A DNA stretch of 64,000 nt from Avrilella dinanensis (lineage in GTDB: Bacteria > Bacteroidota > Bacteroidia > Flavobacteriales > Flavobacteriaceae), in NCBI RefSeq assembly GCF_002807015.1, contig NZ_NIPO01000001.1:1687604-1751603 (forward strand), written 5' to 3'. Under the pieces are notes generated by a model, which saw only the letters and a program-made list of their open reading frames with translations, was not told the origin of the DNA and did no database searches. Made by a program: the position numbers and the translations under genes. Within the stretch, counting starts at the first letter, position 1; each line of letters starts with the position of its first letter. This document shows positions 1-64,000 of the stretch, piece by piece.

Positions 1-708
1 AATAACAGTGAAGAAAAAATAAAAGAAAGTTTTCAGCAGAAAACCTGGAGCGAAATAAAGTCAAATGATTCCTGGGCAATTTTCAAAATCATGTCCGAAT
101 TTGTTAACGGCTATGAATCGATGGCACGTATCGGTCCGTCTATATCGATATTCGGTTCGGCACGGACAACACCAGACGATAAATATTACCAGTTAGCTGA
201 AGAAATCGCATACAAAATCAGCCAGCATGGGTTTGGTGTGATTACAGGCGGAGGCCCCGGAATCATGGAAGCCGGTAACAAAGGGGCACATCTCGGTAAA
301 GGAGCTTCAATCGGGCTTAATATTCAACTGCCTTTCGAGCAGCATTTTAATCCTTATATCGACGGGGACAAAAACCTTCAGTTTGATTACTTTTTCGTGA
401 GAAAGGTTATGTTTGTCAAATATTCACAAGGTTTTGTGGTTATGCCGGGCGGATTCGGTACACTCGACGAATTGTTTGAAGCAATTACACTTATCCAGAC
501 TAACAAAACCGGTAAATTTCCGATTATTCTTGTAGGTAGTGAGTTCTGGGGTGGTTTGATTGATTGGTTCAAAGCTGTTTTGCGTGATAAATATGCCACT
601 ATTTCTCCGGAAGATATGGATTTGATAAAACTGGTTGATACCTCAGACGAAGTGATTGAAATTATTAATTCATTCTACAAGAAATACAATCTTAGTCCGA
701 ATTTCTAA
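1..708 (+). CDS. LOG family protein (Rossmann-fold nucleotide phosphohydrolase), 5' truncated by window edge
   Basis: The reading frame is open from base 1, so the gene begins outside the window. An internal ATG at 91 gives 205 aa, but in-frame codons upstream encode residues such as KTWSEIKSNDSWAIFK, which look like the normal N-terminal part of flavobacterial LOG proteins, so 91 is probably not the true start. Family motifs are present: GGGPGIMEAGNKGAH and PGGFGTLDELFE, the nucleotide-binding and catalytic signatures of the TIGR00730/LOG fold. Relatives hydrolyse cytokinin ribotides or other nucleoside monophosphates; the physiological substrate in this organism is unknown. The gene ends just before a long palindrome that separates it from the convergent SRPBCC gene. 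Confidence 0.88.
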   Translation, partial: NNSEEKIKESFQQKTWSEIKSNDSWAIFKIMSEFVNGYESMARIGPSISIFGSARTTPDDKYYQLAEEIAYKISQHGFGVITGGGPGIMEAGNKGAHLGKGASIGLNIQLPFEQHFNPYIDGDKNLQFDYFFVRKVMFVKYSQGFVVMPGGFGTLDELFEAITLIQTNKTGKFPIILVGSEFWGGLIDWFKAVLRDKYATISPEDMDLIKLVDTSDEVIEIINSFYKKYNLSPNF

Positions 709-724
709 TCTACTTTTTTTATTA

Positions 725-782
725 ACCACAAAGACACAGCGTACACAAAATTATTTTTCTGTGTACTTTGTGTCTCTGTGGT
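725..782. repeat. Long imperfect palindrome between convergent genes
   Basis: Arms 725-747 and 760-782 match at 20 of 23 positions (ACCACA-AGACACA-GTACACA type) around a 12-base AT-rich loop. It sits between two convergent stop codons, so it can serve as a bidirectional terminator. The ACCACAAAGACACA wording is typical of dispersed palindromic repeats rather than a dedicated terminator. Confidence 0.8.
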
Positions 783-798
783 AAAAAATTATCTATTT

Positions 799-1191
799 TT
801 ATAGCTTGTGCATATTTTCCACTAAAGTTTCTATGAATTTGCTGATGGGACCTTTTATCATCATGCCCATCATGGCATTGAATTCGCCTTCAAAAAATAG
901 CTGCACATCGCTGTTATCAGCGTCGATTTCATCAATCTTAGCAGTAAGTGTAAATGGTAATTTACTGCTTGCTGCTCCGAGAACAACCTCATTATTAGGT
1001 GTCGCCGATTTTTTCACCAATTTTATTTCTGGCATTCCTTTGAGTCCGAACACAAAGCAATTTTCATCAATAACCTCAAACTTGGAAGTATTTTCTGGCA
1101 TCAGTTTTTCAAAATTTTTGATTTCCGTGAGGTTTTCAAAAATGTATTGAGCAGAGTGATTGACTGTTTTTTTTGAACTTTCTAATTGCAT
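799..1191 (-). CDS. SRPBCC-family (START/CoxG-like) protein
   Basis: A 130-aa cytoplasmic protein without signal peptide. The N-terminal segment ESSKKTVNHSAQYIFENL followed by a loop with FEKLMPEN is typical of small SRPBCC hydrophobic-ligand-binding proteins, and the C-terminal helix (PISKFIETLVENMHKL) fits the long closing helix of that fold. It lies 10 bases downstream of pyrE on the same strand, so the two are probably cotranscribed; this pairing is common in flavobacteria. The ligand is unknown. The opposite-strand reading frame across the same bases is a shadow. Confidence 0.75.
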   Translation of the reverse strand: MQLESSKKTVNHSAQYIFENLTEIKNFEKLMPENTSKFEVIDENCFVFGLKGMPEIKLVKKSATPNNEVVLGAASSKLPFTLTAKIDEIDADNSDVQLFFEGEFNAMMGMMIKGPISKFIETLVENMHKL

Positions 1192-1201
1192 AATTTTCGA
1201 T

Positions 1202-1843
1202 TTATTGGTTCCATTCTGCCGGATTGGTACGCCATATTTTCAGCGTTTCTTCATCTTCCGGCTGAACATAATTTTGCTTAACCGCCTGCTGGATTAATGT
1301 TTCGTAATTGCTCAGGGTATAAAGTGTAGTTCCGGATTGTATAAAATTATCATCAGCAATTTGAAAACCGTAGCTGAAAATCGCAGCCATACCAATTATT
1401 TCGGCTTGATTTTCCCGCAAAGCTTCTACCGCCTGCAAGCTACTTTTCCCGGTACTGATAAGATCTTCAATAACGATTACTTTCTGGTTAGGTTCCAGGT
1501 GTCCTTCAATTTGATTTTTCCGACCGTGTTTTTTCGGTTCAGGTCTAACATATACAAATGGCAAACCGAGTGCTTCGGCAACCAAAAGTCCAATTCCGAT
1601 GGCTCCGGTAGCAACTCCGGCAATAACATCGGGTTTCCCAAATTTTTCTATTATATTTGTAGCAAATTGATTTTGAATATAGCGACGAATTTCAGGATAA
1701 GAAAGCGTTATTCTGTTATCACAATAAATAGGTGATTTCCAACCTGATGCCCAAGTAAAGGGTTCGTTTGGATTAAGCTTAATTGCATTGATTTCCAAAA
1801 GCAATTCGGCTGTTTTCTGAGCTGTGTTATCATTAAATATCAT
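1202..1843 (-). CDS. pyrE: Orotate phosphoribosyltransferase
   Basis: Converts orotate and PRPP to orotidine 5'-phosphate in de novo pyrimidine synthesis. The PRPP-binding loop is clear (VIVIEDLISTGKSSLQAVEAL), as are the RPEPKKHGRK catalytic-loop lysines and the WASGWKSPIYCDNR N-terminal motif. The start is set at 1843 (MIFNDNTAQ) rather than ten codons further upstream: the upstream extension overlaps the divergent Nudix start and a perfect -7 box. The resulting 213 aa is the normal length. It leads a two-gene transcript with the SRPBCC gene. Only 7 bases separate its start codon from the divergent Nudix start codon. Confidence 0.95.
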   Translation of the reverse strand: MIFNDNTAQKTAELLLEINAIKLNPNEPFTWASGWKSPIYCDNRITLSYPEIRRYIQNQFATNIIEKFGKPDVIAGVATGAIGIGLLVAEALGLPFVYVRPEPKKHGRKNQIEGHLEPNQKVIVIEDLISTGKSSLQAVEALRENQAEIIGMAAIFSYGFQIADDNFIQSGTTLYTLSNYETLIQQAVKQNYVQPEDEETLKIWRTNPAEWNQ

Positions 1844-1847
1844 AATG

Positions 1848-1855
1848 CAAATGTA
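1848..1855 (-). promoter_or_regulatory. -7 promoter element (TACATTTG) of pyrE
   Basis: A perfect match to the Bacteroidetes TAnnTTTG -7 box, ending only 4 bases before the chosen pyrE ATG. The expected transcription start falls on or next to the start codon, so the pyrE message may be leaderless. No convincing -33 TTG at the usual spacing is visible. Confidence 0.5.
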
Positions 1856-2450
1856 TAAAGTTTTTATCAACAATAAACCATTAATTTTAACAGACAGTAT
1901 CGAAAAAGAAACTGATTTTAAAATTTTCTTGTTAGAGACCGCTGATATTCAAAAAATCATCAAAGGTTTTTATCAGGACAAATATACCAAAGCTATTTTA
2001 TACCACCCTGATGAAAGCCAGTTATACAAAAAATTTAAGGAAAAAATAACGGTTAATAAAGCTGCCGGCGGATTGGTTTTTAATGATGAAGGAAAAATGC
2101 TTTTTATTCATCGTAATGGCAAGTGGGATTTACCCAAAGGCGGCATAGAAAAAAATGAAGAATTACAGGAAACTGCTATCCGGGAAGTGGAAGAAGAAAC
2201 CGGAGTGAGCGGTCTGGAAATCGAACATAAACTGAAAAAAACCTACCATGTTTTTAAACGAAATGGCGAATTCCGCTTGAAAATCACACACTGGTATCTG
2301 ATGAAAACCAACTACAACGGTGTGTTGCAGCCTCAAACTGAAGAGGGCATCGACAAAGCCGTTTGGTTAGACAAAGAACAAACCGAAATCGCTCTTCGGA
2401 ATTCCTATGAAAATATCAAAAGTATTTTTGATGATGAGGATTTGTTATGA
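1851..2450 (+). CDS. Nudix hydrolase
   Basis: A 199-aa protein with a perfect Nudix box in the GX5EX7REUXEEXGU form: GGIEKNEELQETAIREVEEE followed by TGV. An N-terminal domain of about 65 residues precedes the Nudix fold. The start at 1851 (MYKVFINNKPL) is preferred; a start two codons earlier at 1845 is possible. The divergent arrangement with pyrE and the almost complete lack of spacer between the two genes is conserved in flavobacteria. Substrate is not predictable from sequence; housecleaning or NDP-sugar/dinucleotide hydrolysis are options. It ends at a perfect palindromic terminator. Confidence 0.88.
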   Translation: MYKVFINNKPLILTDSIEKETDFKIFLLETADIQKIIKGFYQDKYTKAILYHPDESQLYKKFKEKITVNKAAGGLVFNDEGKMLFIHRNGKWDLPKGGIEKNEELQETAIREVEEETGVSGLEIEHKLKKTYHVFKRNGEFRLKITHWYLMKTNYNGVLQPQTEEGIDKAVWLDKEQTEIALRNSYENIKSIFDDEDLL

Positions 2451-2475
2451 AATAACATCTATGTTCATACATAAT

Positions 2476-2507
2476 AAAAAGAGTTGAGGTTAACCTCAAC
2501 TCTTTTT
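2476..2507. terminator. Bidirectional intrinsic terminator
   Basis: A perfect 22-base inverted repeat (GAGTTGAGGTT/AACCTCAACTC) flanked by A5 and T5-6 lies between the convergent Nudix and permease genes, so it can stop transcription from both sides. Confidence 0.92.
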
Positions 2508-2524
2508 TCTCTATAACAATCTGC

Positions 2525-4177
2525 TTATCGTTTGTCTCTAATATATGTATAGATAAAATAAATAATATGTAAGGTAGAAAATACCAGTGAAAAGATATAC
2601 AAAACCATATCTTTCCCGTTCGTATCATGATGATGGATTAACGCTACAACAATTAAAACGATACTTAAAATAATAGTAATTAAACTCAGGATTTTTTTGT
2701 CTTTCAGAAAAGTTCCGGTACTGGACTTTCGGCTGTGTCGCATTCCGTAGAAGAAATAAACATCTAATCCGATTAACATCCAAACGATTAATCGTACCCA
2801 GGTGTCTAACGGCAAAAATGCCATCATAAAAAAGCAAACTAAAATACCTAACACCGGTACAAAAGGAACCAAAGGTGTCCGGAACCCTCTTGGTGCATCA
2901 GGCATAGTTTTTCGCATAATCAATACGCCCATACAGACTAAGATGAAAGCAAAAAGTGTTCCTATACTGGTCATTTCCCCCACCACATTACCGGGAACGA
3001 ATGCTGCGAACAAACTTACAAACACCAGAAAAAACATATTTGCCTTAAACGGCGTCTGAAATTTCGGGTGGATATTAGAAAAAACCTTAGGTAAAAGTCC
3101 GTCTTTACTCATAGAATAAAAAACACGGCTTTGTCCGAGAAGCAACACGAGAATTACGGACGCATACCCTAATAATATCGCTATGATAATCATATTATTC
3201 AGCCACGGATAAGCTGGCGTAATCAAGCCGTCTGCTCCCATTTCTCCCATATTCTGAATCGCGATAGCCACCGGTGCTAAATGGCTGCCGGCTTCTGCAG
3301 ACACAAATTCTTTGTAATCTACCACACCAGTCATTACATAAGCAAAGGCTACATATAATACTGTACATATAATTAATGAACCCAAAATACCAATCGGCAT
3401 GGCTTTTTTAGGGTTTTTGGTTTCCTGTGCAGCCGTACTTACAGCGTCAAAACCAATATAGGCGAAAAACACAATCGCTGCCCCGCGTATTATTCCGGAA
3501 AAGCCAAATTCTCCAAAGTTTCCGGTATTTTCAGGAATAAAAGGGGTATGATTTTGCGTATCCACATATTTCAGTCCGACAAAAATAAAAACCAATACAA
3601 TCGCTACCTTAAGTATTACAATAATGGTATTTACCAAAGCAGATTCGCTGGTTCCTTTTACCAATACCAATGACATCATAACCACGATGAACACTGCAGG
3701 AAGGTTGAACCAGCCGCCTTCAAACGGTGTGGTCAATAATTCAGGAGGCAAATAATACCCATAATTTTGTAATAATGCGTCCAGATATCCCGACCAGCTT
3801 GATGCTACGGTTGCCGCACCAACGGCATATTCCAATACCAAATCCCAGCCGATAACCCAGGCAATAAATTCTCCCATTGTCGCATAAGAATAGGTGTAGG
3901 CACTACCCGCGACCGGAATCATCGAGGCAAATTCAGCATAGCACAAACCCGCCAAAGCACAACCTAATGCGGCAACCACAAAGGATATCATAATGGACGG
4001 CCCGGCAAAATTTCCTGCCGCCATACCGGTTATCGAAAATAATCCGGCTCCGATAACTGCCCCGACGCCCAAAGCAACCAAGCCCCATGGTCCGAAAGTT
4101 TTTTTCAAACTTCCCTCGCCGGTAGCATTAGCTTCGGTTAATAATTCATTCAGAGGTTTTCTGGAAAAAATACTCAT
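2525..4177 (-). CDS. APC-family amino-acid permease
   Basis: A 550-aa polytopic membrane protein of the amino acid-polyamine-organocation superfamily, closest in look to the YfnA/CAT-type basic or branched amino-acid permeases. The first transmembrane helix carries the unwound GVGAVIGAGLFSITG substrate-binding motif. GIIRGAAIVFFAYIGFDAVSTAAQE matches TM6, and ETKNPKKAMPIGI follows it. About 12-14 helices are visible. It starts 6 bases downstream of a paralogous permease, so the two form an operon. The substrate cannot be assigned from sequence. Confidence 0.9.
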   Translation of the reverse strand: MSIFSRKPLNELLTEANATGEGSLKKTFGPWGLVALGVGAVIGAGLFSITGMAAGNFAGPSIMISFVVAALGCALAGLCYAEFASMIPVAGSAYTYSYATMGEFIAWVIGWDLVLEYAVGAATVASSWSGYLDALLQNYGYYLPPELLTTPFEGGWFNLPAVFIVVMMSLVLVKGTSESALVNTIIVILKVAIVLVFIFVGLKYVDTQNHTPFIPENTGNFGEFGFSGIIRGAAIVFFAYIGFDAVSTAAQETKNPKKAMPIGILGSLIICTVLYVAFAYVMTGVVDYKEFVSAEAGSHLAPVAIAIQNMGEMGADGLITPAYPWLNNMIIIAILLGYASVILVLLLGQSRVFYSMSKDGLLPKVFSNIHPKFQTPFKANMFFLVFVSLFAAFVPGNVVGEMTSIGTLFAFILVCMGVLIMRKTMPDAPRGFRTPLVPFVPVLGILVCFFMMAFLPLDTWVRLIVWMLIGLDVYFFYGMRHSRKSSTGTFLKDKKILSLITIILSIVLIVVALIHHHDTNGKDMVLYIFSLVFSTLHIIYFIYTYIRDKR

Positions 4178-4183
4178 AATCGT

Positions 4184-6100
4184 TTAATTTTTGTTAGTAT
4201 TTAGTTTGCTATGTTTCAAAGAAAAAGAAAAATATATGATTAACCCGACAATCAGCCAGATGCTGAAATATATCCAGTTCCAAATCGTCAGTTCCGCCAT
4301 CATGTAGATACAACAGGTTAGTCCGAGTAATGGAATTAACGATAAATTCTTGCGATATGCCCAAACGGTTAAACCGATTAAGCCAATAATAAACAGCCAC
4401 ATCGGAATTTTATGCTGAAACAATGCAAATCCTGTGGTGTATTTTTTTACATCTGAAATTGGTAAATCAACCACTAATTGTTCATATTCAACTTGGTCAC
4501 TGCTATATATTTCCGATAAAAATTCTTCGGTATCAAAAGCGGTTTTATCCGTTTGTAAATTTTTATTATACAGATAATCAGACACTTTTCGGGATTCGTC
4601 CAAACTAAAAGAAGTAACCAAAGTTGTAGGTTCACTGATTTGCGGCGTGTTGTTGACGAATTGTAACGTTTTTTCCCGGTTTACCGTAAACGACAGTATC
4701 AAACCAACAATCAGCATAGCCGGAAAAATATACCGGGCATTGATATACGGCGTTCTGAAAGTTCCGCGTGGAATATCTTTGTCCTGCAAAATCAAAACTC
4801 CTGCACAAACTACCGAAAAAGCAAATAAAGTCCCGATACTGCACAAGTCTGTAACCGTCGTAAGATTGAGAAACAAAGCCGGAACAGCAACGACAAATCC
4901 GGTTACGATAGTTGCAAACGAAGGTGTTTTATATTTCGGGTGGATTTTCGCAAAACGTTTCGGAAGTAATCCGTCGCGGCTCATGCTCATCCATATTCTG
5001 GGTTGTCCCATCTGGAAAACCAATAACACACTCGCCATCGCCACAACGGCACTCACAGCGATAATTCCAGACAACCATTTGAGGTTAAGCTCTTTAAATA
5101 CATACGCCAATGGGTCGCCAACGCCCAGCATCGAATAATTGACCATACCAGTCAGTACCAAAGCAATTGCAATATACAACACTGTGCAAATGACAATCGC
5201 CCACATCATTCCTCTGGGTAAATCTCGTTGTGGATTTTTACATTCCTCCGCCGTAGTGGAAATCGCATCAAAACCGATGTAGGCAAAAAACACTGCCGAT
5301 ACACCTTTCAAAACCCCTTCGAGTCCGTTGGGTGCAAACGGATTCCAGTTGGTTGTATCTACATAAAAAATCCCGACAGCGATAACCAGCAACACTACCG
5401 CCATCTTGATGATAACCATGGCATTACTTGCGTTTCTGGATTCTTTCATACCTTTATAAACCAGCCACGTAATCAATATAATGATTCCCAAAGCCGGAAT
5501 ATCTGCCACGAAATGAAAGCCGAAAAGCTGAGGCGATTCTGTCCATGCCTGATGAGCATATTGCAAATTGAGTGGCAAATTATCAAAAGATTTTCCCGAA
5601 CGCATCAAAGCCTCAGCATTGTGAAAACCGTTGTATGCCGACAGATAATCCATCTGAATCCATTGCGGCAGATGCAGTCCTCCTGTTTCGAGCAACCCAG
5701 TAAAATAATCACTCCACGAAATCGCCAAAGTGATATTTCCGATGGCATATTCCATAATCAACGCCCAGCCGATAATCCATGCGATAATTTCGCCAAATGC
5801 GACATAAGAATACGTATAAGCACTTCCGGAAACCGGCACCATTGAGGCAAATTCGGCATAGGCAAAAGCGGTAAAACCGCACGCCAACCCGGTAAACATA
5901 AACAGAAAAATAACCGCCGGACCACCATCTGCACTCGCCTGCCCTATCGTACTGAAAACGCCTGCTCCAACAATGGCAGCAATACCGAAAAATATCAAAT
6001 CTTTGAGGGTTAAATATCTGCCCAGTGAAGCATCGCCGGAATTTTGTTTATTTAAGTCTGCAATGATATTGTTAACGGTCTTTTTTCTGAATAAATTCAT
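4184..6100 (-). CDS. APC-family amino-acid permease with an extra soluble loop
   Basis: A 638-aa paralogue of the downstream permease, with the same GIAAIVGAGVFSTIG first-helix motif and GVSAVFFAYIGFDAISTTAEE in TM6. It is about 90 residues longer. The extra material lies mainly between two late membrane helices (roughly residues 485-565) and is hydrophilic, with many Asp, Glu, Ser and Lys. A second extended region at about residues 150-200 connects early helices. Either could form an extracytoplasmic domain. It is the first gene of the two-permease operon; a near-consensus -7 box (TACTTTAG) lies about 45 bases upstream. Confidence 0.9.
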   Translation of the reverse strand: MNLFRKKTVNNIIADLNKQNSGDASLGRYLTLKDLIFFGIAAIVGAGVFSTIGQASADGGPAVIFLFMFTGLACGFTAFAYAEFASMVPVSGSAYTYSYVAFGEIIAWIIGWALIMEYAIGNITLAISWSDYFTGLLETGGLHLPQWIQMDYLSAYNGFHNAEALMRSGKSFDNLPLNLQYAHQAWTESPQLFGFHFVADIPALGIIILITWLVYKGMKESRNASNAMVIIKMAVVLLVIAVGIFYVDTTNWNPFAPNGLEGVLKGVSAVFFAYIGFDAISTTAEECKNPQRDLPRGMMWAIVICTVLYIAIALVLTGMVNYSMLGVGDPLAYVFKELNLKWLSGIIAVSAVVAMASVLLVFQMGQPRIWMSMSRDGLLPKRFAKIHPKYKTPSFATIVTGFVVAVPALFLNLTTVTDLCSIGTLFAFSVVCAGVLILQDKDIPRGTFRTPYINARYIFPAMLIVGLILSFTVNREKTLQFVNNTPQISEPTTLVTSFSLDESRKVSDYLYNKNLQTDKTAFDTEEFLSEIYSSDQVEYEQLVVDLPISDVKKYTTGFALFQHKIPMWLFIIGLIGLTVWAYRKNLSLIPLLGLTCCIYMMAELTIWNWIYFSIWLIVGLIIYFSFSLKHSKLNTNKN

Positions 6101-6437
6101 ATATTTTTGTTCATTAATGGCTTTGAATTCTCTAAAGTATAGAAAAAAAGGAACATCAAATGATATATCTGAGAAAAAATATTAAATATTTATTAACAGT
6201 TATCAAACCGGATAATTGCTGTTTTTGACTTATTTTTATAGTTGGTATATGATATTTATTTATGACTCAATTATTTACATCACAACCATAACAAATAACT
6301 ATATAAAATAGTAGTTTATATAAATTAAATTGATAACACTATAATAAATAACAATCAAAATCACTCGAAAAAGGTGGTTTTAATCCATAAATTTGTACTA
6401 TCGAAAATTAATAATAACCATTTAAAATTATTTAACT
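6101..6437. other. AT-rich divergent intergenic region
   Basis: This 337-base gap separates the permease operon from the divergent peroxiredoxin operon. It is strongly AT-rich, with many short A/T runs and small inverted repeats around 6298-6330. Apart from the peroxiredoxin -7 box at 6388-6395, no gene, tRNA or conserved RNA was recognised. Confidence 0.6.
6388..6395 (+). promoter_or_regulatory. -7 promoter element (TAAATTTG) of the peroxiredoxin operon
   Basis: A perfect TAnnTTTG match 42 bases upstream of the peroxiredoxin start. No TTG at the expected -33 position is apparent, so an activator may contribute. Confidence 0.6.
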
Positions 6438-7076
6438 ATGTCATTTGTAGGTAAAAAATTCCCAAACATCACAGTAGATGCCATCTCTGAAATGGGCGAC
6501 AACATGAGAATCAACGTGTTGGAAGAAGCAGTAAACAACAACAAAAAAGTTTTGCTGTTCTGGTATCCGAAAGATTTTACTTTTGTTTGTCCGACTGAAT
6601 TACACGCTTTCCAGGAAGCTTTGGAAGAGTTTAAAAGCAGAAATACTATCGTAATCGGTGCATCATGCGACACCAACGAGGTTCACTTTGCTTGGTTGAA
6701 CACACCAAAAGCTGAAGGCGGAATTGAAGGGGTAACTTACCCGTTATTGGCTGATACGACCCGTAACCTTTCTAACGTTTTAGGAATTCTTGACGTAACT
6801 GAAGAAGATTATAACGAAGAATTGAATGCTATCCAAATCGTAGGTTCAAACGTAACATTCAGAGCTACTTACCTGATTGATGAAGAAGGAAAAGTTTTCC
6901 ATGAATCAGTAAACGATATGCCATTGGGCAGAAATGTGAAAGAATATTTACGATTGATTGACGCTTATACTCACGTACAGAAAAACGGCGAAGTTTGCCC
7001 TGCAAACTGGGAAGAAGGTAAAGAAGCGATGTCTGCCGACCGTAATTCTACCGCAGATTACTTAGCGAAACACTAA
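6438..7076 (+). CDS. Peroxiredoxin, typical 2-Cys (AhpC/Prx1 type)
   Basis: A 212-aa thiol peroxidase that reduces H2O2 and organic peroxides. The peroxidatic cysteine is C51 in FTFVCPTELHAF, and the resolving cysteine is C187 in GEVCPANWEEGKEAM. The C-terminal tail after it is long, as in Prx1/AhpC proteins sensitive to over-oxidation. A third cysteine lies in the GASCDTNEVHF segment common in flavobacterial members. It is followed by a thioredoxin-like gene and a small acidic protein on the same strand, so the operon probably supplies both peroxidase and reductant. Confidence 0.94.
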   Translation: MSFVGKKFPNITVDAISEMGDNMRINVLEEAVNNNKKVLLFWYPKDFTFVCPTELHAFQEALEEFKSRNTIVIGASCDTNEVHFAWLNTPKAEGGIEGVTYPLLADTTRNLSNVLGILDVTEEDYNEELNAIQIVGSNVTFRATYLIDEEGKVFHESVNDMPLGRNVKEYLRLIDAYTHVQKNGEVCPANWEEGKEAMSADRNSTADYLAKH

Positions 7077-7087
7077 CATTTTTTGTT

Positions 7088-7120
7088 ATGAATTGTAAGT
7101 GTTTTACACTTACAATTCAT
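7088..7120. terminator. Perfect inverted repeat after the peroxiredoxin gene
   Basis: Arms 7088-7101 and 7107-7120 (ATGAATTGTAAGTG and complement) are perfectly paired around a 5-base loop. There is no long T tract, and the thioredoxin gene follows after 21 bases. It may be a partial terminator or a 3'-end stabiliser, letting peroxiredoxin be made in excess of the downstream genes. Confidence 0.6.
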
Positions 7121-7141
7121 GACTTATAACTAAAAAAAACA

Positions 7142-7456
7142 ATGATTATGCTAAAAGAATTAGAACAAGATAACTTACAGGAAATCGTGAACGGCAACGA
7201 AAAAGTTGCTGTACAATATGCAGCATCGTGGTGTGGTAATTGCCGAATCATGAAACCGAAATTCAAAAAACTTTCTACCGAGAAAGAAGGCATTACTTTC
7301 GTTATTGCTGATGCAGAAAAATTTCCTGAATCGAGAAAATTGGCATCTGTAACCAACCTGCCGACATTTGCCATTTTCCAAGATGGTAAATTGGTTAGTG
7401 AAGTACAAACCAACAAAGCCGAAGTATTGAACGAATTGGTAAATGAATTAGGATAA
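7142..7456 (+). CDS. Thioredoxin-family protein
   Basis: A 104-aa cytosolic thioredoxin fold with active site WCGNC (C31, C34), instead of canonical WCGPC, and a cis-Pro loop in TNLPTFAIF. The Pro-to-Asn change in the CxxC should alter redox potential. Its place directly behind the peroxiredoxin suggests that it reduces that enzyme or a related target. The start could also be at 7148 (MLKELEQD). Its stop codon overlaps the next gene's start (TAATG), indicating translational coupling. Confidence 0.88.
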   Translation: MIMLKELEQDNLQEIVNGNEKVAVQYAASWCGNCRIMKPKFKKLSTEKEGITFVIADAEKFPESRKLASVTNLPTFAIFQDGKLVSEVQTNKAEVLNELVNELG

Positions 7457-7713
7457 TGAAAGTACCTGTTATTAAAAAGCTGACTGAATTCATCGAAGAA
7501 AATGACCAGGATTACATCATCGAAACGCTGGAAGTTTTGGAATATATGACCGAAATTCCGTCACTAAAAGATGAAGAACTGGACGTTATCGGAGAATTAA
7601 TTTCCAATATGTACGGTGCATTGGAAGTAAACAAAATGATTGCAGACGGTACACCTAAAAAAGAAGCAATGAATAACTTTATGCAACGGGTGTTAGGTTC
7701 GATTGATAAATAA
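7456..7713 (+). CDS. Small acidic conserved protein (DUF6952-like)
   Basis: An 85-aa helical, acidic protein with no signal peptide, no cysteines and no catalytic motif. Its sequence (starting MKVPVIKKLTEFIEEND) matches my memory of a flavobacterial family found behind peroxiredoxin and thioredoxin genes. The ATG overlaps the thioredoxin stop codon, so synthesis is coupled. The context suggests an accessory or regulatory partner of the peroxiredoxin-thioredoxin pair; no biochemical function can be read from the sequence. Confidence 0.8.
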   Translation: MKVPVIKKLTEFIEENDQDYIIETLEVLEYMTEIPSLKDEELDVIGELISNMYGALEVNKMIADGTPKKEAMNNFMQRVLGSIDK

Positions 7714-7731
7714 TTACATTGATATTACGAT

Positions 7732-7768
7732 AAAAAAATCCAATTCTCTATACGAATTGGATTTTTTT
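7732..7768. terminator. Bidirectional intrinsic terminator
   Basis: An inverted repeat AAAAAATCCAATTC/GAATTGGATTTTTT with a 7-base loop and flanking A and T tracts, between the convergent DUF6952-like and CBS genes. Confidence 0.9.
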
Positions 7769-7770
7769 TG

Positions 7771-8190
7771 TTATTCCTCAAACTGTTTCAGCATATAATT
7801 AATTAAATCAGTCGTGGTTACTATACCGACCAGCTCGTCGTTTTCAACAACGGGCAACGAATGAAAACTTTGTTGTGATAACACCTCAGCTACTTCCTTC
7901 ACAGTCGCATCGACATTGACGGTTATCGGTGCTTTTGCCATTACTTGGTCGATAGTGTACATATCGTAAACAACGCTTTCCACATAGTCTTCTTCATCAG
8001 TCAAATCAGCAAAACTAATTCGTAGCAAATCGGAATGACTCAATATCCCGAGCAGCTTTTTTGATTCCACCACAGGAATATGCCGAATCTTGTGTTTCTT
8101 AAACAATGCTTCTGCCTCATACAAGCTTTGTGCCGGATTTAATACAATCAAATCTTTGGTCATAATGTCAGATACAGGTACCGCTTTCAT
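7771..8190 (-). CDS. CBS-domain pair protein
   Basis: A 139-aa protein made almost entirely of two CBS domains (roughly residues 5-60 and 78-135), a Bateman module that usually binds adenine nucleotides. Recognisable elements are VSDIMTKDLIVLNP, KIRHIPVVESKKLLGILSHSDLL and HSLPVVENDELVGIVTTTDLI. There is no attached enzyme or transporter domain, so it probably acts as a stand-alone energy or nucleotide sensor. It appears monocistronic, with its own terminator downstream. Confidence 0.9.
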   Translation of the reverse strand: MKAVPVSDIMTKDLIVLNPAQSLYEAEALFKKHKIRHIPVVESKKLLGILSHSDLLRISFADLTDEEDYVESVVYDMYTIDQVMAKAPITVNVDATVKEVAEVLSQQSFHSLPVVENDELVGIVTTTDLINYMLKQFEE

Positions 8191-8297
8191 AGTCGTTCGT
8201 TTTATTATTACACTACTAAGCTACTGAATATTTTTGGTAAATATACTGATGAAAAGCATTGTTATTGTTGTTTTTTTTGCGTATATTGGTCAGTTAA

Positions 8298-8951
8298 TTA
8301 ATTTCCTTTTTTATAATCTGCCAAGAACTGTTCCAGACCGCTGTCGGTTAATGGGTGTTTCAGTAATCCTAAGATTGAGCTTAAAGGTCCAGTCATCACG
8401 TCAGCTCCGATTTTTGCACAGTTCACAATATGCATAGTGTGGCGAACCGACGCCGCCAGAATCTGTGTATCAAAAGCATAATTGTCATAAATCATACGGA
8501 TTTCGTCTATCAGGTTTAATCCGTCGGTAGAAATATCGTCTAATCTCCCGATAAACGGCGAAACATAAGTAGCCCCAGCTTTCGCCGCCAGTAACGCCTG
8601 ACCTGCCGAGAAAACCAAAGTCACGTTGGTTTTAATTCCGTTGTCAGAAAAATATTTACAGGCTTTGATACCATCTTTGGTCAGAGGGATTTTCACAACG
8701 ATTTGTTCATGCAGTTCTGCTAATTCTTCCCCTTCTTTGACCATACCTTCAAAATCGGTAGCGATAACTTCTGCAGACACATCGCCATCGACAATATTAC
8801 AGATGTCCACATAATGTTTCAGAATATTGTTTTTGCCAGTAATCCCTTCTTTTGCCATTAGTGACGGATTGGTCGTTACGCCGTCTAAAACACCTAAAGC
8901 CTGTGCCTCTCTGATTTGGTCTAAATTTGCTGTGTCAATAAAAAACTTCAT
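8298..8951 (-). CDS. Transaldolase / fructose-6-phosphate aldolase family (TalC type)
   Basis: A 217-aa short class I aldolase of the transaldolase family. The N-terminus [16 protein letters not shown] with GVTTNPSL is diagnostic of the small type, and the Schiff-base lysine is in [11 protein letters not shown]. Members annotated tal in Bacteroidota serve the non-oxidative pentose phosphate pathway; FSA activity cannot be excluded from sequence. The start codon is one base after the stop of the upstream SDR gene, so the two are cotranscribed. Confidence 0.93.
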
Positions 8952-8952
8952 A

Positions 8953-9759
8953 CTATTTGATTTTATAATGATTCATTAATATTTTTTCATACATTTTGTC
9001 AGGCAGAATACGTTTGAGAGCAATAGAAAATTTTTGCAAAAAAGCCCCCACTTTATAATGCACTTTTGGGTTTTCAGTTTCAATAATCCTATGAATTGCC
9101 TTCGCCATAGTTTCCGGATTCATTCCGCTATCCACATCGGCATCGATGGTGTTTAGCTGCTCTTGATACACTTTTTCATACGGCGAACCAGTTATAACCG
9201 GTGCGTGGTAACGCCGGCTTGCAATATTGGTTGAAAAATCGCCCGGCGCCACATTAGTAACCTGAATACCAAATGGTTTCACTTCCATTCGTAAAGATTC
9301 GGTAATTAATTCCAAAGCTCCTTTTGAGGAAGAATAAGCACTGCGAAACGGTAATCCCATATATCCGGCAATTGAGGTAACGTTGATAATCAACCCGCTT
9401 TTTTGCCTACGCATTTGCGGCAATACAGCTTTGATAACCTGTATCGGTCCGAAAAGATTGGTTTCAAAATTATTTCTCACTTCATCAATCGGGATTTCCT
9501 CCAGCGGTCCGGTAATTCCTACTCCGGCGTTATTAATCAAAACGTCCAGCCGTTGTTCTTTTTTCAAAAGGGTCTGCACCGCCTGCTGAATGGTATCTTC
9601 CTTTCTTACGTCCAATGCCAGCAGTTGGAAAGGCTGTTGAGCACTTTTTTCCGGATTTCTGCCTGTGCCGTAAACGGTGTATCCTTTTTGATGTAAATAA
9701 AGAGCCACGGCATTGCCTATGCCTGAAGTAGCTCCTGTGATTAAAACAACTTTACTCAT
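8953..9759 (-). CDS. Short-chain dehydrogenase/reductase (SDR)
   Basis: A 268-aa classical SDR with NAD(P)-binding TGATSGIG near the N-terminus, the NNAG motif (INNAGVGI), catalytic Ser in [10 protein letters not shown], and the Tyr-x3-Lys pair in AYSSSKGAL. The start is set at 9759 ([13 protein letters not shown]); the longer frame adds 21 unlikely residues that overlap the promoter. The C-terminal region ([18 protein letters not shown]) resembles SDRs acting on lipids or steroid-like substrates, but the substrate is unknown. Two -7 boxes lie upstream. Confidence 0.9.
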
Positions 9760-9775
9760 TTTTGTCGGTTTCGTA

Positions 9776-9793
9776 CAAAGATAGGCAAAGTTA
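9776..9793 (-). promoter_or_regulatory. Tandem -7 elements of the SDR-tal operon
   Basis: Two perfect TAnnTTTG boxes on the minus strand, TATCTTTG at 9783-9776 and TAACTTTG at 9793-9786, lie 16 and 26 bases before the SDR start. Either could drive the operon. Confidence 0.55.
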
Positions 9794-9827
9794 AAAACAT
9801 GACCGCATAAGTCTAAATTCAAATTAT

Positions 9828-10868
9828 ATGTTTATTTTTATGCTTAAAATTATTTTTATGTTACGAAACATTCATCTGATATTCATCACATTATGTACGC
9901 TTTGCAGTTGTTCGGACTCTCAATCTCAGGTTGCCGATGATAATTTGCCAACCTATTTAGCTAAAATCGAGTTAGAAAATCTGAAAAACCATGTTTATAA
10001 TCTGGCGTCTGACGAAATGAGCGGCAGAAAAACCGGTGAAGAAGGTCAAAAAATAGCCGCACAATATATCCGTGATTTTTATATCGCTCAAAATATTGAG
10101 GCAGCACAAAACACCGATAATTATTACCAATACGTTCCGGGTGAATTCATGAGTACCGTTTTAAACACTTTGCAAGACAGCGAAAATGCGGTTGCTTATA
10201 TCGAAGGAAGTGAATTTCCGGACGAATATGTGGTTATTTCTGCACATTATGACCACATGGGCATCGAAGACGGTCAAATCATGCATGGTGCTGACGACAA
10301 CGGCTCGGGAACTGCGGCGGTTATGGAAATCGCCCGGGTGTTGAACGATGCCAAAGCCCACGGAAAAGGTCCGAAACGGTCGGTTGTTTTACTGCATTGT
10401 ACGGGAGAAGAATTCGGTTTACACGGCTCACGGTATTATACTGAAAACGCTTTGTATCCGATGGATAAAACCATTACGAACATCAACATTGATATGATTG
10501 GGCGAAATGACGATAAATATCTCGAAGAAGGAAATTATGTGTACATCATTGGCCCAAGCCGACTTAGTGATGATTTGGACGAACTGACCAAAGAAACCAA
10601 TCAAAAATACACACAGCTTACGCTGGATTATACCTATGACGACCCAAGCCACCCGGAAATGTTGTATTACCGTTCAGACCATTATAATTTTGCTAAAAAC
10701 AATATTCCGGTTATTTTCTTTTTTGGCGGCACACACCCCGATTATCATCAACCTACTGATACAGCAGATAAAATTTTATTTGATGAAATGATGAAAAGAA
10801 CTCAACTTATTTTTGCTACAATCTGGCAAGTTGCCAACCGAAACGAACCTATAAAAGTTAATCCGTAA
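9828..10868 (+). CDS. M28-family metallopeptidase lipoprotein
   Basis: A 346-aa secreted zinc peptidase. A lipoprotein signal (hydrophobic core then LCSCSD, Cys near residue 28) predicts membrane anchoring. The co-catalytic metal ligands are visible: H140 in SAHYDHMG, D156 in GADDNGSG, the E193/E194 pair in CTGEEFG, a further Asp in NIDMIGRND and a late His in THPDYHQPTD. M28 members are aminopeptidases that trim extracytoplasmic peptides. Translation could start at 9828, 9840 or 9858; the last (MLRNIHLIFI) gives a standard-length signal peptide. The next gene starts one base after its stop. Confidence 0.9.
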   Translation: MFIFMLKIIFMLRNIHLIFITLCTLCSCSDSQSQVADDNLPTYLAKIELENLKNHVYNLASDEMSGRKTGEEGQKIAAQYIRDFYIAQNIEAAQNTDNYYQYVPGEFMSTVLNTLQDSENAVAYIEGSEFPDEYVVISAHYDHMGIEDGQIMHGADDNGSGTAAVMEIARVLNDAKAHGKGPKRSVVLLHCTGEEFGLHGSRYYTENALYPMDKTITNINIDMIGRNDDKYLEEGNYVYIIGPSRLSDDLDELTKETNQKYTQLTLDYTYDDPSHPEMLYYRSDHYNFAKNNIPVIFFFGGTHPDYHQPTDTADKILFDEMMKRTQLIFATIWQVANRNEPIKVNP

Positions 10869-10869
10869 A

Positions 10870-11304
10870 ATGAAAAAAAGTTTATTATATATTCCGTTTA
10901 TATTATTATCTCTGACAGCTTTTTCACAAACTGCCGAGCAGGAAAACGAGATGAATGCTATTATCAGCTATGTGCAGGAAACTCAGCGTGATGACATTTT
11001 TGAAGTCAAAAATATACGTACACAAAACGACAATGGCGAAGAAGTAATTACCTCTTATTATTTCGAGAACGAAAATGTTTTTTGCATTATCAATAAGGTT
11101 TATGCAAAAGTTCAACACGAAACAACTTATTACCTGAAAGACAATAAATTAATATTAGCTATTATCCGGGAAGATTCTACAAAACCGGACGAAATTTATT
11201 ATTTTGTCAAAAACGATTCTTTACTTAATTCAAAAGACATTAATGAGGCTTATCCGTTTGAAGAAGTTGTCGGAAATTTCAATGAATTGATTAGTGAGTT
11301 TTAA
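10870..11304 (+). CDS. Secreted hypothetical protein
   Basis: A 144-aa protein with a clear Sec signal peptide (MKKSLLYIPFILLSLTAFSQ, cleavage likely near residue 20). The mature part is rich in Glu, Asp and Tyr with alternating beta-like segments; no catalytic motif was recognised. It directly follows the M28 peptidase gene with a one-base gap, so it is part of that transcript, and it overlaps the 3' end of the convergent acyltransferase by 4 bases. Function unknown. Confidence 0.75.
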   Translation: MKKSLLYIPFILLSLTAFSQTAEQENEMNAIISYVQETQRDDIFEVKNIRTQNDNGEEVITSYYFENENVFCIINKVYAKVQHETTYYLKDNKLILAIIREDSTKPDEIYYFVKNDSLLNSKDINEAYPFEEVVGNFNELISEF

Positions 11305-12104
11305 TATTCTCTTTCTTTATTCAGGGTTTCTTCGTAGTCCAGAATTTCCTGAGGAATAACTTTCAGAAATGACGGGTGCTGCTCGATAGCATATTCTATT
11401 TTTTCTACAATCGTTTCGATGCTGTCGTTTTCATAATCAACAGCCAGCGGTTGTTTGATAACCATGCTTTGCAAAATCCCTTTTTTCTTCAGCCACAATC
11501 CTTTTTTGTCGAAAGATCGCCGAAAACCATCAATTACTACAGGAACAACAATAGGTTTGTGTTGTTTGATGATATGAGCAGTTCCTTTGCGAACCGGCTT
11601 AAACGATTTGGTTGTTCCCTGCGGAAAAGTAATTACCCAACCATCTGCCAACGCTTTTTTTATGTTTTCGGTATCATTCGGATTGACTTCTTTTTTTTCA
11701 GTGATATCCTTTCCTTTTTCACGCCAGGTTCGTTCAACAGTAATGGCACCGGTATAGCTCAATATTTTCGGCAGAAGCCCGGCACGCATAGTTTCTTTGG
11801 CAGATACGAAATAGATATTCAACTTCGGATTCCAGATATAAAAAATGTTGTTCAGATTGTCTTCCCGACCTTTCAGACTGGCATTAAAAACATGCAACAT
11901 CGCTACAACATCGGCGAAATAAGTCTGATGATTGGAAATAAACAACACATTTTCGTCAGGTAAATTTCTGATAATATCCGAACCTTCAATAACTAACTTG
12001 TTAAAGCCTCGATAACGCCGATGGGTAAGAATCCCAAACCAACGAATCAACCGTTTTTTGAGAAATAAATAATTTCCGAAAGCATCTTTTTTAAACCAAC
12101 TCAT
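11301..12104 (-). CDS. 1-acyl-sn-glycerol-3-phosphate acyltransferase (PlsC family)
   Basis: A 267-aa membrane-associated acyltransferase of glycerophospholipid synthesis. The catalytic HX4D motif is present as NHQTYFAD, and the phosphate-binding motif appears as FPQGTTKS, a variant of FPEGTRS. It is preceded 16 bases upstream by a CoA-type Nudix gene and a thioesterase, all on the minus strand, so the three may form a lipid or acyl-CoA related operon. The substrate may differ from lysophosphatidate in view of the FPQGTT variant. Confidence 0.87.
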   Translation of the reverse strand: MSWFKKDAFGNYLFLKKRLIRWFGILTHRRYRGFNKLVIEGSDIIRNLPDENVLFISNHQTYFADVVAMLHVFNASLKGREDNLNNIFYIWNPKLNIYFVSAKETMRAGLLPKILSYTGAITVERTWREKGKDITEKKEVNPNDTENIKKALADGWVITFPQGTTKSFKPVRKGTAHIIKQHKPIVVPVVIDGFRRSFDKKGLWLKKKGILQSMVIKQPLAVDYENDSIETIVEKIEYAIEQHPSFLKVIPQEILDYEETLNKEREY

Positions 12105-12120
12105 AAAATCTTTTTACCTA

Positions 12121-12762
12121 TTAAATCTGATGAAGCAAATCCAATATCTCCGCAACAATCATAGCTGTAGCACCCCAAATAATTTTTTCATTAACAACAT
12201 AAGCCGGCACATTGATATGAAATCCGTAAGAAGTATTCATACGTACCTGGCGAAGATTTTCCGGATTCAGTAAATCTGCCAGAGAAATACATAAATCGGA
12301 CTTTACTTCCACTTCGTCCAACCGCACTTGCATTGGTTGTGTATGAATCGCCAAAAAAGGCATAATCAAAAAGTTGCTGGGCGGAACATAAACAGGCGAC
12401 AAAGCCTTGATATCTTGCAATTGTGAAGGTAAAATCCCTACTTCTTCTTCGGTTTCACGCAAAGCAGTTTGGTGCAAATCAATATCATCGGGCTCACGTT
12501 TGCCACCCGGAAAAGCAATCTGTCCGGAATGCACGCCCTCATACACCGCCCGTTCGATAAACAACAGATGCGTTTTATTTTGAATCGGAAACAAAATCGC
12601 CATTACTGCCGACTCTTTCGGGTTAACTTCCTCCAGATTGATACTTTCAATCAGCTCTTTTCGCTCCGGCGACCACATTTTCTGATGAGAATGTCTCCCT
12701 AATAATTGCAGGTTTTCTATTTTTGTGAGATGACGATATAGATAATTAAAGTCCGTAAGCAT
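12121..12762 (-). CDS. Nudix hydrolase, CoA pyrophosphatase type
   Basis: A 213-aa Nudix protein resembling NudL/YeaB coenzyme A pyrophosphatases: AFPGGKREPDDIDLHQTALR leads into the catalytic REVEEE-like RETEEEVGI, preceded by a YEGVHSGQI segment. These enzymes split CoA or acyl-CoA into 4'-phosphopantetheine and 3',5'-ADP. Its 5' end overlaps the thioesterase gene by 17 bases, consistent with translational coupling and a shared role in acyl-CoA turnover. Confidence 0.88.
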   Translation of the reverse strand: MLTDFNYLYRHLTKIENLQLLGRHSHQKMWSPERKELIESINLEEVNPKESAVMAILFPIQNKTHLLFIERAVYEGVHSGQIAFPGGKREPDDIDLHQTALRETEEEVGILPSQLQDIKALSPVYVPPSNFLIMPFLAIHTQPMQVRLDEVEVKSDLCISLADLLNPENLRQVRMNTSYGFHINVPAYVVNEKIIWGATAMIVAEILDLLHQI

Positions 12763-13162
12763 ATTTTTCTATAATCGCTTTAATTTCAGCAGGTGGAACA
12801 ATAGGTCTGCCAGTTTTCATATCCACAAACACCAACATCGAATATCCAGTAGTAAGCAAATCGCCCGATTCGTTCCGGATTTCATAATTAAATTCTATCT
12901 TTACCGAAGTCTGGCTTTTCAAAATAGTTGTTACCGTCAATAAATCATCATATCTGGCAGGTTTTTTATAATCCATTTGCAAAGAAACCACCGGTAGCAT
13001 AATGCCCATTTCTTCCATTTTTCTGTAGGACAATCCCTTACTTCGCAACCATTCCACCCGTCCCATTTCGAAATATTGGGCATAATTTCCATGATAAACC
13101 ACTCCCATCTGGTCGGTTTCGGCATATCTGACCCTGACATTTATATCAAATTTGTTTTCCAT
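12746..13162 (-). CDS. Acyl-CoA thioesterase (hotdog fold, YbgC/4HBT type)
   Basis: A 138-aa hotdog-fold protein. The N-terminal motif RVRYAETDQMGVVYHGNYAQYF contains the catalytic Asp of 4-hydroxybenzoyl-CoA thioesterase-like enzymes (YAETDQMG). The start at 13162 (MENKFDINVRV) is chosen; ten further codons upstream are poorly family-like. It is the first gene of the thioesterase-Nudix-acyltransferase series, with a perfect -7 box 27 bases upstream. Confidence 0.9.
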   Translation of the reverse strand: MENKFDINVRVRYAETDQMGVVYHGNYAQYFEMGRVEWLRSKGLSYRKMEEMGIMLPVVSLQMDYKKPARYDDLLTVTTILKSQTSVKIEFNYEIRNESGDLLTTGYSMLVFVDMKTGRPIVPPAEIKAIIEKYAYGL

Positions 13163-13189
13163 AAAAATATATTGATGTGCGGTATGATG

Positions 13190-13197
13190 CAAAAGTA
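13190..13197 (-). promoter_or_regulatory. -7 element (TACTTTTG) of the thioesterase operon
   Basis: A perfect TAnnTTTG match on the minus strand, 27 bases before the thioesterase start and immediately adjoining the octanucleotide array. Confidence 0.55.
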
Positions 13198-13214
13198 CGA
13201 ATAATTTGTTGATT

Positions 13215-13294
13215 CGCAGATTTGCACATTCGCGGATTTATAGATTTGCTAATTTGCAGATTCGCCAATTCGCTAATTTGCAGATTTGCTAATC
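13215..13294. repeat. Array of ten degenerate 8-bp units (YGCnnATT)
   Basis: Ten consecutive octamers in perfect 8-base register, without a single indel: CGCAGATT, TGCACATT, CGCGGATT, TATAGATT, TGCTAATT, TGCAGATT, CGCCAATT, CGCTAATT, TGCAGATT, TGCTAATC. A further TGTTGATT precedes them. Conserved positions are YGC and ATT; the middle two vary. The array lies between divergent promoters. Confidence 0.9.
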
Positions 13295-13337
13295 GATTAA
13301 GGAAATTTTAATCACACAGATACTTACTTCTTCATAG

Positions 13338-14993
<1,656 letters not shown>

Positions 14994-15030
14994 AGTACAG
15001 TAATTTCGACGAGAATTTATTAACCTTCAC

Positions 15031-15100
15031 TCAGCCACGGACTTGTCATACCGTAAGCATCTTTTTTAGATTCCTGCGGAATGACAAACATTGTGGCTGA
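15031..15100. repeat. Imperfect palindrome of the TTGTCATTCCG-type dispersed repeat
   Basis: Outer arms TCAGCCAC (15031-15038) and GTGGCTGA (15093-15100) are perfect; inner arms TTGTCATACCG and CGGAATGACAA match with one mismatch. The whole can fold into one 70-base hairpin. The inner wording TTCCTGCGGAATGACAA is a familiar dispersed repeat in Bacteroidota. It separates the ABC-F gene from the metallo-beta-lactamase gene. Confidence 0.75.
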
Positions 15101-15107
15101 AATATTT

Positions 15108-15969
15108 GTTAGTGGTCATTATACGGATACACGCTACAAAGACAAGAAGAAAAATATTATTTTCAGAAAAAATAACTTTAATAAAAATGAATACTTTAGT
15201 CAAAACTCTTTTAATAATTGTGTGTTCCACAATACTTTCAAGTTGTAATTCCACAAAAAAAATAGATTTTAAGCCGAAAGAAATCTATCGAACCAATGAT
15301 TTAGTTGTCACGCAAATTTCTGAAAACGCTTTTATGCATATATCATATTTACAGACTAATGATTTCGGAAATGTGCCTTGCAATGGATTAATTGTACGAG
15401 ATAATAATGAAGTAATAATCTTTGACTCACCAACGAATGACAAAAGTGCAGAAGAACTTATCAAATGGGTAATGGAAACACTAAACTGCAAAATAAACGC
15501 AATTATTCCAACTCATTTTCACGATGATTGTTTAGGCGGACTAAAAGTATTCAATGATAATAATATTCCTTCTTATGCATATTTCAAAACCATTGAACTT
15601 GCAAAAGAAAATAAATATGAGATTCCGAAAAATAATTTTGATAATTCGATTATTTTAAAAGTTGGAAATAAAAATGTTTCTGTTAAATTTTTTGGCGAAG
15701 GACACACAAAAGATAATGTGGTCGGCTATTTTCCGAGTGAAAACATAATGTTTGGTGGGTGTTTAATAAAAGAATTAAATGCAGGTAAAGGATTTTTAGG
15801 TGATGCAAACGTTGCAAAATGGTCAAATACAGTTGAGAAAGTAAAAATGGAATATCCAAATGTAAAAATTGTTGTTCCAGGACACGGAGAATACGGAGAC
15901 GGAGGATTGCTTGATTATACGATTGAACTATTCAAAACACAATAAATAAAAAAACAACGAACCGCTAAC
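15108..15969. mobile_element. Candidate cassette-like unit carrying the metallo-beta-lactamase
   Basis: GTTAGTGGTC at 15108-15117 and GAACCGCTAAC at 15959-15969 are near-inverted copies (GTTAGYGGT core) just outside both ends of a single gene. The enclosed gene is more AT-rich and uses less typical wording than its neighbours. The arrangement resembles gene-cassette or MITE-like mobilisation, but no recombinase, direct repeat or full attC structure is visible. Confidence 0.35.
15187..15945 (+). CDS. Subclass B1 metallo-beta-lactamase (predicted lipoprotein)
   Basis: A 252-aa zinc enzyme with all B1 ligands: THFHDDCLGG (His, His, Asp of HxHxD), EGHTKDN (second His site), MFGGCLIKEL (the Cys ligand that defines B1 in site 2) and PGHGEYGDG (last His). 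The Zn-binding Cys plus Asp pattern distinguishes B1 from B3 enzymes. The signal sequence ends in LSSCNS, a lipobox, suggesting anchoring to the periplasmic face of a membrane, as for NDM. Start at 15187 (MNTLVKT); upstream codons are noncoding repeat. Chromosomal B1 enzymes are frequent in Flavobacteriia and usually hydrolyse penicillins, cephalosporins and often carbapenems. Resistance spectrum cannot be read from sequence. Confidence 0.92.
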   Translation: MNTLVKTLLIIVCSTILSSCNSTKKIDFKPKEIYRTNDLVVTQISENAFMHISYLQTNDFGNVPCNGLIVRDNNEVIIFDSPTNDKSAEELIKWVMETLNCKINAIIPTHFHDDCLGGLKVFNDNNIPSYAYFKTIELAKENKYEIPKNNFDNSIILKVGNKNVSVKFFGEGHTKDNVVGYFPSENIMFGGCLIKELNAGKGFLGDANVAKWSNTVEKVKMEYPNVKIVVPGHGEYGDGGLLDYTIELFKTQ

Positions 15970-15981
15970 ATCGCATTGGCA

Positions 15982-17163
15982 ATGAAACAACATAAAATCA
16001 ACAAAACTTTCCTAATTATTTTATTGGGAATTTTAGCCGCCATAGGCCCTTTTACTATAGATATGTATTTGCCTGCATTTGGTAAAATTGCCGAATCTTT
16101 TGGTACAGATGAGAGTCATGTTGCTTTTACACTTACCTCCTATTTTTTCGGTATCGCTATCGGACAATTGATTTATGGGCCAGTGGTGGATAAATACGGG
16201 CGAAAAAAACCTTTACTTTTCGGGTTATTTCTGTATGTTGTTTCAGCACTCGGTTGTGCCGTTTCCTATTCTATTGAAATGATGATAATTATGCGGTTGT
16301 TTCAGGCATTGGGCGGTTGCGTCGGCATGGTAGCTTCTGTTTCAATAATCAGTGACGTGTATGAAGTTGACCAAAGAGCGAGAGCTTTTTCGTCTATTAT
16401 GCTGGTTATGGGAATCGCACCACTAATCGCACCAAGCTTGGGAAGCCTGTTTCTTGTTATCGCTTCATGGGAATATATTTTTTACTTCTTGACTGCTTTT
16501 GCTCTGTTGGTTTGGGTACTCATATATGTTTTTTTGCCTGAAACCAGTGGATACATACACAATAAACCATTGAAAATAAAAACTATAGCAATAAATTACA
16601 AAACCGTAATCCAAAACAAGGTGTTCTTTAATTACACCTTGGCAGGAAGTTTGTCTATGGCGATACTGTTTGCTTATATATCTTCGGCATCTTATATTTT
16701 TCTTAATCACTATGGGTTATCTGAGGAAAAATTCTCTGTACTGTTTGCCATCAATGCTTCCGGATTGATTATCGGAAATTTTCTCAACGGACGCCTGACT
16801 AAATATTACCATTACCTCACTATGGCAAAATATGCGTCAGTTTTATTACTGATAGTCAGCGGGTTTATCTTTTCATTATTTTCTTTTCAGGATAATGTAT
16901 CCTACACGATTACTGTTGCCAGTTTGGTTTCGATTATGTTTTTGGTCGGATTCATCAACCCTAACGCAACCGCCGCCTCAATATCGCCATTTACAGCCAA
17001 TACCGGAACAGCCTCTGCCTTGAGTGGTGCGGTGCGAATGGGCATAGGTTCGGTCATTGCTGCGGTAATGGGAATATTACCTGTAATTTCCCCGCAAACA
17101 ATGTTTACCACCATAGCCTGTTTATCACTACTAACAATGATTTTCCTTTGGAAAAAAGTATAA
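15982..17163 (+). CDS. MFS multidrug exporter, Bcr/CflA family
   Basis: A 393-aa, 12-helix major facilitator. The N-terminal helix GPFTIDMYLPAF is the hallmark of the Bcr/CflA (DHA1) group, and the loop 2-3 motif A appears as GPVVDKYGRKKPLL. Homologues export bicyclomycin, chloramphenicol, sulfonamides or dipeptides by proton antiport. The ATG at 15982 is preferred over a TTG two codons earlier. It follows the beta-lactamase gene with 36 bases between, and together they look like a small resistance module, though the two were not necessarily acquired together. Confidence 0.92.
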   Translation: MKQHKINKTFLIILLGILAAIGPFTIDMYLPAFGKIAESFGTDESHVAFTLTSYFFGIAIGQLIYGPVVDKYGRKKPLLFGLFLYVVSALGCAVSYSIEMMIIMRLFQALGGCVGMVASVSIISDVYEVDQRARAFSSIMLVMGIAPLIAPSLGSLFLVIASWEYIFYFLTAFALLVWVLIYVFLPETSGYIHNKPLKIKTIAINYKTVIQNKVFFNYTLAGSLSMAILFAYISSASYIFLNHYGLSEEKFSVLFAINASGLIIGNFLNGRLTKYYHYLTMAKYASVLLLIVSGFIFSLFSFQDNVSYTITVASLVSIMFLVGFINPNATAASISPFTANTGTASALSGAVRMGIGSVIAAVMGILPVISPQTMFTTIACLSLLTMIFLWKKV

Positions 17164-17338
17164 AAAGGAGAATGCCCGAAAAATCTATATTTATCAAGCT
17201 TAACTTGATTTACTTCGTACAATTCGCAAGCTCGGGTCAGCTTCTCATAAGTTTTTGAAATATGATCACTTTGAGACTCCTCCTTTGCCGGAATAAGAAA
17301 ACTAATATTTTTTAGATTTTTCGGACAGCCTCATCAAT
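17164..17338. repeat. Relic repeats between the MFS and small membrane genes
   Basis: CCGAAAAATCTA (about 17174-17185) is repeated in inverted form as TAGATTTTTCGG near 17313-17324, and the minus-strand end reads GAGGCTGTCCGAAAAA, similar to IS-type terminal repeats. Inside lies CTCCTCCTTTGCCGGAATAA, related to the TTCCTGCGGAATGACA repeat at 15031-15100. No gene is seen here. It looks like a decayed non-autonomous element. Confidence 0.4.
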
Positions 17339-17521
<183 letters not shown>

Positions 17522-17595
17522 TTAATGTTATAAGTATAAAAATAAGAAAAATATTTTAAAATAGGTCTTTTTCTATATTATTTTTAGATTATTTG

Positions 17596-17991
17596 TCACT
17601 TTATTTTTTGAGCAAAAGCAATAATATGTCCGTCTATATCAGCAAAATAACAGACTTTATCGCCCCAATCTCTGGCTTCGACAGAAGAAATAATTTTTGC
17701 TCCGGCTTTCAAGGCATTATCAAATTCAAGTTCAATATCATCTACATACAAATAAAGTTCACATCTCGGAATTCCGTTTCCTTCATTAGGGTGCGGTGTT
17801 TTATCGGAAAGTATTTTGGCTATCCCGTTATTGGGCATTAGTCCCAGCTTGCAGTTTTCAGCCAGTTTAAATTCGGTCATTCCCGGAACGTTTAAATCTG
17901 GTTTTTGCCTGAATAACCTGGTATAGAAATCCGTACTTGCCTGCTGGTTATTTACGTACAAAATCGTTTCTATAAGCCGGATATGTTTCAT
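17596..17991 (-). CDS. VOC-superfamily (glyoxalase/bleomycin-resistance fold) protein
   Basis: A 131-aa beta-alpha-beta-beta-beta protein. It begins MKHIRLIETILYVNNQQAST, with the usual start strand and helix, and contains ELYLYVDDIELEFDNALKAGAK and CYFADIDGHIIAFAQK, typical second-module elements of the vicinal oxygen chelate fold with a late Asp-Gly-His in place of the common Asp-Pro-(Glu/Asp)-Gly. Such proteins bind metal or small molecules; the function of this one is open. It lies 12 bases downstream of a nitroreductase on the same strand. Confidence 0.85.
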   Translation of the reverse strand: MKHIRLIETILYVNNQQASTDFYTRLFRQKPDLNVPGMTEFKLAENCKLGLMPNNGIAKILSDKTPHPNEGNGIPRCELYLYVDDIELEFDNALKAGAKIISSVEARDWGDKVCYFADIDGHIIAFAQKIK

Positions 17992-18003
17992 TTTATAATA
18001 TTA

Positions 18004-18636
18004 TCAATCTAAATACTCGATGATGGTTTCTTCGTGCTTTCTGACTTTTTTCAATCCGGTTTGCCAGTCATTACCGGCGTCTCTGTAGCCCATCGGTAAC
18101 AACAAAACACTTTTCAAACCCTGCTGGTCGAATTTCATCAATTTATCCAAATCAGAAGCGGCAAATCCTTCCATCGGTGTGGCATCAATCTGCAACACAG
18201 CAGCTTCAACCATGCCAAATGAAGCCGCAATATAGGCTTGCTTGGCTGCGTGTTCCTGTTGTTTTTCTATGCTCCATGAAGTAAGCTGCTTAGCAACTGC
18301 GGTTTTATAACTATCCGAAAAACCTTTGGGCAGTTCTCTTTCTTTTTCGTAATGTGAAAAATATTCCTCAAAACGATTAATGGTATAAGCGTCCCAAGCA
18401 GCAAATATTACCAAATGTGAGCATTCAGTAATCTGCGGTTGGTTGAATGTCAGTGGTTTGATACGTTCTTTGAGCTTTGGGTTGGTAATTACAAATATTT
18501 TAAACGGCTGCAATCCACTTGACGTAGGTGCCAAACGGGCTGCTTCGAGTATTGATTTTATTTTGTCTTCCGGCACTTGCTTACCGTTCATTCGCTTAGC
18601 GGCATAACGCCATTGCAAAGCTTCTATTATTGACAT
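18004..18636 (-). CDS. NAD(P)H-dependent FMN nitroreductase (NfsB-like)
   Basis: A 210-aa flavin reductase-fold enzyme. The N-terminal WRYAAKRMNGKQVPEDKI and EAARLAPTSSGLQPFKIFVI segments form the FMN phosphate-binding site, and the C-terminal region DLDKLMKFDQQGLKSVLLLPMGYRD is typical of oxygen-insensitive nitroreductases and dihydropteridine reductases. It would act in the cytosol on quinones or nitro compounds. Cotranscription with the downstream VOC gene is likely. Confidence 0.9.
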   Translation of the reverse strand: MSIIEALQWRYAAKRMNGKQVPEDKIKSILEAARLAPTSSGLQPFKIFVITNPKLKERIKPLTFNQPQITECSHLVIFAAWDAYTINRFEEYFSHYEKERELPKGFSDSYKTAVAKQLTSWSIEKQQEHAAKQAYIAASFGMVEAAVLQIDATPMEGFAASDLDKLMKFDQQGLKSVLLLPMGYRDAGNDWQTGLKKVRKHEETIIEYLD

Positions 18637-18699
18637 AATTTTTTATTTTTCTATTTATAAAACAGGTATTTATTAAAATCCACTTCAGATAAAATACTA

Positions 18700-19122
18700 T
18701 TAATCAACAACTTTACCTCTTAAATAAGTTTCAGGTGTCATTATTGCTAATTCACTCTTTTTAAAATCTTTAAGGTTTCTGGTTAAAATGATTTTAATTT
18801 GTCCATTTTCGATAGCAGAAAAGTTTTGTAAGGCATCTTCAAAATCTTTAAATTCTGAATTTAATGCACTTAAAACAACATTTTTATCCATTTTTACAAC
18901 TTCAATTATGGTTAATAGTTGTTTTATTTTTTCTACAATCATACTGTGTTTTGCTGTTTTTCTAAGCAAATAATAAACATTTGAAACTATTACAGGTGTA
19001 GTAAATCCTTGTATTTCTTTATTCGCACAGCTATTCAATAATTCTGTTGCGTATTCGGCATAGGGTTCTCTGTCAAAAAAGAAATCCATTAAAACATCTG
19101 TGTCGATTAAAACTTTATCCAT
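18700..19122 (-). CDS. PIN-domain toxin (VapC-like RNase)
   Basis: A 140-aa PIN-fold protein. Acidic residues of the active site are visible: the N-terminal IDTDVLMDFFFDREPY with D7 and D9, a central Glu/Asp in EFKDFEDALQ, and a C-terminal TRNLKDFKKS. The start codon is directly next to the stop of a small partner gene, as in type II toxin-antitoxin operons. VapC toxins cleave tRNA or rRNA. The target here is unknown. Confidence 0.85.
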   Translation of the reverse strand: MDKVLIDTDVLMDFFFDREPYAEYATELLNSCANKEIQGFTTPVIVSNVYYLLRKTAKHSMIVEKIKQLLTIIEVVKMDKNVVLSALNSEFKDFEDALQNFSAIENGQIKIILTRNLKDFKKSELAIMTPETYLRGKVVD

Positions 19123-19374
19123 CTATAAATACTTTTTTTCTAAACGCTCTCTAAGCTCCTCTTCATAGTCCATATCTTTTGGCATTTTGAAAGAACCTTT
19201 TAAAGACTCGATTATTGGATTAAGTTTTTGTTCTTTAGTTTTCTGTTCTTTTTCAGTAAGTGCTTTTAAATAATTTTCAATAATATCAGACAAGCTTCGA
19301 TTTTTCTTTTTTGCATAATTTTTAGCTCGTTCGATAATATCTTCTTCTATCGTTAGTGTCAACTTTGTATTCAT
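19123..19374 (-). CDS. DUF6364-like antitoxin paired with the PIN toxin
   Basis: An 83-aa protein (start MNTKLTLTIEEDIIERAK, taken at 19374) with an N-terminal ribbon-helix-helix-like DNA-binding segment (TKLTLTIEEDIIERAKNYAKK followed by NRSLSDIIENYLKAL) and an acidic, charged C-terminal tail suited to masking the toxin. The last codon abuts the toxin start codon without spacing. It probably autoregulates the operon. Confidence 0.82.
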   Translation of the reverse strand: MNTKLTLTIEEDIIERAKNYAKKKNRSLSDIIENYLKALTEKEQKTKEQKLNPIIESLKGSFKMPKDMDYEEELRERLEKKYL

Positions 19375-19404
19375 TGTCAATAAAGTTTAGTTTAGTCTAT
19401 TTCA

Positions 19405-19412
19405 CAAAGTTA
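19405..19412 (-). promoter_or_regulatory. -7 element (TAACTTTG) of the toxin-antitoxin operon
   Basis: A perfect TAnnTTTG box 30 bases before the antitoxin start. Further upstream, ACACGTGT at 19429-19436 and AACACGTG at 19452-19459 repeat a CACGTG core; these could be an operator or the 3' hairpin of purC. Confidence 0.55.
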
Positions 19413-19460
19413 CAAACCAATCTTCAATACACGTGTGTTTTTAAATTATTTAACACGTGA

Positions 19461-20414
19461 TTACCTATAATTTTTGAGATAATTAATCACATTTTCATTG
19501 ATTCTGTTTTCGATATCAGACACATCAGCTTTGATAAACGACTCTCCCATAATTTTCTCATAAAGCTCAATATACCGCTCAGAAACAGAATTTACATATT
19601 CATCGGTCATCTCCGGAATCTGCTGCCCTTCTTTCCCTTGAAAACCATTACTGATTAACCATTGACGAACAAACTCTTTGGAAAGTTGTTTTTGCGGCTC
19701 ATTGTTTTGCTGTCTTTCCGAATAACCATCAGCATAAAAATAACGTGATGAATCCGGTGTATGAATTTCATCAATCAAAACGATTTTTCCTTCTTTGGTT
19801 TTTCCAAATTCATATTTGGTATCTACCAAAATCAGCCCGCGTTCGGCAGCGATTTCTGTTCCACGCTGAAACAACGCCCGGGTATATTTTTCCAAAATAA
19901 GGTAATCTTCCTCAGAAACAATGCCTTTTTTCAGAATATCCTCTCTGGAAATATCCTCATCGTGGTCGCCCTGGTCTGCCTTGGTTGATGGGGTAATAAT
20001 CGGTTCAGGAAAACGGTCATTTTCTTTCATTCCTTCGGGTAATTCCACCCCGCACAGCAAGCGTTTACCCGCCGTATACTCACGAGCGGCGTGACCTGAC
20101 AAATAACCTCTGATAACCATTTCGACTTTGAACGGTTCACAAAGCTCTCCTACTGCCACATTCGGGTCGGGTGTCGCCGTCAGCCAGTTCGGAACGATAT
20201 CTTGGGTAAGCTGCATAAAACGGGTCGCTATCTGATTAAGAATTTGTCCTTTGTAGGGAATTCCTTTAGGCATAATCACATCAAAAGCCGACAACCTGTC
20301 GGTGGCTACCATGACTAATAAATCGTCGTTAATATTATATACTTCACGAACTTTTCCTTTATATACGGATTTCTGATTCGGAAACTGAAAGTTTGTGCTG
20401 GTTATTGTATTCAT
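19461..20414 (-). CDS. purC: Phosphoribosylaminoimidazole-succinocarboxamide synthase
   Basis: Catalyses the ATP-dependent addition of aspartate to CAIR in purine synthesis. It is 317-319 aa, with starts at 20420 or 20414 (MNTITSTNF). The signature segments are [65 protein letters not shown] and [14 protein letters not shown]. The length corresponds to the longer, eukaryote/Bacteroidetes-like form rather than the 237-aa E. coli type. It appears to be transcribed alone. Confidence 0.95.
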
Positions 20415-20545
20415 ATTCAATTCTTTTATGTTTGTACTGAACTGTTTAAAGTTTAAAGTTTTTTGCTTAAAGTTAGTATTTCATGTCCAAAATTTCAAAT
20501 TATTTCAATACTCAGCCCAACTTTATTATGCTAAAAACTTTGAAT

Positions 20546-22534
20546 TTAATATGCCAAAAGCGTTAATAATTCTTCTTCAAATCTGTCTTTAGGTAAATAC
20601 TGCTCTTCCAGATTTTTCATAAACGGAATCGGCGTTTCGATACTACCTACACGCTTAACCGGTGCATCGAGATATTCAAAACAATTTTCCATTATGGCAG
20701 ACGAAATATCGCCGGCGATTCCGCCAAACAAGGTATCTTCCTGCAAAATAATTGCCCTGCTTGTCTTTTTCACTGATTGGAAAATCGTTGCATAATCCAA
20801 CGGTTGCAAGGTACGTAAATCTATCAGGTCCGCAGATATTTCGGAATGATTTTTTAAAGTTTCCAATGCCCAATGCACACCTGCTCCGAAAGAAATAATC
20901 GTGATGTCGTTGCCTTCGGTAATCAAAGACGCCTGCCCGAAAGGCAAGGTATAATAATCTTTCGGCACGTCCTGATAAATGCTTCTGTATAACAATTTAT
21001 GCTCAAAAAACATAACCGGATTCGGGTCATTAATCGCTGTATTCAACAAGCCTTTGGCATCATACGGAAATGCAGGATAAACCACTTTCAGTCCCGGAGT
21101 TTTAGTAAACCACGCTTCGTTGGTCTGAGAGTGAAACGGTCCGGCCTGAGTTCCGCCACCGCAAGGCATTCGCACAACCACATCTGCATGCTGATTCCAG
21201 CGATAATGCGACTTTGCCAGTAAATTCACAATCGGATTAAACCCGGAAGACACAAAATCAGCAAACTGCATTTCGACCACTGATTTGTAATTGTTAATCG
21301 ACAATCCCATTCCGGCAGACACGATAATACTTTCGCAAATCGGGGTATTTCTTACCCGCTCTTTTCCGAAATCTTTATAAAAACCGTCAGTCACTTTGAA
21401 CGCACCACCGTATTCTGCAATATCCTGTCCCATAATAACCAGATTGTCGTGCTTTTCCATAGACTGCTTTAATCCCTGTGATAAGGCATCAATAAATCTG
21501 ATATTTTCACTTTCGGCGGTTGCCGGTTGTATGATTTCTGATTGGTAAGGCTTGTAAACATCATTCAATTCTTTGTTTAAATCAGCCTTAATAACTTCTT
21601 CTTTAACAGCTAAATCCCAATTTTTATTAATTTCTTTTTTTATCTCTTCCCGGATTTCTTTTTCGACAGATTCTGTCAGGACTTTTTCTTTCAATAAATA
21701 GGTTTTGAAATTTTCAACCGGGTCTTTTCTTTCCCATTGTTCAAACAATTCCTGCGGAATATATTTGGTTCCGCTCGCCTCTTCATGACCACGCATTCTG
21801 AAAGTTTTGAATTCAATCAAAACCGGACGTGGATTTTCCCGCATAGATTCTGCCAATGCTGAAACCTGTGTATATACTTCCAGAATATTATTTCCGTCGA
21901 TAATATGGCTTTCGATGCCATAACCTTTACCTCTGTCGGCAAGATTTTCGCAACGATACTGCTCGTTTGTCGGCGTAGACAACCCGTAACCGTTGTTTTC
22001 AATAATGAACAAAACTGGTAATTCCCAAACCGATGCCACGTTGAGTGCTTCGTGAAAATCACCTTCGGAAGTAGCTCCCTCGCCGGTAAAAACCGCCGTG
22101 ATTTTTTTATCTTTTTTCAAAGTATCTGCCAAGGCAATACCATCGGCAATTCCCATTTGAGGTCCCAAATGTGAAATCATTCCAACGATTTTGTATTCCT
22201 GCGTACCGAAATGAAAAGACCGGTCGCGACCATTGGTAAAACCGCTGGCTTTGCCCTGCCACTGTGAAAATAGCCGGTTTAACGGAATCTGCCTAGTGGT
22301 AAAAACACCTAAATTGCGGTGCATCGGCAAGATATATTCGTCTGATTGTAAGGCGGAAGTAACGCCTACCGCGATGGCTTCCTGCCCGATGCCGGAAAAC
22401 CATTTGGATACTTTTCCCTGACGAATTAATATCAGCATTTTTTCCTCAATCATACGAGGTTTTACTATGCTTTTGTATAACTGAACCAACGTTTGATTGT
22501 CCAGATTTTTTCTATCGAATTTGAGCTTTTCCAT
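20546..22534 (-). CDS. 2-oxoacid dehydrogenase E1, alpha and beta subunits fused
   Basis: A 662-aa thiamine diphosphate-dependent E1. The alpha part (about 1-330) has the ThDP/Mg motif starting TGEGATSEGDFHEAL and ending in ENNGYGLSTP, with GEG in place of GDG. The beta part (about 345-662) has GQDIAEYGGAFKVTDGF, the MPCGGGTQAGPFHSQ segment and the C-terminal transketolase domain with SFGAGVHWALETL. Fused E1 chains of this length are common in Bacteroidota and are usually branched-chain or pyruvate-type. E2/E3 genes are not in the window. Confidence 0.93.
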   Translation of the reverse strand: MEKLKFDRKNLDNQTLVQLYKSIVKPRMIEEKMLILIRQGKVSKWFSGIGQEAIAVGVTSALQSDEYILPMHRNLGVFTTRQIPLNRLFSQWQGKASGFTNGRDRSFHFGTQEYKIVGMISHLGPQMGIADGIALADTLKKDKKITAVFTGEGATSEGDFHEALNVASVWELPVLFIIENNGYGLSTPTNEQYRCENLADRGKGYGIESHIIDGNNILEVYTQVSALAESMRENPRPVLIEFKTFRMRGHEEASGTKYIPQELFEQWERKDPVENFKTYLLKEKVLTESVEKEIREEIKKEINKNWDLAVKEEVIKADLNKELNDVYKPYQSEIIQPATAESENIRFIDALSQGLKQSMEKHDNLVIMGQDIAEYGGAFKVTDGFYKDFGKERVRNTPICESIIVSAGMGLSINNYKSVVEMQFADFVSSGFNPIVNLLAKSHYRWNQHADVVVRMPCGGGTQAGPFHSQTNEAWFTKTPGLKVVYPAFPYDAKGLLNTAINDPNPVMFFEHKLLYRSIYQDVPKDYYTLPFGQASLITEGNDITIISFGAGVHWALETLKNHSEISADLIDLRTLQPLDYATIFQSVKKTSRAIILQEDTLFGGIAGDISSAIMENCFEYLDAPVKRVGSIETPIPFMKNLEEQYLPKDRFEEELLTLLAY

Positions 22535-22664
22535 GAATGTAAAATTGCCCGATAAAATTACTGCTTTTGGAATGAGTAACGAAATTTTACCGGGGAATTT
22601 TATTGGGAAAATAAAATATCTTCCTGATATAATAATATGGAATCTATTTCCGGTTCAGGAGGAT

Positions 22665-22689
22665 TGTCCCGTCCTGAAATAGCGATACA
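22665..22689 (+). mobile_element. Solo IS-like terminal sequence, copy 1
   Basis: TGTCCCGTCCTGAAATAGCG followed by ATACA. The same 25 bases occur inverted at 61842-61866 with one difference. A TG-initial end of this type suggests an insertion-sequence terminus; no transposase gene is nearby. Confidence 0.5.
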
Positions 22690-22692
22690 AAA

Positions 22693-22721
22693 AAAACCTG
22701 ATATTGTGAATATCAGGTTTT
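22693..22721 (-). terminator. Terminator of the SIMPL-domain gene
   Basis: AAAACCTGATATT and its perfect complement AATATCAGGTTTT with a GTG loop, 18 bases beyond the SIMPL stop codon. A T-rich run follows on the minus strand. Confidence 0.85.
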
Positions 22722-22739
22722 AATTTCATTTACAATCAA

Positions 22740-23426
22740 CTATTTCAACTGAAAAGTAATATTGATATTGGCTGTAATTTCGATTTCTCCTTCGGCCAAT
22801 GTTTCATCGGCAGCGGAAGCACTTTCTGCATAAGCGGCTGCTTTCATCTGATATACTCGCGGGAAAACCGCTTGAGTGCTGTTTTCAGACACAACAATCG
22901 CTGTTCCAACACTTTGACCTAATGCCTGAGCATAGTCTGCTGCTTTTTTCTGAGCATTCTGTACTGCTTTTTTACGGGCTTCAGATTCATATTTTTCTAT
23001 TTCAGAAGATTTAAACTGTACACCATTAATCTGGTTGGCTCCGGCATCAATCAATCCTGCCATAATCATTTCATATTTAGACAAGTCTTTGATTTGTATC
23101 TGAATGCTCTGCCCTGCCTGATAATATTTTTCTTTGGTTTGGTAATCCTGTCTTTGATACAGATTCACTCTTTCCGTTTTGTAATCTTTGGCATCAATGC
23201 CTGATTTTTTCAGAAAAGCAATCATTTTTGCCATAATAGCATCATTCTCTGATTTAGCCACTTTGGCGTCCGGATTATTGGTTTCTACTCCGATAGATAG
23301 TGCTGCCTCATCAGGTTTTACCATTACTTTACCTTCCCCGCCAACACTAATAGTGTTTTGCAGTTGATTCTGAGCACCCATCGTTGTTGCTATTGCCATA
23401 AATAATACAATTACTAAATTTTTCAT
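22740..23426 (-). CDS. SIMPL-domain (DUF541) periplasmic protein
   Basis: A 228-aa secreted protein. The signal peptide is MKNLVIVLFMAIATTMGAQN, which fixes the start at 23426 rather than 31 codons upstream, where the frame overlaps rimK. The mature part has ISVGGEGKVMVKPDEAALSIGV and KKAADYAQALGQSVG, characteristic of SIMPL/YggE-like proteins, which are periplasmic and linked to oxidative stress resistance, though their molecular role is not settled. It lies 52 bases downstream of the rimK fusion. Confidence 0.9.
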   Translation of the reverse strand: MKNLVIVLFMAIATTMGAQNQLQNTISVGGEGKVMVKPDEAALSIGVETNNPDAKVAKSENDAIMAKMIAFLKKSGIDAKDYKTERVNLYQRQDYQTKEKYYQAGQSIQIQIKDLSKYEMIMAGLIDAGANQINGVQFKSSEIEKYESEARKKAVQNAQKKAADYAQALGQSVGTAIVVSENSTQAVFPRVYQMKAAAYAESASAADETLAEGEIEITANINITFQLK

Positions 23427-23478
23427 TTTTTTTATATTTTGGTTTACGGAAGTACCAAAATCAACAACTGTACCAAAG

Positions 23479-24861
23479 TTATTTTTTTGCTGCCAATTTC
23501 CATTTAAAATTTTTCTCAATCGCCTTAATCATCTCTCCGGCAATATCTTTGCCTGTTGCTCCTTCGATACCTTCTAGTCCTGGCGATGAATTTACTTCCA
23601 AAAGTAAAGGTCCTTTAGACGAACGGATAATATCCACACCGGCTACTTTCAGGTTCATCGCTTTGGCGGCTTTGATGGCAATTCGTTTTTCTTCTGGGGT
23701 TGCTTTTACAATAGATGCAATACCCCCCAAATGAATGTTTGCCCTGAACTCCCCTGGCAAAGCCTCCCGCTGCATAGCCGCAACTACTTTTCCGTCCACC
23801 ACAAACAAACGCAAATCTTTTCCGTTGGCTTCTTTAATGAATTCCTGTACCAAAATATTTGCATTCAAACTCTTAAACGCATTGATTACTGATTCGGCTG
23901 CTTTTTTGGTTTCTGCCAGCACGACTCCTTTGCCTTGAGTCCCTTCCAACAGCTTTATTATCAATGGCGAACCGCCAACCATATTAATCAAATCATTGGT
24001 ATCTAAAGGCGAATTTGCAAAACCTGTGGTCGGAATATCCACACCGTTATTCAGCAATAACTGCAAGGAAAATAATTTATCACGGGATTGGGCAATAGCG
24101 GCAGCACTGTTCAAACTAAACACTTTCATCGACTCAAAATGCCGGGTTAAGGCACAACCATAATAGGTCATACTTGGTCTGATACGCGGAATGATAGCGT
24201 CCAAATCATTAATCACTTTTCCGCCCCGATAGTGCATTTCCGGTTGGTTGGCATCGAGTTTCATATAGCAGTGCCGGATATTGAGAAAGTGCATTTCGTG
24301 TCCCCGCAACTCTCCGGCTTCGATGATTCTTCGGTTGGAATATAAATCCGGATTACTCGCCAGCAAGCCTATTTTCAAAAAATTGTTTCCTTCTTTCCCG
24401 GTCGGATATATTTTGATTAATTCTTCAATCGTTCTGTCGCCATATCTGAAACTCATTTCAGGGTCAACAATCAATCGTCCGCTCATCGCTTCACGCCCCA
24501 GCAGCATTCTGTATCCCATAGAATCCCGATTTGTGAGCGTTACCTCTATGTCCCACATCATTTCGCCCAAACCAAAAGGCGTTTTTATCACAAAACGTGA
24601 TTCTCTGGTACCTGTCGAACTTTTGATTATCCTTTTATCTACTACCGGTGCCTCACATTTTATGGCTGATTTCTGATTATTTTGCAACGGATTGACCACA
24701 AACCGAACCCACAGCTCGCCTTCTTTTTCAAAAGGTGTAATCTGTTCGGCGTGTAATGCAGAGGTTTTTGCTCCGGAATCAATACGGGCTTTAACAGCGG
24801 GAATGCCTAACTGTGGGAATTGCCCCCATTCTTCGCCGCCTATAATTGTTTTATTTTCCAT
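23479..24861 (-). CDS. rimK: Fusion of ATP-dependent zinc-protease (RimB-like) domain and RimK ligase
   Basis: A 460-aa protein with two modules. Residues 1-145 resemble PF05618, the retropepsin-like putative zinc protease family, with [14 protein letters not shown] and a later [13 protein letters not shown]. Residues 155-455 are RimK, the ATP-grasp ligase that adds glutamates to the C-terminus of ribosomal protein S6: [52 protein letters not shown] and [15 protein letters not shown] with Mg-binding Glu and Asn. In other bacteria the RimB-type protease removes or processes the glutamate tail, so one polypeptide here may carry both writer and eraser. The S6 gene is not in the window. Confidence 0.9.
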
Positions 24862-24966
24862 AATCCACTCCTGTTTTTATCCGCCTAAGTTAGATAAAAA
24901 AACGAAATATTGTAAGATAAGCTGAATAAAAATTACTAACTTTATACAAACAAAAAATAATAAGTT

Positions 24967-25467
24967 ATGGCACAAATCACATTTAAAGGAAACCCGGTAA
25001 ACACTTCGGGTAATTTACCGGAAACAGGTTCCAAAGCACCCAATTTCAAGTTAACAACCAGCGATTTATCAGAAAAATCATTAAGTGATTACAAAGGAAA
25101 AAACGTGGTTTTAAATATTTTTCCAAGTGTAGATACTGGTGTTTGTGCACAATCAGTACGCACATTTAACGAAAAAGTATCATCGGCTAACAATACGGTG
25201 GTGTTATGTGTTTCTAAGGATTTACCTTTTGCCCTGTCGCGTTTCTGTGCGGCCGAAGGTTTGAAAAATGTAGAAACGCTGTCTGATTTTAAGACCGATG
25301 ATTTTAGCCAATCTTACGGTGTAAAAATGATTGATGGTCCTCTCAACGGTTTATTAAGTCGGGCTGTTGTTGTCATAAACCCTGAAGGCGAAGTGGTTTA
25401 CAACGAACAAGTTCCGGAAATCGGTCAGGAACCGGATTATGAAAACGCATTGAATGTGTTGAAATAA
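24967..25467 (+). CDS. tpx: Thiol peroxidase
   Basis: A 166-aa atypical 2-Cys peroxiredoxin, reducing lipid and alkyl hydroperoxides with thioredoxin. The peroxidatic Cys is in SVDTGVCAQSVRTFNE and the resolving Cys in LSRFCAAEGLKN, both canonical for Tpx. Soluble, no signal peptide. It is divergent from the rimK fusion, with a near-consensus TAACTTTA box about 26 bases upstream, and ends at a strong bidirectional terminator. Confidence 0.95.
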   Translation: MAQITFKGNPVNTSGNLPETGSKAPNFKLTTSDLSEKSLSDYKGKNVVLNIFPSVDTGVCAQSVRTFNEKVSSANNTVVLCVSKDLPFALSRFCAAEGLKNVETLSDFKTDDFSQSYGVKMIDGPLNGLLSRAVVVINPEGEVVYNEQVPEIGQEPDYENALNVLK

Positions 25468-25472
25468 ACACA

Positions 25473-25513
25473 AAAATAAACCTGCAAGTTTTTTTTTCTT
25501 GCAGGTTTATTTT
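25473..25513. terminator. Bidirectional intrinsic terminator
   Basis: Perfect 16-base arms (AAAATAAACCTGCAAG and complement) at 25473-25488 and 25498-25513 around a T-rich loop, between convergent tpx and metK. Confidence 0.93.
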
Positions 25514-25523
25514 TTATTTTGAT

Positions 25524-26804
25524 TTAAAGTCCAAATGCTGTTTTTACCACATCAACTTTATCTAATTTTTCCCACGTAAAAAGCTCTACTTCAATACTTT
25601 TTGTTATACCTTCTGTATTAGTAAACTGCTTGGTAATCACTTGTGGTTTTCGTCCCATGTGACCATAAGCTGCCGTTTCGCTATATATAGGTTTTCTCAG
25701 TTCAAGGTTTTTCTCAATATAATAAGGTCGCAGGTCAAAGATTTCCTGAATTTTCTGAGCTATCGTTCCGTCAGTCATGTCCACTTTGGAAGTTCCGTAG
25801 GTATTCACGAAAACGCCCATTGGCTCGGCAATACCGATAGCATAAGAAACCTGTACCAGAATTTCATCGGCTACCCCTGCAGCAACCAGATTTTTGGCAA
25901 TATGGCGTGTAGCATAAGCTGCCGAACGGTCAACCTTGCTCGGGTCTTTTCCGGAAAATGCACCTCCGCCGTGAGCTCCTTTTCCGCCGTAAGTATCTAC
26001 AATAATTTTTCGTCCGGTCAAACCGGTATCGCCATGAGGCCCGCCAATAATAAACACTCCTGTCGGGTTGATATGATAAGTGATTGCATCGTGGAAATAT
26101 TGTTCATATTGCGGATATTTCTGCAATAATCGCGGAATTAATATCTCAATAACATCTTTCCGAATCTGGTCTTGCATCGCTTTTTCAGCTTCAGCTTTAT
26201 TCGTGTGTGCATCTCTTTGGACAAACTCATCGTGTTGTGTTGATAACACAATCGTCACAATTTTCGACGGCTTATTATTATCGTCATATTCCAAGGTTAT
26301 CTGAGCTTTGGCATCTGGTCGCAAATAGGTAATTGCAGTATTTTCTTTTCTGATAAGTGCCAATTCCTGCAACAATTTGTTTGCCAAATCGAGTGCCAAA
26401 GGCATATAATCTTCAGTTTCTGAAGTAGCGTACCCAAACATGATTCCCTGGTCACCTGCCCCTTGCTCTTCCGGATTTATCTTATCAACCCCTTGATTGA
26501 TTTCCGCAGATTGTTCATGAATGGCAGAGAGTACACCGCACGAATTTGCTTCAAACATATATTCGCTTTTCGTATAGCCAATATTCCTAATCACTTCTCT
26601 GGCAATGTGTTGTACATCCAGATAAGCATTGGATTTTACCTCGCCCGCCAACACGACTTGCCCGGTGGTTACGAGGGTTTCACAAGCAACCTTGGCATTT
26701 GGGTCAAAAGCTAAAAAATGGTCGATTAATGCGTCTGAAATCTGGTCGGCAATTTTGTCCGGGTGACCTTCACTAACTGATTCTGATGTAAAATAGTATG
26801 ACAT
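25524..26804 (-). CDS. metK: S-adenosylmethionine synthetase
   Basis: Makes SAM from methionine and ATP. The 426-aa protein has the three signature motifs: [29 protein letters not shown] and the P-loop-like [19 protein letters not shown]. Length exceeds the E. coli enzyme by about 40 residues, through insertions common in Bacteroidetes. The 5' leader, about 125 nt, carries an RNA resembling a SAM-II riboswitch, so the gene is probably feedback-controlled by its product. Confidence 0.97.
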
Positions 26805-26868
26805 AATTAATTTTTTTCAGACTGGTCGCAAAAAACAACTAAAAATGCCTTTTTATAGGTAGATTTAT

Positions 26869-26920
26869 GCTCTGTTTTAGCATTTTTTATTGAGGTTGCA
26901 ATCAGTCAAATTTTTCCTCT
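26869..26920 (-). ncRNA. SAM-II-like riboswitch in the metK leader
   Basis: On the minus strand, a P1 helix GAGG/CCTC encloses a loop ending ATTTGACTGATTGCAA. It is followed by AATAAAAAATGCTAAAACAG. The strands GCA:TGC and CTG:CAG can form the two-part H-type pseudoknot of SAM-II, and the TTTGA, ATTGCA and GCTAAAA words match the conserved SAM-II core as I remember it. It sits just after a predicted transcription start and about 65 nt before metK. Downstream, GCATTTTT (26841-26848 complement) can pair with the AAAAATGC strand of the aptamer, an alternative to the pseudoknot. Confidence 0.75.
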
Positions 26921-26936
26921 TGTTTATTTTCAAATG

Positions 26937-26968
26937 CAAATGTAGCACTTATTTATATATTTTAGCAA
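26937..26968 (-). promoter_or_regulatory. metK promoter (TTG-N21-TACATTTG)
   Basis: A -33 TTG at 26968-26966 and a perfect -7 box TACATTTG at 26944-26937, separated by 21 bases. The expected start lies some 10-15 bases before the riboswitch. The TTG falls within an arm of the adjacent long palindrome. Confidence 0.65.
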
Positions 26969-27025
26969 CGAATTTCACGAGTTAACAAAAATTTATTTTA
27001 CTAATCTGTGAAATCCGTTGCTAAA
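26961..27025. repeat. Long palindrome downstream of pepT
   Basis: Arms 26961-26978 (TTTAGCAACGAATTTCAC) and 27008-27025 match at 17 of 18 positions around a 29-base AT-rich loop. It starts 5 bases after the pepT stop codon and can act as its terminator. The GCAACGAATTTCACGA wording is that of a dispersed flavobacterial repeat. Confidence 0.85.
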
Positions 27026-27029
27026 CAGT

Positions 27030-28295
27030 TTATTTCAAACTTCCTTCAGCTGCTTTCTGTGCAGTCAGCTCAGCGATTTTAACAATCACTTCAGTAGCTT
27101 TAACTATGCTTTCTGCCGGAACATATTCATATTTTCCGTGGAAATTATGTCCTCCCGCAAAAATATTCGGGCAAGGCAATCCCATATAGGACAACTGTGA
27201 ACCGTCTGTCCCGCCTCTGATTGCTTTGATGATTGGCGTAATACCCAAATCTTTCATAGCTTCTTCGGCAACATCTACGATATATTTTACCGGCTCCACT
27301 TTTTCACGCATGTTAAAATATTGGTCGTTGATTTCGCAAACTACAATATCTTCGCCGAATTTCTTCGCATATTTCTTATTGATTTTTTTTGCTAATTTTT
27401 CGACTAACTTTTTACGTTTTTTGAATTTCTTCATGCTGTGATCTCTGATAATCAACTGTACTTCAGTTTCTTCAATTGAGCCACTAACGGTGTGAACATG
27501 GAAAAAACCTTCGTAACCGGTTGTTTTTTCAGGTACTTCTTTTTTCGGCAATTTAGCAATGAATTTATTTGCCAAAAGTAATGAGTTAATCATTTTTCCT
27601 TTCGCATATCCCGGGTGTACGCTTTTTCCTTTGAAAATCAATTTGGCACCGGCAGCATTGAAGTTTTCGTACTCCAATTCGCCAATTTGACTTCCGTCCA
27701 TGGTGTAAGCCCAATCTGCACTAAATTTTTCCACATCGAACTTATGAGCTCCACGACCGATTTCTTCATCTGGTGTAAATCCGATTCTGATTTTTCCGTG
27801 CTTAATTTCCGGGTGCTTAATCAGGTATTCCATCGCAGAAACAATTTCGGTAATTCCGGCTTTATCATCCGCTCCCAATAAGGTTTTTCCGTCGGTTGTA
27901 ATCAGTGTTTGTCCTTTGTATAACAACAAATCTTCAAAATAATTCGGGGACAAAATAATATTTTCTTCTTTGTTCAGAACGATGTCGCCACCGTCATAAT
28001 TTTCAATAATTTGCGGATTTACATTTGTTCCCGAAAAATCCGGACTCGTATCAAAGTGAGATACAAAACCGATAGTCGGCACGTCGTGCTCCACGTTGCT
28101 CGGTAATGTTGCCATGATATAAGCATTATCATCTACGGTAACGTCTTCCAACCCGATTTGCTTTAGCTCTTCCACCAACTGATTGACCAAATCCCATTGT
28201 TTTTCGGTACTTGGTGTGGTTTCAGACTCAGGGTCTGATTGGGTATCAACTTTAATATAGCTGATAAATCTGTCAATAATGTGTTGTTGTTCCAT
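27030..28295 (-). CDS. pepT: Peptidase T (tripeptide aminopeptidase, M20B)
   Basis: A 421-aa cytosolic dinuclear zinc aminopeptidase that removes the N-terminal residue from tripeptides. Metal-site motifs are [12 protein letters not shown] (His, Asp), [10 protein letters not shown] (bridging Asp), [14 protein letters not shown] (catalytic and ligand Glu), [10 protein letters not shown] (Asp) and [13 protein letters not shown] (last His). Five bases separate it from pheT upstream on the same strand, so it is probably the second gene of a pheT-pepT transcript. Confidence 0.95.
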
Positions 28296-28300
28296 AATAA

Positions 28301-30739
28301 TTATCTGAGTTGTGCCTGAACTTCCTGTTCAAGATTTTGAATCAATTTTTCTATAATATTTTCTACTTCACTATCAGTCAATGTTTTATCATTATCCTGA
28401 ATTTTCAGGCTAATAGCATAAGATTTTTTATTTTCCGGAAGTTTATCTCCTTCATACACATCGAAAAGAGAAACTTCTTTGATTCTGTTTGTATCTGTTT
28501 TTTTGACGGTTTTGTATAGCTGTTCAAAAGTAATTTCTTTGTTGATAAGCAACGCCAAATCTCTTTTTACTGCCGGATATTTTACGATTTCCTTGTATTT
28601 TATTTTATCTGAAAGAACCGGTAAAATATTATCCCAGAAAATACCTCCATAAAACACATCTTGTTTAATATCAAAAGCTTTCGCAATAGATTTCTTAACC
28701 AAACCAAACGAAGCCACCTTGTTTTGACCTATGTAATAAGCAACACTTTCTGCGAAAATATCTTCATCATTTGGTCTGACTTCATACTTATTGATGCCTA
28801 AGCGAGAAAAAATTGCGTCCACATAACCTTTAAACAAATAAAAATCAATCGGTTGCTCGGAGCTATTCCATGCGGTTTCATGAGCATTCCCGGTAGCAAA
28901 AAGCCCCAGATGTTTCCATTCGTTAAATACAGCTGTATCTATTCGTTCATAGATTTTTCCGCATTCGAACAGCTTTAAGTCACTGTTTTTCCGATTGATA
29001 TTAAAACTTATGGTTTCCAGTCCGCCGAACAGTAAACTTTGTCTCATCACAGACAAATCACTACTCAAAGCATTCAGGATATGAACTTGTTTGTTCGGGT
29101 CAAAATCAGTGGCTAATTCACTGTACTTGGGCGTAGTTAGCGAATTATTCATTATCTCGTTAAACCCTTGGCTAATCAGCTGATTGGTTACAATATTTTC
29201 AACCTTGAAACTTTCCGTTCTCGAACTGTTGGCAATCGTAGCCTTGAGTTTGGCTGGAATTTTAATATTATTAAAGCCATAAACTCTCAGAATTTCTTCC
29301 ACAACATCAATTTCCCTTTGAACATCTACCCGGTATGCCGGAATAGTCAACCCTAATCCTAAGTCGGAAACGCTGTTAATTTTAATATCCAAAGAAGCCA
29401 AAATGCGCTTAATTGTTTCTTTAGAAATCTCTGCACCAATGATTTTAAAAACATTGTCGAAACTCAGAAATACAGAAAAATCCTCTACTTTTTTCGGGTA
29501 AATATCCACAACATCTGAAGTAATCGCCCCACCTGCCAGTTCCTGTATCAGCAAAGCGGCTCTTTTCAGTGCATAATCTGTTAAATGAGCATCTATCCCT
29601 CTCTCAAAACGGAAAGAAGCATCAGTACTAATTCCTAATCTTTTAGCTGTTTTCCGAATGCTAACTGGGTTAAAATAAGCACTTTCTAAAAATATAGATG
29701 TGGTTTTTTCGGTTACCGCAGAGTTCTCTCCGCCTAAAATTCCTGCAATGCACATCGGACCGTAATCGTCACAAATCATAATATCTTCATTACTCAATTC
29801 GCGTTCCACACCGTCCAATGTCACGAATTTCGTTCCGTTTTCTACATTTTTTACATAAATTTTATTTCCTTTAATCCGGTCAGAATCAAAAGCGTGTAAC
29901 GGTTGCCCCAATTCGTGTAACACATAATTCGTGGCATCTACGATATTATTTTTTGGTGCGATTCCGATAGATTTCAACCGGTTTTGCAACCATGCCGGCG
30001 AATCTTTTACTTCCACACCGGAAATAGTAACTCCGCAATATCTTGGTGTTTGCGCCGCATCTTCCACAACGATATCATATTTCAATGTCCGTTGCTCTAC
30101 CTTGAATTTAAAGGTTGAGGGCGTAATCAATTCTGCATGCGGAAACTCGGGAAACCTTTGCAAAATGCCGGCTCGCAAATCTCTTGCAACACCAAAATGG
30201 CTCATCGCATCAGCACGATTGGGCGTTAATCCGATTTCTAAAATTTGGTCAGATTCTATGTCAAATAACTGAGCGGCAGGCATTCCGGGCACAGCATCAT
30301 CACTCAAAACCATAATTCCGTCGTGGCTTTTCCCTAAACCTAATTCATCTTCAGCACAAATCATTCCGAAACTTTCTTCGCCACGGATTTTCCCTTTTTT
30401 GATTTTGAAAGATTCGCCGTCTTCGGTGTATAAAGTCGTGCCGATCGTAGCGACCAACACTTTCTGACCGGCGGCAACATTCGGTGCTCCGCAAACGATT
30501 TGTACCGGCGGTTTTCCGTCGCCCAAATCTACTTTGGTCACACTCAATTTGTCGGCATTGGGGTGCTTTTCGCATTCCAGCACGTGACCGACAATAATGC
30601 CTTCAAGCCCGCCTTTCACGGTTTCAAAACACTCGATTCCTTCTACTTCCAAACCTAAGTCGGTGAGAATCTGGGCGGTATCTTCCGGCGATGTTTCTAT
30701 TTTTATGAATTCTTTTAGCCAATTATATGAAATCTGCAT
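28301..30739 (-). CDS. pheT: Phenylalanyl-tRNA synthetase beta subunit
   Basis: The 812-aa beta chain of the alpha2-beta2 enzyme. The order is the N-terminal EMAP/tRNA-binding domain (about 40-150, with [20 protein letters not shown]), the B3/B4 editing domain (about 215-395), the B5 domain, a catalytic-like core and the C-terminal FDX-ACB anticodon-binding domain (about 715-810, [20 protein letters not shown]). pheS is not in the window. A perfect -7 box lies upstream. Confidence 0.97.
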
Positions 30740-30758
30740 ATTAGATGTTTTTGTCAGG

Positions 30759-30766
30759 CAAATATA
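30759..30766 (-). promoter_or_regulatory. -7 element (TATATTTG) of pheT
   Basis: A perfect TAnnTTTG match, 19 bases before the pheT start codon on the minus strand. Confidence 0.6.
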
Positions 30767-30806
30767 AGCATTGCTCTGCGTTTGATGAATTTTTTTTAAA
30801 GGAATA

Positions 30807-31217
30807 TCAGGATAAAAATTTTGCTTTAACTTCGGGAGACGGAATTATACAAGCGTCTTTTTTCCCAAACCATTTATAGCGGTTTTTGGCAAAATAATCA
30901 TACCCAATATCTCGCAAAAATTTAGGAAAAATACGCAACCAACTCAGAAAGTAATACCTGCCTCCCAGCTCTCTGGCAACTTGTATAACCACGTCACTTT
31001 TGAGGTAATAAGCAACTCCAGGTTGGTATAGAACAATAGAATCCGTGGTTTTATCCACACCGATATGCTGCAAAATTTCCTGCCCGATTTCCGATTGCAA
31101 TGAGGCGAAAACGTACAAATCCTGCTTATCTTTTTCGATAATTTTGTTGATGGTCGTATTGCAAAAATTACATACACCATCGAATAGTATGATATGTTTT
31201 CCTTCTGGGATTTTCAT
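30807..31217 (-). CDS. DCC-family thiol-disulfide oxidoreductase-like protein
   Basis: A 136-aa protein of the DCC (DUF393) family, named for the N-terminal DxxCxxC, here LFDGVCNFCN. YVFASLQSEIGQEIL and the DYFAKNRYKWFGKKDACIIP segment match the family. Start at 31217 (MKIPEGKHIILF); the longer frame overlaps mutS2. Function is only inferred as redox-related. It begins 4 bases after the mutS2 stop codon and is probably cotranscribed with it. Confidence 0.87.
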   Translation of the reverse strand: MKIPEGKHIILFDGVCNFCNTTINKIIEKDKQDLYVFASLQSEIGQEILQHIGVDKTTDSIVLYQPGVAYYLKSDVVIQVARELGGRYYFLSWLRIFPKFLRDIGYDYFAKNRYKWFGKKDACIIPSPEVKAKFLS

Positions 31218-31221
31218 AATT

Positions 31222-33396
31222 TTATTTTTTCCGTTCAACCATTTCAAGTTGTTCAATCGAAACTTTAGACATAAACAGCCCATAATTGACTGAAGCTACA
31301 TTTTTTTCAATTTTTTCAATCGTTCCGACTGCTTTTCCTTCCAACATTCGTACCCTATCACCTATTTTCAGTGCAAAATACGTCTGATTGCTTTTCTTTT
31401 CTGTTTTTTCCTGTTGTTTTTTTACTTTTTTCTCTTCCCGGATTTGCTCAACTTTTTGCTCGACTTCCTGCTTGACTTTTTCGGCTTTTACCTTCTGTAT
31501 TTTGCGTTCTTTCTTTTGGGTTTGTTTACGTTTAGAATTCTCTATTTCAATGACTTTCAGCAATTCCCCGATTAGATTTTTTTTGTTTTTATCGTAAAAA
31601 TATTTTTCAGATAATTCATCTACTTTTTGTCCGATATAAATCAGCTTTTGGTTACTGTCAAACAATTCCTGATAGCTTTCTAATTTACTTTGGATTTTCT
31701 GGTTGATACTTTCCATTTTTTTGCTTTCTTCACGAGCTTTTCCTTCTTCCTGCCGCAAAACTTCCGAAGTTTTTTCTAATTTGGACCGTTCTTTTTGCAG
31801 TTTGGCAATCGTTTTATCAAACCGCACTTTTTGATTTTCAATTTTCTTTTTTGCCCTGTTAATCAAGCTATAAGGAATTCCGTTTTTCTGTGCTACTTCA
31901 AAGGTAAATGAACTTCCGGCCTCGCCCACACTGAGTTTAAACATCGGTTCGAGCGAACGTTCGTCAAAAAGCATATTGGCATTGGTCGCATTTTCCAGTT
32001 CGTTCGCCAACATTTTAAGGTTGGTGTAATGCGTCGTGATGATGCCGTAAGCCTGCCGTTCATAAAATTCTTCTAAAAAAATTTCCGCCAATGCACCACC
32101 CAGCTCCGGGTCGGAACCTGTACCGAATTCATCAATCAGAAACAAGGTGTTTTCATTACATTTTCGCAGAAAATAACTCATGTTTTTGAGTCGGTAGCTG
32201 TATGTACTCAAATGATTTTCAATAGATTGATTATCGCCAATATCTGTCAGGACTTTGTCAAACAAAAACGTGGTGCTTCGTTCGTGAACCGGAATAAGAA
32301 TACCGCTTTGTAACATTAACTGCAATAATCCAACAGTTTTTAGCGTAATACTTTTTCCACCCGCATTCGGGCCTGAAATCACGATAATCCGCTGTTCTGG
32401 GATTAATTCAATAGTTTGCGGATATGTTTTTTTACGTTTTTCCTTGTTAGTGAGCCATAAAATCGGGTGGTATGCCTCTCGAAAATACAGCTTTCTTTCG
32501 GCATTGATTTCAGGCAAAATTCCGTTGATTTTCAACGCATATTTGGCTTTGGCGTGGATAATGTCAATATGTATCAGCAAAGTTTGAAACCGTATCAAAT
32601 CTTCGTGAAAAGGTCTGATTTCATCAGTCAGATTTTTTAATATCCGAACAACTTCTTCCCGTTCTTCGAACTCCAGATTATTCAGCTGCCGGTTATATTT
32701 TTGTGTAATTTCAGGTTCAATAAAAATAATACTTCCTGTTTTTGATTGGCCTAAAATTGTTCCTTTTACTTTTCGGCGGTGCATCGCCTGAACCGCCAGC
32801 ACACGTCGATTTTCGACCACCGATTCTTTGATATCGTCCAGATAACCGCTGCTTTGATATTGCGACAAAGCACTGTTAAAACTCTGATTGATTTTTGCCC
32901 TGACCTCCGAAATATTTTTCCGGATTGCAGCCAACTGAGCAGACGCATCATTTTTTATTTCGCCATATTTATCAATGACTTGCTCAATCTTCTGGGTAAT
33001 CGTTTTGTTGACGTCAAAATCTTGTACCAACGCATACAATTCAGGGTAATATTCCTGGAATTTCTTAAAAAACACATACAACTGATTCGTCGTTTTGACC
33101 AAATCGTTGATTCGTTTAAAACCATCTGGCTCTAAAAAACTGTTTTCGATTTTCAGAAATTTCAGTTCACGGTCGATATTTTCAAAAAAATGGCTCGGAA
33201 TCGCATTATTGTTACTAAACGACGACGTGTATTCTGATGTTCGTTTCAATTCTTTCATCAACAAATCTTTCCGCACAATCGGACGAATTTCGGTAGTTGT
33301 CTCCTTCCCTTTTTCCGTCACGCACAAGCCGGCAATGGTTTCGAGTACCGTGTTGAGTTCTAATTCTTGTATGGTTTTGTCCTGTATGGTTTTCAT
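31222..33396 (-). CDS. MutS2-type ATPase lacking the Smr domain
   Basis: A 724-aa protein. The MutS-type ATPase core has Walker A VISGPNAGGKSITLKTV and Walker B TLFLIDEFGTGSDPELGGAL. A long charged coiled coil follows (about 510-650, Lys/Glu/Gln-rich). The C-terminus is a KOW-like beta domain (KIGDRVRMLEGKAVGTIEKI) and then stops, with no Smr nuclease domain (DLHG/GKG motifs absent). In full-length MutS2, Smr supplies endonuclease activity. MutS2 proteins suppress recombination or act on collided ribosomes. Start 33396 (MKTIQDKTIQE) is preferred over one seven codons upstream. Confidence 0.9.
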   Translation of the reverse strand: MKTIQDKTIQELELNTVLETIAGLCVTEKGKETTTEIRPIVRKDLLMKELKRTSEYTSSFSNNNAIPSHFFENIDRELKFLKIENSFLEPDGFKRINDLVKTTNQLYVFFKKFQEYYPELYALVQDFDVNKTITQKIEQVIDKYGEIKNDASAQLAAIRKNISEVRAKINQSFNSALSQYQSSGYLDDIKESVVENRRVLAVQAMHRRKVKGTILGQSKTGSIIFIEPEITQKYNRQLNNLEFEEREEVVRILKNLTDEIRPFHEDLIRFQTLLIHIDIIHAKAKYALKINGILPEINAERKLYFREAYHPILWLTNKEKRKKTYPQTIELIPEQRIIVISGPNAGGKSITLKTVGLLQLMLQSGILIPVHERSTTFLFDKVLTDIGDNQSIENHLSTYSYRLKNMSYFLRKCNENTLFLIDEFGTGSDPELGGALAEIFLEEFYERQAYGIITTHYTNLKMLANELENATNANMLFDERSLEPMFKLSVGEAGSSFTFEVAQKNGIPYSLINRAKKKIENQKVRFDKTIAKLQKERSKLEKTSEVLRQEEGKAREESKKMESINQKIQSKLESYQELFDSNQKLIYIGQKVDELSEKYFYDKNKKNLIGELLKVIEIENSKRKQTQKKERKIQKVKAEKVKQEVEQKVEQIREEKKVKKQQEKTEKKSNQTYFALKIGDRVRMLEGKAVGTIEKIEKNVASVNYGLFMSKVSIEQLEMVERKK

Positions 33397-33414
33397 GCAT
33401 GAAATAATAGCATA

Positions 33415-33422
33415 CAAATTTA
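33415..33422 (-). promoter_or_regulatory. -7 element (TAAATTTG) of mutS2
   Basis: A perfect TAnnTTTG box 18 bases before the mutS2 start codon on the minus strand. Confidence 0.6.
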
Positions 33423-33511
33423 CGAAGAATCTTCTTAAAATTGAATTTCAGTCTAAATTATACGTTTTGTATTTGGAAATTCGATTAATTCCGAACTTAT
33501 CAAATCTAAAA

Positions 33512-33544
33512 TACAAAAGCTTACCATTTTGGTAAGCTTTTGTA
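33512..33544 (-). terminator. Terminator of the outer-membrane receptor gene
   Basis: Perfect 15-base arms (TACAAAAGCTTACCA and complement) around TTT, 9 bases beyond the receptor stop codon. Confidence 0.88.
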
Positions 33545-33553
33545 TAAGTTGGT

Positions 33554-36010
33554 TTACATCATCTCGACTTCTCCGTCATCGTTGCTCATTTGGTTGTTTC
33601 GTTGCTGAGCTTCTTTTTTGCTTTGGTTAAAACGGTAGGTAAACGACAGGTTAAACGTACGTTCTCTCCATTGCATTTCTCTGTAAATATTTGCTGTTTC
33701 GAGATAGGTTTCGTTTCTCCACTTTCTGGAATTCAACAAATCCTGCACATTGAATGACAAAGTAGCCCGGTCGTTGAGAAAGTCTTTACTGAGCGACATA
33801 TTGATATTATGGTTGTCCAGCATCTTTCCTTGTGAATTATTTCCCCCGGAAAAATACATGTAATTGGTTTGCCAGTCAATATCTACCGGTAAATTTACCC
33901 TTGCAGTTAAACGCCCTGTCCATCGGAAAGCGTCCTGGTCGAAATTCTGATACACTTCGTTACCGTCAAAATCCGTGAAAGTATAATCTCCACGTGTTTG
34001 TTGCTGGAAAAGATTCAGATTTCCGTTCAACTTCAACCAATGATATGGCGTATAATTAAAGTTAAATTCCATTCCGTAACGATACTCATCTGATAAGTTT
34101 ATCGGCGACATGACCGTAATCGGAATGCCTTCGTCATTTACTCCATTGATGCGTCGTACATATTCAAAGGAATCTGTAGTCCGGTTCAGGTAAGCCGAAG
34201 TGCTTAGTGTGAAATAATTCCATCGTTTCATAAATCCGACATCGAAAGCATCTGTAAATGCCGGGTTTAAATCAGGATTTCCCATAAAGAAACTAATCGA
34301 ACTGGAATAATCAGAAATAGGATTCAACATTCTTCCTCTCGGACGACGGACGCGTTTGCTGTAACTTATCGATGCGTTTGTGCTTTCGTTGAATTCATAA
34401 TTCAGGAAAACGCTTGGAAAAAAGTTATTATATTTTTTCTCGTTGAAATCATTAGTTACAAACTGATTCACATTGATTTTTGAGCTTTCCCAACGCAATC
34501 CGAGCATATAGCTGAACCGGTTGATTTTACTTCCGAATTGTGTATATAAAGCTTGTATGTTTTCTTTGTATTCCAGATTATTCAGAAATAATTCGTTCGG
34601 TTCAAGAACTCCGTTATTGTAGCTATTTACTTCATAATCAGTATCCAGTTTATTAAAAGTACCGAGATAGCCTGCCTCAAAATGGGTGTTATCATTAATT
34701 GGCAACGTATAATCTAACCGCAACTGATGATTAAGGTCTGCTTCTTGGGCTTTTGTAATATCTTCCGACAGCGAATTATCTGTTCCCAGCATATAAGTCC
34801 GGATATTAGAATCTTCAATGTCATAATTTTTGAAAACTGTTGCCGATGCCAGTAATTGATGTCCTTCATCGTTGAATTTGAAGGTAAATTCTGAAGTATA
34901 ATCCACATTTTCTTTCATATCATCTTCAGCAGTATTTCTTACCCGGCTGTTATCCGGATTTCGCTGAGCATCAAAAGTATGATAAATTACCTCATTCGGG
35001 TTATCGCCATGACTTCTTCTCCATGAAAAGTTATTATTCCATGTCAGTTTATCGGTCAAATACCATTCAAAACCAATATTACCATTAAAGCCTCGACGCA
35101 TTCTTTCCCGGTTGCTATATTCATCAACAAACTGGGAGGTGTTACCGTTTTCGTCAAAGTATTCAGAGTTATTGACAGAGTTTCCTAACGTTTTATTATC
35201 TCGATATGAAAGATTGGCGAAAATATTAAAATTTTCTTCCCTGTAATTCAATGTAGAGGCTACGCTATACCCGAAAGGGTTAGAAACAGTTGCGGTAACA
35301 TTTCCGTTAACACCTTGATTTTTACCTTTTTTCAGGATTATATTAATCAATCCGGCACCGCCTTCTGCTTCATATCGGGCAGACGGATTCGTGATTACTT
35401 CCACCTGTTCTATGGATTCTGCCGATAACATTTTCAAAGCATCTGCAATATTTGAGGCCATTCCGGAAGGTTTCCCGTCAATGAGTACCCGCACACTTTC
35501 GTTTCCTCTCAGGCTCACGGTCCCGTCAGAATCTACTGAAACAGAAGGAATATTATCCAGTACGTCACTTGCTGTCCCGCCTTTAACCACATTGTCATCG
35601 CCTACATTATAGATTCGCTTATCCAGCTTGATTTCTACCGGCGAACGTTCTACCTCAATAACCAAATCTTCCAGCTGTTCATCGCCGGCAGACACCTCAA
35701 CAGTTCCCATATTCCAGTCGGTATTGACTGTTCTTTCCGGTATTGTCATGGCGTCAAATCCCATATATTCTACTTTGATTTCATAAACATCGGCATTCAC
35801 TTCAAAAGTAAAATCGCCATTTTCATCAGTAATTTCGCCGGTTATATAATTGACATCAGTATTACTTTGAAAAATAACGCTGGCGTATTCCAAAGGTTGT
35901 TTAGTATCTTTGTCTATAATTTTACCAGAGATAACCAACTGATTTTGACTCATCATCTCGCTCATCGAAAAAAGAGCAAATAGCAGAAAAAGGGATTTGA
36001 AGTTTTTCAT
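33554..36010 (-). CDS. TonB-dependent receptor-like outer-membrane beta-barrel protein
   Basis: An 818-aa outer-membrane protein. A signal peptide (MKNFKSLFLLFALFSMSEMM, to about SQ) precedes a carboxypeptidase-regulatory-like domain (about 25-110, ISGKIIDKDTKQPLEYASVI). A plug-like domain follows (about 120-225, with GTASDVLDNIPSVSVDSDGT and VRVLIDGKPSGM), then a large barrel of the OMP_b-brl_3 type ending in an aromatic strand (FNLSFTYRFNQSKK) and an acidic tail. No SusD partner is adjacent, so it is not a polysaccharide-utilisation pair. The ligand is unknown; siderophore, peptide or metal are possible. Confidence 0.92.
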   Translation of the reverse strand: MKNFKSLFLLFALFSMSEMMSQNQLVISGKIIDKDTKQPLEYASVIFQSNTDVNYITGEITDENGDFTFEVNADVYEIKVEYMGFDAMTIPERTVNTDWNMGTVEVSAGDEQLEDLVIEVERSPVEIKLDKRIYNVGDDNVVKGGTASDVLDNIPSVSVDSDGTVSLRGNESVRVLIDGKPSGMASNIADALKMLSAESIEQVEVITNPSARYEAEGGAGLINIILKKGKNQGVNGNVTATVSNPFGYSVASTLNYREENFNIFANLSYRDNKTLGNSVNNSEYFDENGNTSQFVDEYSNRERMRRGFNGNIGFEWYLTDKLTWNNNFSWRRSHGDNPNEVIYHTFDAQRNPDNSRVRNTAEDDMKENVDYTSEFTFKFNDEGHQLLASATVFKNYDIEDSNIRTYMLGTDNSLSEDITKAQEADLNHQLRLDYTLPINDNTHFEAGYLGTFNKLDTDYEVNSYNNGVLEPNELFLNNLEYKENIQALYTQFGSKINRFSYMLGLRWESSKINVNQFVTNDFNEKKYNNFFPSVFLNYEFNESTNASISYSKRVRRPRGRMLNPISDYSSSISFFMGNPDLNPAFTDAFDVGFMKRWNYFTLSTSAYLNRTTDSFEYVRRINGVNDEGIPITVMSPINLSDEYRYGMEFNFNYTPYHWLKLNGNLNLFQQQTRGDYTFTDFDGNEVYQNFDQDAFRWTGRLTARVNLPVDIDWQTNYMYFSGGNNSQGKMLDNHNINMSLSKDFLNDRATLSFNVQDLLNSRKWRNETYLETANIYREMQWRERTFNLSFTYRFNQSKKEAQQRNNQMSNDDGEVEMM

Positions 36011-36040
36011 TTATAAAATAGTTTTTCTCAATATAAGTAG

Positions 36041-36048
36041 CAAAAATA
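36041..36048 (-). promoter_or_regulatory. -7 element (TATTTTTG) of the receptor gene
   Basis: A perfect TAnnTTTG match on the minus strand, 30 bases before the receptor start codon. Confidence 0.5.
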
Positions 36049-36095
36049 CTACCGAGATTATTGATTTCTCTGAAATTATTGTTAAGAATTCTTTT

Positions 36096-36437
36096 TTACA
36101 AAATATTTTTAATCAATGAAAACGGTCTTGCAATAACCGCCTTATCGCCATTTACCACGATAGGGCGTTCGATGAGTTTAGGATTTTCAATCATAGCGTC
36201 TATGATTTGTTCGTCAGACAAATCTTTGTCTTTGTAATTATTTTTCCAGATTTCCTCTTTGGTTCTCACCAATTCGATCGGTTTTATCCCTAATTTTTTA
36301 ACAAGTTCTTTCAACTCTTTTTTAGTCAGCGGTTCGTCCAGATATTTAACTGTTTGGAAATCCAATTGATTGTCTTCTAAAAATTGGAGTCCTTCTCTTG
36401 ATTTGGAACATCTCGGGTTGTGGTAAATTGTAATCAT
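36096..36437 (-). CDS. Arsenate reductase-like protein (ArsC/Spx fold)
   Basis: A 113-aa thioredoxin-fold protein starting MITIYHNPRCSKSREGLQFL. The catalytic Cys sits in NPRCSKSRE, as in glutaredoxin-coupled ArsC, and the Arg cluster near the C-terminus includes IERPIVVNGDKAVIARP. No arsenite exporter or ArsR neighbour is present, so the physiological substrate may not be arsenate. Start at 36437; the longer frame would overlap a -7 box. Confidence 0.88.
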   Translation of the reverse strand: MITIYHNPRCSKSREGLQFLEDNQLDFQTVKYLDEPLTKKELKELVKKLGIKPIELVRTKEEIWKNNYKDKDLSDEQIIDAMIENPKLIERPIVVNGDKAVIARPFSLIKNIL

Positions 36438-36461
36438 AAAAACGTTTGGTTTAGTGTTAGG

Positions 36462-36469
36462 CAAAAATA
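36462..36469 (-). promoter_or_regulatory. -7 element (TATTTTTG) of the ArsC-like gene
   Basis: A perfect TAnnTTTG box on the minus strand, 24 bases before the ArsC-like start codon. Confidence 0.5.
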
Positions 36470-36504
36470 CATTAACTTAGCGACAGAAAAAAATCAAGAT
36501 TCGT

Positions 36505-37395
36505 ATGTATATCGAACAAATCAAAGGCAATGGAAAAAGCTGGTTAATATACCTGCCTTTTTCACTGGCATTTTTAGGTTTTATGACCCTAAATATCATT
36601 TATACTTTCGCATCAGGCACCGACCCCGATGATATGATTCAAATGCTGATTAATCAGTTCGGGAAAACGCCTACATTTATTATGTTGGTTTTGCCGTTGA
36701 GCATATTATTTTTTGTTTTACTTGGCTGGGTAAAACTCGTTCATGGACAAAGCATTCGCAGCCTGACGACCGCCCGCAAAAAAGTGGATTGGCGGCGTAT
36801 CTTTTTTTCTTTTTTCGTATGGACATTTTTCCTGATTATATCTACATTAGTGAGTTATTGGCTTTATCCGGAAGAATACGAGCTTACTTTTCGCCCCATA
36901 CCTTTTTTGATTCTGGCAATATGCAGCTTGCTGTTAGTGCCTCTGCAAACGAGCTTTGAAGAATATTTTTTCAGAGGTTATCTCATGCAGGGAATCGGAT
37001 TGGCCGCCGGAAACAGATGGGTGCCACTGGTTGTTACTTCTGTTCTTTTCGGATTGATGCACGCCGGAAATCCTGAAATAATTTCTGCCGGACCAATGAT
37101 AATGATACATTATATCGGTATCGGTTTTTTTCTCGGAATTGCTACATTAATGGACGACGGACTCGAACTCTCCCTCGGATTCCATGCCGCCAATAACCTA
37201 ATTATCAGCTTACTTATTACATCAAGCGGAGTAGCTTTTCAAACTGATGCCATTTTTACATACCATAGCGAAACACCGGCTTCAATCACTGAAATGGTTA
37301 TATCTCTGTTGGTTATTTACCCATTAATGTTATTTATTTTTTCTAAAAAATACGGCTGGAAAAACTGGAAAAAGCAACTGGCTAAAAAGATATAA
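36505..37395 (+). CDS. CPBP-family intramembrane metalloprotease
   Basis: A 296-aa membrane protein with about 7-8 helices and the CAAX-protease/bacteriocin-processing motifs: the EExxxR pair in SFEEYFFRGYLMQG, an FxxxH in LFGLMHAGNPE and the third-motif HxxxN in LGFHAANNLI. It is an Abi/CPBP peptidase or chaperone; substrate unknown. The menE-like gene starts 3 bases after its stop, so the two are cotranscribed. Confidence 0.9.
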   Translation: MYIEQIKGNGKSWLIYLPFSLAFLGFMTLNIIYTFASGTDPDDMIQMLINQFGKTPTFIMLVLPLSILFFVLLGWVKLVHGQSIRSLTTARKKVDWRRIFFSFFVWTFFLIISTLVSYWLYPEEYELTFRPIPFLILAICSLLLVPLQTSFEEYFFRGYLMQGIGLAAGNRWVPLVVTSVLFGLMHAGNPEIISAGPMIMIHYIGIGFFLGIATLMDDGLELSLGFHAANNLIISLLITSSGVAFQTDAIFTYHSETPASITEMVISLLVIYPLMLFIFSKKYGWKNWKKQLAKKI

Positions 37396-37398
37396 CTG

Positions 37399-38451
37399 AT
37401 GGATTGGTCACATATACATTCGGATTTCAAACTGAACGGCAAGGCTTATTCTTCTTCCAAATTCATTGATTTAGCTCATCAATACACCCAATCGGAAAAA
37501 GAAAATGAACGAGATTTCGGGCAGCTTATCCTGGACTGGTTCAACGAATCGCCTTTTATGACTGTGCATACTTCCGGCACAACCGGAACGCCCAAACCTA
37601 TACAAATAGAAAAAAGGCAAATGGTAAATTCTGCCAAAGCAACAACCGGTTTCTTTGATTTAAAATCCAAAGACACTGCCTTGCTGTGTATGCCTGTCAA
37701 ATATATCGCCGGAAAAATGATGCTGATAAGAGCATTGGTTTCCGGATTGGAACTTGATGTGATTGAACCAATTTCAAACCCATTGCATTTTACACAAAAC
37801 AATTATGATTTTGCAGCCATGGTTCCGCTTCAGGTTGAAAAAAGTTTGCCGGAATTACACCGAATCAAAAAACTGATTATCGGCGGGGCAAAACTCGACG
37901 ATACATTACGGCAAAAACTGTTGAGCCTGCCGACAGTTTGCTACGAAACTTACGGTATGACAGAAACTATCACGCATATTGCTGCCAAAAAAATTGAAGA
38001 ACACTATTTCTCAGCTCTGCCTCATGTTACTTTTTCCATCGACGACCGAGAATGTCTGGTAATTAACGCTCCGAACGTAAGCCAAAAACTAATTATTACT
38101 AACGATATTGTTGATTTGATTGACAACAACCATTTTGAATGGTTAGGAAGAATCGACAATGTCATCAACAGTGGCGGAGTAAAGATTTTTCCTGAAAAAA
38201 TTGAAAACATCTTAGCCGAAAAAATCAACCAGCGGTTTTTTATCGCAGGATTACCTGATAAGCATTTAGGACAAAAAGTTACCTTAATTATAGAAGGTAT
38301 GCCCTATTCTATTACAGACGATTATTTTGAATCGCTGCACCAGTATGAAAAACCAAAAGAAATCTTTTTTGTTGACCAATTTGCCGAAACCCCAACGGGA
38401 AAAATTAAACGGAAAGAAATTAGCGAATTAGTGATTAGGCAAGAGCTTTAG
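37399..38451 (+). CDS. AMP-binding ligase, o-succinylbenzoate-CoA ligase-like
   Basis: A 350-aa adenylate-forming enzyme, shorter than typical acyl-CoA ligases (about 450-500). The AMP-binding motif is HTSGTTGTPKPIQIEK; CYETYGMTETITHIA and EWLGRIDNVINSGGVKIFPEKIE are later core motifs, and the C-terminal catalytic Lys is in TPTGKIKRKEI. The compact length and features are those of flavobacterial MenE in menaquinone synthesis. No other men genes are in the window, so the assignment rests on family resemblance. Confidence 0.82.
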   Translation: MDWSHIHSDFKLNGKAYSSSKFIDLAHQYTQSEKENERDFGQLILDWFNESPFMTVHTSGTTGTPKPIQIEKRQMVNSAKATTGFFDLKSKDTALLCMPVKYIAGKMMLIRALVSGLELDVIEPISNPLHFTQNNYDFAAMVPLQVEKSLPELHRIKKLIIGGAKLDDTLRQKLLSLPTVCYETYGMTETITHIAAKKIEEHYFSALPHVTFSIDDRECLVINAPNVSQKLIITNDIVDLIDNNHFEWLGRIDNVINSGGVKIFPEKIENILAEKINQRFFIAGLPDKHLGQKVTLIIEGMPYSITDDYFESLHQYEKPKEIFFVDQFAETPTGKIKRKEISELVIRQEL

Positions 38452-38583
38452 TAAATTCGGAATTAGCGAATGAGATGCTTTCTGCATCAGCATGAACAAA
38501 GCAAGAGTTGTCACAGGCGTTACTTCGTCACAGTGTCACAATCGTTATCCCGTTACAATGTCACTCGGTCACAATGTCACAAC
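38452..38583. repeat. Two arrays of degenerate 8-bp units
   Basis: 38452-38475 is an inverted short version of the YGCnnATT array near 13.2 kb (minus strand: ATTCGCTA, ATTCCGAA, TTTACTAA). 38510-38583 holds nine units of a different octamer, consensus GTYACAnn: GTCACAGG, GTTACTTC, GTCACAGT, GTCACAAT, GTTATCCC, GTTACAAT, GTCACTCG, GTCACAAT, GTCACAAC, with two single extra C bases. Confidence 0.85.
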
Positions 38584-38632
38584 CAACAACAAGCTATTTT
38601 AAAGTATATTCACATCACATCAAAAAAATAAT

Positions 38633-38640
38633 TACCTTTG
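38633..38640 (+). promoter_or_regulatory. -7 element (TACCTTTG) of asnS
   Basis: A perfect match in the strong TACCTTTGC form, 40 bases before the asnS start codon and just downstream of the octamer arrays. Confidence 0.65.
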
Positions 38641-38680
38641 CAGGTATTTGTAAATTAGCAAAGATTAAAATATCATATAC

Positions 38681-40114
38681 ATGAAACATAGTTATGTCAT
38701 TGATTTGTTGGAAGGAACTCAGTTATTACAGGAAGTTACAGCAAAAGGCTGGGTAAGAGCTTTCAGAAACAATCAGTTTATCGCCTTGAATGACGGCTCT
38801 ACAATCAATAATATTCAATGTGTTCTCGAACTAGACGCTTTTGCTGAGGAAATTATCAGAAAAATCAGTGTAGGAGCTGCTATTGCCGTAAAAGGAACTT
38901 TGATTGAAAGCCAAGGCAAAGGACAAAAGTTTGAAATTCACGTAAAAGAATTAGAAGTTTTAGGCGAGTCTAATCCTGAAGAATACCCCATACAACCGAA
39001 AAAACATTCATTAGAGTTTTTGAGAGAAAATGCACATTTGCGTGTGCGAACAAATGCTTTTGGTGCCATCATGCGTGTACGCAGCACCTTGTCTTTTGCC
39101 GTGCATAAATATTTTCAGGAAAATGGTTTTTTCTATGTAAACACGCCAATCATCACTGGCTCTGATGCCGAAGGTGCCGGCGAAATGTTTCAGGTAACTT
39201 CTTTAGAAGTCGGAAACCCTCCAAGAGATGAAAATGGAAATATAGACTATTCGGAAGATTTTTTTGGAAAGGAAACCAATCTTACGGTATCCGGGCAGCT
39301 TGAAGCCGAAACCTATGCGATGGCATTGGGCAAAGTTTATACTTTCGGACCGACATTCCGGGCAGAAAATTCTAATACAACCCGCCATTTGGCTGAATTC
39401 TGGATGATTGAACCCGAAGTAGCTTTCAACACATTGGACGACAATATGGATTTGGCAGAAGACTTCATTAAATCAGTTGTTGGTTATGTAATGGAAAACT
39501 GCAAAGACGATATTGATTTTCTGGAAAAAAGACTTATCGAAGAAGAAAAATCAAAACCTCAAAACCAGCGAAGTGAAATGACGCTGACCGAAAAACTACG
39601 GTTTGTGGTTGAAAATAATTTCAAACGGGTTTCTTACACCGAAGCGATTGATATTTTAAAATCATCAAAACCGAATCGAAACAAGAAATTCAATTATATC
39701 ATTGAAGATTGGGGAGCAGATTTGCAAAGCGAGCACGAGCGATATCTGGTAGAAAAACACTTTAAATGTCCGGTAATTCTGTTTGATTATCCGGCAGATA
39801 TCAAAGCTTTCTATATGCGATTGAACGAAGACGGAAAAACCGTTCGGGCGATGGATATTCTTTTTCCGGGAATCGGCGAAATCGTTGGCGGCTCGCAAAG
39901 AGAAGAACGCTACAATGTTTTGGTAGAAAAAATGAAAGCCCTCAACATTCCCGAAGAAGAAATGTGGTGGTATCTCGATACCCGGAAATTCGGAACAGCC
40001 GTTCATTCAGGTTTCGGATTGGGGTTTGAAAGAATGGTGCTTTTCGTAACCGGAATGTCTAATATCAGAGATGTTATCCCTTATCCGAGAACACCAAAAA
40101 ATGCTGAGTTCTAA
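38681..40114 (+). CDS. asnS: Asparaginyl-tRNA synthetase
   Basis: A 477-aa class IIb aminoacyl-tRNA synthetase. The N-terminal OB-fold anticodon-binding domain occupies about residues 15-105 ([19 protein letters not shown]). Class II motif 2 is [21 protein letters not shown] and motif 3 [15 protein letters not shown]. The long insert at about 240-330 and the AsnRS-type [11 protein letters not shown] distinguish it from AspRS. It is transcribed alone, from a good promoter, and ends in a hairpin terminator. Confidence 0.97.
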
Positions 40115-40120
40115 AATAAT

Positions 40121-40152
40121 AAAATCCCTTCTCTCAAATAAGAAGGGATTTT
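40121..40152 (+). terminator. asnS terminator
   Basis: AAAATCCCTTCT (40121-40132) pairs perfectly with AGAAGGGATTTT (40141-40152); T-rich bases follow. Confidence 0.9.
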
Positions 40153-40237
40153 TATTTCGTTACCAACCGTAAAGTTTTCAACAGCTTTGTAAGCTCTATT
40201 TTTAAGTTGTTTATGGCATTGCTTTATTCTAAATTAT

Positions 40238-41179
40238 TTACAAACTATAATTCAGACTAAAAGCCAGACGATAATTTGCTTCAACACGCCCTCCTGTCAA
40301 ATTTTGAGAAATCGGTAACATTGCATTTACGCCAAACGAAAATTTGTTATATCCAACCTCAACTCCAAGTTTACTAAAAAGAATATCTCCTTTCGTAAAT
40401 GGCACATCTTCTTTGTAATCCTGATTAGCTTGGTACGTTTCTCCTGCAATTCCAATTTGAGGAACAATCATCAAATTGTTAATAGTCGTATTATAAAACA
40501 ACGTACTTCCGTAATTAAACTGATTTCCGAATTGGTAATTTTTGTCATTTTCAGTTTTGAAAATATAACCTAAAGTAGTATTTAATCCGAATTTATTTTT
40601 TCGGATAATGTATTCGGTTGCCAAGTTATAATCCCAACTTCCTGTTCCTAACTGAAAACTCGGATTGACACTCCCGTTATTTGTATTGTTGTATTTACCT
40701 GTCGGAAGTTTCAACCCTGCTCCTACAAATACTTTGTGCTGAAAAACCGCACTGTCATTTTTGGTCTGGAAAACATTGTAGAAAGCTATAATTGTCATAT
40801 CTCCAATTCCGTTTAAACTTTGAGAGGCTGTTGCTTTTTCTCTACCTAAAAAGTGGTAGGGAACCAAAGCCATAACTTCAATTTTTTCTGTTACAGGAAT
40901 TCTTCCCCAAAGCTGAATTGTATTGAAATTCTCATCTATCCAAGGAGAATTATTGAATACGCCATCGCGACTTTTATAACTTTGATACATATAGCGAACG
41001 CCTGCAAATCTTTCGCTTAACATTGAATTGAACCCCATACTTCCTCCGCTTGCAGAACAGCCACAGGCATCGCAATCTTCGAGAAATTCAGGATTTTTGT
41101 ATTTCGGATAAGGATTGTCGTTATTGGAATATCCGTTAAATGTGATACAAAAAAGTATCAATAAAAAAATATTTTTCAT
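40238..41179 (-). CDS. Outer-membrane barrel (transporter-like) of the MbnP/MbnH locus
   Basis: A 313-aa protein with a signal peptide (MKNIFLLILFCITFNGYSNN). The mature N-terminus has a cysteine motif, CDACGCSASGGSMGF, which looks suited to metal or haem binding. The rest alternates short amphipathic beta strands (MALVPYHFLGRE, GAGLKLPTGKYN, LAFSLNYSL at the C-terminus), typical of a barrel that inserts into the outer membrane; the final aromatic/Leu strand fits BAM recognition. It starts 6 bases after the stop codon of the di-haem gene and so belongs to that operon. It may pass copper or another metal. Family assignment is from memory and context. Confidence 0.75.
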   Translation of the reverse strand: MKNIFLLILFCITFNGYSNNDNPYPKYKNPEFLEDCDACGCSASGGSMGFNSMLSERFAGVRYMYQSYKSRDGVFNNSPWIDENFNTIQLWGRIPVTEKIEVMALVPYHFLGREKATASQSLNGIGDMTIIAFYNVFQTKNDSAVFQHKVFVGAGLKLPTGKYNNTNNGSVNPSFQLGTGSWDYNLATEYIIRKNKFGLNTTLGYIFKTENDKNYQFGNQFNYGSTLFYNTTINNLMIVPQIGIAGETYQANQDYKEDVPFTKGDILFSKLGVEVGYNKFSFGVNAMLPISQNLTGGRVEANYRLAFSLNYSL

Positions 41180-41185
41180 TTTGAT

Positions 41186-42244
41186 TTATGTTTGATGATA
41201 AAAAAGTGGGTTATTGATGAATTTTTCATCAGTTAATGTTTTCAGAAACGAAATAATCGCCTCTTTTTCTTCTTGAGTCAAAGGAATCCCAGGTGTTTGG
41301 TGCTGTTGCATAAGCGGGTCAAGATTTTGGGTGTTCTGAACTCCGTTAGAATAAAAGTTCAAAACCGATTCCAATGAGCCAAAACGTCCGTCGTGCATAT
41401 ACGGAGCTGTGAGCTCCACATTCCTCAGACTCGGAACTTTAAATTTATAACGGTCTTCGGGAAATCCCGTTACGGTTTCCCTTCCTAAATCGTTCAAATT
41501 CGGATTTATAGGAAGTCCGTTATTTCGGAAAGAATTATCCGTAAAAATATCTGTCGAATGACACGAAGCACAATGATTCTGAAACAGAGCCAAACCTTGT
41601 AATTCCTGCGAAGTAAGACTTCCTCCCGTTTCGTTTCGGACATATTTATCATATTTGGAATCAGCCGAAATCATTACGGTCATAAATTGAGCTAAAGCAT
41701 TCAACAAATTAGCGGAAGTTATTTCTTCATTTTCAAAAGCTCCTTTAAACATTCTGACGTATTGCGAATCCTGTTTCAGTTTCGCAATAATATTCGATAA
41801 GTTTTCGTCCATTTCCACAGGATTGTGAATCGGAACTATCGAAAGCATCTGAATGCTGTTGGAGGCTCCGTCATAAAAATATTCCGACTGAAAAATCATA
41901 TTCTGAACAGCAGGAGTATTCCTTGTACCGATTAAATTGTCTATTCCGTGACTGAAATCGTGTCCGTGATGTGTAAATGCGTTCTGTTGTTCGTGGCAAA
42001 AAGCACAAGAAATAGTATTATCTCTCGATAATCGGGCATCATAAAACAGCTTTCTTCCCAAAGCCACCCCGTTTTCGGTAGGATAATTATTGTCAACATC
42101 CTGAAGAACATCAGGAAAGTTTGACGGAATTACCAAATCAAACGGATAATCTGCAGGTATTTCCTGATAATCATCATTATTGCACGAAAAAAACAGAAAA
42201 ACAAAACACGACAGAATTAAAAATTTTATCTTTTTCATTTTCAT
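41186..42244 (-). CDS. Di-haem cytochrome c peroxidase / MauG-MbnH-type lipoprotein
   Basis: A 352-aa secreted di-haem protein. The signal ends in FFSCNND (lipobox Cys21). Two CXXCH haem sites are present: CAFCH at residues 80-84 and CASCH at 225-229. The spacing, KLFYDARLSRDNTISCAFCHEQ, the His-rich HHGHDFSHG loop and YMHDGRFGSLESVLNFYSNG are those of bacterial cytochrome c peroxidases and MauG/MbnH enzymes. In MbnH systems the di-haem enzyme oxidises a Trp of MbnP to kynurenine. Its neighbour is an MbnP gene, which favours the MbnH reading over a peroxide-detoxifying CcpA. The start could also be 42238. The MITE-like element ends 8 bases before the start codon. Confidence 0.88.
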   Translation of the reverse strand: MKMKKIKFLILSCFVFLFFSCNNDDYQEIPADYPFDLVIPSNFPDVLQDVDNNYPTENGVALGRKLFYDARLSRDNTISCAFCHEQQNAFTHHGHDFSHGIDNLIGTRNTPAVQNMIFQSEYFYDGASNSIQMLSIVPIHNPVEMDENLSNIIAKLKQDSQYVRMFKGAFENEEITSANLLNALAQFMTVMISADSKYDKYVRNETGGSLTSQELQGLALFQNHCASCHSTDIFTDNSFRNNGLPINPNLNDLGRETVTGFPEDRYKFKVPSLRNVELTAPYMHDGRFGSLESVLNFYSNGVQNTQNLDPLMQQHQTPGIPLTQEEKEAIISFLKTLTDEKFINNPLFYHQT

Positions 42245-42252
42245 TAGTTTTA

Positions 42253-42415
42253 AGAGCCTGTTTAAAATTTATCTAATAATTTGTTTATGTTTCTTTTTGG
42301 TCATAACTGCGTTAAATTTTAAAACGATAGCTCTTGCTATCCTTTAAAAATTTGCCTTGTTCTACCTCAAAAATAACCTATAAACATTTTTACAATACAA
42401 ATTTAAACAGGCTCT
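42253..42415. mobile_element. MITE-like element, 163 bp
   Basis: Perfect 14-bp terminal inverted repeats, AGAGCCTGTTTAAA at 42253-42266 and its complement at 42402-42415. The inside is AT-rich, without an ORF, and has a central hairpin GATAGC-TCT-TGCTATC. No clear target duplication. A perfect -7 box (TAAATTTG) lies in the right terminal repeat, oriented toward the di-haem gene. Confidence 0.8.
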
Positions 42416-42448
42416 AAACTTCACGGATTTTGAAAACCCGTGAAGTTT
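42416..42448 (-). terminator. Hairpin downstream of mbnP
   Basis: AAACTTCACGG (42416-42426) and CCGTGAAGTTT (42438-42448) form a perfect 11-bp stem, 13 bases after the mbnP stop codon. The T tract expected on the minus strand is replaced by the MITE end, so termination may be incomplete. Confidence 0.65.
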
Positions 42449-42461
42449 CCTGAAAAATCAA

Positions 42462-43286
42462 TTAGTCGTGATGATTTCCTGAACCGTTATGAACGTGGTC
42501 AACAACAAACATCTGCAATGTGTTTTCTGCAATTTTAATGAGATTTTCGCCTCCCATTATACTCGCATTGGTTCCTGCAGGATTCAGATTATCAAACAAA
42601 ACAATTTTGTTTACTCCGTCGGCAATTTTATTGGCATCGGTAATTATGTGAATACTCGGTTTTTCGTCCTGACGAACTCTTGCCGTTGTCGGTAAATCAA
42701 GCGTAACTTCTCTGTAATTGTCCGTAGCGGTATTGCTCCCTTGATGAATCTGAAAGTTTTTTGGCTCGGAATTATTAGACGAAGTAAATGTTCCTTCAAA
42801 ATTGATAAAACGGTATCCCGTACTCCAAGTCCAAGTCAGATGATGTTGTGAAGCATAATTCCAAAATTCCTGTTGGGCTGTTTCGCCCTCCAAATATCTT
42901 TGGTTATCAACGCCGATTCCGAATTTCACTTTAGTATAATCTCCACTCGGAATATTCTCTAAATGCAATGTATTGATGTTGCTTTCTTCACTGACTACAA
43001 AATAACTTTTTTCTTTCGGATAAACAAACTCACTACCGTCTGCCTTTATAAAAACAATATTACTGATGATGTAGTTAAAACGATTGATAGTCAGTGTTTC
43101 TTCGTTTGAATTCGTGTAAGAACTTCCTAAAACAAGAGCATCTCCGTTTACTCCGTTATCAAAATAAAGTTCTGCCTCTCCGAAAGTTCCGTCAACATTT
43201 CCTCCCGAATTATCGTCAGAAGAACAAGAAGTTAATAATCCGAAAAAAGCCGTAGCCGTAAATATATTTTTTATGATAGATTTCAT
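42462..43286 (-). CDS. MbnP-family copper-binding lipoprotein
   Basis: A 274-aa secreted protein. The signal ends in GLLTSCSSDD (lipobox Cys21), so it is probably anchored to a membrane facing the periplasm or surface. The MbnP hallmark lies at about residues 140-165: W142, then W152 and W154 in HHLTWTWSTGYRFINFEG. In studied MbnP proteins a Trp is converted to kynurenine by MbnH and contributes to Cu(I) binding together with His. Many His residues occur elsewhere, including the C-terminal DHVHNGSGNHHD, which may hold metal. The domain begins with beta strands (EAELYFDNGVNGDALVLGSS). The di-haem partner is downstream on the same strand. Confidence 0.85.
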   Translation of the reverse strand: MKSIIKNIFTATAFFGLLTSCSSDDNSGGNVDGTFGEAELYFDNGVNGDALVLGSSYTNSNEETLTINRFNYIISNIVFIKADGSEFVYPKEKSYFVVSEESNINTLHLENIPSGDYTKVKFGIGVDNQRYLEGETAQQEFWNYASQHHLTWTWSTGYRFINFEGTFTSSNNSEPKNFQIHQGSNTATDNYREVTLDLPTTARVRQDEKPSIHIITDANKIADGVNKIVLFDNLNPAGTNASIMGGENLIKIAENTLQMFVVDHVHNGSGNHHD

Positions 43287-43394
43287 TTTAATGTATGTTT
43301 AATTTTAAAAAATGATATGATAATTCGTGTGAAACAGATTGAAAAACAATGCTTCACAAAAGATGAGTTTACAACTCAGTTTTAAATTAAAAAA

Positions 43395-43763
43395 TCAAAC
43401 AACGGGAGGATGAAAGACCGAAATCGTTTCAGTATATAAATAAAGATTATTGTACGCCGAATTTATTTTAGGTTGCAACCCTGAAACAAAAATGTGTTCT
43501 ATGCAAATTTCTTTCGCTTCATCAAGAAATATGATATTTGTTTCTACTGAAAAATGTTTTTTATCTTGACCACTTTCAGGATTGTCTGAAGCTTTTGCCA
43601 TTTCTTTCATCAAATGGCATTTTCCGTTACATTTTAATTCGGGTTTGTCTTTATTGACGCAAAGTTCATTTTTAATATAATCATAAAAAACCACATACTC
43701 CACAAGCGGTAGTATCGGTTTAAAAAGCATAAACCACGCTAATATGACTATAAAATTTTTCAC
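43395..43763 (-). CDS. Small Cys/His membrane-anchored protein of the MbnP locus
   Basis: A 122-aa protein. The start codon is GTG at 43763 (MKNFIVILAWFMLFKPILP), giving an N-terminal hydrophobic anchor. The rest is soluble and includes KCNGKCHLMKEMAK, a CxxxCH motif followed by Met, resembling soft-metal ligands, plus a further Cys in EAKEICIEH. It lies 108 bases upstream of mbnP on the same strand, and a perfect -7 box sits 5 bases before the start. I do not recognise a named family; similar small CxxxC proteins recur near metal loci in Bacteroidota. Function unknown, metal handling inferred. Confidence 0.7.
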   Translation of the reverse strand: MKNFIVILAWFMLFKPILPLVEYVVFYDYIKNELCVNKDKPELKCNGKCHLMKEMAKASDNPESGQDKKHFSVETNIIFLDEAKEICIEHIFVSGLQPKINSAYNNLYLYTETISVFHPPVV

Positions 43764-43768
43764 GTGTA

Positions 43769-43776
43769 CAAAATTA
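43769..43776 (-). promoter_or_regulatory. -7 element (TAATTTTG) of the metal locus
   Basis: A perfect TAnnTTTG match ending 5 bases before the GTG start codon, so the transcript may be leaderless. It is the most likely promoter for the small Cys/His gene and possibly mbnP. Confidence 0.5.
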
Positions 43777-43924
43777 CATAAATTATAATTGAGGGTCAGC
43801 TTTTACAGCAAAAATTTAGCGGAAAATACAAAAAAATTTAACCGCAATAATCTTACTCAAAATAGATAAATTAAAAAAAAGTGTTAATGCTTGTTTTAAA
43901 TATTCCACAACATTTATTTTTTGC

Positions 43925-43932
43925 TAAATTTG
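43925..43932 (+). promoter_or_regulatory. -7 element (TAAATTTG) of rpoN
   Basis: A perfect TAnnTTTG match 48 bases before the rpoN start codon. Confidence 0.6.
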
Positions 43933-43980
43933 GGAAGATAATTAGCTTAGGAAAATACACATATTTATAGGTAGCACTGT

Positions 43981-45435
43981 ATGTTAAAACAAAATTTACA
44001 ATTAAAATTAGCCCAAAAGCTGTCGCCACAGCAAATTCAATTGATGAAGCTCATTCAATTGCCTACTTTGGCTTTTGAACAAAGGCTCAAAGAAGAGATG
44101 GTGGAAAATCCGGCGTTGGAATCGGGTAAAGAAGAACAGGAAAATACAGACGATTTCGGCGAGCAGGAGTATGAAGATTACGACAGCGAACGCATTGATG
44201 CCGAAGATATCAACATTGACGAATACCTGAGCGATGACGAAACACCCGATTATAAATACAAAACCAATAATTACAGCGATGATGACGAAGACACTTTCAC
44301 TCCAATAGTTGCACAGGCAAGTTTTCATCAGGATTTATTGAATCAGCTGAATACATTTGTGCTTGACGACCGAAAGTTTGAAATCGCCGAATTTCTAATT
44401 GGTAGTATTGATGACACGGGTTATCTTCGCCGGGATATTCAGGATATTGTCGATGATATGGCGTTCACACAAGGTGTTTATACCGATGAGAAAACAGTAG
44501 AAGAAATATTGACACAATATATTCAGGAGCTTGAGCCGGCAGGAGTCGGAGCGAGAAATCTGCAGGAATGTTTGCTGTTGCAACTCAAACGGAAAACACC
44601 AAGTCTGTCCATAGATTCAGCAACGGATATTGTTGAAAATCAATTTGAAGCGTTTACCAAAAAGCACTATGACAAACTGCTGAGCAAATACGAAATTTCA
44701 CAGGAACAGTTACGGGAAGCAATTAATGAAATCGAAAAGCTCAACCCGAAACCCGGCAGTTCGTATTCGAGCAACAAAATCATTGAACACGTTATTCCCG
44801 ATTTTACCATCAAAATTATAGATGGCGAGCTGGAATTATCCATCAACGGACGTAACGCTCCGGAATTGCACGTATCGAGGGAATACCAGAATATGTTTGA
44901 GGCTTATAAAGAATCGAGCAATAAATCGGAATCGCAGAAAGATGCCGTACAGTTTATTAAGCAAAAACTCGACGGTGCCAAATGGTTTATCGAAGCCATC
45001 AAGCAACGGCAGGAAACGCTGTATGTAACAATGACCGCGATTATGGATTATCAGCAAGAATATTTTTTAGATGGCGACGAAACTAAAATCCGTCCGATGA
45101 TTCTAAAAGATATTGCAGACCGTGTTGGATTGGATATTTCGACCATATCCCGGGTGGCAAACAGCAAATATGTGGAAACGCCCTACGGAACAAAACTACT
45201 GAAAGACTTTTTCTCGGAAGCAATGATTAACGACCAGGGCGAGGAAATTTCGACTATCGAAATCAAACGGGCATTGCAGAATATCATTGACGACGAAGAT
45301 AAACAAAAACCGCTCCCGGACGATAAACTGGCAGAATTACTGAAAGAAAAAGGTTATCCGATTGCCCGGCGAACAGTAGCGAAATATCGCGAACAACTGA
45401 ACATACCGGTGGCAAGAATGCGTAAAAAAATATGA
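43981..45435 (+). CDS. rpoN: RNA polymerase sigma-54 factor
   Basis: A 484-aa sigma-N. Region I is Gln/Leu-rich (KLSPQQIQLMKLIQLP), an acidic region II follows (about 45-110), and the core-binding domain and helix-turn-helix come next (LKDIADRVGLDISTISRVANS). The RpoN box is ARRTVAKYREQL at the C-terminus. It is upstream of a small membrane protein gene with only 4 bases between. No bacterial enhancer-binding protein (AAA+ activator) is encoded in this window. Confidence 0.97.
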   Translation: MLKQNLQLKLAQKLSPQQIQLMKLIQLPTLAFEQRLKEEMVENPALESGKEEQENTDDFGEQEYEDYDSERIDAEDINIDEYLSDDETPDYKYKTNNYSDDDEDTFTPIVAQASFHQDLLNQLNTFVLDDRKFEIAEFLIGSIDDTGYLRRDIQDIVDDMAFTQGVYTDEKTVEEILTQYIQELEPAGVGARNLQECLLLQLKRKTPSLSIDSATDIVENQFEAFTKKHYDKLLSKYEISQEQLREAINEIEKLNPKPGSSYSSNKIIEHVIPDFTIKIIDGELELSINGRNAPELHVSREYQNMFEAYKESSNKSESQKDAVQFIKQKLDGAKWFIEAIKQRQETLYVTMTAIMDYQQEYFLDGDETKIRPMILKDIADRVGLDISTISRVANSKYVETPYGTKLLKDFFSEAMINDQGEEISTIEIKRALQNIIDDEDKQKPLPDDKLAELLKEKGYPIARRTVAKYREQLNIPVARMRKKI

Positions 45436-45439
45436 TTCC

Positions 45440-46054
45440 TTGAGAAAGATAATCGACATATTCTCCTATTTGTTTCATCCTGTGTTGATGCCAACCATTA
45501 CCACAGGATTTTATTTTTATATTACCCGGTATTATTATCCGGCTCAGGAATTGTTAATTGTTCTTTTTCAAGTATTTGTCACAACTTTTTTACTACCGGT
45601 ATCTGTTTATTTATTCCTGAAATCTACCAGAGTTCTCAAATCAGGCATTATGGTAAAACGCAATACCGAGCGTTTGTTGCCCATAATGATGAATGTGCTG
45701 TTAATCGGTTTTCTGGTGTTTGTTATCCTAAAGTCTAACCCTAATTTGGAGCTAAAAAAGTACCTGATTGCTTACAGTTTTTCCTATATTATTGCTTTCG
45801 GATTTGTGATGCTAAAGAAAAAAGTGAGTATCCACATGCTCAGTTTTGTCGCTATGATTCCGTTTGTGATGAATACTTCCATTGCAGTAAAGCATTTTCC
45901 ATTGCTCACGTTGAGTTTGGTTATCTTATTAACCGGTATTGTTGCAAGTTCCCGGCTATCTTTGCGGGCTCACACGCATACTGAAATTGTACAGGGAATG
46001 ATTATCGGGCTTATACCTCAACTGGCGATTTTTTATTTGGGCAGTTTGTTTTAA
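45440..46054 (+). CDS. Polytopic membrane protein downstream of rpoN
   Basis: A 204-aa protein with about six membrane helices. TTG at 45440 (MRKIIDIFSYLFHPVLMPTI) is the start: no ATG is available before residue 17, and the spacing from the rpoN stop suggests coupled translation. The sequence ends with HTHTEIVQGMIIGLIPQLAI, reminiscent of PAP2-like or DUF-type membrane proteins with a conserved His-x-His near the last helices, but no phosphatase motif is complete. It is a conserved neighbour of rpoN in flavobacteria as far as I recall. Function unknown. Confidence 0.8.
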   Translation: MRKIIDIFSYLFHPVLMPTITTGFYFYITRYYYPAQELLIVLFQVFVTTFLLPVSVYLFLKSTRVLKSGIMVKRNTERLLPIMMNVLLIGFLVFVILKSNPNLELKKYLIAYSFSYIIAFGFVMLKKKVSIHMLSFVAMIPFVMNTSIAVKHFPLLTLSLVILLTGIVASSRLSLRAHTHTEIVQGMIIGLIPQLAIFYLGSLF

Positions 46055-46070
46055 GGCATAATAATAAAGT

Positions 46071-46359
46071 TTACTTTTGGGTATGTAAAAAAGGCATAAA
46101 AATCATCACAAAAATAGTGGTTATCGAAATGATTAATGGAAGAATATATTGCTTTTCCCAGGCAAATTTGCCTTTTGCCCAAAACACAATGGCTACAATC
46201 GGCAAAATAAAAGTTGCCAAGACTGCCAAAATTGATGTCAATTCATAAATCGCACCAGCCATAGGGTGTATTATAAACATCAACAACTTTGGTTATCATC
46301 CAGTAAGTTAAAAACACTAATGTAGCGATTAATAAATTTTTATTTCTTTTTTCCATCAT
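46071..46359 (-). pseudogene. Frameshifted small membrane protein gene
   Basis: Two overlapping minus-strand frames seem to be parts of one gene. The first starts at 46359 or 46356 (MMEKRNKNLLIATLVFLTYW, continuing VVDVYNTP) and runs into a stop at 46243-46245. The second, in another frame, continues MAGAIYELTSILAVLATFIL and ends at 46071. Removing one T at the CCCTATGG junction (about 46263) gives a continuous protein of about 95 aa with three membrane helices. Either a real frameshift or a base error. Alternatively the second part is translated alone from an internal ATG at 46262 or 46286. Confidence 0.6.
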
Positions 46360-46367
46360 TTAATTAT

Positions 46368-46751
46368 TTACAATTCACTAGCGACACGCCACAATACACC
46401 TGAAGGATCAACGAACGTAAAATCACGCATACCCCATGCTCTATTTTCTGGTTGAGTCAGTTGCAAAGGGTGTGAAAATTGAGAAGAAACACGAGTTAGA
46501 TGCTGCCACCAGTCATCCACATAACCTACCAAAAGGTGCATCATAAAATTCTCTGCTAACGTTTGTTCATAGAAATTTTGCAACAAAAAACTAAAGTTTT
46601 GACAACGCATTAATGACAACTGCTCATTACTCCATACTAACTCAAAACCAATCGCTTGATAAAATTCCAAAGCAATTGTGTAATCCTTGGCAGGAACAAA
46701 CGTTTTGAGTGATTGTACCGTAAGATTCAAAGAAGAACTATTACTCATCAT
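46368..46751 (-). CDS. VOC-superfamily (glyoxalase-like) protein
   Basis: A 127-aa single-module VOC protein. SLKTFVPAKDYTIALEFYQA is the N-terminal strand-helix, FMMHLLVGYVDDWWQHL an internal strand with an invariant-like Trp pair, and RAWGMRDFTFVDPSGVLWRV the C-terminal module with the DPxG signature. The role is unknown. Its start lies 3 bases after the coaD stop codon, so it is probably in the ddl-coaD transcript. Confidence 0.85.
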   Translation of the reverse strand: MMSNSSSLNLTVQSLKTFVPAKDYTIALEFYQAIGFELVWSNEQLSLMRCQNFSFLLQNFYEQTLAENFMMHLLVGYVDDWWQHLTRVSSQFSHPLQLTQPENRAWGMRDFTFVDPSGVLWRVASEL

Positions 46752-46754
46752 ATC

Positions 46755-47207
46755 TTAAATTTTTACCACCGATGGAACCAACTTACTATAATCACCATTA
46801 TTTTTGATAAAATCCCGGACGATGCTTGAACTGATAAAAGACGTACTTGCCGACGTGAGTAAAAACACCGTTTCAATTCCGGCTACAAAACGATTGGCAT
46901 GAGCAATAGCTTTTTCAAACTCAAAGTCGGCTGGGTTTCGCAAACCCCTCAACAGAAAATTAGCTTGTTTTTCGTAAAAATAATCTATGGTCAATCCGGA
47001 ATAAGTGTCCACCACCACTTTGGGTTCGTGAGCAAAAGTTTCTTCGATAAACCTTTTTCTGTGTTCCAAATCGAACATATATTTTTTCTCGGTATTGATT
47101 CCGATAGCGATAACAATTTCGTCAAACAACGGCAATGCCCGGTTGATGATATCGACATGCCCGTTGGTAATCGGGTCAAAAGACCCCGGAAATACAGCTC
47201 TTCTCAT
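46755..47207 (-). CDS. coaD: Phosphopantetheine adenylyltransferase
   Basis: The penultimate step of coenzyme A synthesis, making dephospho-CoA from 4'-phosphopantetheine and ATP. The 150-aa enzyme has the nucleotidyltransferase motif AVFPGSFDPITNGHVDII (T/HxGH), the LLRGLRNPADFEFE substrate-site segment and the SSSIVRDF C-terminal motif. It is 2 bases downstream of ddl on the minus strand. Confidence 0.97.
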   Translation of the reverse strand: MRRAVFPGSFDPITNGHVDIINRALPLFDEIVIAIGINTEKKYMFDLEHRKRFIEETFAHEPKVVVDTYSGLTIDYFYEKQANFLLRGLRNPADFEFEKAIAHANRFVAGIETVFLLTSASTSFISSSIVRDFIKNNGDYSKLVPSVVKI

Positions 47208-47209
47208 GA

Positions 47210-48193
47210 TTAATCTGTTTTTTGGTTCAATCCCGCTTCTACCGTGTCGCCGAACAATTCAGTTAATGAGATTCCGGCAGCTCTCGCCTGCTGGGGCAAT
47301 ATACTTTCTGCGGTCAATCCCGGAATGGTGTTCATTTCAAGGAAAAACGGAATACCGTCCATCAGGATAAATTCGCTGCGTGAGTAACCTTTCATATCTA
47401 ATATTTTGTATATGCGTTTGGCAGCATCTTCCACACGGGCTTTTTCCTCGTCAGAAATCCGGGCAGGTGTGATTTCCTGCGATTTTCCTTCGTATTTCGC
47501 TTCGTAATCAAAAAATTCGTTTTCCGAAACAATTTCCGTCATCGGCAAAACCATAATTTCGTCTTGATAAGTGATAACTCCCACAGAAACTTCGGTACCT
47601 TGCAAAAAACTTTCGATGATGATTTCATGGTCTTCCCGATAGGCTTTTTCTATAGCCGGAATCAGTTCTTCGCTGGTTTTGACTTTTGAAATACCAAAGC
47701 TCGACCCCGAGCGGTTGGGTTTTACAAAACACGGCAGCCCGACACGCTGAATAATTCTGTCCGTATCAATCACATCGCCTTTATTCAGGTAATAAGAAAT
47801 CGCCATTTTGATTCCATAAGGCTTGACTACCGACAGCAAATCTCTTTTGTTGAAAGTAATTGCCGACTGATAATAGGAACAAGAAGTGTGTTTCTGTTTG
47901 ATTAAATCAAAATAAGCCGTCATCAGACCGTCTTCGCCCGGCGTTCCGTGAATAGCATTGAACACCACGTCAAACTGAACTTTATGTCCGTTGATTTCAG
48001 CCGAAAAATCGTTTTTGTCAATCGGATACTCACTTCGGTCGTCCAAAACAACCACCCATTTATCCTTGAAAATATGTATGCGATAAGGTTCGTATAAATT
48101 TCGGTCGAGATACTGATAAACCACTTCCCCACTCTTTAGCGATATTTCATATTCACTGGAATATCCGCCCATGATGATACCAACTTTTTTCAT
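47210..48193 (-). CDS. ddl: D-alanine-D-alanine ligase
   Basis: A 327-aa ATP-grasp enzyme that makes the D-Ala-D-Ala dipeptide of peptidoglycan. IIMGGYSSEYEISLKSG is the N-terminal motif, HGTPGEDG the substrate loop, PCFVKPNRSGSSFGISK an ATP-binding segment and FLEMNTIPGLT the Mg-binding Asn-containing C-terminal motif. The start is 48193 (MKKVGIIMGGYSSE). Downstream coaD and the VOC gene follow closely. Confidence 0.96.
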   Translation of the reverse strand: MKKVGIIMGGYSSEYEISLKSGEVVYQYLDRNLYEPYRIHIFKDKWVVVLDDRSEYPIDKNDFSAEINGHKVQFDVVFNAIHGTPGEDGLMTAYFDLIKQKHTSCSYYQSAITFNKRDLLSVVKPYGIKMAISYYLNKGDVIDTDRIIQRVGLPCFVKPNRSGSSFGISKVKTSEELIPAIEKAYREDHEIIIESFLQGTEVSVGVITYQDEIMVLPMTEIVSENEFFDYEAKYEGKSQEITPARISDEEKARVEDAAKRIYKILDMKGYSRSEFILMDGIPFFLEMNTIPGLTAESILPQQARAAGISLTELFGDTVEAGLNQKTD

Positions 48194-48265
48194 TTCCTGC
48201 AATTAGAATTATATTTTTGTAAAGTTAAACAATCATTTGTTATCTTCGCTTAAAGAGAAAAAATA

Positions 48266-49687
48266 ATGATTGACTTTCAAACATCATATACCAACTTGCC
48301 CGAAGAATTTTTCAGTTTAGTAACTCCAAGACCGGTAGCTAATCCGAAAATTCATTTATGGAACGATTCATTAGCCAAAGAACTCGGCATACAATTATCA
48401 GAAGATGAAAAGGTTGCATATTTTTCCGGAAACAAAATCTATCCCGAAACTTCGCCTTTGGCAATGGCTTATGCCGGGCATCAGTTTGGGCATTTTAACA
48501 TGCTGGGAGATGGGCGGGCTTTGCTTTTGGGCGAATTGTCCACCAACGGAAAAACAGTAGATATACAGCTGAAAGGCTCTGGACGTACGCCTTTTTCACG
48601 GCGAGGCGACGGCAAAGGCACCTTATCGTCGATGTTGCGGGAATATTTAATCAGTGAGGCGATGTTTGCGTTGAAAATCCCGACTTCGAGGAGTTTGGCC
48701 GTAGTTGGAGGCAGTGAAAAAATAGTCCGACGATATGTGGAAGAATCTGCAGTTCTGACTCGCACAGCGTCAAGCTTTATTCGGGTGGGAACTTTTGAAT
48801 TTGCATACAATTTTTTGGACGATAGCAAACTTCAGGCTTTGTTTGATTATACCATAAACCGGCATTATCCGCATCTTGTAGAAACAGAAAATCCGGCTAT
48901 TTCTTTTTTGGAGACAGTAATGCAACGGCAAATTAAGCTAATGATAAACTGGATACGAGTGGGGTTTATTCACGGTGTGATGAACACCGACAACGTGGCA
49001 ATTTCCGGCGAAACCATTGACTACGGACCTTGTGCTTTTATGAACGTTTATTATCCGCAAACTGTGTATAGTTCGATTGATGAAAAAGGACGATATTCTT
49101 TTGGCAACCAACCTTTTATCGACCAATGGAATATGAGTTGTCTCACAGATACTTTGTTACCTTTGATTCATGAAAATGAGAAAATTGCTATTGATATGGC
49201 AGAACGGATTCTGAACAGTTATCCGGGTCTGTTTGAAAAGCAATACTGGCAAATGATGGCAAATAAAATAGGGTTTACACAAACTTCTCCCGAAATCAAG
49301 CAACTGATTGAAGAGCTGTTAAAAATTATGCGAATCAACCGATTGGATTACACCAACACCTTTTTGCATATATCTGACGATTGTCGCAACCTCATCAATG
49401 AAAACCAAGAGCTGTTGTCGTGGCAGGAAAAATGGAAGAAAATACTGCAATCGGAAAATCTTAGTTTTGACGATGCCAAACAGCTTATGACACAGGTTAA
49501 TCCGCTGGTTATTCCAAGAAATCATTTGGTGGAAAAAGCCCTGAATGATGTTCGGGAAAAGAACGATTTTACGACATTCCATGAATTGCACAAAATATTG
49601 GAAAAACCTTATGAAAGAAGAAAGCTGAGTTCTGAATATTTACTTCCGGTTGATGACAACGGTTATCAGACTTTTTGCGGAACTTAG
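48266..49687 (+). CDS. selO: SelO family protein adenylyltransferase (AMPylase)
   Basis: A 473-aa pseudokinase-fold enzyme that transfers AMP to Ser, Thr or Tyr of proteins. The N-terminal PEEFFSLVTPRPVANPKIHLWN, the AYAGHQFGHFNMLGDGRALLLGE block, GSGRTPFSRRGDGKGTL and GVMNTDNVAISGETIDYGPCAFM (metal- and catalytic-site Asp) are diagnostic. It ends NGYQTFCGT: in eukaryotes the corresponding cysteine position near the C-terminus is selenocysteine, so Cys is the bacterial replacement. About 50 residues shorter than many SelO proteins. A near-perfect -7 (TATCTTCG) with TTG at N21 precedes it. Confidence 0.94.
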   Translation: MIDFQTSYTNLPEEFFSLVTPRPVANPKIHLWNDSLAKELGIQLSEDEKVAYFSGNKIYPETSPLAMAYAGHQFGHFNMLGDGRALLLGELSTNGKTVDIQLKGSGRTPFSRRGDGKGTLSSMLREYLISEAMFALKIPTSRSLAVVGGSEKIVRRYVEESAVLTRTASSFIRVGTFEFAYNFLDDSKLQALFDYTINRHYPHLVETENPAISFLETVMQRQIKLMINWIRVGFIHGVMNTDNVAISGETIDYGPCAFMNVYYPQTVYSSIDEKGRYSFGNQPFIDQWNMSCLTDTLLPLIHENEKIAIDMAERILNSYPGLFEKQYWQMMANKIGFTQTSPEIKQLIEELLKIMRINRLDYTNTFLHISDDCRNLINENQELLSWQEKWKKILQSENLSFDDAKQLMTQVNPLVIPRNHLVEKALNDVREKNDFTTFHELHKILEKPYERRKLSSEYLLPVDDNGYQTFCGT

Positions 49688-49735
49688 TTGATACATCAGC
49701 CCAACTTTACTTTCAAGTTTTACACATTTTATTAT

Positions 49736-49743
49736 TATCTTTG
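49736..49743 (+). promoter_or_regulatory. -7 element (TATCTTTG) of the PASTA-rluD operon
   Basis: A perfect TAnnTTTG match only 14 bases before the start codon of the PASTA gene, so the 5' UTR would be very short (about 7-9 nt). Confidence 0.55.
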
Positions 49744-49757
49744 TCAAAAATGAAATT

Positions 49758-50378
49758 ATGACATTTATCCAGTTTATAAAAAGTAAAAGCCTGTGGATTT
49801 CGGTAGCAATCGCTGTGGTTATTTTAATTGTAATCGCTTTTATTTCCCTGAAATTCCTGAGTGTTTATACGCGTCACGGAGAAGAAATAACTGTTCCTAA
49901 CTTAGCCAAAACCGACCCGGACAGAGCCAAATTACAATTGGAAAATATAGGATTGGAAATGGTTGTTGTTGATACGATGGATTTCAACAAAGATTTCCCA
50001 CCATTGAGTATCGTGGAACAAGACCCGAAAGCAGACGCCAAAGTAAAAGATGGCAGAACGATTTACGTTAAAATCAATGCACAAAATTATGCCTCAGTAA
50101 CCTTGCCGAATTTGGTGGACAATACATTCCGCTATGCTGTTTCGCGTATTGAGGGGCTGGGATTGGTCAAAGGAAATGTACGCTATGAACCCCACCTGGC
50201 AGAAGACGTGGTTATCCAGATTGAACAAAACGGACGTATTCTGAAAGAAGGCGACAAAGTGCTGAAGCATTCTTCGATTGACTTCCTTTTGGGCGACGGT
50301 TCACTAAGCTATAAACGCAGAGATTCTATCAATCAAATGTTTGAAGATATTGCACCGGCAATTGATTCCATATACTAA
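49758..50378 (+). CDS. Membrane-anchored PASTA-domain protein
   Basis: A 206-aa protein with a single N-terminal membrane helix (about 11-34, LWISVAIAVVILIVIAFISL) and two to three PASTA repeats outside the membrane (from about 45: EEITVPNLAKTDPDRAKLQL, YASVTLPNLVDNTFRYAVSR). PASTA domains bind peptidoglycan fragments or penicillin-type compounds; unlike Gram-positive PASTA kinases there is no kinase domain. It leads an operon with rluD, an FMN reductase and pabB. The ddl gene is close by, in keeping with a cell-wall link. Confidence 0.9.
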   Translation: MTFIQFIKSKSLWISVAIAVVILIVIAFISLKFLSVYTRHGEEITVPNLAKTDPDRAKLQLENIGLEMVVVDTMDFNKDFPPLSIVEQDPKADAKVKDGRTIYVKINAQNYASVTLPNLVDNTFRYAVSRIEGLGLVKGNVRYEPHLAEDVVIQIEQNGRILKEGDKVLKHSSIDFLLGDGSLSYKRRDSINQMFEDIAPAIDSIY

Positions 50379-50388
50379 AATTCCCGAT

Positions 50389-51423
50389 TTGAATACAGAA
50401 GACAATCATAACGAACAACTTCACGAACATTATAAATTTGTTGCCGGAAGTGGACAAAAACCACTTCGCGTGGACAAATTTTTAATGAACCTCGTTGAGA
50501 ATGCTACCCGAAGTAAAATCCAAAAAGCAGCGGAAAACGGAAATATTTTTGTTAATGAAATAGCGGTAAAATCTAATCACAAAGTGAAAGCAAACGACGT
50601 GGTGCGTGTGCTGATGGAACAGCCACCGTTTGAAAATATCATTATTCCGGAAAATATTCCGCTGAATATCGTTTATGAAGATGATGATTTGCTTGTGGTA
50701 AACAAAACAGCAGGATTGGTCGTGCACCCCGGTCACGGGAATTATACGGGAACACTCGTGAATGCCCTTGCCTATCACTTTGAAAATCTGCCATTAAACA
50801 GTTCCGAACGTCCTGGTTTGGTACATCGGATTGACAAAGACACCACAGGGTTGCTTGTGGTTGCCAAAACCGAACAGGCAATGACCGATTTGCAGCAGCA
50901 ATTTGCCGAAAAAACCACCGAACGAGAATACATTGCATTGGTTTGGGGAAATGTAGATGAAAACGAAGGAACTATCGAAAGCTATATCGGGCGGCATGTG
51001 AAAGACCGTATGCAAATGTCTTCATTTGAAGATGACAGTACCGGTGCCAAGCACGCCGTTACGCATTACAAAGTAATAGAAAGATTCGGTTATGTTACGA
51101 TGATTTCATGCCGATTAGAAACCGGTCGCACCCATCAGATTCGCGTACATCTGAAATCTATCGGACACACGTTATTTAATGATGAAAGATATGGTGGCGA
51201 GAAAATCCTAAAAGGAACTACCTTTCCTAAGTACAAACAGTTTGTGGACAATTGTTTTAAAATATTACCCAGACAGGCTTTGCACGCCAAAACATTAGGT
51301 TTCGTACACCCTACCACAAAAAAACCGATGCGTTTTGATTCCGACATTCCGGAAGATATGCAAACGGTCATAGAACGATGGCGAAATTATTCTAACTTCA
51401 ATAACCTGGATTATGAAAACTAA
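50389..51423 (+). CDS. rluD: Large-subunit rRNA pseudouridine synthase, RluD family
   Basis: A 344-aa enzyme making pseudouridines in 23S rRNA. An N-terminal S4 RNA-binding domain (about 25-85, LRVDKFLMNLVENATRSKIQ) is followed by the catalytic domain with the Asp of GLVHRIDKDTTGLLVVAKT. RLETGRTHQIRVHLKSIGH and the QALHAKTLGF segment are further family motifs. The start is probably TTG at 50389, 10 bases after the PASTA stop; a TTG at 50341 inside the PASTA gene is less likely. No ATG is available. Confidence 0.93.
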   Translation: MNTEDNHNEQLHEHYKFVAGSGQKPLRVDKFLMNLVENATRSKIQKAAENGNIFVNEIAVKSNHKVKANDVVRVLMEQPPFENIIIPENIPLNIVYEDDDLLVVNKTAGLVVHPGHGNYTGTLVNALAYHFENLPLNSSERPGLVHRIDKDTTGLLVVAKTEQAMTDLQQQFAEKTTEREYIALVWGNVDENEGTIESYIGRHVKDRMQMSSFEDDSTGAKHAVTHYKVIERFGYVTMISCRLETGRTHQIRVHLKSIGHTLFNDERYGGEKILKGTTFPKYKQFVDNCFKILPRQALHAKTLGFVHPTTKKPMRFDSDIPEDMQTVIERWRNYSNFNNLDYEN

Positions 51424-51952
51424 AACTTTAGCACTGTTAGGAAGTAATTCTATTCATTCAATCAATAAACAGCTATTGAACAGCATTTTGCGGTTTGACG
51501 AAGCCAAAAACATAGACAATATAGCTATCCAAAATATTGATTTGCCGATTTATAGCATAGATATTGAAAAAAACGAAGGATTTCCTGAAACTTTGAAGGA
51601 ACTTCATCAAACAATAAGTAATTATAATAGCTATCTCATCGTTTCAAACGAGCATAATCGCACGGTTTCCGCTTTTTTTAAAAACATTCTGGATTGGATT
51701 TCACGTATTGATTTTGATACTTTTAAAGATAAAAACATTTTGATTATCACTGCCTCGACAGGCAGAATGGGTGGTAAAGCTGCCAATGATTACCTGCACA
51801 CTTATTTTTCCAGAATGCAGGCAAGGCGGATTACTACGGTAACATTTCCGTCTTTTAATGATAATTTTGATACCGCTAACGGACAGATTTTGCAACCCGA
51901 TTTAGAGAAACAAATCAAAGAAGCATTATTAAGTTTTCGTGCTGATGAATAG
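51413..51952 (+). CDS. NADPH-dependent FMN reductase-family protein
   Basis: A 179-aa flavodoxin-like protein beginning MKTKTLALLGSNSIHSINKQ, where the GSNS-type phosphate loop binds FMN. NYNSYLIVSNEHNRTVSAFF and NILIITASTGRMGGKAANDY match the family core, with the usual PEYNGS-type motif altered to SNEHNR. It overlaps the end of rluD by 11 bases and the start of the pabB gene by 14, so translation is coupled. Physiological substrate unknown. Confidence 0.87.
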   Translation: MKTKTLALLGSNSIHSINKQLLNSILRFDEAKNIDNIAIQNIDLPIYSIDIEKNEGFPETLKELHQTISNYNSYLIVSNEHNRTVSAFFKNILDWISRIDFDTFKDKNILIITASTGRMGGKAANDYLHTYFSRMQARRITTVTFPSFNDNFDTANGQILQPDLEKQIKEALLSFRADE

Positions 51953-53240
51953 ATTTATTCATCACATAACGGTAGAAAATCCGCAACTTTTCATGCAACA
52001 AGCGTTGCAATGGGCAGATGCAGAGCGGGAAGTCGTTTTTTTGAACAACAACAATCAGCAAGATAATTTTCACAGTTTTGATTCGGCACTGGCATTTGAT
52101 GCGTTCACTTTGATGCAAACCGATTCGTTCTCGGCGTTTGATGATTTGGAAGAATATTATCAGCAAACCAAAGACTGGCTTTTTGGCTATTTGTCTTATG
52201 ATTTGAAAAACGGTATTGAAAAACTGTCGTCAAACAATTATGACGGACTCGGGTTTCCGGATATTTGTTTTTTTCAACCGAAAAAAATCTTACTGCAAAA
52301 ACAAAATCAAATTACTTTCCTGTACATGAATCTTTGCAGAAACGAGGTTTTGGAAGATATAGAAATTATTAAAAATCAAACTGTTTCAACTGATTCTCGT
52401 ACAGAAAATGCTGTTCAAATACAACAAAGAACGCCCTACGAAAAATATGTAAAACAAGTGGAATCTTTGCAGAGTCACATTCGACTGGGGAATATTTACG
52501 AAGTGAATTACTGTATGGAATTTTACGCAAAACAAGCAAACATTAATCCGTTGGAAACCTATCATCAGCTAAATGATATTTCGACTCCGCCTTTTTCTGT
52601 TTATATGAAAATCAGCGATAATTATGCTTTGTCTGCATCGCCTGAACGATTTTTAAAGAAAAAAGGCAATCAGCTCATTTCTCAACCAATTAAAGGAACA
52701 GCAAAACGTTCGACAAAACGTGAAGAAGATATTCTGCTGAAAAAAAATCTGCAAACCGACCCCAAAGAAAGAGCAGAAAATATCATGATTGTTGATTTGG
52801 TACGCAATGATTTATCACGAACTGCCGAAAAAAATACGGTGAAAGTTGAAGAACTCTGCGAGGTATATACCTATGAGCAGGTTCATCAAATGATTTCGAC
52901 CATTACTTCCGAACTCAAATCCAACACGACACGCAAAGATATACTAACAACCACTTTTCCGATGGGCAGTATGACAGGGGCGCCCAAGTTGTCTGCCATG
53001 CAACTGATTGAGGAACACGAAGATTTTAAACGTGGATTGTATAGCGGTTCTGTCGGTTATCTCACACCCGATGGAGATTTTGACTTTAACGTGATAATCC
53101 GGACGATTTTGTATAACCGCAAAGAGCAATACCTGTCTTTTTCGGTAGGTAGTGCCATTACTGATTTGGCCGATGCCGACAAAGAATATCAAGAATGCCT
53201 GCTGAAAGCTAATGCGATGAAAAAGGTTGTTGGGAAATAA
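51939..53240 (+). CDS. pabB: Aminodeoxychorismate synthase component I
   Basis: A 431-433-aa chorismate-binding enzyme (start 51939 or 51945). The catalytic motif is QPIKGTAKR; the Lys of PIKGT distinguishes aminodeoxychorismate synthase (PabB) from anthranilate synthase (PIAGT), supporting folate rather than tryptophan synthesis. ENIMIVDLVRNDLSRTAEKN, TFPMGSMTGAPKLSAMQLIE and YSGSVGYLTPDGDFDFNVII are the conserved core. The amidotransferase partner (PabA) and PabC are not in the window. Confidence 0.92.
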   Translation: MLMNRFIHHITVENPQLFMQQALQWADAEREVVFLNNNNQQDNFHSFDSALAFDAFTLMQTDSFSAFDDLEEYYQQTKDWLFGYLSYDLKNGIEKLSSNNYDGLGFPDICFFQPKKILLQKQNQITFLYMNLCRNEVLEDIEIIKNQTVSTDSRTENAVQIQQRTPYEKYVKQVESLQSHIRLGNIYEVNYCMEFYAKQANINPLETYHQLNDISTPPFSVYMKISDNYALSASPERFLKKKGNQLISQPIKGTAKRSTKREEDILLKKNLQTDPKERAENIMIVDLVRNDLSRTAEKNTVKVEELCEVYTYEQVHQMISTITSELKSNTTRKDILTTTFPMGSMTGAPKLSAMQLIEEHEDFKRGLYSGSVGYLTPDGDFDFNVIIRTILYNRKEQYLSFSVGSAITDLADADKEYQECLLKANAMKKVVGK

Positions 53241-53241
53241 A

Positions 53242-53850
53242 TTACCCTCTATCCCTTTGCTGAATAACCATTAAAGCCAAACTCAAAACCACCTGCTCTT
53301 CGTTAAAAGGCTGATTGGACAATTTTCGAATGTCGAATTTTCGTCCCCAGAAAGAAGGCTTTTTGCTCATTTCCATTAATTCATTTCCTTGCAAATCTGT
53401 TACTACATATTTCGGATTAAAAACATAACCCGATAACATTCCTATCAGCGGTAATTCATCAAAAAAAGCGTCTAAAACCCGGACGGCGGCATTGCGTTCT
53501 CTAATAGTATAAATATGGTTACCATCTGCGTCCTGCAAATGATAAGTAGCCTTAATAAACGAACGCAAAGTTTTCTTACGCACCTTCCCGACAACCTGTT
53601 TTTGAGCATTTGTCATGGTAAAAGTCTGCTGAAAATCAATGATTTTATTGGAAACAAAATCATACATAACTTCTTTCTTTGATTCGTCACGAAACACCTT
53701 AATGTGGTCGCGAAGCTTAAAAATTTTTTCTCTCACATAAAAAATAGTTTTACCCGAAGCATCTTTTGCCGTAAAATCATTGGAAATGGTGGTTATCTTA
53801 AAAAGAAAATTCAGCGGATACCGGAATTCAATAACAGACATACTTTTCAT
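53242..53850 (-). CDS. LURP-one/Tubby-like fold protein
   Basis: A 199-202-aa protein (starts at 53850 or 53841, MSVIEFRYP). It repeatedly has beta-hairpins such as NDFTAKDASGKTIFYVREKI and LQDADGNHIYTIRERN, the pattern of LURP-one-related (Tubby-like barrel with a central helix) proteins. DELPLIGMLSGYVFNPKYVV contains the hydrophobic central helix. Tubby-like bacterial proteins are linked with membrane lipids, but no function is proven. Convergent with pabB, one base apart. Confidence 0.78.
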   Translation of the reverse strand: MKSMSVIEFRYPLNFLFKITTISNDFTAKDASGKTIFYVREKIFKLRDHIKVFRDESKKEVMYDFVSNKIIDFQQTFTMTNAQKQVVGKVRKKTLRSFIKATYHLQDADGNHIYTIRERNAAVRVLDAFFDELPLIGMLSGYVFNPKYVVTDLQGNELMEMSKKPSFWGRKFDIRKLSNQPFNEEQVVLSLALMVIQQRDRG

Positions 53851-54141
53851 ATTTTTTCTCGTAAAATATAGCTTTAATCAGAACGCAATTTACGGAAAAC
53901 TATTGAATTCTTTCACTAAAAACTTACCGGTAAAAATATGATTTATATTGATTAATATGTGATTCATGACAGGAACAAATAAATGTTCTACATACATTTT
54001 ATATTTTATGGTGTATAACTTTACATCTGTAGCTAATATGTAATGCACAATCGGTCATTCCATTTTTTTTCAAAAGCAATAAAATTTCCTTTTGCGTAGC
54101 ATTGATTTAAACTGTAACTTTGTGGTCATAATCAATGTTAT
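53851..54141. other. AT-rich intergenic region before purM
   Basis: A 291-base gap between divergent LURP-like and purM genes. It contains the purM promoter (54092-54122). No further gene, RNA or repeat was recognised. Confidence 0.5.
54092..54122 (+). promoter_or_regulatory. purM promoter (TTG-N20-TAACTTTG)
   Basis: The best-formed promoter in the window: TTG at 54092-54094, 20-base spacer and a perfect -7 box at 54115-54122. The start codon follows 19 bases later. Confidence 0.75.
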
Positions 54142-55317
54142 ATGAAACCAGAAAATAACAGGTATGCACTTCGTGGTGTATCTGCCCAGAAAGAAGATGT
54201 TCACAGTGCGATAAAAAACATAGACAAAGGCCTTTTTCCAAAAGCATTCTGCAAGATTATTCCCGATTATCTTTCTCAGGACAACGACTATTGTTTGATT
54301 ATGCATGCAGATGGTGCCGGTACAAAGTCATCGTTGGCATATATGTATTGGAAAGAAACCGGTGATTTGTCTGTCTGGAAAGGTATTGCACAAGACGCAT
54401 TGATTATGAATATTGATGATTTGCTCTGCGTTGGAGCCACCGACAACATCTTGCTTTCTTCCACCATCGGGCGAAACAAAAATCTGATTCCGGGAGAAGT
54501 GATTTCAGCCATTATCAGTGGTACGGAAGAACTTATTCAGGATTTAAAAAAACACGGTGTAACCATTCATTCTACCGGAGGCGAAACCGCCGATGTAGGC
54601 GATTTGGTACGCACCATTATCGTTGATTCCACAGTAACAGCCCGCATGAAACGCAGTGATGTGATTGACAACGCCAACATTCAACCAGGCGATGTGATTG
54701 TTGGTTTGGCATCTTTCGGGCAATCGACTTACGAAAATGAATATAACGGTGGAATGGGCAGTAACGGACTGACCTCTGCCCGACATGATGTTTTTGCTCA
54801 CGATTTAGCAAATAAATATCCGGAAAGTTATGATTCGTCTGTACCGGAAGAATTGATTTATTCCGGAAAAAAACGACTGACCGACAAGGTAGAAAACACA
54901 CCTTTAGATGCCGGAAAACTCGTGCTTTCACCAACAAGAACCTATGCTCCGATTGTCAAAAAAATATTAGAAAAATATAATGCTTCACAAATACATGGTA
55001 TGATTCATTGCAGCGGAGGTGCACAAACCAAAATTCTGCATTTTATCGACCAACATCACGTAATTAAAGACCATCTATTCGCCGTACCGCCATTGTTCAA
55101 ACTCATTCAGGAACAATCCGGAACAGACTGGCGGGAAATGTATCAGGTTTTCAATTGCGGACACCGATTGGAATTTTACGTTTCGCCGGAAATTGCGGAA
55201 GATATTATCCGAATTTCACAGTCGTTTAATGTAGATGCACAAATTATCGGACGTGTAGAAAATAGTGAAGAAAAACGTCTAACCATTCAATCAGAATACG
55301 GAACTTTTGACTATTAA
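54142..55317 (+). CDS. purM: Phosphoribosylformylglycinamidine cyclo-ligase (AIR synthase)
   Basis: Converts FGAM to AIR in purine synthesis. At 391 aa it is longer than the 345-aa E. coli protein, as in other Bacteroidota. MHADGAGTKSSLAYMYWKET is the ATP-binding N-terminal motif, DALIMNIDDLLCVGATDN an Mg/nucleotide segment, HSTGGETADVGDLVRTII a core motif and IHGMIHCSGGAQTKILHF the C-terminal signature. ruvX starts inside its last codons, so the two are coupled. Confidence 0.92.
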   Translation: MKPENNRYALRGVSAQKEDVHSAIKNIDKGLFPKAFCKIIPDYLSQDNDYCLIMHADGAGTKSSLAYMYWKETGDLSVWKGIAQDALIMNIDDLLCVGATDNILLSSTIGRNKNLIPGEVISAIISGTEELIQDLKKHGVTIHSTGGETADVGDLVRTIIVDSTVTARMKRSDVIDNANIQPGDVIVGLASFGQSTYENEYNGGMGSNGLTSARHDVFAHDLANKYPESYDSSVPEELIYSGKKRLTDKVENTPLDAGKLVLSPTRTYAPIVKKILEKYNASQIHGMIHCSGGAQTKILHFIDQHHVIKDHLFAVPPLFKLIQEQSGTDWREMYQVFNCGHRLEFYVSPEIAEDIIRISQSFNVDAQIIGRVENSEEKRLTIQSEYGTFDY

Positions 55318-55735
55318 ATCAGCCCGGATATTAGCCATTGATTACGGTGCGAAACGCACAGGATTAGCCGTTACAGACCCTTTGCAGATTATCGCATCAG
55401 GTCTGACGACCGTTTCTACTGTCGAATTATTCGATTTTCTGGACAGCTATTTTCAGGAAGAAGGCGTGAGCAAAGTCATCATCGGAATGCCCAAAAGGTT
55501 GAATAATGAACTTTCGGAAATCGCCCCGCAGATAGAAAAATTCATCAGTGATTTCCAACAAAAATACCCGGACATTCCTATCGAAACACTCGATGAAAGG
55601 TTTACGTCCAAAATCGCTTTTCAGTCCATGATTGACAGCGGAATGAAGAAAAAACAAAGAAAAAATAAAGGATTGGTAGATGAAATTGCCGCAACCGTTT
55701 TGCTGCAGGATTATTTAACCGGAAAAATGTTTTAA
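55307..55735 (+). CDS. ruvX: Putative pre-16S rRNA nuclease / Holliday-junction resolvase-like (RuvX/YqgF)
   Basis: A 142-aa RNase H-fold protein. ARILAIDYGAKRTGLAVTDPL carries the first catalytic Asp, VIIGMPKRLN the second strand motif, ETLDERFTSKIAF the Glu/Asp motif and LVDEIAATVLLQDYL the last catalytic Asp. YqgF proteins process the 5' end of 16S rRNA; recombination roles have also been proposed. The start is a TTG at 55307 overlapping the end of purM by 11 bases. Confidence 0.93.
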   Translation: MTIKSARILAIDYGAKRTGLAVTDPLQIIASGLTTVSTVELFDFLDSYFQEEGVSKVIIGMPKRLNNELSEIAPQIEKFISDFQQKYPDIPIETLDERFTSKIAFQSMIDSGMKKKQRKNKGLVDEIAATVLLQDYLTGKMF

Positions 55736-55758
55736 ATTAGCACAAAAATTTCACAATA

Positions 55759-57249
55759 ATGTCTATAAATCAACCCGCAGAAACTGATGTTGTTTTAATA
55801 GGAGCCGGAATAATGAGTGCAACCCTGGGGTTGATGCTCAAAGAATTAAACCCGGATTGGTCAGTTAAAATTGTAGAAAGATTAAGCGAGGCCGCCGTCG
55901 AAAGTTCCGATGCCTGGAACAATGCCGGAACTGGTCACTCGGCGTTTTGTGAGCTCAACTATACACCCGAAACCAAAACCGGTGCTATTGATGTGACCAA
56001 AGCGGTAAATATCTGTGAGCAATTCGAGATTTCCCGTCAGTTTTGGGCTTATCTGGTAGAGAAAAATATTATCCAAAATCCGAAAGATTTTATTCATTCC
56101 GTTCCGCACATGAGTTTTGTCTGGGGTGATGAGAACGTAACTTACCTTAACAAGCGATACGCTTCATTGAAAAATCTCCCGTTGTTTTCTGATATGGAAT
56201 TTGCTGAAGATGCCTGCCAAATCAAAAAATGGGCACCACTCATTATGCAGGGACGAAGTTCCGATGATAAGGTAGCGGCAACATTTATGAAATATGGCAC
56301 TGATGTCAACTTTGGCACATTAACCCGGAAAATGATTGCATATCAGGCTGGGCAAAGTGGTACAGAAGTTACTTTTAACACCGAAGTATATGACGTAAAA
56401 CAACAATCTGATGGCAGATGGGAAGTAATGATCAAGGACTTAAAAACAGGCGAGAAAAAAACTATCCTGACCAAGTTTGTCTTTGTCGGTGCAGGCGGAG
56501 CGTCCATATTATTGTTAGAAAAATCAGGGATTCCCGAAGGCAAGCATTACGGAGGATTTCCGGTAAGCGGTCAATGGCTGATATGCCAAAACGAAAAACT
56601 CATCGAACAGCACCAAACTAAAGTATATGGCAAAGCTTCTGTGGGAGCACCGCCGATGTCGGTACCACATTTGGATACTAGATATATCGACGGTAAAAAA
56701 TCATTGCTTTTTGGTCCTTATGCTGGTTTTTCGACCAAGTTTCTGAAAAACGGCTCATATTGTGATTTGTTCAAGTCGATTAATTTCTCGAATTTATCCA
56801 CTATGTTGGGGGCAGGAGTTAAAAATATCGATTTGACAGCATACTTAATCGGGGAAGTTCTGCAATCACAAAACAAACGTGTCGAAGCATTAAAAAATTA
56901 TTTCCCTGATGCTCAGGCAAAAGACTGGCGTCTAGAAACTGCCGGGCAGCGTGTACAAACTATGAAAAGAGATGCCAAAGGAAAAGCTGTTTTGGCTTTT
57001 GGCACCGAAGTTGTCAGTTCGGCAGATGGTTCATTTTCTGCTTTGTTGGGGGCATCGCCTGGAGCGTCAACTACCGTAAGTATTATGCTGAATTTACTTG
57101 AACGCTGCTTTAATCAACAATTCAATAACGACTGGCAGGAAAAGCTAAAAAATATGATTCCGTCGTTCGGAATTAAACTCAACGATAACGAAGAATTGTT
57201 ACAAGAAGTTCGGAAAAAGACTTCAGAAACGCTGGAATTAGAATATTAA
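55759..57249 (+). CDS. mqo: Malate:quinone oxidoreductase
   Basis: A 496-aa FAD enzyme that oxidises malate to oxaloacetate with electrons passed to the quinone pool. The dinucleotide-binding motif is VVLIGAGIMSATLGLML, followed by DAWNNAGTGHSAFCELNYTP, a hallmark of Mqo, and YGGFPVSGQWL, LFGPYAGFSTKFLK and ALLGASPGASTTVSIML. It is a peripheral membrane enzyme and works alongside or in place of malate dehydrogenase. It is transcribed alone, convergent with kup. Confidence 0.97.
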   Translation: MSINQPAETDVVLIGAGIMSATLGLMLKELNPDWSVKIVERLSEAAVESSDAWNNAGTGHSAFCELNYTPETKTGAIDVTKAVNICEQFEISRQFWAYLVEKNIIQNPKDFIHSVPHMSFVWGDENVTYLNKRYASLKNLPLFSDMEFAEDACQIKKWAPLIMQGRSSDDKVAATFMKYGTDVNFGTLTRKMIAYQAGQSGTEVTFNTEVYDVKQQSDGRWEVMIKDLKTGEKKTILTKFVFVGAGGASILLLEKSGIPEGKHYGGFPVSGQWLICQNEKLIEQHQTKVYGKASVGAPPMSVPHLDTRYIDGKKSLLFGPYAGFSTKFLKNGSYCDLFKSINFSNLSTMLGAGVKNIDLTAYLIGEVLQSQNKRVEALKNYFPDAQAKDWRLETAGQRVQTMKRDAKGKAVLAFGTEVVSSADGSFSALLGASPGASTTVSIMLNLLERCFNQQFNNDWQEKLKNMIPSFGIKLNDNEELLQEVRKKTSETLELEY

Positions 57250-57400
57250 TTTTAAAAGCATTACTAACTAAATTCATACACACTATTGAGTACAACGTTG
57301 TAATTGAATATTGTTCATGAATTTAAGTAATGGTCAAAGTTATTAATCAAATATATTGGTCTATTTATGATAATCCATAACTTTGCTTATTATTTTCTGA

Positions 57401-59362
57401 TTACTTATTTTTTCCGTTGATTCTTACAAGATTTATAGACTTAATTGGTTGATAGACTAATGGGATCTGCTCCATGACAACTACACTTTTGTCTAATCCG
57501 AAAGCATCTGTATCTTTTTGCCCAAAACGTTTTAGCAAAAAATAAGTTTTAAGCACCAATCCATCTCTTAACGAAAATTCATTTTCTACAGAGAGAAATT
57601 TTTCGGTTATAATAAATTTATAATCTATACCCGGATTGTACTTTGTGGTTCCGTGATTCTTTAAATGTAAATTCAGCTCCTGATTGGAAATCAAATCCTG
57701 AATGATTCGGGTAAAATATAATTCTGTTCTTGGACGTATGCGGAAACCTATATTTACGGTAATCTTTATGATTTTGTCATCAACCAATTCATTTACGTCA
57801 TAATTTAGTGTATAAGGACTGTTCGTGCGATTAATATGAAAAAACCAATATACTTCAGCTCTTTTAGGTTTTTTAGCAAAAATCGACTGAATAATTTTTT
57901 CTTCAATCTGGTCTCTTCTCTCGGATTTTGTCAGATAAATCAGATGTGTTACAAATTTAGACACAGAGTTGTCATTGCTGAGCTCTGTAATTTTTTCTGA
58001 ATATTTAACCAAATCAACATATTTTGTATAACGGTCATTGATTTTTCTCCCGAAATAACTGATATACATCACAAAAAAGAAAACCCCTCCCAAAAATATA
58101 GTAATATATCCGCCGTGAGTGAATTTCATAACATTAGAAATGAAAAAGGATATTTCTATAACCGAGAACGAAACAAACAGGAGCAAGATGAAAAATTTAT
58201 TCCATTTCAGCTTATAGGTCAGAAAATAAGACAGCAGGAAAGTAGTGGTCATCATCGTTATAGTGATTGCCAAACCATAAGCGGCTTCCATACGTGTAGA
58301 GGTCTGAAAGTAGAGAACAACAAAAATACACCCTACCCATAAAAGCAAATTTACACTCGGAATATATACCTGACCTTTGATTTCGGTAGGTTGTTTTATA
58401 TTGACACGCTGCCAAAAATTCAGGTTGATTGCTTCACTAATTAAAGTAAACGAACCGCTTATCAAAGATTGAGAAGCTACGATTGCAGCCAAAGTAGCAA
58501 TGATAATGCCGGGCAACAAAAACCAGTAAGGCATCATCTCAAAAAATGGGTTTTTTCCATCAAGAACTGTTATATTTTCATTTAAAACCCAAGCACCTTG
58601 TCCTAAATAATTGATAACCAAACAGGATTTTACGTATATCCAACTAATGCGAATATTTTCTTTTCCGCAATGTCCCAAATCGGAATACAAAGCTTCAGCT
58701 CCTGTGGTACATAGAAAAACAGCTCCCAAAATCCAGAATCCCTGTGGGTAATGTACCAGTAAATTATAAGCATAATAAGGATTCAGGGCTTTAATCACAG
58801 AAGGAAAATGAATAACTTGAGTCAAGCCGAAAATCAACAAAATTGTGAGCCAGATGAACATTATAGGTCCGAATGCTTTTCCTATTTTTTGAGACCCGAA
58901 ACGCTGTGAGAAGAATATAACTGAAATTATAAAAATTACAATCGGGGCAACCGAAATATTTTCTAATCCTTTAATCATTTTCAGCCCCTCAATGGCAGAA
59001 GTTACTGTAACTGCAGGAGTAATTATTCCGTCTGCCAGTAATGCGGCTGCACCTACCATAGTTGGAATAATTATTTTTTTTCCGTAACGTCTTACCAACG
59101 AATACAAAGAGAAGATTCCTCCTTCTCCTTCGTTATCCGCTTTCAGTGTCAGCCAAACATATTTCAGGGAAGTTTGTAAGGTTAATGTCCAGAAAATACA
59201 GGACAGACCACCCAAAACCAGCATTTCGTTAATTTCTTTAGTTCCTATAATTGCTTTGAATGTATAAAGCGGACTTGTACTAATGTCTCCGTAAACAATT
59301 CCAAGAGCAATCAGCAAAGATGCAAAACCTACTTTTGAGATGTTTTTTTTGTCCTGTTTCAT
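57401..59362 (-). CDS. kup: Kup-type potassium uptake transporter
   Basis: A 653-aa KUP/HAK/KT transporter with about 12 helices and a long cytoplasmic C-terminal domain (about residues 450-650). The N-terminal VGFASLLIALGIVYGDISTSPLYTFKAII is the family signature, and ADNEGEGGIFSLYSLVRR the next conserved block. The preferred start is ATG at 59362 (MKQDKKNIS), 5 bases after the tatA stop. Regulatory genes of the KdpDE type lie upstream on the same strand, so the block may respond to potassium or turgor. Confidence 0.95.
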   Translation of the reverse strand: MKQDKKNISKVGFASLLIALGIVYGDISTSPLYTFKAIIGTKEINEMLVLGGLSCIFWTLTLQTSLKYVWLTLKADNEGEGGIFSLYSLVRRYGKKIIIPTMVGAAALLADGIITPAVTVTSAIEGLKMIKGLENISVAPIVIFIISVIFFSQRFGSQKIGKAFGPIMFIWLTILLIFGLTQVIHFPSVIKALNPYYAYNLLVHYPQGFWILGAVFLCTTGAEALYSDLGHCGKENIRISWIYVKSCLVINYLGQGAWVLNENITVLDGKNPFFEMMPYWFLLPGIIIATLAAIVASQSLISGSFTLISEAINLNFWQRVNIKQPTEIKGQVYIPSVNLLLWVGCIFVVLYFQTSTRMEAAYGLAITITMMTTTFLLSYFLTYKLKWNKFFILLLFVSFSVIEISFFISNVMKFTHGGYITIFLGGVFFFVMYISYFGRKINDRYTKYVDLVKYSEKITELSNDNSVSKFVTHLIYLTKSERRDQIEEKIIQSIFAKKPKRAEVYWFFHINRTNSPYTLNYDVNELVDDKIIKITVNIGFRIRPRTELYFTRIIQDLISNQELNLHLKNHGTTKYNPGIDYKFIITEKFLSVENEFSLRDGLVLKTYFLLKRFGQKDTDAFGLDKSVVVMEQIPLVYQPIKSINLVRINGKNK

Positions 59363-59367
59363 AGAAA

Positions 59368-59547
59368 TCAATCCTTTCGGGCTAAATCGTTTTTATACAT
59401 AGTGGATTCTCTTTCTTTTGAGGCATTTTTAAATTCTCTTATGCCATTTCCCAAACCTTTCATCAATTCCGGAATTTTTTTTCCTCCAAAAAGCAATACA
59501 ACTATAACGAGAATTATTAATATCTCTGATGCACCTATTTTTCCCAT
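59368..59547 (-). CDS. tatA: Twin-arginine translocase subunit TatA/E
   Basis: A 59-aa gene missed by length filters. [20 protein letters not shown] is the N-terminal membrane helix, [20 protein letters not shown] the amphipathic helix with the FGxKKxPEL hinge, and a short charged tail follows. TatA forms the pore of the Tat export system for folded proteins. Its stop is 5 bases before kup, so the two are cotranscribed. tatC is not in the window; this may be one of several TatA copies. Confidence 0.9.
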
Positions 59548-59644
59548 AAATATAAAATTTGGTTACTAGGTGCAAAGTTGGGTCAAAATCTGTAAACAGG
59601 TTATAAAAATAGAACAGAGATATATAAAGATTTTATAAAGAAAA

Positions 59645-59872
59645 TCAGTTGTGTGTATTTTTAATTTTCTTACAGGCTTTTCTCATTTTGAGAGCATACT
59701 TCAGCAGCTTCATAAGCAAATAAAGAAATCCGGCAGAAATTATAATGATACCTGTTTGGTTAATTCCAATGGCTTTAATATCCAGAAAATAATGGATTCC
59801 CAAATCAGAATACATTATTCCGAAGGCAATTATAAGAACAGGAATTTTTATGTCTAAATTTTTATTTCCCAT
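59645..59872 (-). CDS. Small membrane protein in the potassium block
   Basis: A 75-aa protein with two predicted membrane helices (about 10-28 and 40-60) and a strongly basic C-terminal tail (KYALKMRKACKKIKN). It lies between kdpE-like and tatA/kup on the same strand. No family was recognised; it could be a small transporter accessory. Coding is supported only by length, an ATG start and context. Confidence 0.5.
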   Translation of the reverse strand: MGNKNLDIKIPVLIIAFGIMYSDLGIHYFLDIKAIGINQTGIIIISAGFLYLLMKLLKYALKMRKACKKIKNTHN

Positions 59873-59966
59873 ACACCTGCATAGAATTACTATTATGCAA
59901 AAGTGGAAAGGAATTTATAAGTAAGTTATAAATAACAGACGGGTTCCCGTAAAAAAAATATAAAGA

Positions 59967-60644
59967 TTACTGAAAACGATATCCTATTCCACTTTCGGTA
60001 AGAATATGTTTCGGTTGATTGGGATTCAATTCTATTTTTTTTCGTAATTGCGAAATGAAAACCCGTAAATACTGTGTTTCTGTCTGATAGCCTATTCCCC
60101 AGATTTCTTTTAGAATATACTGGTGTGTCAGCACTCTTCCTTCATTTTTAGCCAATAAAACCAACAAATTGTATTCGGTTACGGTTAATTTCAGTTTTTC
60201 ATCATTTAGCTTAACGATACGGTTTATCAGGTCAATTTCTATATTATCAACAGCTATGATGGGTAAGTCTTCGGTTATGTTATTTCTTCTTACAGCAGCT
60301 CTTATACGAGCCAGCAATTCCCCTGTTCTGAAGGGTTTGGTCAGGTAATCGGTAGCTCCGTTATCCAAAGCAGAAATAATATTTTCTTCAGAGTCCTGAA
60401 CAGAAAGTATGATGATTGCCTTGGTAAACCATTGTCTTAATTCTTTCAGAAGCTGATGTCCGTTTATGTCGGGTAGCCCTAAATCCAAAAGGATAACATC
60501 TGGCGAATAATTGGCAGCCAACAGAAGTCCTTCTTTTCCTGTCAGTGCCTGATGTATTTTAAATCCATTTTCCAAAAGATTGATTTCCAGAAGCTTTTGA
60601 ATTTGAGGCTCATCGTCAATGATTAGTATTTCTGTTTTATTCAT
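59967..60644 (-). CDS. OmpR/KdpE-like response regulator
   Basis: A 225-aa two-domain regulator. The receiver domain has D10, D11 and phospho-acceptor D54 (VILLDLGLPDINGHQLLK), plus the conserved Lys in DYLTKPFRTGELL. The C-terminal winged helix (VTEYNLLVLLAKNEGRVLTH, QLRKKIELNP) binds DNA. The sequence is closest to KdpE. It overlaps the sensor kinase gene by 8 bases, so the pair is coupled. Confidence 0.9.
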   Translation of the reverse strand: MNKTEILIIDDEPQIQKLLEINLLENGFKIHQALTGKEGLLLAANYSPDVILLDLGLPDINGHQLLKELRQWFTKAIIILSVQDSEENIISALDNGATDYLTKPFRTGELLARIRAAVRRNNITEDLPIIAVDNIEIDLINRIVKLNDEKLKLTVTEYNLLVLLAKNEGRVLTHQYILKEIWGIGYQTETQYLRVFISQLRKKIELNPNQPKHILTESGIGYRFQ

Positions 60645-61728
60645 TTTTCAGATTTTTAATGAATGATGTTTCAGAGGGAATATAAATCGTAAATTCCGAC
60701 ATTTCATCTTGCTTACTGTTTAGTGAAACAGTTCCGTTGTGAGCTTCCACAAAGCCTTTTACAATCGAAAGTCCCAATCCCAAACTGCCTGACTTGCTGT
60801 GAGGCAGACGATAAAATTTATCAAAAACTTTGGGAATCTCTTCTTTAGGAAATCCTTTTCCGTTATCTCTGATAATTATTTTGAGTTTTTCATTTTCATA
60901 AGCAGCCTCTATATTTATGATTGTATCCGGAGTGTTATGAATAACAGCATTGTGTAATAATCCGTGCACAACTTCAATCATCAGACCTTCATCAATTTTA
61001 AACAAAGGCAGTTCTTCATCAGGAGTAAAAATAATATTCCTTTCTACGGTTTCGTTTATTTTTCCGATAGCCATAAAAATCAGCTCGTTAACATCTGTCC
61101 AGTCTTTTTTCAGCTTAAAATTCCCCGATTTTAAACGGCTCATATTCAGTAAGTTTTCTACCTGTCTATTTAACCGCATGCTTGCTTTTTCTATTTCGGA
61201 AAGCAATTCGTCTTTTTGCTGAGTCAAAAAAACATCGTTATACGATTTTAAAGTATCCACACTGCCAATAATGGTTGAAATAGGCGTTCTTAATTCATGC
61301 GAAAGAGAATTCAGAATAGTTTCGTATAATTTTAATATTTTTTCTTTTTCTTCCTTTTCATTTATTTTATTTTCCTGTTTCCTGATTTTGTTCGTTAGAA
61401 AAGCATTTACGGAAGAAATAAACAAGAAAATAAAAAACAACAATATATCTTCAGAATCATTAATTTTATAATGAAGAATAGGTGGAATAAAGAAAAAATT
61501 GAGAATTAAAGAACTCAAAACTGCTGACAGCATCACAGGTATAATATCATACAAAATAGCTAAAATAGAAACAGCCAATAGTAAAACTAAGGCTACAATT
61601 CTATAATCCACAAAAGATTTAAAAATATAACAAAATAGTGATAACCCAAAAATAAGAGTAACACTAACTACATATTGTTTAATCTTCGTATCTTTTGCAG
61701 TAATCAATTTGTTTTGAAATAAAATCAT
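60637..61728 (-). CDS. Sensor histidine kinase with KdpD-type membrane domain
   Basis: A 363-aa kinase. The N-terminal part has four closely spaced helices (about residues 15-115), the DUF4118 module of KdpD, but the KdpD N-terminal Kdp-binding and Usp domains are missing. The H-box is SLSHELRTPISTIIGSVDTL, the N-box HGLLHNAVIHNTPD, then DNGKGFPKEEIPKVFDKFYR and GLGLSIVKGFVEAHNGT. The ATG at 61728 is preferred over an upstream one, which would add 32 unrelated residues. It acts with the KdpE-like regulator. Confidence 0.88.
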   Translation of the reverse strand: MILFQNKLITAKDTKIKQYVVSVTLIFGLSLFCYIFKSFVDYRIVALVLLLAVSILAILYDIIPVMLSAVLSSLILNFFFIPPILHYKINDSEDILLFFIFLFISSVNAFLTNKIRKQENKINEKEEKEKILKLYETILNSLSHELRTPISTIIGSVDTLKSYNDVFLTQQKDELLSEIEKASMRLNRQVENLLNMSRLKSGNFKLKKDWTDVNELIFMAIGKINETVERNIIFTPDEELPLFKIDEGLMIEVVHGLLHNAVIHNTPDTIINIEAAYENEKLKIIIRDNGKGFPKEEIPKVFDKFYRLPHSKSGSLGLGLSIVKGFVEAHNGTVSLNSKQDEMSEFTIYIPSETSFIKNLKNE

Positions 61729-61841
61729 TTTACAAAAATAGCTGTTTAGATATAAATATTTTATAAAATAATTTATTTGAATTATAAATTTATTAATAGT
61801 AACCGAAATACTTCTTTCTTCCATAATAACGATTTCTTTTG

Positions 61842-61866
61842 TGTATTGCTATTTCAGGACGGGACA
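61842..61866 (-). mobile_element. Solo IS-like terminal sequence, copy 2
   Basis: The complement reads TGTCCCGTCCTGAAATAGCA then ATACA, 24 of 25 identical to 22665-22689 in the opposite orientation. No transposase gene is nearby. Confidence 0.5.
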
Positions 61867-61879
61867 TAGTCCAAAATAA

Positions 61880-61909
61880 AAACAGCTGTCACAATTGTGA
61901 CAGCTGTTT
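61880..61909. terminator. Perfect palindromic terminator of the DoxX-type gene
   Basis: A 30-base perfect palindrome, AAACAGCTGTCACAA followed by its complement, 3 bases beyond the stop codon, with A/T-rich flanks. It lies upstream of the sensor kinase gene and would insulate it. Confidence 0.9.
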
Positions 61910-61911
61910 CA

Positions 61912-62922
61912 CTATTTAATCTTGGCCGTCCATTCTGCACCGCTTATATCTATTAATCTGACGGTATAATTCTCACTCAGAGATATTTCTTCCAAATCAA
62001 TGGTTATATCAGCTTTGGCACCAAGCGGCAAAACCAAACTATGTTTCCCGGGTTTGATTTTGGCTACATAATGATTATTGATTTTATCCTCAGGAAATTT
62101 CGCCAATTCATTTTGGTCAATCGTTTTTATAACCTGATTATTGTTATCTAAAATTTCTATTCCAATCAGAAATGAGCCATAAACATCAGCTCCTTCTACC
62201 CTAAATAATTCAAATGAAAGCTGAGAATTATTATAATGGATATTAGAAATTTCAACTTTAGGCTTAACCGATTTATTGTGAAGTGTGCCAAAAACTCCAC
62301 CGTGAAAATATTGGTTAGTAAACAAAGTCAATCCAAAAATTAATATGGACATAATTAGAACTTTCGGTGCCAGATTTTTGATTGCAAGTGCTCCTGACCC
62401 TAAAAACCTAAACCATTTTGTTTTCGTAAACCGGCTTTGTTTTCGCATAAAATAATTATCCAGCGAATAAGAATCACTACCGGTCAGGAACAAGGTAAAG
62501 CCACTTGCCACGCCCAACACCCCGATTTGCCATTCGTCTAGGCAAGTCGTTCCTATCCAGCCCGAACCTAAAAGAATTCCAATTGCCAGAAAGAAAACAC
62601 CAATACTCATCAGGCGTGTGAACAAACCAAGAATGATAAACAAACCTACAATCGCTTCGACTATCGTAAATACAATCATAGCTGTTTGCAGAGCTTCTGG
62701 ATTGGAAACCAAATATTCTATAATTGGTTTAATCCCTAAAGCATTGGGTAAGAAATGGTTGAATTTTTCGCCTATATATCCTGCTTCTTCAGGGATAAGT
62801 TTGTTTTCTAAGATTAATCGTCGCCAAAATGCCGAGAAATACGTCCAGCCGATAACCCAACGCAATGATAATGTAAACAGACCAGCCTTATTGGCTGTGT
62901 CGTCAATAAATGTGTTTTTCAT
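61912..62922 (-). CDS. DoxD-DoxA fusion (thiosulfate:quinone oxidoreductase small-subunit-like)
   Basis: A 336-aa protein. The N-terminal region (about 10-180) has about four helices of the DoxD/DoxX type (RWVIGWTYFSAFWRRLILEN, GLFTRLMSIGVFFLAIGILL, GSGWIGTTCLDEWQIGVLG). A further helix (about 190-215) leads into an extracytoplasmic beta domain (about 240-336) resembling DoxA (GTLHNKSVKPKVEISNIHY, VYGSFLIGIEILDNNNQVI). In Acidianus DoxD and DoxA are separate chains that oxidise thiosulfate to tetrathionate. The start is 62922 (MKNTFIDDTANK). Here the two are joined and physiological electron donor is unknown. Confidence 0.8.
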   Translation of the reverse strand: MKNTFIDDTANKAGLFTLSLRWVIGWTYFSAFWRRLILENKLIPEEAGYIGEKFNHFLPNALGIKPIIEYLVSNPEALQTAMIVFTIVEAIVGLFIILGLFTRLMSIGVFFLAIGILLGSGWIGTTCLDEWQIGVLGVASGFTLFLTGSDSYSLDNYFMRKQSRFTKTKWFRFLGSGALAIKNLAPKVLIMSILIFGLTLFTNQYFHGGVFGTLHNKSVKPKVEISNIHYNNSQLSFELFRVEGADVYGSFLIGIEILDNNNQVIKTIDQNELAKFPEDKINNHYVAKIKPGKHSLVLPLGAKADITIDLEEISLSENYTVRLIDISGAEWTAKIK

Positions 62923-63009
62923 AAATTGATATTTTATTAAAGATAAAAATGATATAAATGAATCATACACAGACAAATCTCTAAAAAATATGAGTTGTCT
63001 GCACCTCAA

Positions 63010-63384
63010 TTAAGCTACATCAAGTTTCAATCGTTTATATAAAATATATTTGGGTGGGTCGTTTCCTGAGAAAGTTGTAGAATAATTGATAAAAGCTACT
63101 TCACAAAAACCGTCATAACACGGATTTTCAACATGATAATCAGGTTCTTTATGTCGATTGAATTTTGCTTTTTCCGCAACTGAAATCTGCTGATTGTCCT
63201 GAGAAGAAAACTGACAGCTGTTCAACTGCCCGGAAACTTTAAATTTATTGAGCGGTTGAGAATAATCAATATTTACAGCACCAAAAACCACAGCTTTCAC
63301 AGGACAGGGACTCAGTGAAAACACGACAAAAAACATCAATATGATGTTTTTCAATTTTTTGATATGATTTGCTGACTTCAACAT
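63010..63384 (-). CDS. Small secreted hypothetical protein
   Basis: A 124-aa protein with a hydrophobic N-terminal segment (KLKNIILMFFVVFSLSP) preceding PCPVKAV. The mature part has several cysteines (NSCQFSS, ENPCYDGFCEV), likely in disulfides, and ends SGNDPPKYILYKRLKLDVA. Similar small secreted proteins recur in Bacteroidota next to metal or redox genes, from memory; no function is known. A perfect -7 box is 5 bases before its start. It is upstream of the DoxD-DoxA gene on the same strand. Confidence 0.7.
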   Translation of the reverse strand: MLKSANHIKKLKNIILMFFVVFSLSPCPVKAVVFGAVNIDYSQPLNKFKVSGQLNSCQFSSQDNQQISVAEKAKFNRHKEPDYHVENPCYDGFCEVAFINYSTTFSGNDPPKYILYKRLKLDVA

Positions 63385-63389
63385 TTTTC

Positions 63390-63397
63390 CAAATATA
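63390..63397 (-). promoter_or_regulatory. -7 element (TATATTTG) of the small secreted protein gene
   Basis: A perfect TAnnTTTG match ending 5 bases before the start codon, so the message may be leaderless or the true start may be slightly downstream. Confidence 0.5.
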
Positions 63398-63474
63398 GGA
63401 TTAATTTGTTTACCTGTATAAAGTCATTCGTTAATCTATATTTAAAACTTCTTAGGCGTTGGCAAAAGAAATTG

Positions 63475-63482
63475 TAATTTTG
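63475..63482 (+). promoter_or_regulatory. -7 element (TAATTTTG) of trmD
   Basis: A perfect TAnnTTTG match, 17 bases before the trmD start codon. Confidence 0.6.
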
Positions 63483-63499
63483 CAAAAATAATTTGAATC

Positions 63500-64000
63500 A
63501 TGCGTATCGATATCATTACCGTTTTACCCGAATTAATCCAAAGTCCGTTTGAAGCCTCAATCCTGAAAAGAGCAGTTTCTAAGGGCTTGGTTGAAGTTTA
63601 TTTTCACAATTTGCGGGATTACAGCACCAACAAACACAAAAATGTGGACGATTATCAATACGGCGGTGGTGCAGGAATGGTAATGAGCATTGAACCGATT
63701 GACAAGTGTATATCGGTTCTAAAATCGGAACGAAACTATGACGAAGTGATTTATATGACCCCAGACGGCGAAACACTCAATCAGCAAATCGCTAATAGTT
63801 TGTCTATGCTAGAAAATATTATTATCCTTTGCGGACATTACAAGGGTGTTGACCAAAGAGTTCGCGATAGTTTGATTACCAAAGAAATTTCAATTGGTGA
63901 TTATGTTTTGTCCGGCGGCGAACTGGGAGCAGCTGTACTTTCTGACGCTATTATCCGCTTGATTCCGGGCGTGCTGAACGATGAAACCTCTGCCCTGACC
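63500..64000 (+). CDS. trmD: tRNA (guanine-N1-)-methyltransferase, 3' truncated by window edge
   Basis: The first 167 codons of TrmD, which makes m1G37 next to the anticodon using [23 protein letters not shown] is the canonical N-terminus, [14 protein letters not shown] a core motif, and the SpoU-TrmD knot region [17 protein letters not shown] with [13 protein letters not shown] forms the SAM site. The frame is open to the last base, so the rest is outside. In many genomes trmD is followed by rplS; that cannot be seen here. Confidence 0.96.

Follow-up and report, generated by a model that had tools for sequence, protein, structure and literature searches.

A 64,000-nucleotide stretch of Avrilella dinanensis DNA (the window) carries relatives of MbnP and MbnH between a small Cys-containing gene and an outer-membrane barrel, raising the question of what the small first gene does for the three genes that follow it. 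The earlier note described four adjacent same-strand genes, and all four ORFs are present on the minus strand (Table 1). It also proposed a stand-alone MbnP/MbnH system to which the barrel and the small gene belong as partners, to be checked by genome-neighbourhood comparison. That comparison bears the proposal out: the small gene, MbnP, MbnH and barrel occur, all four in this order, at 83 of 108 distinct MbnP loci with varying flanks, and because the order recurs in this way the four-gene cassette is genuine. A strong barrel match was found in 123 of the 393 genomes searched, and all 123 also have MbnP and small-gene matches. Within the same 393 genomes, the small-gene match is missing in 53 of 231 MbnP genomes, and 78 have the small gene without MbnP; the small gene is missing from 13 of the 108 distinct MbnP loci. 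A 110-locus count left out L001 and 30 short loci (L016–L045); 28 of these 30 places were re-taken with wider flanks, L021 and L032 lying on short contigs. A search of the genome, whose assembly is 89% complete, for an MbnB relative (PF05114) found none, in agreement with the earlier statement that methanobactin genes are missing, and on this ground a methanobactin link was rejected.

Table 1. Features of the cassette, in window coordinates, from the promoter-type element to the barrel.
Feature	Position	Strand	Remark
TAATTTTG, fits TAnnTTTG	43769..43776	-	ends 5 nt before GTG start
Small leader-like ORF	43395..43763	-	122 aa; hydrophobic N-terminus, CNGKC, C-terminal FHPPVV
CNGKC codons (Cys45, Cys49)	43617..43631	-	candidate copper-sensing pair
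Pro119-Pro120 codons of FHPP	43404..43409	-	candidate arrest site, 2 residues before end
Small hairpin then TCTTTTG, leader–MbnP gap	43364..43378	-	terminator-like, weak
MbnP-family lipoprotein (PF20243)	42462..43286	-
W152-T-W154 codons	42825..42833	-	WxW motif; first Trp is candidate kynurenine
Hairpin, 16-nt arms, 3′ of MbnP stop	42416..42448	-	candidate attenuator or mRNA stabiliser ahead of MbnH
Repeat of ~160 bp with inverted ends, MbnP–MbnH gap	42258..42418	.	MITE-like
MbnH/MauG-type di-haem lipoprotein	41186..42244	-
First CXXCH (C80-H84) of MbnH	41993..42007	-
Tyr124 of MbnH	41873..41875	-	column is Trp in 6e1c, 1nml, 4aal
Second CXXCH (C225-H229) of MbnH	41558..41572	-
Tyr298 of MbnH	41351..41353	-	candidate distal haem ligand; aligns with Tyr in 6e1c, Met in 4aal
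Outer-membrane beta-barrel	40238..41179	-	predicted COG4313/FapF-like channel
CDACGC codons (Cys36, 39, 41)	41057..41074	-	candidate soft-metal site

The small ORF, whose GTG start was assigned mechanically, shows a hydrophobic N-terminus after Lys2. Its product had been described as a membrane-anchored CxxxCH protein; the hydrophobic N-terminus and CNGKCH are indeed present, but the His varies across the family (CNGKCY, CNGRCE and others), and a haem reading of CxxxCH was rejected because this residue is not conserved. CxxxC is found in 128/128 family members. At the other end of the protein, PP occurs within the last 15 residues of all 128 small ORFs, compared with 9 of 287 size-matched control ORFs, in a family motif of F-[HRK]-P-P; within the last 16 residues, PP is missing from 2 of 203 distinct ORFs. 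The second Cys and the PP lie a nearly fixed distance apart (mean 67.0 residues, SD 2.2, range 62–74; 201 of 203 distinct ORFs), across a linker with 18% identity, compared with 38–39% for the two anchored ends (200 small ORFs). PP is also present in 19 of 20 relatives from outside the order, which were selected for matching the model in their N-terminal part alone. The family has no convincing name in Pfam or NCBIfam: stray matches, each to one or two members with a best E of 0.004, were taken as chance, and DUF2946 was not among the matches of 33 members at E up to 10.

Members of the small family lead several kinds of genes. In 205 of 206 cases (127/128, 38/38 and 40/40 in three sets) the gene that follows shares their strand, and the identified next or neighbouring genes include MbnP as well as TonB receptors, SCO1, YHS, YtkA and channels such as a Phenol_MetA_deg barrel, the names other than MbnP coming from Pfam on single representatives. 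Within a single locus, moreover, the small gene can recur, each time ahead of a different gene group. Just upstream of the window ORF, TAATTTTG fits TAnnTTTG, which we take to be the Bacteroidota −7 promoter element, and its position suggests that it would give a near-leaderless transcript. TAnnTTTG is found around the leader start in 51 of 96 cases (shuffles 7.8, maximum 14), the exact motif being missing near the start in the other 45, while over the final 80 nt of the leader–MbnP gap it is at chance level (1/89; shuffles 5.6). Terminator-like hairpins occur in only 19 of 89 leader–MbnP gaps, compared with 6.7 expected from an approximate shuffle, a share too small to favour an off-switch before MbnP. 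The folding of this gap (mean z −2.3) falls among the values of other gap kinds (−1.4, −1.7, −2.9 and −4.2), and special RNA structure was therefore rejected as proof of attenuation. The insert in the MbnP–MbnH gap was likewise rejected as part of the system, since the genome contains 21 near-full copies of this repeat, the one in the gap among them.

Because of the C-terminal di-proline, the fixed CxxxC–PP distance, the promoter-type element and the way the gene heads several groups of copper-type genes, we consider that the small first gene is probably a copper-sensing leader ORF, which would switch on the MbnP, MbnH and CDxCGC-barrel cassette, presumably a copper-acquisition set, at low copper. 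The same features speak against the earlier view of a small Cys protein handing over metal. Transcription would start directly 5′ of the leader, where the promoter-type element is seen. At low copper, a ribosomal stall is predicted at the C-terminal F-H-P-P, and the downstream genes would stay expressed; once Cu(I) binds the nascent CxxxC, the stall would be released, after which the transcript would end or go untranslated before MbnP. The ~67 residues from the second Cys to PP would place the Cys pair at the periplasmic SecYEG mouth for as long as the stall lasts, and the leader family is therefore predicted to read periplasmic copper. We further infer that MbnH may oxidise Trp152 of MbnP to kynurenine, creating a Cu(I) site, and that the channel may pass copper to or from MbnP, its three N-terminal thiols presumably facing the periplasm.

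Such a leader has close counterparts. In the available text of PMC9426467, CruR of Bordetella pertussis is likewise a small operon-heading ORF with a Cys pair, a C-terminal di-proline, conserved Cys–PP spacing and a long gap to the next gene, and CruR homologues too head operons with MbnPH-like genes. CruR differs in belonging to the DUF2946 family, to which the small family has no match, and in carrying CXXC and RAPP with 45 residues between the motifs, whereas the small family has CxxxC and F-[HRK]-PP about 67 apart. According to the same text, CruR regulation works without its signal segment, and the 45-residue spacing goes with a switch independent of the signal peptide. CutF of Rhodobacter combines CxxxC with a PP tail; it differs in acting with an mRNA stem–loop and raises CutO production with copper, and its PP tail gave no stall in a LepB fusion without the copper motif (accessible part of PMC9973294). 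That part also describes 29 clusters of CutF-like exported leaders with many Bacteroidota members, among which the small family may lie, selected for a length below 150 aa, PP in the last 15 residues, a downstream gene in the same orientation no more than 1000 nt away and an N-terminal signal peptide. The window ORF has 122 aa, ends in FHPPVV and lies 108 nt from the next gene on its strand. As far as these texts describe CruR and CutF, the small family shares their anatomy; it has F-[HRK]-P-P in place of RAPP and no Pfam relation to them. In the portion available of a 2025 survey of RAPP/RGPP uORFs (PMC12992588), Bacteroidota are named as an exception for the copper class, though the TonB class is general in Gram-negatives. 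This exception, the FHPP motif of the window ORF, the missing stall of the CutF tail and the MbnP genomes and loci that lack the small gene all count against the leader reading.

The genes downstream of the leader resemble MbnP/MbnH (TIGR04052/TIGR04039; 7l6g, 6e1c) in PF20243 and fold, in WxW and in an adjoining di-haem MauG-like partner. MbnP matches PF20243 at 153.9 bits (cut-off 27) and the NCBIfam equivalog TIGR04052, a four-Cys, WxW model, at 38.9 bits, under the curated cut-off of 140. The top six Foldseek matches of its predicted fold are all 7l6g chains (E 5e-9 to 7e-8, prob 1.00), with TM just 0.43–0.48 and rmsd 7–10. Of the Trp trio singled out earlier, W152 and W154 form conserved columns (WxW in 116/116 sequences), aligning in the window protein with WNW of 7l6g (E 0.014), but the W142 column is unconserved. 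His181 is kept in 111/116, and 96/116 relatives lack Cys beyond residue 40. A lipobox-type Cys21 is present in 109/116 MbnP and 107/116 MbnH sequences, counts that include duplicates and paralogues.

On its sequence, MbnH is a MauG/MbnH-type di-haem enzyme, with a CCP_MauG match at 183 bits (Pfam) and a best NCBIfam match to TIGR04039 at 222.3 bits, under the curated cut-off of 362.85. The two CXXCH reported earlier are present and conserved in 115/116 and 116/116 sequences. The Tyr298 column, which we take to be the distal haem ligand, holds Tyr in 108/116 relatives and in MbnH 6e1c, and Met in bacterial CcP 4aal. At the Tyr124 column, 74/116 relatives have Trp, presumably the inter-haem Trp, and 32 have Tyr. 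The window system differs from TIGR04052/TIGR04039 in being mostly Cys-free and below both NCBIfam cut-offs, and in having an extra leader and a CDxCGC barrel in a genome where MbnB was not found. CorA/CorB and MopE/SACCP of methanotrophs offer another comparable pair, in which the gene of a kynurenine copper protein shares a transcript with that of a di-haem partner and is copper-repressed (available text of PMC3912023).

The barrel is predicted to be an outer-membrane channel resembling COG4313/FapF. The top three fold matches of its model are the COG4313 channel (4rl8) and FapF (5o67), with TM 0.60–0.64 by query and 12–14% identity. The window barrel has no Pfam match, and PF13557 is found in 4 of the 120 barrel homologues listed (P0022, P0030, P0100 and P0110). 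The CDACGCSASGG motif is present from Cys36, near the mature N-terminus, yet not exactly at it as had been supposed, and CDxCGC lies near the barrel N-terminus in 19/19 aligned relatives. The system was earlier called not well described, which holds for the leader and barrel but not for the MbnP/MbnH pair: this was already reported far beyond methanobactin producers (PMC3621798) and inside CruR-headed operons (PMC9426467), to judge from the available parts of both papers. A literature search of limited scope found no paper on MbnP in Bacteroidetes, 'MbnP family protein' or Flavobacter copper limitation.

Could the small protein instead act as a copper chaperone, a stable CxxxC protein anchored in the membrane, and deliver metal to MbnP or the barrel? 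The invariant CxxxC and the frequent copper types among identified neighbours would suit this, and the N-terminal half, including the segment around CxxxC, is also conserved, which counts against the leader reading because a chaperone would show the same. A chaperone nevertheless leaves unexplained the di-proline at every one of the 128 C-termini, the fixed length over so variable a linker, the repetition of the gene before separate gene groups and the presence of a promoter-type element at its start, with chance level in the gap, and we regard it as unlikely.

Less probable again is a switch of opposite sign, in which copper strengthens the stall, as in CutF, and the cassette is copper-induced for sequestration or detoxification. 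CutF itself, in the part of PMC9973294 cited above, offers a precedent, and a heavy-metal-type ATPase, named by a look at its sequence, stands beside the cluster at a few loci; on the other hand, most of the identified genes led by the family belong to uptake or delivery types (TonB receptors, SCO1, MbnPH), and CorA/CorB is repressed by copper. It is very improbable that MbnH and MbnP act on a non-copper substrate, for example another metal or peroxide, that the leader senses. The MbnP score far below the NCBIfam cut-off, the relatives without Cys after residue 40 and the Tyr of the window MbnH at the inter-haem Trp column would fit such a substrate, whereas the retention of WxW and His181 and the presence of SCO1 beside the same leader family argue for copper.

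Beyond this locus, the copper-sensing leader reading can be extended, tentatively and with less than even confidence, to a phylum-wide set of arrest-peptide leaders in Bacteroidota. Their ~67-residue CxxxC-to-F-[HRK]-P-P ruler would set the sensor at the periplasmic SecYEG mouth as long as the ribosome stays held at the frame end, and the same switch would govern not only TonB receptors, SCO1/YHS and YtkA but also MbnPH, as a kynurenine-copper import unit that has a thiolate-gated outer-membrane channel of its own. If this is true, a nascent-chain switch controls copper uptake in a large phylum, with a F-[HRK]-PP motif that RAPP surveys would miss. The fixed CxxxC–PP spacing would then make it simple to tell whether a switch of this kind senses cytoplasmic or periplasmic metal, and MbnP/MbnH outside methanotrophs would gain a regulator and a dedicated channel, and with them a route to their physiological role.

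All four open reading frames were recovered where the earlier note had placed them, all on the minus strand. Pfam recognizes MbnP itself and, in MbnH, CCP_MauG, and returned zero matches for either the barrel or the small protein of the window. Against the NCBIfam models, MbnP scores 38.9 bits, far below the TIGR04052 cut-off of 140, and MbnH scores 222.3 bits with its nearest model, the MbnH family (cut-off 362.85). Since both scores fall below their cut-offs, the pair is classed from sequence as an outlying MbnP/MbnH.

Features of the cassette and its intergenic elements in the window
Feature	Position	Strand	Remarks
TAnnTTTG element, TAATTTTG	43776-43769	-	five bases ahead of GTG
Small gene (putative leader)	43395-43763	-	122 aa; CNGKC; C-terminal FHPPVV
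MbnP	42462-43286	-	Pfam PF20243, 153.9 bits vs cut-off 27
Hairpin, MbnP-MbnH gap	42416-42448		
MITE-like element, MbnP-MbnH gap	42258-42418		~160 bp, inverted ends
MbnH	41186-42244	-	Pfam CCP_MauG, 183 bits
Inter-haem Trp column of MbnH	41873-41875		Tyr in the window
Barrel	40238-41179	-	CDACGC near N-terminus

The co-occurrence of the four genes, for which the earlier note had proposed a neighbourhood comparison, is borne out: all four stand in order in 83 of 108 distinct loci. The set comprised 14 and 95 MbnP loci plus the window, 110 in total (L067 equals L010, and L078 equals L006); the 95 were hand-picked among the matches listed, and the sample is biased toward strong PF20243 matches. 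The small gene lies directly upstream of MbnP in 94 of the 108 loci, MbnH lies downstream of MbnP in 107, and the barrel is present in 83, never where a locus lacks the small gene. The flanks of the cassette differ between loci. Across 393 genomes of the order, MbnP was found in 231, the small family in at least 256 and the barrel in at least 158, the last two being lower bounds because scoring was limited to the top few initial candidates in each genome. Small-gene matches accompany MbnP in 178 of its 231 genomes and are lacking in 53; in another 78 genomes the small gene is present and MbnP absent. Strong barrel matches (E at or under 1.8e-77) occur in 123 genomes, all with MbnP and small-gene matches, as co-presence rather than adjacency. 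Seven loci of one family (L174–L180) have a weaker barrel relative after the small gene, with MbnP-MbnH neither between them nor directly after. Tandem mbnP-mbnH-mbnP-mbnH genes lie within the cassette at L004, L006, L007 and L008, with a SCO1-cluster gene and a further small leader coming after them.

A second kind of MbnP-MbnH locus is formed by the 13 that lack the small gene. MbnP and MbnH overlap by a few bases in most of them, and nine have a YHYH-type neighbour (Pfam on one member). Overlapping genes beside a YHYH-type protein are seen at L047, L069, L074, L086, L087, L094, L124, L131 and L138, with neither leader nor barrel within the fetched locus.

The small protein had been described as a CxxxCH protein; its His is not shared across the family, and what its members have in common is CxxxC together with a di-proline close to the C-terminus. 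PP falls inside the last 15 residues of 128/128 small-family ORFs, against 9/287 ORFs of 90–180 aa, 8/686 larger ORFs and 0/318 MbnP, MbnH or barrel sequences. Both features occur in 201 of 203 distinct family ORFs (206 in all, three sets), with 62–74 residues from the second Cys to PP (mean 67.0, SD 2.2). Mean identity over 200 ORFs is 18% in the linker and 38–39% at the two ends, the latter a figure raised by the use of CxxxC and PP as anchors there. Whole-model matches are biased because the search model includes the PP column; in a fairer test, 19 of 20 loci outside the order, picked for a match to the N-terminal model part only, have PP. Together with 20 well-scoring matches, this gives 39 of 40 among the places listed outside the order. 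The phylum sample, which includes the window's own order, comprises 247 genomes, of which 98 contain a match. At L171, the frame of a leader relative (6997-7371) upstream of a channel gene ends without the PP tail.

The small gene and the one that follows it share a strand in 127/128, 38/38 and 40/40 cases (three sets). At chosen loci away from MbnP, Pfam identifies a YtkA-domain lipoprotein (L142), YHS and SCO1 (L161), TonB receptors (L147, L148 and L162, the last also with a Phenol_MetA_deg barrel) and a weak Plug match (L150); other downstream genes there were judged by size or MbnP, MbnH or barrel model match only. Some loci have two small genes, one ahead of each group, for example YHS-like plus SCO1 and then MbnP-MbnH. 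The L142 leader heads a ~280-aa protein (YtkA domain) and a ~665-aa protein without Pfam match, an arrangement found by gene size at L143–L146, L153–L156 and L158.

The motif TAnnTTTG, which we take to be the Bacteroidota -7 element, lies around the small-ORF start in 51/96 cases (shuffles 7.8, maximum 14; 53/96 by a slightly wider count). It most often starts 12 nt ahead of the start codon, exact distances being uncertain because start codons were assigned by a mechanical rule and the motif overlaps some of the TTG starts. Within the leader-MbnP gap it occurs in 1/89 cases when the last 80 nt are counted (shuffles 5.6) and in 4/89 for the last 110 nt. As the motif is found at the leader start and is rare in this gap, transcription probably starts at the leader. 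RNA folding of the gap is unremarkable; terminator-like hairpins occur in 19/89 (6.7 expected), and the window gap has a weak hairpin only. MbnP-MbnH gaps, in the window and relatives, are strongly structured (mean z -4.2, 51/58 under -2), more so than four other gap kinds tested, and this structure may keep the amount of MbnP above that of MbnH. The MITE-like element has 21 near-full copies in the 2.3-Mb genome including that of the window, the others 91–98% identical.

A 36-relative MbnP profile has one PDB sequence match up to E 0.1, a weak one to 7l6g (E 0.014), the MbnP of Methylosinus trichosporium, titled 'Metallo-mystery pair system four-Cys motif protein'; the WxW motifs align to each other. 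The predicted MbnP structure (mean pLDDT 86.6) has the six 7l6g chains as its top six Foldseek matches (E 5e-9 to 7e-8, TM 0.43–0.48). W152 and W154 are invariant in 116/116 relatives, His181 is kept in 111 and Met259 in 86, and 96 have no Cys beyond residue 40. According to a 2021 PNAS paper, the first Trp of M. trichosporium MbnP is reportedly converted to kynurenine. In MbnH, the two CXXCH motifs are conserved in 115/116 and 116/116 relatives. Tyr298, present in 108/116, occupies what is presumably the distal haem ligand column, which holds Tyr in MbnH 6e1c and Met in peroxidase 4aal. The inter-haem Trp column holds Trp in 74 and Tyr in 32 of the 116. The barrel is predicted to be all-beta (mean pLDDT 76.4, 13 strands of at least 7 residues), with FapF and the COG4313 channel as best fold matches. 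Its residues 13–50, which include CDxCGC, have pLDDT under 50, leaving that part without a model; C-D-x-C-G-C is invariant among 19 diverse aligned sequences.

Leaders of this general kind are already known. CruR has 45 residues between motifs, a dispensable signal segment and homologues heading operons that include MbnPH-like genes (PMC9426467), and its arrest was later demonstrated by in vitro toeprint (PMC12992588). CutF has CxxxC, a PP tail and a required Sec signal, and is proposed as a periplasmic copper sensor of opposite sign; its authors counted many CutF-like leaders in Bacteroidota, and their clusters may already include the small family (PMC9973294). Published work also describes MbnP/MbnH pairs outside methanobactin producers (PMC3621798), the kynurenine copper site of CorA (PMC3912023) and a 2025 RAPP/RGPP uORF survey in which Bacteroidota are an exception for the copper class (PMC12992588). 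The leader-MbnP-MbnH-CDxCGC-barrel cassette, the F-[HRK]-PP tail and the 67-residue ruler were not found in the partial texts searched. The small family shares the anatomy of CruR and CutF but differs in its motif, and its spacing is longer and fixed. Were the ribosome to stall, a spacing of 67 residues would put the two Cys on the outer face of the membrane. The cassette would be expressed at low copper, because the led genes are uptake-type and CorA/CorB, the kynurenine copper protein pair of methanotrophs, is copper-repressed.
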